Of a DNA stretch of 39,715 bases, positions 1 through 39,715 are shown piece after piece. The translations under genes and the position numbers were made by a program. The notes under the pieces are model-generated. The model was given only the letters and a program-made list of their open reading frames with translations, made no database searches and was not told the origin of the DNA. This DNA is from Gallionellales bacterium GWA2_55_18 (GTDB taxonomy: Bacteria > Pseudomonadota > Gammaproteobacteria > Burkholderiales > Gallionellaceae): NCBI GenBank assembly GCA_001801055.1, contig MGWP01000047.1, forward strand, positions 1 to 39,715, given 5' to 3'. Every line of letters begins with the position of its first letter. Positions within the stretch are counted from its first letter, which is position 1.

Positions 1-133
1 AAACCGCGCCTAACCCAACCTACACATCCGCAGCGCATGTTTCGTAATTAATGGTTTCAAATACTAGCCTTTGACAAGCTCAGGCCGAGCGGTTTGAGGT
101 ATAAATTAACGGCGTTTCTATCTGTAATTGGAA

Positions 134-877
134 TTACTCCATATACATCCCGCCGTTCACATGCAGCGTGACACCGGTGATGTAGGCCGCTCCGGGACTG
201 GCGAGGAAGGCCACGGCGGTGGCGACATCGGCAGGCTGGCCGAGGCGCTTCAGCGGCACGTGTTCGACCAGTTTGGCGCGCTGTTCTTCGCCCAGACCCT
301 GGGTCATGTCGGTGTCAATGAAGCCGGGGGCGACACAATTCACGGTGATGTTGCGGCTGCCGATTTCCTGCGCGAGGGATTTGGTGAAGCCGATTATGCC
401 CGCCTTGGAGGCGGCATAGTTGGACTGGCCGGGGTTGCCCATGCTGCCGACCACCGAGCCGATGCTGATGATGCGCCCGCCTCTCGCCTTCATCATCGCG
501 CGCAGCACCGCGCGGCTCAGACGAAACACCGACTTGAGGTTGGTCGCCAGCACGTCGTCCCATTCTTCGTCGCTCATGCGCGCCAGCAGGTTGTCCTTGG
601 TGATCCCGGCGTTGTTCACCAGTATCGAGGCTTCGCCGAATTGTTTGCGCAATTCGCCCAGCATGTGTTCGGTTTGCGCCGCGTCGTTGACATTCAGCAC
701 CATGCCCGCACCCTTGATTTCCGCCGCATCCAGATAGGCGCTGATGGCCTGTGCGCCGTTGTCACTGGTGGCGGTGCCGATCACCGTTGCACCCTGTTTG
801 CCGAGTTCCAGCGCGATGGCCTGACCGATGCCTCGGCTGGCTCCGGTCACCAGTGCGATTTGTCCTTGTAGTGTCAT
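134..877 (-). CDS. fabG: 3-oxoacyl-ACP reductase (SDR family)
   Basis: ORF MTLQGQIALVTGASRGIGQAIALELG...NNAGITKDNLLARM...YAASKAGIIGFTKSLAQE; TGxxxGIG, NNAG and YxxxK SDR motifs with FabG-like C-terminus. Confidence 0.95.
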   Translation of the reverse strand: MTLQGQIALVTGASRGIGQAIALELGKQGATVIGTATSDNGAQAISAYLDAAEIKGAGMVLNVNDAAQTEHMLGELRKQFGEASILVNNAGITKDNLLARMSDEEWDDVLATNLKSVFRLSRAVLRAMMKARGGRIISIGSVVGSMGNPGQSNYAASKAGIIGFTKSLAQEIGSRNITVNCVAPGFIDTDMTQGLGEEQRAKLVEHVPLKRLGQPADVATAVAFLASPGAAYITGVTLHVNGGMYME

Positions 878-915
878 GTGTTACTCCTTATGCAGATGTA
901 ATAAAAATCGGTACC

Positions 916-964
916 TAGGGTGCGCTATGCGCACCAATGCTAATGGTGCGTGGAACGCACCCTA
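916..964. repeat. Imperfect palindrome tagggtgcgctatgcgcacca..tggtgcgtggaacgcacccta (REP-like, intergenic)
   Basis: Inverted arms with internal mismatches; near-copy at 27224-27279. Confidence 0.8.
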
Positions 965-984
965 CAAAATTGTTGTTATTTTTG

Positions 985-1803
985 TTAAGTCGGTGGCAAT
1001 GTCGCAGCACGATCTATATGCCACTCGGCATCCGCAACGCGTGCTGCGGGCAGCAATACCCCATGCGACATCTGCTCCAATGCGCTACGCTTTCCCGCGC
1101 CCGCTACTAAAAATATTTTCTGCCGTACTTTACTCAACGTGTTTATACCAAGCGAAACCCGCTCTGGCGGCGGTTTGGGCGAGTTGAATACCGGCACGAC
1201 CAGCGCCGCGCTTTCGGTGGCCGGATTATCGGGGAACAGGCTGGCAGTATGCCCGTCTTCGCCCATGCCCAACAACACCATGTCCAGTGTCGCAATCTGC
1301 TCCAGCATAGCCGCATAAGCGGCAGCGGCAGCATGTGCCCCCAACTCGGACGGAATGAAATGGATGTTACCGGGCGGAATGGCGATATGCTCCAGCAGGG
1401 TAACGCGGACCATCGTGTCGTTGCGCTGGGCATCGCCCCTCGGCAGGCAGCGCTCGTCGCCGAGATATAGCTGGACATGAGCCCAATCAATGGCGAGATC
1501 ACGCAGCTTTTCGTAGCAGCGGCGCGGTGTTTCGCCGCCTGCCAATACAAGATAAAACATGCCGCGTGCGGCGATTGCCTGCACTGCCGATTCTGCGATG
1601 CGCTGCGCGACCGCAAAGCTCAGGTCGTCAAGATTGTCGTGGATAAAAACGGCATTGGCGTTAATGTGAAACCCGCGTAGCGATTCGTTCGCCCCCTCGC
1701 CCGCTTGCGGGAGAGGGTTGGGGAGAGGTAAACGGGCAGGGCGAGTTTCATTATCAGGAGCGGCATTTTTGCCATGCTCGTTCGGCAAGATATAAGTGTT
1801 CAT
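985..1803 (-). CDS. pgl: 6-phosphogluconolactonase with repeat-derived N-terminal segment
   Basis: LYLGDERCLP, GMGEDGHTASLFP motifs; ATG at 1803 overlaps glk stop (ATGA at 1800-1803); N-terminus contains ETRPARLPLPNPLPQAGEG encoded by a GC-rich palindrome. Confidence 0.88.
   Translation of the reverse strand: MNTYILPNEHGKNAAPDNETRPARLPLPNPLPQAGEGANESLRGFHINANAVFIHDNLDDLSFAVAQRIAESAVQAIAARGMFYLVLAGGETPRRCYEKLRDLAIDWAHVQLYLGDERCLPRGDAQRNDTMVRVTLLEHIAIPPGNIHFIPSELGAHAAAAAYAAMLEQIATLDMVLLGMGEDGHTASLFPDNPATESAALVVPVFNSPKPPPERVSLGINTLSKVRQKIFLVAGAGKRSALEQMSHGVLLPAARVADAEWHIDRAATLPPT
1688..1765. repeat. GC-rich palindromic repeat arm (cccgcttgcgggagagggttggggagagg..cgggc..gagtttcattatcagg) inside pgl
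   Basis: Similar to reverse complement of 39545-39606; same arm style at 16743-16960, 17311-17356, 28419-28590. Confidence 0.75.
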
Positions 1804-2822
1804 GTTGCCCCTTCGGCAAGTTGTGCGGCGCGCAGCGCCGGGCCGAACAGCGCGGCGCGGTCGTTCATAATCACCCTGACCGGCATGGCTTCGAGCAGCG
1901 GACGCATCCTGCCCTTGTTCAGAAACGCTTCGAGAAACGCACCAGCCTGCAACAGCGGCAAAATTTTTGGCGCGATGCCGCCGCCCAGATACAACCCGCC
2001 ACGGCTCATCACCTTGAGCGCGAGGTTGCCCGCTTCCGCGCCGTACAGGCGCACGAATCTGTTCAGCGTCTCGACGCATATCTCATCACGCCCGGATAAT
2101 GCGGCAGCGGAGATGGCTGCCGCCGCATCGCCACTGCGCATTTCTTCCGCCAGCCATTGCGGTACTGCGACATTGTGGCGAATGCACAGGAACTCATGCA
2201 GGCTCACCAGCCCCATGCCGGATACGACGCGCTCCCAACTGACATGCCGATACTGTTGCTGTAAATGATGCAGAAAGGCAATCTCAAGTTCATCGCCGGG
2301 ACTGAAGCTGGTGTGTCCGCCTTCGGTGGCGAACGGCTGATGGCGTTGCCCGTTCCATAACAGACCGGCCTCACCCAGCCCCGTACCGGCGGCAATCACG
2401 GCGGCATTGCCGCAAGCGCCCGGCGCACCGGCTTGCAAGATCAGCAGGTCTTCCGCACCCAAGGCAGGCAGGCCATAAGCGGTTGCTTCCAGATCGTTGA
2501 GCAAGGTGCAGCGCGCAAAACCGAACTGCCGCTGCAATGCATCGGCATCAATGCACCAGGGCAGATTAGTGGTTTGCACCACCCTGCCCTGCACCGGGCC
2601 GGCGATGCCCAAGGCAATATCAGCGGGAGCTTCGACGCCGGAAAGAAAATCGCCGAGCAATGATTCAAATGCGGCGTAATCGCGGCTCGGGTAACTGGCT
2701 TCGCGCACAACATGAACCCGCGTGCCGCTGACCTCGATGACAGCAAGACGCGTCTTGGTTCCGCCGATATCGCCCGAAAGAAATTGTTTCAAGATATCAA
2801 TACGCTTCCAGCTTTGCACCAT
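1800..2822 (-). CDS. glk: Glucokinase
   Basis: GDIGGTKTRLAV phosphate-binding motif, GTGLGEAGLLW, EGGHTSF; true start may be the internal TTG of (L)KQFLSGDIGG. Confidence 0.92.
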   Translation of the reverse strand: MVQSWKRIDILKQFLSGDIGGTKTRLAVIEVSGTRVHVVREASYPSRDYAAFESLLGDFLSGVEAPADIALGIAGPVQGRVVQTTNLPWCIDADALQRQFGFARCTLLNDLEATAYGLPALGAEDLLILQAGAPGACGNAAVIAAGTGLGEAGLLWNGQRHQPFATEGGHTSFSPGDELEIAFLHHLQQQYRHVSWERVVSGMGLVSLHEFLCIRHNVAVPQWLAEEMRSGDAAAAISAAALSGRDEICVETLNRFVRLYGAEAGNLALKVMSRGGLYLGGGIAPKILPLLQAGAFLEAFLNKGRMRPLLEAMPVRVIMNDRAALFGPALRAAQLAEGAT

Positions 2823-4302
2823 CCAGATTCAACGAATGGCGCCAGAATTGGTCATCGCGGTCGAACAGCCGGTATGTGCCGCGCGGCCCCCAACTGCCAG
2901 CCTGGTAAGTATTGATGAAGTCGCGCTCCATCGCCCATACCTTGAGGATCGGATCCACCACGCGCCATGCCGCTTCAACTTCGTCGATGCGCAGGAACAG
3001 CGAAGGATCGCCCTGCATCACGTCCAGCAACAGGCCGGCGTAAGCGTCGAAATCCTCGTCGCTGTCCTTGCGGTAGGTGGCATCCAGGCTGAGAGACCTA
3101 GTGTGCAAGTCCAGCCCCGGCACCTTGACCTGCATCTCGATTTTCATGCAATCGTCGGGCTGAATACCCAGCATGATCCAGTTCGGCTGTGGCGGCCCCT
3201 GGCGTGTTTTGCGCAGCAGATCCTGCGGCGGGTTCTTGAAGCGGATGCAGATTGCCGAACTGCCTTCCGCCATGCGCTTGCCGGTGCGCAGGTAAAACGG
3301 CACACCTGCCCAACGCCAGTTGTCGATGAACAATTTCAGCGCCGCATAAGTTTCCGTGGTGCTGTCCGGCGCCACACCAGGCTCTTCCAGATAACCGGGA
3401 ACCGTCTGTCCATTGATGGTGCCACTGGTGTACTGGCCGCGAAATGCATGGGCATGCACCGAGTTCTGCGTGATCGGCCGTATCGCCTTCAGCACTTTCA
3501 CCTTTTCATCGCGCAAATGCTCGGCGGAGATGGTCAATGGCGGCTCCATCGCCACCAGCGCCAGCAACTGCAACAAGTGGCTCTGGATCATGTCGCGCAG
3601 CGCACCGGCCCCTTCGTAGTAACCGGCGCGCCCTCCGATGCCCAGGGTCTCGGATTGGGTGATTTGCACATGGTCGATGTAATGGTGATTCCACAGCGGC
3701 TCCAGCAGCAGGTTGGCGAAGCGGAACACCATCACGTTCTGCACCGTGCCCTTGCCGAGGTAATGGTCGATACGATAAATCTGCGGTTCGTTCAGATGCT
3801 TGTATAAGCTTCCTTGCAGGGTCTGCGCGCTCAATAAATCGTAGCCAAACGGCTTCTCGATCACCACACGACGCCAGCCATGTTTTTCCTTGAGCAAATC
3901 AACCTTGCCCAATTTATCAACGATATCCGGAAACGCTGCGGGACTAACCGACATGTAGAACACCATATTGGGAGGGAAACCCGCCCCCCCTTCCAGCAAC
4001 TGCTGCAAACGCTGATAGGCCGCGTCATCGCCGGGCGGAATGGCATGATAGTGCATGCGCGCACAAAAGCGTTCCAACGCCGTTTGGTCTATCCCTTTCG
4101 GATAGATCGGCTGCAACATTTTGACAATTTCATCGATCCATTCCTCGCGCTGCCGCAGCTCGATGCTGCAACCGAGTATGACCACATGCTCCGGCAAGCG
4201 CTTGGCCAGCTCAAGGCGAAACAGCGACGGGATCAGTTTGAGCCGACTGAGATTGCCGGCTGCGCCGAATATCACCAGTGTGCAGGGTTCCATGGTTTTC
4301 AT
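2797..4302 (-). CDS. zwf: Glucose-6-phosphate 1-dehydrogenase
   Basis: ORF with IFGAAGNLSRLKLIPSLF, VIEKPFG, RIDHYLGK active-site motif; ends LNLDGAKLEAY. Confidence 0.96.
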   Translation of the reverse strand: MKTMEPCTLVIFGAAGNLSRLKLIPSLFRLELAKRLPEHVVILGCSIELRQREEWIDEIVKMLQPIYPKGIDQTALERFCARMHYHAIPPGDDAAYQRLQQLLEGGAGFPPNMVFYMSVSPAAFPDIVDKLGKVDLLKEKHGWRRVVIEKPFGYDLLSAQTLQGSLYKHLNEPQIYRIDHYLGKGTVQNVMVFRFANLLLEPLWNHHYIDHVQITQSETLGIGGRAGYYEGAGALRDMIQSHLLQLLALVAMEPPLTISAEHLRDEKVKVLKAIRPITQNSVHAHAFRGQYTSGTINGQTVPGYLEEPGVAPDSTTETYAALKLFIDNWRWAGVPFYLRTGKRMAEGSSAICIRFKNPPQDLLRKTRQGPPQPNWIMLGIQPDDCMKIEMQVKVPGLDLHTRSLSLDATYRKDSDEDFDAYAGLLLDVMQGDPSLFLRIDEVEAAWRVVDPILKVWAMERDFINTYQAGSWGPRGTYRLFDRDDQFWRHSLNLDGAKLEAY

Positions 4303-4317
4303 GTTCGGGGCGCCCTG

Positions 4318-5229
4318 TCAGTTCGTTTGCTTGACTGCGTGGCCGCCGAACGCATTGCGCATGGTGGACAGCAGGCGATATCCGTAGCCGGTTCCGTCCT
4401 GGCTGGTAAAGCGCATCTGCAACGCCAGCGTCAACACCGGAGCGGCGACGCCCTGATCGATTGCCTCCACTACCGTCCAGCGCCCTTCGCCGGAGTCCGG
4501 CACAAAGGGCGCAATATTCGTCAATTCCTGGTCATGCTTCAGCGCTTCAGCGGTGAGATCGAGCAGCCAGCTGCGCACCACCGAACTATGCCGCCACAAC
4601 TCGGTGACCTGCGCCAGATCGAGGGAAAATTCCTTCTTGCCGCGCAGCAGTTCCAGCCCTTCGGCAAACGACTGCATCATGCCGTACTCAATACCGTTGT
4701 GGATCATCTTGGTGAAGTGCCCCGCGCCGACCGGCCCGACATGCGCCCAGCCGCGATCCGCAGCGGGTGCCAGCGCCTGTAGGATGGGCGTCATTATTTT
4801 GGCCACTTCGGGGGTCGCTCCGACCATCAGACAATAGCCGTTCTCCAACCCCCAGATACCGCCGGAGGTGCCGGAATCCATGAAGCCGATGCCCTGCTCC
4901 GCCAGCCATGCGCCGCGCCGCTGGCTGTCGTGGTAATTCGAATTCCCGCCGTCCACAATGATGTCCCCTTTTGAGAGCAGCGGCACCAGCGCGCGAACCT
5001 GTTGCTCGGTCGGCTCGCCGCTCGGGAGCATCAGCCAGACGATGCGCGGGCCGGACAGTTTCGCCACCGCGTCGGCCACCGAGGTTGCGGCGACCATACC
5101 CTCCTCCGAGGCAAGCTGCGCAACCACATCTGTCGTGCGGTCGTAACCCACCACTTCGACACCGCCACGGCGCAGCCTGCGCACCATGTTGCCACCCATC
5201 TTGCCCAGCCCTATCATCGCCATTCGCAT
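4318..5229 (-). CDS. gnd: 6-phosphogluconate dehydrogenase, decarboxylating (short GndA-type)
   Basis: MRMAMIGLGKMGGNMVRRL, VDGGNSNYHDS, FMDSGTSGGIWGLENGYCLM; GGGAG Shine-Dalgarno before ATG at 5229. Confidence 0.94.
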   Translation of the reverse strand: MRMAMIGLGKMGGNMVRRLRRGGVEVVGYDRTTDVVAQLASEEGMVAATSVADAVAKLSGPRIVWLMLPSGEPTEQQVRALVPLLSKGDIIVDGGNSNYHDSQRRGAWLAEQGIGFMDSGTSGGIWGLENGYCLMVGATPEVAKIMTPILQALAPAADRGWAHVGPVGAGHFTKMIHNGIEYGMMQSFAEGLELLRGKKEFSLDLAQVTELWRHSSVVRSWLLDLTAEALKHDQELTNIAPFVPDSGEGRWTVVEAIDQGVAAPVLTLALQMRFTSQDGTGYGYRLLSTMRNAFGGHAVKQTN

Positions 5230-5609
5230 AAGATTCTCCCTGAGAAAACAATCAGCCAAAAATAATCAGGTTACACAATCGACCCATGCCGCCCGTAAAA
5301 CCTGCCATAAAACATTACCATACATGTGGATTATATGCCTTAATTCACAATTTCATGTATGCGCAGGCGAAGCTGGCAGGGCAATCGCATCAAATTTTCC
5401 TAAGTCCAAACAATGTTTTGCGGTAGTAAGCCAGAAGTGGCGAAGAGGATGCTGCGGGTGTGTATCCCGCCCTTGCACTTTGATGTATCGGGGGAAGGTC
5501 AGGTTAAGTTTGATGCGATTGCCCTGCCAACATAAGATCATAAGCAAGCTGCTTTACCGCCAGTATCTAAACAGCTATATTTCGGCCACTTGGATTTCGG
5601 GAGCAAATC

Positions 5610-6101
5610 GTGAGTGACAATACGCCACAACACATCAGGCTGGACGGCATTGCGGACTATACAGCGGCTCTGGACACGTTGTGTGATCTGGCGCAACACA
5701 GTCTGTATTTATTTGATAATGACCTTGATGGATCGGGTTTTAACGCGGAAAACCGCTATGAAATATTGCGTAAACTTTTGCTTGCCAGCCCCATGTCTCG
5801 ACTGCTCGTGCTAGTTCATGATACGCGTTACTTATCCACGCTATGCCCGCGCATGATGCTGTTGCTGCACCAATTCGGTAGCAGCATGTTCATTTACCAG
5901 ACGCCCAAGAATTTACGGCAAATCACCGAACCGTTTGCCGTCGCAGACGAATCGCATTATGTGCGCCGCTTTCATTTTGACGATCCGCGCGGCATCCTGG
6001 CACAGCACGATCCTGAAAATGCGCGCGCCTTGAAATCACGTTTTATGGAAATGTGGGCAAGCTCCCATCCGGGAATATCATCCACGAGGCTCGGGCTATA
6101 G
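5610..6101 (+). CDS. Hypothetical protein (resembles DUF7931-type)
   Basis: 163-aa ORF divergent from gnd; phospholipase-D-like N-terminal feel (LYLFDNDLDG...) but no catalytic HKD; family assignment tentative. Confidence 0.7.
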   Translation: MSDNTPQHIRLDGIADYTAALDTLCDLAQHSLYLFDNDLDGSGFNAENRYEILRKLLLASPMSRLLVLVHDTRYLSTLCPRMMLLLHQFGSSMFIYQTPKNLRQITEPFAVADESHYVRRFHFDDPRGILAQHDPENARALKSRFMEMWASSHPGISSTRLGL

Positions 6102-6258
6102 TAAAAAATTGCAAAATTTGCAAAATTGCTGGATTTTCCGCGCTCAGATGATAGAATGTGCGGCCTTTGGTTTTGGGCGCGTTTTTGTTTTTTAAATGCG
6201 CTTGGATCCAGGTGAAATTTTTATGATTTTTTTTAACCAACACTCCCGAGGAAAAAAT

Positions 6259-6519
6259 ATGAAACTATCTGCTCTTGTTGCTGCTCTGTTGGCTCTTGCT
6301 TTGACCGCATGTGGCGGTGGCGCTCCAGCTCCTGCTGCTGCCCCAGCTGCACCAGCTCCTGCTGCTGCACCAGCTCCTGCTGCTGCTCCGGCTGCTGCTG
6401 CTCCGGCTGCTGATGCTGCCGCCGCTCCTGCTGCTGCCGCTCCGGCTGCTGCCGCTCCTGCTGCTGCTGCCGCTCCGGCTGCTGCTGCTCCTGCTGCTGA
6501 CGCTGCAAAGAAACACTAA
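6259..6519 (+). CDS. Small Ala/Pro-rich lipoprotein
   Basis: SD gagg before ATG at 6259; MKLSALVAALLALALTACGGG signal with lipobox LTAC; remainder low-complexity (A/P)n ending DAAKKH. Confidence 0.8.
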   Translation: MKLSALVAALLALALTACGGGAPAPAAAPAAPAPAAAPAPAAAPAAAAPAADAAAAPAAAAPAAAAPAAAAAPAAAAPAADAAKKH

Positions 6520-6540
6520 GTATTCAGCGCTTCACAGCAA

Positions 6541-6571
6541 CAAAAAAACCGACGCAAGTCGGTTTTTTTGT
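6541..6571 (+). terminator. Rho-independent terminator
   Basis: aaaaaaaccgac-gcaa-gtcggttttttt hairpin plus T-tract just after lipoprotein stop. Confidence 0.9.
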
Positions 6572-6586
6572 GCCTCGAAGCCAATT

Positions 6587-7387
6587 TTAAATAATTTCCC
6601 GCCAGGAAAATCCATTTTCCTGCATTGCCACACATACCCAATCCGCCTCACAGCCAAGTGCGCCGCATAAGGCTTGCGAAGCGAGTTCCGCCGTGTTGTT
6701 CTGACGGCTCAAATGAGCGGCAATCAAATGCTGTAATCGGCTCGTATCCAGCCGACTCAGTATACCGGCAGCATCCTGATTATTCAGATGCCCCAAACGC
6801 CCGCCCACGCGTTGCTTGATGCTATATGGGTATTCGCCATTCATCAGCATCCGGCTATCGTGGTTGCACTCCAATACCAGCGCATTGCAACCGCTCAGAG
6901 TGCGCTCTATATGCGCCGTGCTGCATCCCGCATCGGTCAATACGCCCAGCCGCCTTATTCCATCGTTGAAAATAAATTGCACCGGTTCGGCGGCATCATG
7001 CGGAACAGGGTAGGGAGTAATTTCAATATCTCCAATTACAAATGCTTGATGGGGGTCAATTTCATGGAGGTTAACACCGGTAAGGATTTTCGGCTGACTG
7101 TGCAATGTGCCATGGGTGAGCCAAACCGGCAGATTGAATTTGCGCGCCAGCCGCGCCACACCGCCGATATGGTCACCGTGCTCATGCGTGACGGCAATGC
7201 CGCTCAACTGCTCTGCGGATACGCCCAAACGCGCCAAACGCGAGAGTGTGTCTTGCAGCCCGAAACCACAATCCATCAGCACATGCGTCCGATTTGCTGC
7301 AACCAGCAGCGCATTGCCTTCGCTGCCGCTACCCAGTGAAGCAAATCGCATGGAATTACTGGTTAATATTTTTGTAAATTGCCTCAA
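6587..7387 (-). CDS. MBL-fold metallohydrolase (YycJ/WalJ-like)
   Basis: MRFASLGSGSEGNALLV..., THEHGDHIGGV metal-binding motif. Confidence 0.9.
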   Translation of the reverse strand: MRQFTKILTSNSMRFASLGSGSEGNALLVAANRTHVLMDCGFGLQDTLSRLARLGVSAEQLSGIAVTHEHGDHIGGVARLARKFNLPVWLTHGTLHSQPKILTGVNLHEIDPHQAFVIGDIEITPYPVPHDAAEPVQFIFNDGIRRLGVLTDAGCSTAHIERTLSGCNALVLECNHDSRMLMNGEYPYSIKQRVGGRLGHLNNQDAAGILSRLDTSRLQHLIAAHLSRQNNTAELASQALCGALGCEADWVCVAMQENGFSWREII

Positions 7388-8894
7388 TCATCTGCTTGGT
7401 GGCGTCCCCGCTAACGCCGTCCTGGCTGGTGACGGACACTTCACATGCCTTGCCGCCATCTTTGACATTCACACGGTAATGCGTGTTGGTAATCTCGCTA
7501 TTTTTCCAGAATTGCAAATTATCCAGCCAGCCGCTTTCTGCTTTGGCAGAGCGCAGGGAGTAAACACCCTTGGCACGGTCATTGGTCTCCACTGCCAAAC
7601 CGGCGCGCTCGATAGCAAGGCCCACCTTGCGCCATGACTTATCAAATGTATCATTCACCACGATGACGCTGCTGCCGTCAAAAACCTCTTGCAGGCTTGC
7701 TGTCCCTACCGGTCCTGTTGTATTGATGGAAGATGCGGGTACATTAATGGAAGATGCGGAAACTGGCGTCGCGCCAATCTCGACCTGATCTATATTCTTG
7801 TAAATAGCCTCAACCATCTGCTTGCTTGCATGGTCGCTTACACCATCCAAGTCGGTGACGGACACTTCACACGCTGTGCCGTCATCTTTGACATTCACGC
7901 GGTAACGCGTGTTGGTATTTTGTCCGTTTTTCCAGAACTGCAGCTTATCCATCCAGCCGCTTTCTGCTTTGGGTGGACGCAGAAAGTAAATACCCTTTGT
8001 GCGATCCTTGTCTTCTACGGCAAAACCCGCACGCTCGATAGCGAGGCCTACCCTGCGCCAGGATCTGTCGAACGCATCATGCATCACAATGACGCTGTTG
8101 CCGTCAGAAGTCTCATACAGCCTGACTGCCCCCGCCGCCGAGCCGGGCACACCGCCCGCCACGCTGCTGGCCGTTTGAGCTTCGCTGCCGCCGAAACGCA
8201 CCATCAAGCGCTGCAACATGATGGTTTCCTTCTCGGAATCATTGGCTCGCACTTGCCACTGGGATATATTCTGGTCGGCAGACATGTCCACTTCCATGCC
8301 GCGATGGGAGATGTATACCTCAGTACTCACACCATCCTTGCCGCGCTCCAGACGCACACGATACTGGTCGCGCTCGCCGGATGAATTGACCCTATCAAGC
8401 ATTTTTTCAAACCAGTTGCGAGGGGTATTGGGGCGGTTCTCTGCCCAATCGGTTTCGATCACGCCTGCCGCCTGGTCTTCACTCTTGATAGTCAAGCCGC
8501 TTTCCTGCAAGAAAGCCTTGACCACCAGCCAGACATTGTCCGGTGTGTCTTTCACCGCCAGCCAGCGTTGTGCGCCATTGCGCTCCAAACTCACATTCTT
8601 CATCTGCGGCAATACTGTACCTGCGCGGCCTCGTGTTGCCGCTACGCCGCCCTTGCTGTAATCGGAAAAAGTCGCGACAGATCCGTCATCGCCCTGCGGC
8701 ACTCTATAGCGTTCATCCCTGCCGGGAGCCGTCAGGTCGGGCGGTATCTCCAGCGCCGGTGCTTGCTCCGCACCGGAGCGATAGTCGATACGCTTGTTGC
8801 CCAAGCCAAGCGTGTTGCATCCCGCCAGCATAACCAGCACAACGCTGAACATTCCAATATGTAAAACTTTCATTGTTTCTCTCTCCGACTGCAT
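7356..8894 (-). CDS. bamC: Outer membrane assembly lipoprotein BamC with duplicated C-terminal domain
   Basis: Lipobox VLMLAGCNTLG, RIDYRS..APALEIPPDLTAP BamC N-terminal motif; gene order bamC-dapA is typical; two near-identical ~113-aa C-terminal modules. Confidence 0.9.
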   Translation of the reverse strand: MQSERETMKVLHIGMFSVVLVMLAGCNTLGLGNKRIDYRSGAEQAPALEIPPDLTAPGRDERYRVPQGDDGSVATFSDYSKGGVAATRGRAGTVLPQMKNVSLERNGAQRWLAVKDTPDNVWLVVKAFLQESGLTIKSEDQAAGVIETDWAENRPNTPRNWFEKMLDRVNSSGERDQYRVRLERGKDGVSTEVYISHRGMEVDMSADQNISQWQVRANDSEKETIMLQRLMVRFGGSEAQTASSVAGGVPGSAAGAVRLYETSDGNSVIVMHDAFDRSWRRVGLAIERAGFAVEDKDRTKGIYFLRPPKAESGWMDKLQFWKNGQNTNTRYRVNVKDDGTACEVSVTDLDGVSDHASKQMVEAIYKNIDQVEIGATPVSASSINVPASSINTTGPVGTASLQEVFDGSSVIVVNDTFDKSWRKVGLAIERAGLAVETNDRAKGVYSLRSAKAESGWLDNLQFWKNSEITNTHYRVNVKDGGKACEVSVTSQDGVSGDATKQMIEAIYKNINQ

Positions 8895-8897
8895 TGC

Positions 8898-9779
8898 TTA
8901 ATGTATAAGTACACCGGCTTGGCGCATGGCCTGCTCGACAGAACCTTGCGCCCCTTGCGACAAAGGCGTGAGCGGCAAACGCAACGCGTTTTTTATTTTA
9001 CCCATGCGTGCCACCGCCCACTTCACCGGGATCGGGTTGGCTTCGACAAACAAATTCCGATGCAGCCCCAGCAGGCGAAAATTGATTTCGCGTGCCTTGG
9101 CAATCTCGCCGTTCAAGGCCGCCGCGCACATCTCGTGCATCAGCCTGGGCGCGACATTCGCCGTTACCGAAATCGTGCCGTGCGCGCCGAGCAGCATTAA
9201 CGCCAGCGTACTGGCATCGTCGCCGCTGTATACCGCAAAATCTTCCGGCACGCGTTGCAACAGGTCGCTGCCGCGCTCGATGTTGCCGGTCGCATCCTTG
9301 ATGCCGACGATATTGGGAATCTGCGCCAGACGCAACACGGTATCGTTGCTCATATCGGCAACGGTGCGTCCCGGCACGTTGTACAGGATATGCGGCATAT
9401 CCACCGCTCCGGCGATGGCCTTGAAATGCTGATACAAACCTTCCTGGGTCGGCTTGTTGTAATAGGGAACAACTGACAGCGAAGCGTCCGCACCAGCCTT
9501 TTTCGAGAACGCCGCCAGCTCGATAGCTTCTCTGGTCGAGTTCGCGCCGGTTCCGGCGATGACAGGAATACGCCCGGCGGTGTGCTCGACAGCAATCTGG
9601 ATCAACATCTCGTGTTCTTCCACATCCACCGTCGGCGACTCGCCGGTTGTGCCGACCACCACGATACCATCAGTACCCTGCCCGACATGGAAATCGATCA
9701 ACGCGCGGAATGCCGCCAAATCGAGGCTACCGTCCTCATGCATCGGGGTAACAATTGCAACAATACAGCCCTTGATCAT
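8898..9779 (-). CDS. dapA: 4-hydroxy-tetrahydrodipicolinate synthase
   Basis: [44 protein letters not shown]. Confidence 0.97.
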
Positions 9780-9874
9780 TTGGCTCCCATTATCCTTGCC
9801 AACAAAAACGAAGCGGGCATTCTACCGTAATACGGCGATACCCCAAAGGTCAGGATGAAAAACTCAAGCAGGCG

Positions 9875-10366
9875 CTAAGTTTTTTCCGGCGGGCGCAATA
9901 CCTGAGAAATAACATCAAACCCAAAGCCGCGCGATTGCAGAAAGCGCATTTGTTTGGTTTTCTCCCTGGCTTCTTGCGGCAACACACCGAACTTTCTTTG
10001 CCACACTTCACGAGCGGCATCCAATTCGCTTTCCTTTAATGCGGGCAGCGCGGCATCGATCAACTCTTCCGCGATACCTTTTTGGCGCAACTCGTACGCG
10101 ATACGCTGAGTGCCGAAACGGCTGCGCCTGGTATGCAGCAATTGCGTGACGGCGCGCGCGTCGGACAGCCAACCGCGCGCCGTCAAATCATCCAGCAGCG
10201 CATCCAATTCTTCCGGTCGCGGGTTTTCCGGTTGCGACAGACTGAAATCACCATCCGTGCAGGTATGGGGAAGCAATTTGCCGCGCAGCTCGGCACGGCT
10301 AAATTCACGGCGCGCCAAGTATTGCAGGGCGCGCGTGCGCAGGCTTAACTCAGGCTTTTTCCTCAC
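9875..10366 (-). CDS. recX: Regulatory protein RecX
   Basis: 163-aa ORF immediately downstream of and overlapping rec[30 protein letters not shown]. Confidence 0.92.
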
Positions 10367-11456
10367 CCGTGTGCCCGGCTAATAGTTTTTCAGAGGATTT
10401 TGTGCTCGCTTTTGTACTGGCTTTTTCGCCCGCCTTGGCTTTGGTCTTTTCGCCCGCCTCAAGCAGCGCGACCCCCAATGCTCCGCGCACCTTGTTTTCG
10501 ATTTCGAAGGCGATTTCCGGATGTTCGCGCAAATATTCGCGCGCGTTGTCCTTGCCCTGGCCGATTTTCTCGCCCTTGTAGGCGTACCAGGCACCGGATT
10601 TTTCCACCAGCTTGTGCTGTACGCCCAGTTCGATAACTTCGCCCTCGCGTGAAATGCCTTCGCCGTACAGGATGTCGAACAATGCTTCGCGGAACGGCGG
10701 TGCAACCTTGTTCTTCACCACCTTTACGCGCGTCTCGTTGCCGATCACCTCATCGCCCTTCTTGATCGCGCCGATGCGGCGGATATCGAGGCGCACCGAG
10801 GCGTAAAACTTGAGCGCATTGCCGCCGGTGGTGGTTTCCGGGTTGCCGAACATCACGCCGATTTTCATGCGAATCTGGTTGATGAAGATCACCAGCGTAT
10901 TGGAACGCTTGATGTTGGCGGTCAGCTTGCGCAGCGCCTGCGACATCAGGCGCGCATGCAGACCCATTTGCGCATCACCCATTTCTCCCTCGATTTCGGC
11001 CTTGGGTGTCAGCGCGGCCACCGAGTCGATCACTACCACATCCACCGAGGCGGAACGCACCAGCATGTCGGTAATTTCCAGAGCCTGCTCACCATTGTCC
11101 GGCTGCGAGATCAGCAGGTCTTCGACTTTCACACCGAGCTTTTGCGCGTAACTTGGATCGAGTGCATGTTCCGCGTCGATAAACGCCGCCGTGCCGCCCA
11201 GTTTCTGCATCTCGGCGATGATTTGCAAGGTCAGCGTAGTCTTGCCGGATGATTCCGGCCCATAGATTTCCACCACCCGACCACGCGGCAAACCTCCCAC
11301 GCCGAGCGCAATATCCAGTCCCAGCGAACCGGTGGAAACAACTTCTATGTCTTTCACGACATCACTCTCGCCCAAACGCATGATCGAGCCTTTGCCGAAC
11401 TGCTTTTCAATCTGGCTCAATGCAGCTGCGAGCGCCTTGCTTTTATTCTCATCCAT
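10350..11456 (-). CDS. recA: Recombinase RecA
   Basis: [39 protein letters not shown] Walker [36 protein letters not shown]. Confidence 0.99.
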
Positions 11457-11511
11457 TATGTATATTCCCCTCAAAAAGTAGTGCGCGGATTATGGCACAC
11501 CCTATGAAAAA

Positions 11512-12009
11512 TCAAGCTAATTCTGTTCGCCGCCCAAGCAGATCAATCACTCCCTGCAATGCAATATGTACCGATTGGGCGCGCACTTCGGCACGATTAC
11601 CATTAATTTGATGGCGCTGCGCGTGAGCAGCGCCATGTTTGAGCCCCCAGGCGAACCATACCGTGCCAACCGGCTTATCCGGTGTGCCGCCATCCGGCCC
11701 GGCGATGCCGCTTACCGCCAATGCCACTTGCGCCGCGCTGTTGGCCAGCGCGCCTGCCACCATCTCGCGCACCACCGCCTCGGACACCGCACCATGCTGA
11801 ATGAGCGCCGCTTCGCTCACGCCCAACATCTGCTGCTTGGCAAGATTGGAATAAGTGATGAAGCCGCGCTCGAACCATGCCGAACTGCCCGCCACATCTG
11901 TGATGGCCTGCGCCACTCCGCCGCCGGTACAGGATTCCGCCGTCGCCAGCATCAGCCCGTGCGATTTCAGTGCCCCGCCAACTTGCGCTGCCAGAATATC
12001 CATCGCCAC
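11512..12009 (-). CDS. pncC: Nicotinamide-nucleotide amidase (CinA C-terminal family)
   Basis: LATAESCTGGGVAQAITDVAGSSAWFERGFITYSN, SGIAGPDGGTPDKPVGTV. Confidence 0.93.
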   Translation of the reverse strand: MAMDILAAQVGGALKSHGLMLATAESCTGGGVAQAITDVAGSSAWFERGFITYSNLAKQQMLGVSEAALIQHGAVSEAVVREMVAGALANSAAQVALAVSGIAGPDGGTPDKPVGTVWFAWGLKHGAAHAQRHQINGNRAEVRAQSVHIALQGVIDLLGRRTELA

Positions 12010-12020
12010 TCCGAATTACA

Positions 12021-12086
12021 GGGGCGAGATTCATCGCGCCCTGATCTACCCATGCGCCAAAAGAAGGGCGCGATAAATCTCGCCCC
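12021..12086. repeat. Intergenic inverted repeat, 22-bp arms GGGGCGAGATTCATCGCGCCCT / AGGGCGCGATAAATCTCGCCCC
   Basis: Arms 12021-12042 and 12065-12086 pair with one mismatch. Confidence 0.85.
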
Positions 12087-12092
12087 TACACG

Positions 12093-13274
12093 TTATTTGT
12101 TTAATCCGCGCGCCAAATCATTCTGGATATCGACCACCGCTTCCAGCCCCGTTGCGATACGGATCAGGCCATCCGTGATGCCTGCCGCCGCGCGCGCCTC
12201 CGGCGTGATGCGCCCGTGGGTGGTGCTGGCTGGATGGGTGATGGTACTCTTGGTGTCGCCCAGATTAGCGGTAATCGAGATCATCCGCGTGTTGTCGATC
12301 ACTCGCCATGCGGCCTCTTTACCGCCCTTGACTTCGAACGACACGATGCCGCCACCGGTCTTTTGCTGTTTCATCGCCAGCGCATGCTGCGGATGCGACG
12401 GCAGCCCCGGATAGAACACCCGCGCCACATTGGGCTGCGCTTCCAGCCAGCGCGCCAGCTCCAACGAATTGGCGCTGTGCGCGTCCATACGCAGCTTGAG
12501 CGTCTCCATGCCTTTCAATAATACCCAAGCGTTAAATGCGCTCAGCGTCGGCCCGGCGGTGCGCAGGAAACCGTACACGCCTTCCATATTCTTTCTGCTA
12601 CCCAACACCGCACCGCCCAGTACGCGCCCTTGCCCGTCGATATACTTGGTCGCTGACTGGATCACGATGTCCGCACCCAGTTCCAGTGGGCGTTGCAGGA
12701 TCGGCGTACAAAAGCAGTTGTCCACCGCCAGCAACGCACCGCATCCCTTCGCCACTGCGGCAATCGCAGCGATATCGGAAATCTCGGTGAGCGGGTTGGA
12801 CGGCGTTTCCAGAAAGAATAACTTTGTGTTGGGGCGCACTGCCGCTTGCCATTCGCTCGTATCTGTTGCAGAAACGTAAGTCGTTTCCACGCCGAATTTT
12901 TTGATGATGTTGTTGAACAGATTGATCGTCGCGCCGAAGATGCTGCGTGAAGCGATGATGTGGTCGCCCGCCTTCAGCAAGCCCATCACGCACGCCAGTA
13001 TCGCCGACATGCCCGATGCCGTGGCGACGCATTGCTCCGCGCCTTCCAGCGCGGCGAGCCGCTCTTCGAACATCGTCACGGTCGGGTTGGTGAAGCGCGA
13101 ATAGATGTTGCCGGGCTGTTCGCCGGTGAAACGCGCGGCGGCTTGTGCGGCATTTTCGAACACGAAGCTCGAAGTCAGGAACAACGCCTCGCTGTTTTCG
13201 CCGAACTGGCTGCGCACCGCGCCCGCGCGCACCGCGAGGGTTTCCGGTTGGTATTTTTGTTGCTCACTCATCAT
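12093..13274 (-). CDS. metZ: O-succinylhomoserine sulfhydrylase
   Basis: SEQQKYQPETLAVRAG, QSATKYIDGQGRVLGG PLP-binding Cys/Met metabolism motif; adjacent to purF. Confidence 0.9.
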   Translation of the reverse strand: MMSEQQKYQPETLAVRAGAVRSQFGENSEALFLTSSFVFENAAQAAARFTGEQPGNIYSRFTNPTVTMFEERLAALEGAEQCVATASGMSAILACVMGLLKAGDHIIASRSIFGATINLFNNIIKKFGVETTYVSATDTSEWQAAVRPNTKLFFLETPSNPLTEISDIAAIAAVAKGCGALLAVDNCFCTPILQRPLELGADIVIQSATKYIDGQGRVLGGAVLGSRKNMEGVYGFLRTAGPTLSAFNAWVLLKGMETLKLRMDAHSANSLELARWLEAQPNVARVFYPGLPSHPQHALAMKQQKTGGGIVSFEVKGGKEAAWRVIDNTRMISITANLGDTKSTITHPASTTHGRITPEARAAAGITDGLIRIATGLEAVVDIQNDLARGLNK

Positions 13275-13309
13275 CTGTCCTCTGATTCCTGATTCCTGAT
13301 CCCCGAACC

Positions 13310-14836
13310 TCACATTGAAGCCGCATTTATCGCCAGATCCAGCTCCAACTGATCCTCGTCTATCGCCTTGTTGGCTTTCCCGCCGCCACGCCGAATTTCT
13401 ATCTCATCCAAATAGTGCGGCGTAATATCGCCGGTGATGTAGTTGCCGTCGAAGCAGGAAGCGTCGAGATTCGTAATGCCGGGGTTGACCTTGCGTATCG
13501 CCGCCTTGAGGTCATCCAAATCCTGGTAGATCAGCCGATCCGCGCCGATTTCGCGGCAAATTTCCTCATCGTTGCGCCCGGTCGCAATCAGTTCGTTGCG
13601 GCTCGGCATGTCGATGCCATACACATTCGGAAAGCGCACCGGCGGCGCGGCGGAGGCAAAGTACACTTTCAGCGCACCGGCGTCGCGCGCCATTTGCACG
13701 ATCTCGCGGCTGGTGGTGCCGCGCACGATGGAATCGTCCACCAGCAGCACGTTCTTGCCCTTGAATTCCACGCCGATAGCATTCAGCTTTTGGCGTACCG
13801 ATTTTTTACGCATCGCCTGCCCCGGCATGATGAAGGTGCGCCCGATATAGCGGTTTTTCACGAAGCCTTCCCGGAATGGCAGGTTGAGGCGGTTCGCCAG
13901 TTGCAGCGCGCTGGGTCGGCTGGAGTCGGGGATCGGGATGACCACGTCGATATCCACCTCGCCCCAGGTGCGCCTGAGTTTGTCGGCGAGGTATTCGCCC
14001 ATGTACAGGCGCGTCTCGTACACCGACACGCCATCGATCATAGAATCCGGTCGCGCCAAATAAACATATTCGAAAATACACGGGTTGAGGCTGGCTTTAT
14101 CGCTGCATTGCTGGCTGTGAAAATTGCCATCAAAATCGATGAACACCGCTTCGCCGGGCGCGACATCCCGCAAAAATCTGAAACCCAGCGTATCCAGCGC
14201 CACGCTTTCCGATGCGACCAGATATTCCGGCCCATGCTCGGTTTCATGCACACCCACCACCAGCGGGCGGATGCCGCAACTATCGCGGAACGCCAGCAAG
14301 CCATAGCCCGCAATCATCGCCACCACGGCATAAGCGCCCCGGCAACGCCGGTGTACGCCGGATACCGCAGCAAAAATGGCCGGTACAGTCAGGCGCAGCC
14401 CCTTGGAGCTGGCCTGCAACTCGTGCGCCAGCACATTCAGCAACACTTCAGAATCGGAATCGGTATTGACGTGGCGCAAGTCATCCGCAAACAACTGCTT
14501 CTTCAGCTCTTCGGCATTGGTCAGGTTGCCGTTATGTCCGAGCACGATGCCAAATGGCGAATTCACATAGAACGGCTGCGCCTCGTTGTGATCCACCGCG
14601 GAACCGGCGGTGGGATAGCGCACATGCGCGATACCCGCGTTGCCACGCAATGCCCGCATGTTGCGCGTGCGGAACACATCGCGCACCAGCCCATTATCCT
14701 TGTGCAAATGAAAGGTGCGCCCGTCCAGCGTAGCGATACCGGCAGCATCCTGGCCGCGATGTTGCAAGACTTGCAAACCGTCATACAGCAAATGGTTGGC
14801 TGGCGTTTGCGAAACTACACCGAGAATGCCGCACAT
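13310..14836 (-). CDS. purF: Amidophosphoribosyltransferase
   Basis: [10 protein letters not shown] with N-terminal Cys, [36 protein letters not shown]. Confidence 0.97.
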
Positions 14837-14911
14837 GATTTTATCCCAACAATTTAACTGCCAAAAAACCAACTGCACCCAATAATTAACTTCGGGAATC
14901 GATTCCAACGA

Positions 14912-15430
14912 TTAACTATGGGTACGATAATGTATGCGCGCCGCTATGTTGTCCGGCAACCACACTTTAGTAAACAACGCGACCCCCTCCGCCGCTTTGC
15001 TCGTCTGTGCGGTGCGCCAGAACGGCTGTTCTGGAATATGCGTCAACCCGGCCAGCCACACCAGAACGAGCACCACCAGCCCGCCGCGCAACAGCCCGAA
15101 CATCCCGCCCAACATCCTGTCCAACCAGCCCAGCCCGACTGCCTTCACCAGCTTGGAAACCAGCCAGGCCAGCACACCCCACACAACCAATGCCGCAACA
15201 AATACCGCAGCATAAGCCACCGCAATACGCGCAAGCGCTTGTGTCCCTTCGTCATTGCTCAGGACCGGCATCGGTATCAGCGGCGCAACATCACCGGCAA
15301 ACAACCGGCTCAATACAAATGCGACCGGCCAACCCAACAGCGACAACACCTCATAAACAAGGCCGCGCCACAAACCGAGCAACAACGAAACCAGCAATAT
15401 TCCCGCTACGGCAAAATCAAACCCGGTCAT
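14912..15430 (-). CDS. cvpA: CvpA family protein
   Basis: 172-aa membrane ORF TGFDFAVAGILLVSLLLGLWRGLVYEVLSLLGW, next to purF. Confidence 0.92.
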   Translation of the reverse strand: MTGFDFAVAGILLVSLLLGLWRGLVYEVLSLLGWPVAFVLSRLFAGDVAPLIPMPVLSNDEGTQALARIAVAYAAVFVAALVVWGVLAWLVSKLVKAVGLGWLDRMLGGMFGLLRGGLVVLVLVWLAGLTHIPEQPFWRTAQTSKAAEGVALFTKVWLPDNIAARIHYRTHS

Positions 15431-16140
15431 TTCTCATTCGTGACTACCGGATGCAAGCCATGTTTTTCCAACAACTGCCGCACTTTCTCCGCCTTATCCC
15501 GCTCCGTGTAGGGTCCGACACGCACACGAATCTTGTCGCCAATTTTTTCGGTATAGGCCTTACTGAAACCCCATTTTTTCAGCTTATCCAGTTCCTGTTT
15601 CGCGGTAGCAGCGTTGGCATAGGCACCAACCTGCGCGACATAACTGTCAACACTATCCGGTTTGGCTTGGCCTTTGGATTCCGGGCTTTTGGGTTCAGGT
15701 TTTTTGGGTTCCGGGCTTTCGGATTCCGGAGCATTGGCTTCCAGTAGCTTATTGGCAGCCGGTTGTATCTTGCCCTGCGCTTCGGTTCTGGGATTGCTTG
15801 CGGCTGGCGGTTGATTGTTTGGTGCAGCAACCGGTTTTGCAGCATCGGCTTGCGCCACAGCAGACGCGGCAACCGGTGGTGGCGAAGCATCCACGACTGT
15901 GGAAGCGGCTAACGGTAATATCCCTGCCACTTCCGAAGCCGCCACACCCGGCACAAACTCGCCGACCTTTTCTGGAGCCGGAATACGCAGGTCGATGTCT
16001 TCCCCGGTGGGCTTGGGTTCGCTATCCAGCACCATCGGCAGTACCACCACCACCGCCAGCGTGAGCGCGATTGCACCGATCAGGCGGCGGCGCGCTTTGC
16101 GCCTGAGATTCAGTTCATCGTCTGTCTGCTGCTTTGCCAT
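15427..16140 (-). CDS. SPOR domain-containing protein (DedD-like)
   Basis: One TM helix, Ala/Pro linker with KKPEPKSPES repeats, C-terminal SPOR YVAQVGAYANAATAKQELDKLKKWGF...VRVGPYTERDKAEKV. Confidence 0.92.
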   Translation of the reverse strand: MAKQQTDDELNLRRKARRRLIGAIALTLAVVVVLPMVLDSEPKPTGEDIDLRIPAPEKVGEFVPGVAASEVAGILPLAASTVVDASPPPVAASAVAQADAAKPVAAPNNQPPAASNPRTEAQGKIQPAANKLLEANAPESESPEPKKPEPKSPESKGQAKPDSVDSYVAQVGAYANAATAKQELDKLKKWGFSKAYTEKIGDKIRVRVGPYTERDKAEKVRQLLEKHGLHPVVTNEK

Positions 16141-16143
16141 TCT

Positions 16144-17733
16144 TTAGTGAACCCCTAAATTTTTCCCCGCCATCACTTCGGCTACGGTGTAGAACGACCC
16201 GAAGGCCGCGATTCTATCATTTTCACCCGCCGCGTTACAGGCATAACGCAACGCTTCGCCGACGTTATGGAAGGCTTGAATTTCCCCGCGCACGCCGCGC
16301 TGCCGCAACACTTGCGCCAGCTCATCGGCGCTCGCGCCACGCGGTGCGGCGATACCCGCCACCAGCCAGGTATCGATATGCGGATCGAGCGCCGCCGCCA
16401 CCCCCGCCATGTCCTTGTCCCCAAGCATCGCAAACACCGCCCAGGTATGCGGACAGGGCGGCAAGCTGGCGAGATTTTGCGCCAGCGAGCGCGCCGCATG
16501 GGGGTTGTGCGCCACATCCAAGATCAGCGCCGGTTTGCCCGGTATAACCTGAAAACGCCCTGCCAATCGCACCTCGACCAGCCCGCGCCGCACCGCCTCC
16601 ATACTCACCGGCAAGCGCTCCTTCAGCGCATCCAGCGCCGCCAACACCGCGCAGGCGTTGTTAAGCTGAAATGCGCCGCGCAACGCCGGGTACGGCAAGG
16701 AATTGCGCGCGCCGATTGTGCTGCGGTAGTTCCACTGCATCGACCCCTTCCCCCTCCCCTCCCCCGGAGGGAGAGGGGCTTCTAGTTCCCTCTCCCTCCG
16801 GGGGAGGGCTAAGGAGGGGGAGTGTGAGATGACAATAGTGCGTGATACATCGCCACTTCCCTCTCTGATGGAACTACTAGCCATCTGACTAGGCTGTCCA
16901 ACAACGACAGCCAAGTCATTGGTTACCTCACTCCCTCTCCCGCCTGCGGGAGAGGGAAGTTGAAACCCAAATTCCCGCCCGATCCGCCAAAGTTGTGCGC
17001 CAACTTTTTCGGCATGGTCAATAATCGCCTGCGGCACATCCGCATCCGCACAAATAGCCACCTTGCCGCTGCGGAATATCCCCGCCTTCTCGAAAGCGAT
17101 CTGCTCGCGCGTCTCGCCGAGGTAATCGGTGTGGTCGATATCCACATTGGTCACCACCGCGCAGTCGTTATCGAACGCGTTAACCGCATCCAGCCTGCCG
17201 CCCAGCCCGACTTCGAGAATCGCGACATCCACCTTGTGTTCGATGAAGCACTGCATCGCCGCCAGCGTGCCAAATTCAAAATAGGTCAGGGGAATATCAA
17301 CCGGTGCTGACGGTTGCCCCCTCCCCTTCAAGGGGAGGGTTGGGGTGGGGATGGGTATCTCGTCATTCGCGCCTTGCCCTTTGCGCGCCCGCTCGATTTT
17401 TTCAAAGGAAGCGCACAACTCCGCATCGCTCGCCTGCCGCTTGCCGATGCGCACGCGCTCGTTGTAATGCAGCAGATGCGGCGAGGTGTAGCAGCCGACC
17501 CGGTATCCGGCGGCGTGCAGCATGCTTTCCAGCATCGCGCACACCGAACCCTTGCCGTTGGTGCCGCCGACCGTGATGATGGGAAAATCAGGCTGTAGAT
17601 TCAACCGCTGCTTGACCTGCGCCACGCGCTCCAGGCCGAGCGCGATGGTCTTGGGATGCAGGGATTCGAGGTAGCTTAGCCAGTCGTGTAAATTCATTTT
17701 CCGGGCGAATCGCGGTGTCGCGTGCTCGCTCAT
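16144..17733 (-). CDS. folC: Bifunctional folylpolyglutamate/dihydrofolate synthase with repeat-derived insertions
   Basis: TVGGTNGKGSVCAMLESML, HLLHYNERVRIG, EVGLGGRLDAVNAFDND; likely native ATG at 17697 (MNLHDWLSYLE); two in-frame insertions encoded by palindromic repeats. Confidence 0.93.
   Translation of the reverse strand: MSEHATPRFARKMNLHDWLSYLESLHPKTIALGLERVAQVKQRLNLQPDFPIITVGGTNGKGSVCAMLESMLHAAGYRVGCYTSPHLLHYNERVRIGKRQASDAELCASFEKIERARKGQGANDEIPIPTPTLPLKGRGQPSAPVDIPLTYFEFGTLAAMQCFIEHKVDVAILEVGLGGRLDAVNAFDNDCAVVTNVDIDHTDYLGETREQIAFEKAGIFRSGKVAICADADVPQAIIDHAEKVGAQLWRIGREFGFQLPSPAGGRGSEVTNDLAVVVGQPSQMASSSIREGSGDVSRTIVISHSPSLALPRRERELEAPLPPGEGRGKGSMQWNYRSTIGARNSLPYPALRGAFQLNNACAVLAALDALKERLPVSMEAVRRGLVEVRLAGRFQVIPGKPALILDVAHNPHAARSLAQNLASLPPCPHTWAVFAMLGDKDMAGVAAALDPHIDTWLVAGIAAPRGASADELAQVLRQRGVRGEIQAFHNVGEALRYACNAAGENDRIAAFGSFYTVAEVMAGKNLGVH
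16743..16960. repeat. Composite palindromic repeat (GC-rich arms flanking hairpin core A) inside folC
   Basis: Arms cctcccccggaggg.../ctccctctcccgcctgcgggagaggga flanking the 48-nt core; same architecture at 28419-28590. Confidence 0.8.
16878..16925 (-). repeat. 48-nt hairpin repeat, copy A (inside folC)
   Basis: Minus strand: TAACCA A TGACT T GGCTGTC GTTGTTG GACAGCC T AGTCA GA TGGCTA. Confidence 0.9.
17311..17356. repeat. Solitary GC-rich palindromic arm inside folC
   Basis: cccctccccttcaaggggagggttggggtgggg, near-identical to the left arm at 28419-28462; translated PIPTPTLPLKGRGQP. Confidence 0.8.
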
Positions 17734-17807
17734 TCCTCGCCTACTATCAAGGTATGTCTCATCATTCGCTGCGCGGCTCCTTGCGCTTCATCCCGGAAAA
17801 TGAATTT
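17690..17807 (+). mobile_element. 118-bp MITE-like element, copy 1
   Basis: Perfect 16-bp TIRs AAATTCATTTTCCGGG / CCCGGAAAATGAATTT; ~80% identical to reverse complement of 29248-29365 (also 118 bp). Confidence 0.85.
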
Positions 17808-17827
17808 CCAAAGTCTCGTTGAACATC

Positions 17828-17855
17828 CGGCGCAATGCCCGTTGGTTATTGCGCT
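17828..17855. repeat. Short palindrome ggcgcaatgcccgttggttattgcgc
   Basis: GCGCAAT/ATTGCGC arms, intergenic. Confidence 0.6.
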
Positions 17856-17864
17856 CTACGCTCG

Positions 17865-18449
17865 TCAGGATTCGATGACCTCATCCGGAATTTCAAACTC
17901 GGCAATGCTGTATCCTGTTATCTCAGCTAATTTCCATGCCTGAAAATGTGCCCATTTAGGTGTCCATGTGTCGGATTCAAAGGAAACGATGGCATAGCGA
18001 TCTTCATCAAAATAACCAATGACTTTTGAATAATGCTCCACCCAAACAATGTTGTTTATTTTGCCTGTCTGCTCAAGCTGCCGTTCACGATACTCCAATG
18101 CGAGCTTTATTGATTCCAAAGTAAAAACAGTTAAGTTTTTTGAGTCTTTTAATCGACGAATAAGATCATCCAGTTTCTTTGTTAGTCGAGACGATTTTAT
18201 ATATCTCTGTATAGCTGCCGAAAGTGTTAAATTATTTTGACTTAAGTAACTTTTTATCTGCTGCGCAATGTCTTCAGCAGCATTAGTAACGGATGTTCCT
18301 GGATCCTTCGCCATTTGTGAACAGATGACAACTAGCGGTTTATCGGCATCATCAAGAATACGTACATGACATCGAGATGGGGTATCCCAAAAACCACCAA
18401 AATTGTGAATAAATTCCTCTTTTATCGCCACCGCTGCTCCCGAATTCAA
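17865..18449 (-). CDS. Hypothetical protein inserted between accD and folC
   Basis: AT-richer ORF of 194 aa, codes through; start probably TTG (18449) or an internal GTG; no family recognised. Confidence 0.7.
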   Translation of the reverse strand: MNSGAAVAIKEEFIHNFGGFWDTPSRCHVRILDDADKPLVVICSQMAKDPGTSVTNAAEDIAQQIKSYLSQNNLTLSAAIQRYIKSSRLTKKLDDLIRRLKDSKNLTVFTLESIKLALEYRERQLEQTGKINNIVWVEHYSKVIGYFDEDRYAIVSFESDTWTPKWAHFQAWKLAEITGYSIAEFEIPDEVIES

Positions 18450-18455
18450 CTAAAC

Positions 18456-19337
18456 CTAAGCCGCTTCAATCTCCGCCACCGCCGATTGCTTGGTCAGCAA
18501 CGTGATCAGCGTCGTCAGTTGATTCTTCATCTCGCGCCGGTCGATGATCATGTCCACCGCGCCGTGTTCGAGCAGAAACTCCGCGCGCTGGAAGCCTTCC
18601 GGCAGGGTTTCGCGCACTGTTTGCTGGATCACGCGCGCACCGGCAAAACCGATCAGCGCGCCGGGTTCGGCGATCACCACGTCGCCCATGAAGGCGAAGC
18701 TGGCGGATACGCCGCCCATGGTCGGGTCGGTCAGCACCGAGATGAACGGCAGTTTTTCCTGGCTGAGTTGCGTCAAGGCGGCGCAGGTCTTCGCCATCTG
18801 CATCAACGACAGCAGGCCTTCCTGCATACGCGCGCCGCCGCTGGCGGCGAAGCAGATGAACGGACATTTTTGTTCCAGCGCAACTTGCACGCCACGCACA
18901 AAACGCTCGCCGACTACCGAGCCCATCGAACCGCCCATGAAGTTGAATTCAAATGCCGCGACAACCACCGGAACCGCATGGACACTGCCCTGCATCACCA
19001 CCAGCGCGTCTTCCTCTTCGGTGCTTTTCTTAGCTGCGACGAGGCGCTCCGAATACTTCCGGCTATCCTTGAATTTGAGGGTGTCGATCGGCAACACTTC
19101 CGCACCGATCTCGAAGCGCCCTTCGCCGTCGAGCAGCAGATCCAGACGGGTACGCGCGGTGATGCGGTGATGGTGATGGCACTTCGGGCAGACGCTCTGG
19201 TTCTTTTCCAGATCGGAGTGATACAACACCGCCTGGCAGGATGGGCACTTATGCCACAAACCTTCCGGCACATTTTTCTTGGCATCGCCGTCGCGGCGCT
19301 TGATCTTGGGCGGCAATAATTTCTGGAACCAGCTCAT
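18456..19337 (-). CDS. accD: Acetyl-CoA carboxylase carboxyltransferase subunit beta
   Basis: [26 protein letters not shown] zinc finger, [34 protein letters not shown]. Confidence 0.98.
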
Positions 19338-19373
19338 GGTGTTTCCTTTTCCTTGTCTGCTTATTCATTTCTG

Positions 19374-19426
19374 GGAGCGCGGGCATCTTGCCCGCTTTAA
19401 TTATGCGGGCAAGATGCCCGCGCTCC
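19374..19426. repeat. Perfect 22-bp inverted repeat between trpA and accD
   Basis: GGAGCGCGGGCATCTTGCCCGC-tttaattat-GCGGGCAAGATGCCCGCGCTCC. Confidence 0.95.
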
Positions 19427-19444
19427 AGTCATTTCACAAAAACA

Positions 19445-20245
19445 TTAGGCCTGATCCACCGCCAGCCTTAGTTCTTTGACCAGTTTGCCCACATTGGCGA
19501 CTACATTCTGTTCGGTCGAGTTTTCGATCTCCTGCACGATGCGGCTGCCCACCACCACGCCGTCGCACAGCTTCGCCACCGCCAGTGCGGTGGCCGCATC
19601 GCGGATACCGAAGCCGACGCCAATGGGCAGGCTGATATGCTTGCGCAGTTGCGGAATTTTTTGTGCGATGGCATCCAAATCCAGATGCCCTGCGCCGGTT
19701 ACACCTTTAAGCGAGACATAATACACATAACCGCGCGCCAGTTTGGCGACCTGCTGGATGCGCGCATCATTGGTGGTCGGTGCCAGTAGAAAGATCGGAT
19801 CGATACCGTGGGCCTGCAGATGCTCGAACGCATCGTGGCTCTCTTCCGGCGGGAAATCCACGGTCAGCACGCCATCCACGCCGACTTCTGCGCAACGCCT
19901 AGCGAATGTTTCCCAGCCCATCGCTTCGATCGGGTTGCCGTAGCCCATCAGTACCACCGGTGTGGTCGCATCCTGTTTGCGGAACTCCGCCACCATTTCC
20001 AACACGCCGCGCAACGACATGCCGTGTTTGAGCGCGCGCTCGGAAGCGCGCTGGATAGTAGGGCCATCCGCCATCGGGTCGGAGAACGGCACGCCCAGTT
20101 CGAGCACATCCGCGCCTGCTTCCACCAGCGCATGCAGCAGCGGTACGGTGAGTTGCTGCGATGGATCGCCTGCGGTGATGAACGGGATCAGTGCCTTGCG
20201 TCGTTGTTGCTTGAGTTTGGCGAAAGTTACTTGAATACGGCTCAT
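19445..20245 (-). CDS. trpA: Tryptophan synthase alpha chain
   Basis: [37 protein letters not shown]. Confidence 0.98.
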
Positions 20246-21447
20246 AGCGTGATCCCCTTCAACTTCGCCACAGTATTCATATCCTTGTCACCGCGACCGG
20301 AAAGGTTCACCAGCAGTACTTTGTCTTTCGACATCGTCGGCGCGATCTTCATCGCATGCGCCAAAGCATGGCTGGATTCCAGCGCGGGGATAATGCCTTC
20401 AAAACGGCACAGCGCATCGAATGCGGCCAGCGCTTCATCGTCGTTGATCGCGACGTATTGCGCGCGCCCCATGTCTTTCAACAGGCAGTGTTCGGGGCCG
20501 ACGCCGGGGTAATCCAATCCGGCGGAGATGGAATGCGTCTCGATGATCTGACCGTTCTCATCCTGTATCAGATAGACCTTGTTGCCGTGCAACACGCCGA
20601 CCTTGGCATTCGCGGTGAGCGGTGCGGCATGTTTCCCGCTGGCGATACCGTGACCGCCCGCTTCCACGCCGATGATCTGTACGTTTTTTTCTTCGATGTA
20701 GGGATAGAACAGTCCAATCGCATTGGAGCCGCCGCCGACGCAGGCAATCACCGCATCCGGTTGCCGACCGATCATCTCCGGCATTTGCAGCTTGGCCTCG
20801 TTGCCGATCACGCATTGAAAATCGCGCACCATCATCGGGTAAGGATGCGGGCCCGCCGCGGTGCCGAAGATGTAAAAGGTGCTTTCGACGTTGGTGACCC
20901 AGTCGCGTATCGCTTCGTTGCACGCATCCTTGAGCGTTTTGGAACCGCTCTCAACAGGAACCACAGTCGCACCCAGCAATTTCATGCGGAACACGTTCGC
21001 TGCCTGACGCTGGATGTCTTCCGCGCCCATATACACCACACACTCCATGCCAAACCGCGCGGCCACCGTCGCGGTTGCCACGCCGTGCATACCCGCACCG
21101 GTCTCGGCGATGACGCGCTTCTTGCCCATGCGCTTGGCCAGCAAGGCCTGCCCGATGGCGTTGTTGATCTTGTGCGCGCCGGTGTGATTCAGGTCTTCGC
21201 GCTTCAGGTAGATTTGTGCGCCGCCCAAGTCGTCCGATAAACGCCTGGCGTGATAGACCGGGCTGGGGCGTCCGACATAGTGTTTCAATTCGTAGGCAAA
21301 CTCGGCTTTGAACTCGGGATCGTCGCGGTAGCGCAGATACTGGCGGCTCAGCTCCGCCACCGCCGGGATCAGTGTCTCGGCCATGTAGGTGCCGCCAAAG
21401 ATGCCGAAGTGGCCGGTGCTATCTGGATAGTTGTAAGTCAATGCCAT
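20242..21447 (-). CDS. trpB: Tryptophan synthase beta chain
   Basis: [20 protein letters not shown] lysine motif, [12 protein letters not shown]. Confidence 0.99.
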
Positions 21448-22148
21448 TCACCTAAATAAATACCGTTCGCCCTGAGCCTGTCGAAGGGCTTGAGTTGCGT
21501 AGCTGGTGGTTCGACAAGCTCACCACGAACGGTCATCAATTTTTTAACTTCTTTGATAAACGCGGCAATTTTCGCCGCATCCTTGATTCCTTTTGCCGCC
21601 TCTACGCCACTTGAAACATCCACCGCGTAAGGCCGTACATGTTTGATCGCCGCCGCGACATTTGCCGCATCCAGCCCGCCGGACAGAATCACCGGCAGCG
21701 GCAACTTTTCCGGAATCAATGTCCAGTCAAATGCGGTTCCAGTACCGCCCGGAATACCTTCCACATGCGCATCCAGCAGCAAGCCCTTGGCCGTCTGAAA
21801 ATCGGACGCGCATTGTAGCAAATCCACCCCCGCTTTGACGCGGATCGCCTTGAGATAGGGCTTGCCGAATTGCACGCAATACTCCGGGGTTTCGTCGCCA
21901 TGGAATTGCAGCACCTCCAGCGGCACAGCAGCCAAAACCTCGCGCACGAAAGCGGCATCGGCATTCACGAACAAGCCGACAGTAGTGACGAACGGCGGCA
22001 GCACGGCAACCAGTTGCGCGGCCTGCGCGATGCTCACATGGCGCGGGCTGCGCTCATAGAACACCAGCCCGACAGCATCCGTGCCGCTGTTGGCAGCTGC
22101 CAATGCATCTTCCGCGCGGGTGATACCGCAAATTTTTATTCGCGTCAC
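21438..22148 (-). CDS. trpF: Phosphoribosylanthranilate isomerase
   Basis: (V)[48 protein letters not shown] start overlaps truA stop (GTGA); repeat-derived C-terminal tail. Confidence 0.95.
21463..21532. repeat. CCGTTCGCCCTGAGCCTGTCGAAGGGC...TTCGACAAGCTCACCACGAACGG inverted repeat overlapping the trpF 3' end
   Basis: CCGTTCG/CGAACGG ends; translated VRGELVEP...PFDRLRANG, a repeat peptide common in proteobacterial genomes. Confidence 0.9.
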
Positions 22149-22933
22149 AACAGCTCTCCCAATCCACTCTGGTTTTCCATTTGCGGCAATCCCCACTTGG
22201 CTTCGTATTGAATCCGGCGCAAGTATAAGCCATCCGGTGCAAAGGTCGGAGCGGCAAGACCACGTTCGCGGCTGGCCAATACTTCCGCAAGCCATTTCGG
22301 CAGGTATTTCCCCTTGCCCACATACACCAGACAACCGACGATATTGCGCACCATGTGGTGCAGGAACGCATCGGCGCTCACATCGAAAACCAGCATCTCG
22401 CCGTGCCTGCGGATATCCAGACGGTGCAGTTTTTTGACCGGCGATTTGGCCTGGCATTGCGCCGCGCGGAATGCGCTGAAGTCGTGCTCGCCCACCAGAC
22501 ATTGCGCGGCGGCCTGCATCGCCACGACATCCAGCGGCGCGTGAAACCAGCCCACTTTTCCCGCATGTATCGCGCTACGTGTAGTGCGGTTTACCAGCAG
22601 ATAACGGTAGCTGCGCCCATGTGCGGAAAAGCGCGCATGAAATTCGTCCGGCACCGGGTGCGCCCAGCGCACCGCGATGCTGTCCGGCAGCAACGCATTC
22701 GCGCCGCGCACCCACGCGGTCAGCGGGCGTTCAACCCGTGTATCGAAATGCACCACCTGCTCCAGCGCATGCACCCCGGTATCGGTGCGCCCCGCCGCAA
22801 TCACTGAAATTGGCTCACCGGCAATTTGGCTCAGGGCGCGTTGCAGCGCGTCCTGTACGGTATACCCATCCGCCTGGCTCTGCCAGCCGCAATACGGGCG
22901 ACCATCATATTCGAGGCCCAATGCTATCCTCAT
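22145..22933 (-). CDS. truA: tRNA pseudouridine synthase A
   Basis: [39 protein letters not shown] catalytic Asp motif. Confidence 0.97.
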
Positions 22934-23113
22934 GGTGCTATTCTCATGGTGCTATTCTCATGGCGCAATCCCCCACCAATAATGCATCACCAGCAACAAA
23001 ACGGCTCAATGGCAATTTCATTCTCCAGCTCTCTGTCTTTCCTGTCATCTGTTGCACCATGAGGCTACGCAAGGCATTCTGCCCGAATGGGGTTTCAACC
23101 TAAAAAAGCAGTT

Positions 23114-23243
23114 ATCCACGAAAGTTACGAAAAATACGAAAAAATTCATGAATCTATATAATTTTCAACCACACCCATTGGGTGGTTCACCACATGATGG
23201 TAACCCATTGTTTTATTTCGTGCCTTTCGTGTTTTTCGTGGAT
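23114..23243. repeat. Inverted-repeat element with CACGAA-type heptads
   Basis: atccacgaaagttacgaaaaatacgaaaaa vs reverse complement of ttatttcgtgcctttcgtgtttttcgtggat. Confidence 0.65.
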
Positions 23244-23283
23244 GAATTGCCGTTTTTAGGTTCAATCCTTTCCTCAAAAAGAA

Positions 23284-23312
23284 AACGGCGGCCCAATATT
23301 GAGCCGCCGTTA
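23284..23312 (-). terminator. Rho-independent terminator downstream of fimV
   Basis: Minus strand AACGGCGGC-tcaatattgg-GCCGCCGTT followed by TTCTTTTT. Confidence 0.8.
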
Positions 23313-23358
23313 ACCAATGACTTGGTTGGCGTGGTTTGCCAACTTAGTCAGATGGCTA
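23311..23358 (+). repeat. 48-nt hairpin repeat, copy C (between fimV stop and its terminator)
   Basis: TAACCA A TGACT T GGTTGGC GTGGTTT GCCAACT T AGTCA GA TGGCTA. Confidence 0.9.
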
Positions 23359-23372
23359 TACAAAGCATCAAA

Positions 23373-26084
23373 TTAACCGATTTGATCGAGCAGGGATTGC
23401 GCGGTTTCACGCTGCCCCTCGTCACCCTCGCGCAGAACTTCCTCAAGAATTTCTCGCGCACCGACGGCATCGCCCATTTCCTGATAGGCCTTGGCCAAAT
23501 CGAGTTTTGTCGCAACCTCGTGCCAATGTTCATCTTTGGCATCTGGTGCCGGTTCGCTCGGCATTGCCGTGTCATCCATATTCAGGCTGATATCCGCCAA
23601 GTCGATTTCGGCGGGTTGTACTTTTGGTGCTGGCTTCGCGGCCATATCTGCCACCGGAAAATCCAGCGTAAACTCCATTCCGTCTTCATCAACCGGCGCT
23701 TCCTCTACATGCTCAGCTTCCGGCTGCGCCGCAGGCATGGGCGAATGGGTTGACGTGACATCAAAAACCAAATCGTTCAGATCCGACGATTCCGCTTCGG
23801 CCTGCCCACCGGTTTCCGGTATTGGAGAGTCGGTTGAAGTAATATCAAAATCCATCCCTTCCGGCGCGCTGAGTGATGTACTGTCGGATGATGTTATATC
23901 GAAACCCGTCTCGACCGGCGCAGCCAGCGAAGATTTAGTCGATGTCACATCAAAATCCATGGATTCTTCCTGAACTGCAACCATGTCCTCAGGCGACACA
24001 ATCGCGGTCTTGTCCGCATCGCCCAAATCGAAATCCACATCGGCAGCCAGTGCCTCCTGCGCCGTTGATGTATCGTCCAAAACAAAGTCCGGGCTGAATG
24101 TGCTCATTTGTTTGGCCATGCTACCCACATCTTCATTTGCATCGATCGCGGCTATCTGCATGGTCGCGCTATCCGCATCCTCAATGGTTCCACCGCCATA
24201 CATCGGGTTATTCGGTTCCAGCTTGCGCCCCATTGTGGCGGCCTGCTGCCACGCCTCTTCATCACCGGAGTCCTGCAACTGGCGCGCGATTGCAGAGAAA
24301 GAATTTGTATCTTTGCGGTTGAGGTAAATGCCCAGCAATTTCAGATGGATCCGATGATCGTCCGGCATTCTATGCAAAGCATCCTTCAGTATCTCTTCCG
24401 CCTGCACATCACGCCCGAAATTCAGGAATAAATCCGCCTCGTTAATCGGATCGACATCATCCGGTTTGGCGCCTTCTTCAACTACTGGCGCCGCTGCCAC
24501 GCTGGTAAAATCACCGGTTTCCGGAGATGGTGCAACTGGTGCGGTGATACGCCCGGTCTGCACACCGTCATCCTTGCTGTCGGCAGCAGTGAAGGCGCGT
24601 TTGCGGCGGTTCAACATAAAGCCGATACCACCCAAGCCAAGCAGGATCGCCACCACACCGATGAGATAAAGCGGCTCACCAAGAATCGTATCTACCAGGG
24701 AAGGTTCCGGTGCAACCACTTTAGGTTTCGGCTTTGGAGCTGGTGCCGGTTTGACCGCACTGGCGGCAGCTATTTCGCTGGCTGCAATAACCGGTGAAGC
24801 TGCGGCCACATCGGATGCTGCGCCTGGAGATTTCAACAATGCCGCAGCCTCGGCTTTCAGTTCGGCGAGGCGCTGCATATCCTTGAGGTTCTTTTCCAGC
24901 AATGCGGTACGCGTTTGCTCCTCTTTCAAGGTCTTGGCCTTCGCAATCGCATTTTCCTGCTCGGCATTCTTCCTGTCTTGCGCAGTCTGGGTTTTTCCTG
25001 CCGCACCAGTGTCAGCCTTGTCTCCGGGTGCTTCGCCCTTGGACAATCTCAGCACTTCTCTGGCGGATTCTTTGGCAATTGGCGCCTTATCTGCAACCGA
25101 ACTGGCAATCTTGCCGGTGGCGACTTGCTGTGCATCTTGAGGCTGGCTACTGGTTGTAGCAGCGCTGGCCAGTTTTTGCCGGTAGGCATTCCAGTCTGCC
25201 GTCTGGGCGCGAATCTCCTTTGCCGCATCGGACTGCCCCACACCCATCAACTCACTCTGATCCGGCAAACGCAAAATTTTGCCAGCCCTGATGCGATTCA
25301 TGTTCTTGCCGTCGAATTGATCGGCATTGGCACGATATAACGCGACCAGCATGCGCTCCAGACTTACTTCAGCCGGCTTGTTCTGCGCGGCAATTTTGTT
25401 CAATGTGTCGCCGCTACGAACGATGATATCGCCTGTGGCTATACTCTTTTCCCGTGATTCAGCGGCAGCTCGCTTTGCCGGTGCAACCATTGTCTGTCTT
25501 TCGTCAGGTTGGCTCTCAGCGGCTTCCGGGGCGACCTGCTCTGCGGGCTTGGCTACCATTTTCGGTGGAGCGGATTGCACTGCCGGCGCTACGGTTTGCA
25601 CTTCCGCTTGCTTGGGCTGTTCGACAGCATAACCTGGCGGATCCAGCAGAAAAGTATATTCGCGCAACAGCCTGCCGGATGCCCAGGACAATTCGACCAG
25701 AACGCTTACGAAGGGATCGTTGACCGGTTGCTCGCTGCGTACTTTGAGATATGACTCGCCATTCGCGCGGCTTTCGATCTGGAACTTGAATTTATTGCCG
25801 TAAGGGTATTCCAGCCCAGCGCCCTTATAGGCATCGGGTGAGGCAAGGCGTGCAACCAAGCTGGCTTTGTCGGCCTTGCCGACCGCCACCAATTCGATAT
25901 CGGCTTTCAGCGGTTGACCCAAAGCGGAAGCCACATTTATTCCACCCATGCCAACGGCAGAAACATATGTGGACAGTGTCAAAGCAGCAACGAACCCGAG
26001 CAGCTTCAGTGTAACCAGCGACTTGGCTGTGGTCTTATGACAGCCTAGTCGAATGGCTAGTAGTTTTAACAGTGACTTTCGCAC
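23373..26084 (-). CDS. fimV: FimV/HubP-family protein (LysM, C-terminal TPR-like FimV domain)
   Basis: GGINVASALGQPLKADIELVAV N-terminal FimV motif, LysM-like GDTLNKIA, TM segment, acidic repeats FDITSTDS, C-term LDLAKAYQEMGDAVGAREILEEVLREGDEGQRETAQSLLDQI. Confidence 0.93.
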   Translation of the reverse strand: MRKSLLKLLAIRLGCHKTTAKSLVTLKLLGFVAALTLSTYVSAVGMGGINVASALGQPLKADIELVAVGKADKASLVARLASPDAYKGAGLEYPYGNKFKFQIESRANGESYLKVRSEQPVNDPFVSVLVELSWASGRLLREYTFLLDPPGYAVEQPKQAEVQTVAPAVQSAPPKMVAKPAEQVAPEAAESQPDERQTMVAPAKRAAAESREKSIATGDIIVRSGDTLNKIAAQNKPAEVSLERMLVALYRANADQFDGKNMNRIRAGKILRLPDQSELMGVGQSDAAKEIRAQTADWNAYRQKLASAATTSSQPQDAQQVATGKIASSVADKAPIAKESAREVLRLSKGEAPGDKADTGAAGKTQTAQDRKNAEQENAIAKAKTLKEEQTRTALLEKNLKDMQRLAELKAEAAALLKSPGAASDVAAASPVIAASEIAAASAVKPAPAPKPKPKVVAPEPSLVDTILGEPLYLIGVVAILLGLGGIGFMLNRRKRAFTAADSKDDGVQTGRITAPVAPSPETGDFTSVAAAPVVEEGAKPDDVDPINEADLFLNFGRDVQAEEILKDALHRMPDDHRIHLKLLGIYLNRKDTNSFSAIARQLQDSGDEEAWQQAATMGRKLEPNNPMYGGGTIEDADSATMQIAAIDANEDVGSMAKQMSTFSPDFVLDDTSTAQEALAADVDFDLGDADKTAIVSPEDMVAVQEESMDFDVTSTKSSLAAPVETGFDITSSDSTSLSAPEGMDFDITSTDSPIPETGGQAEAESSDLNDLVFDVTSTHSPMPAAQPEAEHVEEAPVDEDGMEFTLDFPVADMAAKPAPKVQPAEIDLADISLNMDDTAMPSEPAPDAKDEHWHEVATKLDLAKAYQEMGDAVGAREILEEVLREGDEGQRETAQSLLDQIG
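26012..26059 (+). repeat. 48-nt hairpin repeat, copy D (inside the 5' end of fimV)
   Basis: TAACCA G CGACT T GGCTGTG GTCTTAT GACAGCC T AGTCG AA TGGCTA. Confidence 0.9.
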
Positions 26085-26171
26085 GCTATCACCTTATGGT
26101 TGTTTATTTAACAAATAAAATAACATCATGGAGTTATAAGCACAAGCTCATAATATTCTTCGCATTATGTC

Positions 26172-27194
26172 TTAATTAAGGTATTTCGCAATCAAAATTT
26201 CTGCAATCTGTACGCTATTCAATGCCGCGCCCTTGCGTACATTATCGCTTACGACCCACAGATTCAAGCCTAGCGGATGCGAAATATCCTCGCGAATGCG
26301 CCCGACGTAGGCCGCATCATTGCCAGCCGCTTCGATCGGGGTGGGGTAGCCGCCCGGTTCGCGTTTGTCCATCACGATCACGCCCGGAGCCTTTTCCAGC
26401 AAGGCGCGCGCCTCGGCAGCAGTGATCTTTTTACGGGTCTCGATATGCACCGCCTCGGAGTGCCCGTAGAACACTGGCACGCGCACCGCAGTCGCATTCA
26501 CCATGATGCTTTCGTCTTCCATGATCTTGCGGGTTTCCCACACCATTTTCATTTCTTCCTTGGTGTAGCCGTTTTCCATGAATACGTCGATTTGCGGCAG
26601 CACGTTAAAGGCGATGCGTTTCGGGTACACCTCGACTTCAACATCCTGCGAATTGAACAGCGCGCGGGTTTGTGCGGAAAGCTCGTCGATCGCCTCCTTG
26701 CCGGTACCGGACACCGCCTGATAAGTCGCCACATTGATGCGCGCGATGCCCACCGCATCCTTGATCGGCTTGAGCGCCACCACCATCTGGATAGTTGAGC
26801 AATTCGGGTTGGCGATGATGCCGCGATTCTTGTATTGCGCGATGGCATGCGGGTTCACTTCCGGCACCACCAGTGGAATGTCCTTGTCATAACGGAAGTG
26901 CGCGGTGTTGTCGATCACCACGCAACCGGCTGCGGCAGCAAGCGGCGCGTATTTTTCCGACACACTGCCACCTGCCGAGAACAGGCCGATTTGCGCTTTA
27001 GAGAAATCGAAGCCTTCCACGTCGATAACGGTGAGTTCCTTGCCATGAAAAGTCACCGTCGAGCCAGCCGAGCGGCTGGAAGCCAACGGGTAAAGATTGC
27101 ACACCGGAAACTTGCGCTGCTCCAGAATAGCCAGCATCGCCTCGCCCACCGCGCCGGTCGCGCCCAATATGCATACATCGTATTGCTTGGTCAT
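26172..27194 (-). CDS. asd: Aspartate-semialdehyde dehydrogenase
   Basis: CILGATGAVGEAML, NPNCSTIQMV active-site Cys, YQAVSGTGKEAIDEL. Confidence 0.97.
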   Translation of the reverse strand: MTKQYDVCILGATGAVGEAMLAILEQRKFPVCNLYPLASSRSAGSTVTFHGKELTVIDVEGFDFSKAQIGLFSAGGSVSEKYAPLAAAAGCVVIDNTAHFRYDKDIPLVVPEVNPHAIAQYKNRGIIANPNCSTIQMVVALKPIKDAVGIARINVATYQAVSGTGKEAIDELSAQTRALFNSQDVEVEVYPKRIAFNVLPQIDVFMENGYTKEEMKMVWETRKIMEDESIMVNATAVRVPVFYGHSEAVHIETRKKITAAEARALLEKAPGVIVMDKREPGGYPTPIEAAGNDAAYVGRIREDISHPLGLNLWVVSDNVRKGAALNSVQIAEILIAKYLN

Positions 27195-27223
27195 TTATTA
27201 ATCTCCACAACTTAACTTACTTT

Positions 27224-27279
27224 GTAGGGTGCGCTATGCGCACCATTGTCAAAAGGCTGGTGCATGGAATGCACCCTAC
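27224..27279. repeat. Palindrome gtagggtgcgctatgcgcacca..tggtgcatggaatgcaccctac
   Basis: Near-copy of 916-964. Confidence 0.85.
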
Positions 27280-27307
27280 CTTTAGCAGTACGAGCGTAAG
27301 CCCGCCC

Positions 27308-28372
27308 CTACAGACTCTTTACCACCGCATCGCCCATCGCCACCGTGCCGATCTTCTGCATTCCGGCCTCGTAAATATCGCCGGTACGCAGCCCCTGCTG
27401 CAACACCTTGCGCACCGCCGCTTCGATGCGCTGCGCAATGTCTTCGCGCGCAAAAGTGTAGCGCATCATCATCGCTACCGACAGGATAGTCGCCAGCGGA
27501 TTGGCGATGTCCTTGCCCGCGATGTCCGGCGCCGAGCCGTGACACGGCTCATACAGCCCTTTGTTGTTCGCATCCAGCGACGCGGACGGCAACATGCCGA
27601 TCGAGCCGGTCAGCATTGATGCCTCATCGGAAAGAATGTCGCCGAAAATATTGCCGGTCAGGATCACGTCGAACTGCTTGGGTGCGCGCACCAGTTGCAT
27701 CGCCGCATTGTCCACGTACATATGCGACAACTCAACCTGCGGATACTCTTTCGCCACATCCGTCACGATCTCGCGCCAGAACATGCTGGTGTCCAGCACA
27801 TTGGCCTTGTCCACCGAACACATTCTCTTATTTCGTTTCAGCGCGATCTGAAAACCGACATGCGCCACGCGGCGGATTTCTGACTCGCTGTAGTGCATGG
27901 TATCGAAGCCTTGGCGTTCGCCGTTATCCAGCGTGCGGATGCCGCGCGGCTGGCCGAAATAAATGTCGCCGGTCAGTTCGCGCAGGATCATGATATCCAA
28001 ACCAGATACCAACTCCGGCTTCAAGCTGGACGCATTGACCAGCTCGGGGTACACCAGCGCCGGGCGCAGGTTGGCGAATAACCCAAGTCCCTTGCGGATG
28101 CGCAGCAAGCCTTGCTCCGGGCGCAGCGGGCGCGGCAATGCGTCGTATTGATACCCACCCACCGCGCCGAGCAGCACCGCATCGGCTGCCAGCGCCAGCT
28201 TTTCGGTCGCAGGCGGAAACGGATCACCCGCCGCGTCATACCCCGCACCGCCGAGATGCGCATATTCCAGCTCGATCTTTATGCCGTCGCCGCGCAATGC
28301 CTCCAGCACTTTCACCGCCTGCGCGACAATCTCCGGGCCGATGCCGTCACCGGGCAATACTGCGATCTTCAT
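27308..28372 (-). CDS. leuB: 3-isopropylmalate dehydrogenase
   Basis: [49 protein letters not shown]. Confidence 0.98.
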
Positions 28373-28418
28373 TATTATTTCCTGTTCGTTAATATCGTCT
28401 TGTTCGTTAAATCACAAA

Positions 28419-28590
28419 TCCCCCCTCCCCCTTCAAGGGGGAGGTTGGGAGGGGGATGGGGATAAAACACGCATCCAGAAAATCACCCCCATCCCCTGAT
28501 GAAACCACTAGCCATTCGACTAGGCCGCTAAAAGACAGCGGCCAAATCGCTGGTTAACCCTAACCCTCCCCTTGAAGGGGAGGGAATGAT
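28419..28590. repeat. Composite palindromic repeat (GC-rich arms flanking hairpin core B) between leuB and leuD
   Basis: Left arm ccccctcccccttcaagggggaggttgggaggggg, right arm taaccctccccttgaaggggaggga (inverted relative to left), core in between. Confidence 0.85.
28509..28556 (-). repeat. 48-nt hairpin repeat, copy B
   Basis: Minus strand: TAACCA G CGATT T GGCCGCT GTCTTTT AGCGGCC T AGTCG AA TGGCTA. Confidence 0.9.
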
Positions 28591-28593
28591 TTT

Positions 28594-29232
28594 TCACGCA
28601 TACAGCCACGGCTGTGCCGCGCGATGCTTCGCCTCAAATGCCGCAATCTCGCCCACATGCTGCAAGGTCAGGCCGATGTCGTCCAGCCCGTTCATCAGGC
28701 AGTGCTTGCGGAATGCCTCCACCTCAAACTTGTACACCGTGCCGTCCGGCGCGGTGATAGTCTGCTGCTCCAGATCAACCTTCAGCTTATAGCCGACGCT
28801 GGCCTCCACCGCCTTGAACAGCGCATCCACTTTTTCTGCATCAAGGCGAATCGGCAGCAGGCCATTCTTGAAGCAGTTATTGAAAAAGATGTCGGCGAAA
28901 CTCGGCGCGATGATGGCGCGGAAACCGTAGTCTTCCAGCGCCCAAGGCGCATGTTCGCGCGAACTACCGCAGCCGAAGTTTTCGCGCGCCAGCAAAACCT
29001 GCGCACCCTGATAACGCGGCTGATTCAGCACAAAATCCGGATTGATTTTCCTCTTGCTGTTGTCCATGCCCGGCTCACCGTGATCCAGATAACGCCATTC
29101 GTCGAACGCATTCGGGCCGAAGCCGGAGCGTTTGATCGACTTCAGGAATTGCTTGGGGATGATCGCATCGGTATCCACGTTGGCGCGATCCAGCGGTACG
29201 ACCAAGCCATCGAGTAAGGTAAATTTCTGCAT
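28594..29232 (-). CDS. leuD: 3-isopropylmalate dehydratase small subunit
   Basis: [51 protein letters not shown]. Confidence 0.98.
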
Positions 29233-29239
29233 TTATGGT

Positions 29240-29373
29240 GCCTCTAGAAATTCATTTTGCGGGATGAAGCGCAAGGAGTCGCGCAGTGAGTGACGAGGCA
29301 TATCATTCAGATAGACGAGGAGCGAACGAGCACACGACACCGCGATTCGCCCGCAAAATGGATTTATAGAGGC
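29240..29373 (-). mobile_element. 118-bp MITE-like element, copy 2 (core 29248-29365), TIRs extended to 24 bp
   Basis: GCCTCTAGAAATTCATTTTGCGGG / CCCGCAAAATGGATTTATAGAGGC; reverse complement aligns without net length change to 17690-17807. Confidence 0.85.
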
Positions 29374-29378
29374 AGCCA

Positions 29379-29501
29379 TTACTTGGTCGCAGCCTTCTCG
29401 ATCTTCTCGCCGCCCTTTTTAAGATCCTTGCCGATACCTTCCACGGTATTACAACCCGCCAGAAACAACACTGCCAATAGCAAAGAAAATACTTTCATCA
29501 T
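29379..29501 (-). CDS. Entericidin EcnA/B-family small lipoprotein
   Basis: 40-aa MMKVFSLLLAVLFLAGCNTVEGIGKDLKKGGEKIEKAATK with lipobox LAGC and SD ggagg; absent from the ORF track because short. Confidence 0.9.
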   Translation of the reverse strand: MMKVFSLLLAVLFLAGCNTVEGIGKDLKKGGEKIEKAATK

Positions 29502-29508
29502 CGCCTCC

Positions 29509-30912
29509 TTAAATTGTGCTCACATCAACAAAATGCCCGGCAATCGCCGCAGCAGCAGCCATTTCCGGGCTGACCAAATGGGTGCGTCCACCCTGCCCCT
29601 GCCGCCCCTCGAAGTTGCGGTTGGAAGTGGCAGCGCAGCGCTCGCCCGGCGCGAGCCGGTCGTCGTTCATCGCCAAACACATCGAGCAACCCGGATCGCG
29701 CCATTCGAAACCCGCCGCGACAAATATCCTGTCCAAGCCTTCCTGCTCGGCCTGCTGTTTCACCAGGCCGGAACCGGGCACCACCATCGCCAGCTTCACG
29801 TTCGGCGCGACATGCTTGCCCTTCGCGACCGCCGCCGCAGCGCGCATATCCTCGATGCGCGCGTTGGTGCAGGAACCGATAAACACCTTATCGATGTTAA
29901 TCTCGGTGATCGGCGTATTCGCTTTCAGCCCCATGTATTGCAAGGCGCGTTCCGCACCCTCGCGCTTTACCGCATCGCTCATCGTTGCCGGATCGGGCAC
30001 GCGCCCATCCACCGCCACCACCATTTCCGGCGACGTGCCCCAGGTCACTTGCGGCCTGATCTGCGCTGCATCCAGCTTGATGGTCGCATCGAACTGCGCG
30101 CCGCCATCGCTGTGCAAGGTGCGCCAGTAAGCCACGGCCTTGTCCCACAATTCGCCCTGCGGCGCGAACGGGCGATCCTTCAGGTAATCAATCGTCGTGT
30201 CATCCGCCGCGATCATGCCGGCGCGCGCGCCCGCTTCGATCGCCATGTTGCACAGCGTCATGCGCCCTTCCATCGAAAGTGCGCATATCGCGCTGCCGGC
30301 AAACTCGATCGCGCAGCCGGTGCCGCCCGCCGTGCCGATCTTGCCGATCACCGCCAGCGCCACATCCTTGGCGGTCACGCCACGGCCCAATACGCCATCC
30401 ACCAGCACCAGCATGGCCTTGGATTTTTTCATCAGCAAACATTGCGTCGCCATTACATGCTCGACTTCGGAAGTGCCAATGCCGAACGCCAGCGCAGCGA
30501 ATGCGCCATGCGTGCTGGTATGCGAATCGCCGCATACCACCGTCATGCCCGGCAGGGTCGCGCCCTGCTCCGGCCCGATCACATGCACGATGCCCTGACG
30601 CACATCGTTCATCTTGAATTCGTTCACGCCATACTCGGCGCAATTGCTGTCCAGCGTCTCCACCTGCAAGCGCGCTATCGGATCGGCGATACCCTGCGCC
30701 CGCCCTTTGGTCGGCACATTGTGATCGGCCACCGCCAGTATCGACGCACTGCGCCACAGCTTGCGCCCGGCCAGTTTCAGTCCCTCGAACGCCTGCGGGC
30801 TGGTCACCTCATGCACCAGATGGCGGTCGATATAAATCAGCGCGGTGCCGTCGGCTTCCTGCCGCACCACGTGAGCATTCCAGAGTTTGTCGTAAAGAGT
30901 TTGCACGCCCAT
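29509..30912 (-). CDS. leuC: 3-isopropylmalate dehydratase large subunit
   Basis: [61 protein letters not shown]. Confidence 0.98.
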
Positions 30913-31054
30913 GTTGTTCCACTTTTTTAGAGCGCGCGATTATGCCACAACAGTGGCGGCTTGGCACTCTGAATCCAATACCGGCAACCGTTTCCAGCCA
31001 AATCTATTTTGGGTAGAATCTGGCATCACTGTAAATCGCCAAGGAACACCAACA

Positions 31055-31624
31055 ATGAAAATCAGCTCCTCTGTCATTTTGGCGTGCCTCGCGCTGCTCT
31101 CCGCTTGCTCGACACTCAACGAGCAGGAATGCCGTTCTGCCGACTGGCACCAGCTCGGCATCAAGGATGGCCAACAGGGTGAACCGGCGAATTTACTGGA
31201 TGAACACAAGGAATCCTGCACGCGCTACAACGTCCGCCCGGACGAAAGCCGCTATCTGGCGGGGCGCGAGGCTGGGTTAAAACAATACTGCCAGCCTGGC
31301 AATGCCTTCCGCCTCGGCATGAACGGCGAAGCATACAAGGGTGTTTGCCCGCTGGATGTGGATGCGGCATTCCGCCGCAACAATGCGGCGGCCTTGGAAG
31401 TTTACAACTCAAAAAAGAAAATCGAAGATACCGACCGCCAGCTATCCAGAAAAGAACATGAGCTGACCGAGAAGGATACTTCTGACAAGGAGAGAATCCG
31501 CCTGCGGGAAGAAATCCGGGAACTGGATCGCAAACGCGACCGGCTGCGTAGCGACTTGCACTATCAGGAGCGCGAACTGGATCACCTGATGGATGAAGCG
31601 AGGTATCGCGGCGAGCCGCGCTGA
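31055..31624 (+). CDS. DUF2799-like lipoprotein
   Basis: MKISSSVILACLALLSACSTL lipobox; CRSADWHQLGIKDGQQG, ...YLAGREAGLKQYCQPGNAFRLGMNGEAYKGVCP pattern; C-terminal coiled coil. Confidence 0.85.
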   Translation: MKISSSVILACLALLSACSTLNEQECRSADWHQLGIKDGQQGEPANLLDEHKESCTRYNVRPDESRYLAGREAGLKQYCQPGNAFRLGMNGEAYKGVCPLDVDAAFRRNNAAALEVYNSKKKIEDTDRQLSRKEHELTEKDTSDKERIRLREEIRELDRKRDRLRSDLHYQERELDHLMDEARYRGEPR

Positions 31625-31642
31625 TGCTCTGGCTGCGGGGTG

Positions 31643-31673
31643 CAAATTTAATCCGAACACGACCCCTTTAGTT
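31643..31673 (+). repeat. Direct repeat, left flank of vapBC
   Basis: caaatttaatccgaacacgacccctttagtt; 30/31 identical to 32406-32436. Confidence 0.95.
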
Positions 31674-31776
31674 GGTTGCTTTAGTTGAGTTGGTTGCGCC
31701 GTTTTTGCTCTTGCTGCCAACAACATTGCCTTCTATACTCTTACCATTCGCGTATCGATACAAAAGAGGTGAGACG

Positions 31777-31989
31777 ATGGCCGCCACTGCAACACTATCC
31801 AGCAAATATCAGATTTCTGTCCCCAAAGCCATCCGTGACGACCTGCATTGGAAAGCGGGGCAGGAATTTGTTTTCATCCCCAAGGGCAAGGGTGTACTAC
31901 TTATGCCCGTTCCCGAGTTGAAGCAACTCGCCGGCATGGCCAAGGGCGCACAGACTAAGGGCTATCGCGACCGGCAAGATCGCTTCTAA
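31777..31989 (+). CDS. vapB: AbrB/MazE-type antitoxin (VapB-like)
   Basis: MAATATLSSKYQISVPKAIRDDLHWKAGQEFVFIPKG; SD agaggtgag; abuts PIN gene (stop region overlaps). Confidence 0.9.
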   Translation: MAATATLSSKYQISVPKAIRDDLHWKAGQEFVFIPKGKGVLLMPVPELKQLAGMAKGAQTKGYRDRQDRF

Positions 31990-32366
31990 TGCGCGTCGTC
32001 GACACCTCGGCTTGGATCGAGTGGCTGGTTGGCAGCCCGCTGGGCAAGCGGCTAGCGCGGGAAATCCCCGAAAAAACCCAATGCGTTGTACCTACCATCG
32101 TGCAGTTGGAGCTGGTGAAATGGCTCACGAAGGAAATCGGTGAAGACCAGGCTGACCAGATGATCGCCTATACGCAGAAATGCGTGGTGGCACCGCTCGA
32201 CACGCGCATTGCGCTACACGCCGCCGACTTTCATCGCCAATACAAACTGGCGACTGCAGATGCCGTGGTGTATGCGACAGCTCGCGAATTCGATGCCGAA
32301 TTGCTGACGTGTGATGCCCACTTCGAAAATCTGCCGGGCGTGGTTTTCGTCAAGAAGAATAGGTAG
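31989..32366 (+). CDS. vapC: PIN-domain toxin (VapC-like)
   Basis: MRVVDTSAWIEWL, E in VQLELVKW, ATADAVVYATAREFDAELLTCDAHF acidic PIN residues. Confidence 0.92.
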   Translation: MRVVDTSAWIEWLVGSPLGKRLAREIPEKTQCVVPTIVQLELVKWLTKEIGEDQADQMIAYTQKCVVAPLDTRIALHAADFHRQYKLATADAVVYATAREFDAELLTCDAHFENLPGVVFVKKNR

Positions 32367-32405
32367 CCCGGAAAAAACTGAAAACCGTGGCATCTCCTGT
32401 TGTTC

Positions 32406-32436
32406 AAATTTAATCCGAACACGACCCCTTTAATTC
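32406..32436 (+). repeat. Direct repeat, right flank of vapBC
   Basis: caaatttaatccgaacacgacccctttaatt. Confidence 0.95.
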
Positions 32437-32462
32437 GAGAGATTAAAAGCTCAAATAAAAAT

Positions 32463-32750
32463 TCACTTCAACAACGGATGATCCTTGGGCAGTTGTTTGG
32501 AATACCAGATGGCCAGTTTGTGCCGCATGGTTTTTTCGGCGACCTGGTCTTCCGGCAGGGGCTGAATGACTTTGTCATGAACCAGCAGCCGGTAGAGGTA
32601 TAGCAGTTTCTCGCTCGCCGAATCGGTCGGCTCAAACTCGACCACGCCCCGCCCTTCCGCATATTTCACGCCTGCAAGCAGCGCTTCCTTGAACAATGCG
32701 TTTTCATTTTTCAGTTTTTTCATGGCAATCTCCGTTGGTGACGCACTCAA
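32463..32750 (-). CDS. DUF5062-like small protein
   Basis: MKKLKNENALFKEALLAGVKYAEGRGVVEF...YLYRLLVHDKVIQPLPEDQ...KLAIWYSKQLPKDHPLL; likely start at the internal MKKLKNE. Confidence 0.7.
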   Translation of the reverse strand: MSASPTEIAMKKLKNENALFKEALLAGVKYAEGRGVVEFEPTDSASEKLLYLYRLLVHDKVIQPLPEDQVAEKTMRHKLAIWYSKQLPKDHPLLK

Positions 32751-32914
32751 GCACTGCTTGCATGAAGCAGCACAGGTCGGGCGCTACATGGCTGTATCCC
32801 GCGTGGCTTGAATGCAGTTTTCAAGTTCTTGCGGCGCATCTTGCCAGACAACATATGGCACTACAAGCTGCACAGCGGAACAGTTTTCGGCAAAAACTGC
32901 CACGCTGTTTCACC

Positions 32915-34069
32915 CTATTTCGCCCTGCCCATCTTCCACACCATCAGCAGCAAACCCAGCAGCGCCATGGCCGCGCTGCATGAATACAGCACGCTGGCTC
33001 CGTAGTGCACCCAGATTGGGCCGCTCGCCAGCCCGCCCAGCACATTGCCCGCGCCATAGGTGAAACTGCCGAACAGCGCCTGGCCTTTCGATTGGTGCCG
33101 CCCCTGAAAAAACTCGTGTATCAGCCCGACCGAGGCGGCGTGATATGCGCCGAAGGTGGCGGCATGTAGCACTTGAGCAATAAGCAGCAGCAACAGAAAA
33201 TCCACGCCCCAGCCGATCAGCATGAAGCGCAGCACGGCCAGACCAAAACTGCCGATCAGGATGCGCGTGAACCCATAGCGCCGCACCAGCCACGGCATCA
33301 GGAAAAACACGCCGATCTCACAAATCACGCCGAGCGCCCATAGCCCGCCCACCGCGCTCTTGGCGTATCCGTGCTCGACCAGATAAATCGAAAAGAAGGT
33401 GTAATAAGGCCCATGCGCAACGGACATCAGCAAACAGGCGCCGAACAGCGCCAGCACGCGCGGCTGCAACAGGATGTTCCGGATCGGCTGACTGTCCGTA
33501 TGATGCGCCAGCACTTCGGTGGGCGGAATCTGGCGCGAAAACAGCAAAATGCCTAGCTCACAGACCAATCCTGCCCACAGCAACCAGGCGATGGCGATAT
33601 GGTCGAAGGCGTAACCCAGCCCGATCACCGCGACGATGAACCCTATGGAGCCCCATGAACGGATGCGCCCGTAATGGGCGGTGTTCTTGCCGAGATAAGT
33701 GAGCGTGGTCGCCTCCACCAATGGCATCGACGCGCTCCAGAAAAAACTCATCAGCCCCAGCACCAGCAACATCCCCCAGAAGCTGGTAGTGGCAAACACG
33801 CCGAGATAGCACACCGCGCTCAACGTCGCCGCGACCTGCACCACCAGCAGGCGTTTTCCCGTCCGGTCCGCGAGCACGCCCCAGATGTTCGGCGCGATCA
33901 TGCGCATCACCGGCTGCACCGACATCAGGATGGCGATTTCGATGGCATCGAAACCGATGGATTGGAGATACAGGCTCCAGTAGGGCGCGAACGTCCCCAC
34001 GAAGGCGTAATAGAAAAAATAGAAACCGGCGATGCGCCAGTGGTAGTTCTTGCGGTCAGGATTCATCAA
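32915..34069 (-). CDS. MFS transporter (3-phenylpropionate/nucleoside-symporter-like family)
   Basis: ~12 hydrophobic segments; FYFFYYAFVGTFAPYWSLYLQSIGF, NIWGVLADRTGKR. Confidence 0.88.
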   Translation of the reverse strand: MMNPDRKNYHWRIAGFYFFYYAFVGTFAPYWSLYLQSIGFDAIEIAILMSVQPVMRMIAPNIWGVLADRTGKRLLVVQVAATLSAVCYLGVFATTSFWGMLLVLGLMSFFWSASMPLVEATTLTYLGKNTAHYGRIRSWGSIGFIVAVIGLGYAFDHIAIAWLLWAGLVCELGILLFSRQIPPTEVLAHHTDSQPIRNILLQPRVLALFGACLLMSVAHGPYYTFFSIYLVEHGYAKSAVGGLWALGVICEIGVFFLMPWLVRRYGFTRILIGSFGLAVLRFMLIGWGVDFLLLLLIAQVLHAATFGAYHAASVGLIHEFFQGRHQSKGQALFGSFTYGAGNVLGGLASGPIWVHYGASVLYSCSAAMALLGLLLMVWKMGRAK

Positions 34070-34117
34070 GACAAAACCGCGTAAATTTGGCTCGAATTGC
34101 GCTTCATCGCGGCTTGC

Positions 34118-35209
34118 TCATTGATTCTCATTCTTGTTGCGTGGGCGGATTAGCTTGGTTGCGGCTTCGAGCTGCTTTATCAATTCGGCCTCCCCCAGCG
34201 ATTCCTTCGCTTCACGTCGCTGTGCCGCAAACTGTTCAAATTCAGCCTGCGCTTTTTCATCAGCCATTTTTTTACTTACCTTACCCGCATCCGGCAACAC
34301 ATCACGGTCGTTAAAGCGCAAAAACTCATCCAGCTTGCTTTGCCAATCCCGCATAAATACCTGTTTGCGTCGCATCGCTTGGTCTTCTGCAAAGTCCAGC
34401 CACATGGAAACAATACGGTTCAATACGCTTATTTCATCCACGCCCAGATAATTCTTGGCTATCGTCACATCGGTTTTGCGCACCTCATCGCGCGCCCAAT
34501 TGGTCAAGCCCATATTCGGCAATGCATGATCTGCGCGCTGAATAATCAACTCGGCAGCGGTGTGCCCCGTCGCGGCAAAGTGCAACTTGTTTTGAATGAT
34601 GCTGAAAAATTGATTGGTTTCCGGCAAAGACGGTTCATAGTCGGTCGCCATTGAAAAAATCTCGCGCACCCGCAGATACATGCGCCGCTCGCTGGCGCGA
34701 ATATCGCGAATTCGCGCCAACAAATCGGCGAAGTGGTCAGGCACAGATGAACCGGCAACGGGAGGATTTTTCAGGCGTTCGTCATCCATGACAAAGCCCT
34801 TAACGATGTACTCCCTGAGTTGCTGAGTCGCCCAGATGCGGAAGCGGGTGGCGATCCGGCTTTTCACGCGATAACCGACCGAAATCACCATGTCCAGATT
34901 AAAACTGTCCAGCTCGCGCTGCACTTGCCGATTGCCCTCCTGGCGAACCCACAAGCTTTTCTTGTGAGTTGCCTCATCCTCCAGCTCACCCTCGGCATAG
35001 ATGTTCTGAATATGCAGGCTAATATTTTGCTGCGTGGTTTGAAACAGTTCCGCCATTTGCTGCTGCGTCAGCCACAATGTGCCATCTGTTAACCGCACCT
35101 GAATACGTGTTTGCGCATCCTCGGTTTGGTACAGCAGGAATTCGCCGTTGCTTGGCGAGCCGACTGCAGCAGATGTCGCCAGATGGGAAGGTTTCTTCTT
35201 GCCGCTCAT
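34118..35209 (-). CDS. RhuM-family protein
   Basis: EFLLYQTEDAQTRIQVRLTDGTLWLTQQQMAELFQTTQQNISLHIQNIYAEGEL, SVGYRVKSRIATRFRIWATQQLREYIVKGFVMDDERL. Confidence 0.9.
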   Translation of the reverse strand: MSGKKKPSHLATSAAVGSPSNGEFLLYQTEDAQTRIQVRLTDGTLWLTQQQMAELFQTTQQNISLHIQNIYAEGELEDEATHKKSLWVRQEGNRQVQRELDSFNLDMVISVGYRVKSRIATRFRIWATQQLREYIVKGFVMDDERLKNPPVAGSSVPDHFADLLARIRDIRASERRMYLRVREIFSMATDYEPSLPETNQFFSIIQNKLHFAATGHTAAELIIQRADHALPNMGLTNWARDEVRKTDVTIAKNYLGVDEISVLNRIVSMWLDFAEDQAMRRKQVFMRDWQSKLDEFLRFNDRDVLPDAGKVSKKMADEKAQAEFEQFAAQRREAKESLGEAELIKQLEAATKLIRPRNKNENQ

Positions 35210-35355
35210 ACTTCGGCCTTATCAAAGAGATCGTTGTCCGCGACCCAATGCTCCGCGTGATAAAGCTTCGCAGTACCTACCAGCAAAATGCGCGGTGCCA
35301 GCTTGGATCGGTTCCCCTTGCCGACCCAAGTGGGTTCGAATTTTTGTTTGAACAT
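35206..35355 (-). pseudogene. N-terminal remnant of a site-specific DNA-methyltransferase (type III Mod-like)
   Basis: 49-aa frame MFKQKFEPTWVGKGNRSKLAPRILLVGTAKLYHAEHWVADNDLFDKAEV*, resembling Mod N-termini (M.KQKLELTWIGKxxxPKLEPRIL...); stop overlaps rhuM ATG (ATGA). Confidence 0.65.
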
Positions 35356-35522
35356 GGCACTCTTTCCATCATGGTTGAGGTGCTAACGTAGAAGGCATTT
35401 GGCAACCTACTGTCGGCGGCTATGATTTTCACTTCCAAAAACAGGCCATTCGCCAAATTCTGCTATCGACACATAGCGAATGGTCAAAACATAAAAAGAA
35501 TGTGGTGTTCCGGATTGTTATC

Positions 35523-36629
35523 TTAATACCTGCCAACGCGGAACATTACAAGAGACAAGACAGTAAATTTGGCGATTAGATTTTCAAGTATCCGCGAATA
35601 TGGCAAGAAGGCCTCAGAATTGTATACATCCTTAATATCTGTAATTATCTCATCACAATTCCGAGAACCGCACATCGTCGGCTTTTCTTTACTCAGCTCT
35701 CGTAGCGTAAATATAATTTGACTTTTAGAGTAATTCTTACACACAAGCACTTCTGCAAATTGTTCAAAGAATGAATATACAAATTTCGGGTCATCTTCCA
35801 GCCAGTTATCATATGGCAGATGAGGGAGCTCAAGCATTATGGTATATCTCACATCATCACGAGCCTTTTCTGCGGCAGCCACTCTAGTGGCAACCACTCT
35901 ATACGGAACATTGATTGCTTCGTATAAAGCATCAAGATGTATTTCATCATCAAATTCTGCATGCGGAGAAGGGTACTCATTCTCGCTCGCAATTTTGAAC
36001 AGCTTATTGTCTTGGGAAAGGTTGTAATCAACAGTATTTCCATTTTCTAGGGGAAGCCTAATCATTTTTACTGCTTTTACTGCTGTTTTTAGTGCCAAAA
36101 ATCCACCTCTTATGCCGACTTCTTCAGTAAATGGAGAATAACTGAACCCTAAGCCCGAGCAATAGACTTTTGCCATTTCTCCGAATACAACATCAATCTG
36201 CTTACTACGCCCTTGAATGCCATAAAGAACAAGTGCCAGCTCGTATTCAGTCAGCCCGAATCCATTTCGCCTGAGCCTATCTGGGTGTACATGGTAATAA
36301 AGATTTTGCTGCATCGCTGAAGCGAATGCCCAATTCTCATTTTCTACAGCAATATGCATGCAGGTATCTAATGACTTATTTTGAACAACAGCCAAATCGG
36401 CTATAGTGATATTTCTGGATGTAGCACATATCCAATCGTAGGGACTTTCGATCTTGGATGAAAACATTGAGGTGATTGAATGAGTGATACTGTCGCTTAT
36501 TTTATTTTTTGCAATCAAATGGAGGGCTGTATTTCCATACTCGTCGGTTTGATACACATCTTCCCCGGATTTGATTAGCGAATTGAATAAATCAAAATCG
36601 CGGGTGATGACTGAATTGTGTAGCCTCAT
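35523..36629 (-). CDS. Ankyrin-repeat-containing protein
   Basis: NSLIKSGEDVYQTDEYGNTALHLIAKNK ankyrin motif near N-terminus; remainder unrecognised. Confidence 0.75.
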   Translation of the reverse strand: MRLHNSVITRDFDLFNSLIKSGEDVYQTDEYGNTALHLIAKNKISDSITHSITSMFSSKIESPYDWICATSRNITIADLAVVQNKSLDTCMHIAVENENWAFASAMQQNLYYHVHPDRLRRNGFGLTEYELALVLYGIQGRSKQIDVVFGEMAKVYCSGLGFSYSPFTEEVGIRGGFLALKTAVKAVKMIRLPLENGNTVDYNLSQDNKLFKIASENEYPSPHAEFDDEIHLDALYEAINVPYRVVATRVAAAEKARDDVRYTIMLELPHLPYDNWLEDDPKFVYSFFEQFAEVLVCKNYSKSQIIFTLRELSKEKPTMCGSRNCDEIITDIKDVYNSEAFLPYSRILENLIAKFTVLSLVMFRVGRY

Positions 36630-36641
36630 TTCCTACTCCCA

Positions 36642-36713
36642 TTAATTCCAGATTTCACCTGCTGGTACAACACCGAAGAAAACACCTGAAACGACGGCAT
36701 ACTTGCTTGGCAT
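36642..36713 (-). CDS. Candidate 23-aa small ORF upstream of the ankyrin gene
   Basis: GGAGGatcaaaATG; MPSKYAVVSGVFFGVVPAGEIWN*; stop lies 13 nt before the ankyrin ATG. Confidence 0.45.
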   Translation of the reverse strand: MPSKYAVVSGVFFGVVPAGEIWN

Positions 36714-36816
36714 TTTGATCCTCCTATTCAGTTAGTGATGCCCAGCGTAAAGCTAAGATACCGTCTTGTCTGTCAAGCATGATTCGTAGTCCCGCTTGAG
36801 CGTAGGGTTCAGATCG

Positions 36817-37281
36817 TTAGAGGTGTAGTTCAAGGATGCACCAGTTTTCAAAATCTATTTCGTTGGAAATGGGAATGCCGAGATTAGAGGCGTTTGAAAG
36901 GGCACGTTTAATCATCCAGTATGCTTCATCAAAGAAGTTGATCGTTACGATACATTCTTCGTTTTTGTCGTGATGCTTGATGGCATTTCGGGCGGTATTC
37001 CACTGCTTGTAAATTCTATTCGCGGGCAAATTTTCCATCGCCTCTAGACCGGTCGCTTCGCGAAGTTTTTCTATCGCTTCTACAGAACGCTCGACAATTG
37101 CTTTTTCACCATGAGCATTCAGCACCCCTGCAAATATACCTTCTGCCGCGCCAGCGAGAGTAACTGCACACAGGAATTTTTGTTGTAGGAAAAGTGTAAT
37201 TGCCTCAGTCAACTGTTCGCACGCAATTTCACTCTTTGAAATTTCTGTGTCATCCTCATAACCAAGCGTAGGAGAGCGCAT
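36817..37281 (-). CDS. Hypothetical protein, possible HEPN-like fold
   Basis: 154 aa, helical; contains ARNAIKHHDKNEE (R-N-x3-H, Rx4H). Confidence 0.65.
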   Translation of the reverse strand: MRSPTLGYEDDTEISKSEIACEQLTEAITLFLQQKFLCAVTLAGAAEGIFAGVLNAHGEKAIVERSVEAIEKLREATGLEAMENLPANRIYKQWNTARNAIKHHDKNEECIVTINFFDEAYWMIKRALSNASNLGIPISNEIDFENWCILELHL

Positions 37282-37474
37282 AAAAACCTCTAACGTGGAG
37301 TTAAACCAAAAAGCAATATTTGTTTCATGGTGATGGTACTTGCTGCTGCATCCGATTTTTTGAATGCTAATTTGCTGAGATTTTAAATCAAAGTTGCTGC
37401 GTTTAAGTTTTATATTGACTACGTTTCCCTGTTTGATCGCAGGGTTATGATGAGCCTTTTTATTGCGATGTGCA

Positions 37475-37867
37475 TCAGTAGTCCAAATATGTGTACTCGC
37501 GCTCGCTCAGCATTCCGTGTGTGGAGAAAGTAATACTAAATCGTTTGAAGAGACCGAAAAACTCGGTAAGTGACATACTGACCTTTACTCGCCTCACCAT
37601 CACGGGACCATTGCTTGCATTGAGCATGGCAAGAACGGAGTCATGATCGCCGGATGTAGCGAGAAGGAACTCAGCGCATACAGGATCTCTGTGTTTCCCG
37701 TTGTTTTCTCCGGCGCACATGGAGATACCAAGAAGGAACTCATCTTTTTGTTTGTGGCCGTTTGCCACTAACCATGCATCTGCATCATTTTTGTCAGCAC
37801 GATCTGCGGCCGATGTTCCCTTTAAATCGCCGTATTGAACTGAAGCAATGAATCGTTCTGTTTGCAT
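37475..37867 (-). CDS. Hypothetical protein
   Basis: 130-aa ORF MQTERFIASVQYGDLKGTSAADRADKNDADAWL...; SD ggag upstream. Confidence 0.65.
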   Translation of the reverse strand: MQTERFIASVQYGDLKGTSAADRADKNDADAWLVANGHKQKDEFLLGISMCAGENNGKHRDPVCAEFLLATSGDHDSVLAMLNASNGPVMVRRVKVSMSLTEFFGLFKRFSITFSTHGMLSEREYTYLDY

Positions 37868-37910
37868 ATCTGAACTCCAAGAGTTAATAAATGAATTGTA
37901 GTGCCATCGC

Positions 37911-38720
37911 TCAATCCAATGGCACGCGCCGCCAATTATTACCAGGGCCTATTGAAAGACCGCCACCAGGGCCAATTGATTGCCCACCCCCGGGACCTAT
38001 TGAAAGGCCACCACCAGGGCCAATTGATTGCCCGCCTCCGGGGCCTATTGAAAGACCACCACCAGGGCCAATTGATTGCCCGCCCCCAGGACCTATTGAA
38101 AGTCCGCCCCCAGGGCCAATTGAAAGCCCACCTCCGGGACCTATAGAAAGTCCGCCTCCAGGGCCAATTGAAAGCCCACCTCCGGGGCCTATAGAGCAAG
38201 GCCCGCCGGGACCGATGGAGCCAATGCACTCGCCACCTTCTCCAGATGCTCTCGCCCTCCATTTAATCTGTTCACGATTGGCGGGGTTTTCATAATCCCC
38301 TTCATCGTTAGAAGAATAGGAGCTGCCTTGAGTAGCCAAGGTTGAATCCGCTGATTTATTCAGTGGCCGAGCAACAACCGTCACCTTTTTAGGAAATGGC
38401 AAGATCGAAACTCTGTCGTTACGAACTTCAGAAAAACCTTGAGATTGCAGTTGAATCCGTCTATTCACAAAGACCTCGTTGCTTTTATTACTTCGCAGAT
38501 AACAAGACGATCTCTCACTGGTTTGAATCAAATAACCTCCAGGATATTTTGATTTTATGCCTTCGCTAATTGGAATCGACAAATCAAAAGGTGGCTCTGA
38601 GGATTTGTAAACTGGTTTATCAGATTTGTCATACACGGTGTAACATGCTGCTAATGACGTGGAACCGAAAGTTAGCATCAGCACAATAAGAATAAGCATT
38701 CGCATCACACCCCCATCCAT
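37911..38720 (-). CDS. Secreted protein with SIGPGGG(L/Q) tandem repeats
   Basis: Signal peptide MRMLILIVLMLTFGSTSLAAC; C-terminal run of about 12 SIGPGGGx units. Confidence 0.8.
   Translation of the reverse strand: MDGGVMRMLILIVLMLTFGSTSLAACYTVYDKSDKPVYKSSEPPFDLSIPISEGIKSKYPGGYLIQTSERSSCYLRSNKSNEVFVNRRIQLQSQGFSEVRNDRVSILPFPKKVTVVARPLNKSADSTLATQGSSYSSNDEGDYENPANREQIKWRARASGEGGECIGSIGPGGPCSIGPGGGLSIGPGGGLSIGPGGGLSIGPGGGLSIGPGGGQSIGPGGGLSIGPGGGQSIGPGGGLSIGPGGGQSIGPGGGLSIGPGNNWRRVPLD
37942..38229 (-). repeat. 24-bp tandem repeat array (about 12 units, 48-bp higher-order period)
   Basis: Alternating units ccRGGRCCtattgaaagRccRcca and ccagggccaattgattgcccRccY. Confidence 0.95.
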
Positions 38721-39164
38721 TGAGCCGCAATAACAGTAAGCTCAGGCTACGGTTTTTTCAAAATATAGACGTATGCCGAAGTTGCCCTGAATTTCTACAC
38801 TCCAATATGAAATGATGTAACTCATTTTTCTCTCCTAAGAGCGAACAGCATGAATTCATGATTCAAACTTTAGGCGCAAAGCAGAATTGCGTCAATGCGA
38901 ATTTCCTGATTTTTTAATGCGATAACAGGCTGCCTTATGTACTACATAGAATCTCTTTGTAAGTGACAGAAGGTGTTCAGAGTAATAGAATGACGATGAG
39001 GCAAGGAATGTAAGAGAGCCACAATAACTGCAACCCTCGTTGAGGGCCACGCATATTAGCGAATAGCAACTCCTGGCACACTGCTGCCAGTCAACTTTGC
39101 TATCACACTGCCCGACATCCAACACTCGCAACACGAAACTTACTGTCGTGTTCCAGGATGTTGA

Positions 39165-39492
39165 TTAGCCCGCCACCCTCCAATTCGCCGTAAACGCCGC
39201 CTGAATATCGCGCGTTGTTGCGCCGCTTGCGATGAGCGCACGCACGATCAAATCCAGCGAGACTGAAGGATCGCCCGCTTCAATTTTTGCAATGCGCGGC
39301 TGGCTCGATTTCATGCGTTGCGCCAGATCAATTTGCGAGAGATTGTGTTTGATGCGCAATTTTTTCCGCGCTGACAAGCGAGAGCTTGAGTGCGACGAGC
39401 CGCGCTTCTTCTTCGCTTAATTGCAGAAAATCCTCCGCGCTTCCGACTTTCCAGCCTGCGGCCTGGAGGCGCTCTAATTTGTCAGTCTTCAT
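39165..39492 (-). pseudogene. XRE-family HTH antitoxin-like gene split by a frameshift
   Basis: Frame 1 MKTDKLERLQAAGWKVGSAEDFLQLSEEEARLVALKLSLVSAEK (ATG 39492, SD ggaggg); frame 2 LRIKHNLSQIDLAQRMKSSQPRIAKIEAGDPSVSLDLIVRALIASGAT; join at T6 tract 39360-39365. Confidence 0.75.
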
Positions 39493-39544
39493 GGAATTCA
39501 CCCTCCTGCCAAATTGATTTAGCTCATTCTAACGGGTATGGCGA

Positions 39545-39606
39545 GATGCCCCCTAATAACGAAACTCTCCACGCCCGTCTCCCCCTCCCTAACCCTCCCC
39601 CGGTGG
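39545..39606. repeat. Truncated GC-rich repeat arm
   Basis: Reverse complement gagggttagggagggggagacgggcgtggagagtttcgttattaggg matches the pgl copy at 1702-1757. Confidence 0.7.
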
Positions 39607-39613
39607 GATGCGA

Positions 39614-39705
39614 ATTCCGGTTCAAACTGGACACGCATTCCACGGCAAACTGGACAGCCATTCCAGAGCAAACTGGACACTGATTCCACGGCAAACTGGA
39701 CAGTA
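39614..39705. mobile_element. Four 23-bp tandem repeats, probable terminal repeats of an IS21-family-like element continuing past the window
   Basis: attccggttcaaactggacacgc / attccacggcaaactggacagcc / attccagagcaaactggacactg / attccacggcaaactggacagta at exact 23-bp spacing. Confidence 0.6.
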
Positions 39706-39715
39706 AAATAGAGAT

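Follow-up and report, generated by a model that had tools for sequence, protein, structure and literature searches.

In-frame palindromic repeats at two loops of FolC in a Gallionellaceae genome

Results

The window FolC carries two repeat-derived inserts

The window analysed here is a 39,715-nt stretch of DNA (contig MGWP01000047.1 of Gallionellales bacterium GWA2_55_18), and its source genome is a draft Gallionellaceae MAG that is 71.5% complete. The features of the window are collected in Table 1. The FolC open reading frame scores 417 bits against the NCBIfam equivalog PRK10846, for which the cut-off is 360. Its sequence is that of a conserved enzyme, and we infer that it is active as a dihydrofolate and folylpolyglutamate synthase. 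The preliminary description of this DNA had raised the matter of a second intact folC, and none was found in the MAG at its 71.5% completeness. The protein probably starts with MNLHDW at 17697 because the 12 residues upstream fall in another repeat. This 125-nt repeat lies at 17689-17813 and again at 29242-29366, as inverted copies that are 82% alike; it runs into the 5′ end of the FolC frame, where it supplies the listed first residues MSEHATPRFARK, and the same peptide also precedes FolC in loci L013 and L030.

Table 1. Coordinates of the FolC gene, its inserts and the element A copies in the window
Feature	Position	Strand	Basis or remark
FolC ORF	16144..17733	-	529 aa as listed
Site-1 insert, net 27 aa, between two helices; arm palindrome 17314-17355	17299..17382	-	length comparison; pLDDT
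Site-2 insert, net 70 aa, between two beta strands	16741..16962	-	length compared with relatives; pLDDT < 50
G-rich REP hairpin CCCTCTCCCGCAGGCGGGAGAGGG, older layer	16933..16956	-	repeat and folding analysis; same hairpin in relatives
Element A, 60-nt covarying hairpin and tail, younger nested insertion, codes VTNDLAVVVGQPSQMASSSI	16866..16925	-	profile match; 60-nt difference from relatives; covariation
38-nt linker, homologous between insert-bearing relatives	16819..16856	-	matches FolC loci only, in the stretches compared
Arm dimer palindrome, 21-nt perfect arms 16757-16777 / 16788-16808	16757..16808	-	repeat search
48-nt hairpin-only element A copy	23311..23358	+	profile match; no Pfam domain in crossing frame
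Element A copy crossed by no open frame	26012..26071	+	profile match
Element A copy B, between G-rich arms	28497..28556	-	frame closed by stop

Using fixed anchors, we counted 220 residues between REFGF and QWNYR (site 2) in the window FolC as compared with the canonical 150, and at site 1 we counted 52 residues as compared with 25 in FolC without an insert. Both inserts are repeat-derived and in frame. The preliminary description had reported the in-frame insert at site 2, and this is borne out when canonical length is taken as the reference; the site-1 insert is an addition to that description. The claim that the site-2 insert consists entirely of composite repeat does not hold, since the linker is unrepeated within the sequence stretches that we compared. 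In folding analysis the site-2 insert DNA is much more stable than shuffled sequence (z = -8.2), with none of 200 shuffles equal to it, and element A forms a strong hairpin. We also looked for a terminator at the insert and found none.

The AlphaFold model of the protein has a mean pLDDT of 84 and an intact FolC fold, and its best PDB match in Foldseek is E. coli FolC (1w78), with a TM-score of 0.94 normalised to 1w78. Values of pLDDT below 50 are found at residues 113-122 and 261-317, numbered from MNLHDW, and these residues lie within the two inserts. Both inserts are thus predicted to be disordered, one between two helices and the other between two strands.

Two other repeats were seen in the window. 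Three copies of a tandem repeat with 23-nt spacing (ATTCC...GGCAAACTGGACA) occupy 39614-39703, and a 34-nt direct repeat (CAAATTTAATCCGAACACGACCCCTTTA) occurs at 31640-31673 and 32402-32435, the copies being 94% alike and 762 nt apart.

Element A is a dispersed, covarying 60-nt hairpin

Element A is a 60-nt unit made of a 48-nt stem-loop and a 12-nt tail near GTAGTTTCATCA, with a consensus near TAACCA(GC or AT)GACTTGGCTGTCGTTNTTTGACAGCCTAGTC(GA or AG)ATGGCTAGTAGTTTCATCA. A profile seeded from two copies gave 110 matches in the sequence stretches searched. The length is 60 nt in 64 of 76 distinct full copies and 54 nt in 6; the base that follows is G in 72 and the base that precedes is A in 57, and the junction is A or G followed by G. 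When surroundings were classed by a simple pattern rule, 30/82 copies lay in G-rich REP arms and 18/82 lay in or beside another element A. The stem covaries strongly, as 9 of its 17 pairs have changed on both sides among 54 distinct copies, with 65 double-change cells as compared with 17.4 in shuffles and with every slid control far lower. A GTAG lies just 3′ of the 48-nt hairpin; in the GTAG-tagged REP class, the tag is unpaired and at one end of a palindrome of 20-40 bp. Element A is present in 116 of the 151 genomes of the family and in 20 of 300 genomes drawn from the order, and its range takes in Gallionellaceae and a few other families of the Burkholderiales order.

Two to three of the six frames of element A are free of stops. 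It had been claimed that element A with two GC-rich arms also occurs between genes at 28419-28590, and that the homologous frame of this copy B is closed by a stop; both statements are correct, as copy B lies between G-rich arms and its frame reads GTC TTT TAG. The further claim that an open frame is not automatic stands, but such a frame is common, the FolC frame being open in 62/76 full copies.

Element A is nested in an older insert

Five FolC loci (L010, L011, L012, L024 and, from Sideroxydans, L104) have an older REP-dimer insert that includes the hairpin CCCTCTCCCGCAGGCGGGAGAGGG and the homologous linker, all without element A. The older insert is thus found in two named genera, Sideroxydans and the genus of the window. 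Compared with L010 and L024, the window FolC is longer by exactly 60 nt, TAACC...CATCA, which lie between GAGG and GAGAGGG, and no target duplication was found in this comparison, which covers one site. Following the linker, the window FolC has one more arm palindrome. These alignments show the site-2 insert to be layered, with an older REP dimer inside which element A was later nested.

In the favoured reading, a REP-type dimer first entered the site-2 turn of FolC, giving an allele common to relatives by descent or exchange, and element A then inserted precisely into a REP arm without target duplication, presumably moved in trans by some enzyme. The usual 60-nt length keeps the frame, such that stop-free orientations would persist in genes while other orientations would be purged.

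Inserts at both FolC sites turn over among relatives

Among 80 FolC loci from named genomes, nearly all of those outside Gallionellaceae are of canonical length or off by a few residues, and a number of the loci are unmeasurable with the anchors. One exception is L161, with 21 extra low-complexity residues at site 2. The insert peptide is absent from the orthologs of distant families, so a reading as native sequence is not supported. Because FolC outside the family is almost always without them, both inserts are derived.

We measured 67 FolC rows, nearly all from Gallionellaceae with a few outgroups, and inserts of at least 5 residues are present at site 1 in 22 and at site 2 in 14 of these. 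The FolC tree, which is weakly supported and on which gain and loss are indistinguishable, has at least 18 changes of presence at site 1 and at least 11 at site 2. Many close species have neither insert, and the length and sequence of the inserts vary widely. The inserts come from unrelated repeats, namely G-rich arms, GTAGGTCGGG-type palindromes, an LDSRLRGND-type repeat, and element A, which occurs in the opposite orientation at site 1 of another species (L069). Related inserts are found at the same site in independent assemblies. No site-2 insert is present in the nearest species on the FolC tree (G059, locus L030), from which it follows that inserts are also lost or exchanged between species.

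In Candidatus Nitrotoga, two loci (L121 and L123) have site-1 inserts of 18 and 24 residues that are not obviously any palindrome seen elsewhere, and one of them has a tandem LQGNDE unit.

Element A lies in frame in many conserved genes

In relatives, open frames cross element A in FolC, PolA, MutS, PurL, TilS, CysS, SucB and TadA, and further frames over element A belong to an SNF2 helicase, a DEAD/HA2 helicase, an ABC ATPase, a P-type ATPase and a UvrD-type helicase. Within the MAG itself we examined 29 matches, of which those in the genes for FolC, BioD, a PAS/HisKA protein and a PUA/methyltransferase protein are firmly in-gene. For MutS and BioD, solved relatives are without most of the segment that bears element A. 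Copies outside the MAG were recruited by their similarity to the one in FolC, and the proportion lying within genes should therefore not be read as a rate.

For 22 copies, codon usage marks coding right up to both sides of element A. The frame is open in 20 of these 22, as compared with 36% expected from the frames of the element A copies themselves (binomial p ~1e-7, which is indicative only, given the recruitment by similarity and as some of the 22 share a genome or gene family). With a wider gap, up to 11 of 42 copies classed as in-gene appear frame-shifted and 6 more have stops; this rule also takes in copies between neighbouring genes, such as the one at 28497, so the frame-shifted copies are not clean gene breaks. 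Candidates for genes broken by element A were set aside, as their excised frames resemble by eye non-coding shadow frames.

Several frames contain more than one repeat. In the BioD of the MAG (L187:1383-2225), element A, together with a second repeat-like peptide (DGTTRRCEASGAGVPSDRLLPQTAGYA), makes up about 50 extra residues, and two or three element A copies, some of them nested, occur per ORF in L049:636-3053, L213:3-2258 and L065:3-2213. Relatives of element A also lie in frame within genes for an alanine racemase and for an aminotransferase in other families of the order (L231 and L232), so entry into genes extends beyond Gallionellaceae.

Candidates for mobilising element A

Genes for Y1 transposases, the RAYT type associated with GTAG-tagged REPs, are present in 51 of the 61 genomes of the genus, and their copy number correlates with that of element A (rho 0.57 across the 36 better genomes, with kinship uncorrected). 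None of the Y1 loci fetched adjoins element A, and the complete genome G040, like some other genomes, has element A copies without any Y1 match. A Y1 transposase is a candidate mobiliser only by this correlation in copy number. IS110 transposases were rejected, being absent from several copy-rich genomes, and plasmids and phages were rejected as carriers, as element A had no match in plasmid or phage records.

Discussion

The insert as a probable tolerated passenger

We conclude, with a probability of roughly 0.87, that the site-2 insert consists of layered palindromic repeats in a permissive loop of FolC, translated as a tolerated and disordered passenger. That the insert is translated is something we infer. 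A bolder proposal is that life in proteins has shaped element A as a mobile element, with gene-internal copies as a main reservoir. We regard this as unlikely. If true, such a reservoir would explain the stop-free frames of element A on both strands as well as its frame-neutral length, and the two FolC loops would be true insertion hot spots and not merely tolerant sites.

Outside the insert, dN/dS is about 0.17 (0.14-0.18 in pairs that include the window copy). Among six insert-bearing FolC genes it ranges from 0.14 to 0.21 outside the insert and from 0.3 to 1.4 within it. Pooled pN/pS is 0.79 inside and 0.26 outside, the value for the insert being rough as the insert is short, its alignment near the 3′ arm is uncertain, and the palindromes constrain the DNA. 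Because these ratios are low outside the insert and higher inside it, we conclude that the body of FolC is under purifying selection, and that the insert evolves nearly neutrally except that its frame stays open. If the inserts were instead kept by selection for a function in FolC, for example in regulation or binding, the retention of the older insert in Sideroxydans and in the genus of the window would be accounted for, but the near-neutral ratio, the variable length and sequence, the unrelated repeats in the same loops, and the many close species without inserts make such a role very improbable.

Even less probable is that the repeat is cut from the mRNA or skipped by the ribosome, such that FolC is made without it. 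Element A is strongly hairpin-forming, and small bypassed hairpins occur in other systems. With removal or bypass, stops and frames would be irrelevant, yet 20 of the 22 coding-flanked copies are open and in frame, and an Rfam search of the window, intron families included, gave no family match. Removal at the RNA level, a possibility raised in the preliminary description, is thus disfavoured, since copies that lie in genes avoid stops and shifts of the frame. Least likely of all is that the window FolC is a pseudogene or that the assembly is wrong here. The incomplete draft leaves room for this, in that another folC could be missing, but purifying selection acts on the remainder of the gene in pairs that include the window copy, the 71.5% complete MAG yielded no other folC, and independent assemblies share related inserts at this site.

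Comparison with known systems

Returning to the repeat as a passenger in FolC, the precedents are intragenic REPs, treated below, and the Rickettsia palindromic elements (RPEs). RPEs are dispersed palindromic repeats found both between genes and in frame within conserved protein genes, and a gmk with an RPE insert is translated and active (PMC2229807, PMC10969869). Like RPEs, element A has a long stem-loop, here a covarying hairpin of 17 pairs, and has copies in frame within unrelated conserved genes. Unlike RPEs, which are 105-146 bp in Rickettsia (PMC2229807, PMC10969869), it is 60 nt in most full copies (64/76), belongs to another lineage and uses frames on both strands. Element A is best read as RPE-like in behaviour but not an RPE, judged by length, lineage, and model searches in which element A peptides matched no Pfam or NCBIfam model. 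The preliminary description had likened the retention of a structured repeat in frame in an essential gene to RPEs in principle. This comparison is supported, with neither the peptide in distant families nor a second folC in the 71.5% complete MAG coming to light, but it needs to be widened, as the insert is layered, two loops are refilled across a genus, and the core is dispersed in many genes. Palindromes that invade proteins are known above all from Rickettsia, whose members are obligately intracellular, and a separate family here does likewise in environmental iron-oxidising bacteria, in genes for replication, repair, tRNA and folate functions.

Small non-autonomous repeats such as Correia/NEMIS, ERIC, RU-2 and RU-3 also have open frames that are fused in frame to genes (PMC2229807). 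Element A resembles these small bacterial MITEs in being a small repeat with open frames joined in frame to genes, but differs in being a single 60-nt hairpin, not 100-200 bp with terminal inverted repeats, and in having no target duplication at the one comparable site.

REPs of the GTAG and CGTC superfamilies are palindromes, often dimers, that are mostly intergenic but also occur in ORFs; intragenic insertions in Thauera and R. conorii span 43-82 aa, and two Xanthomonas species share a REP insertion region in recB (PMC3733652). The GTAGGTCGGG-type inserts in the FolC of relatives resemble this class, as do the G-rich arms. Element A differs from it in its greater length (60 nt), in having GTAG 3′ of the hairpin, and in inserting into REP arms. 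Within the library searched, we found no paper linking folC with REPs, nor Sideroxydans with REPs. The filled and empty states of the FolC loops in many species offer a test of repeat translation, of its cost, and of the origin of protein segments. What is most unusual about the system is that repeats of several families recur at one pair of loops in a single enzyme; the nearest report that we found is that of Xanthomonas recB, unlike which several families fill two FolC loops across a genus.
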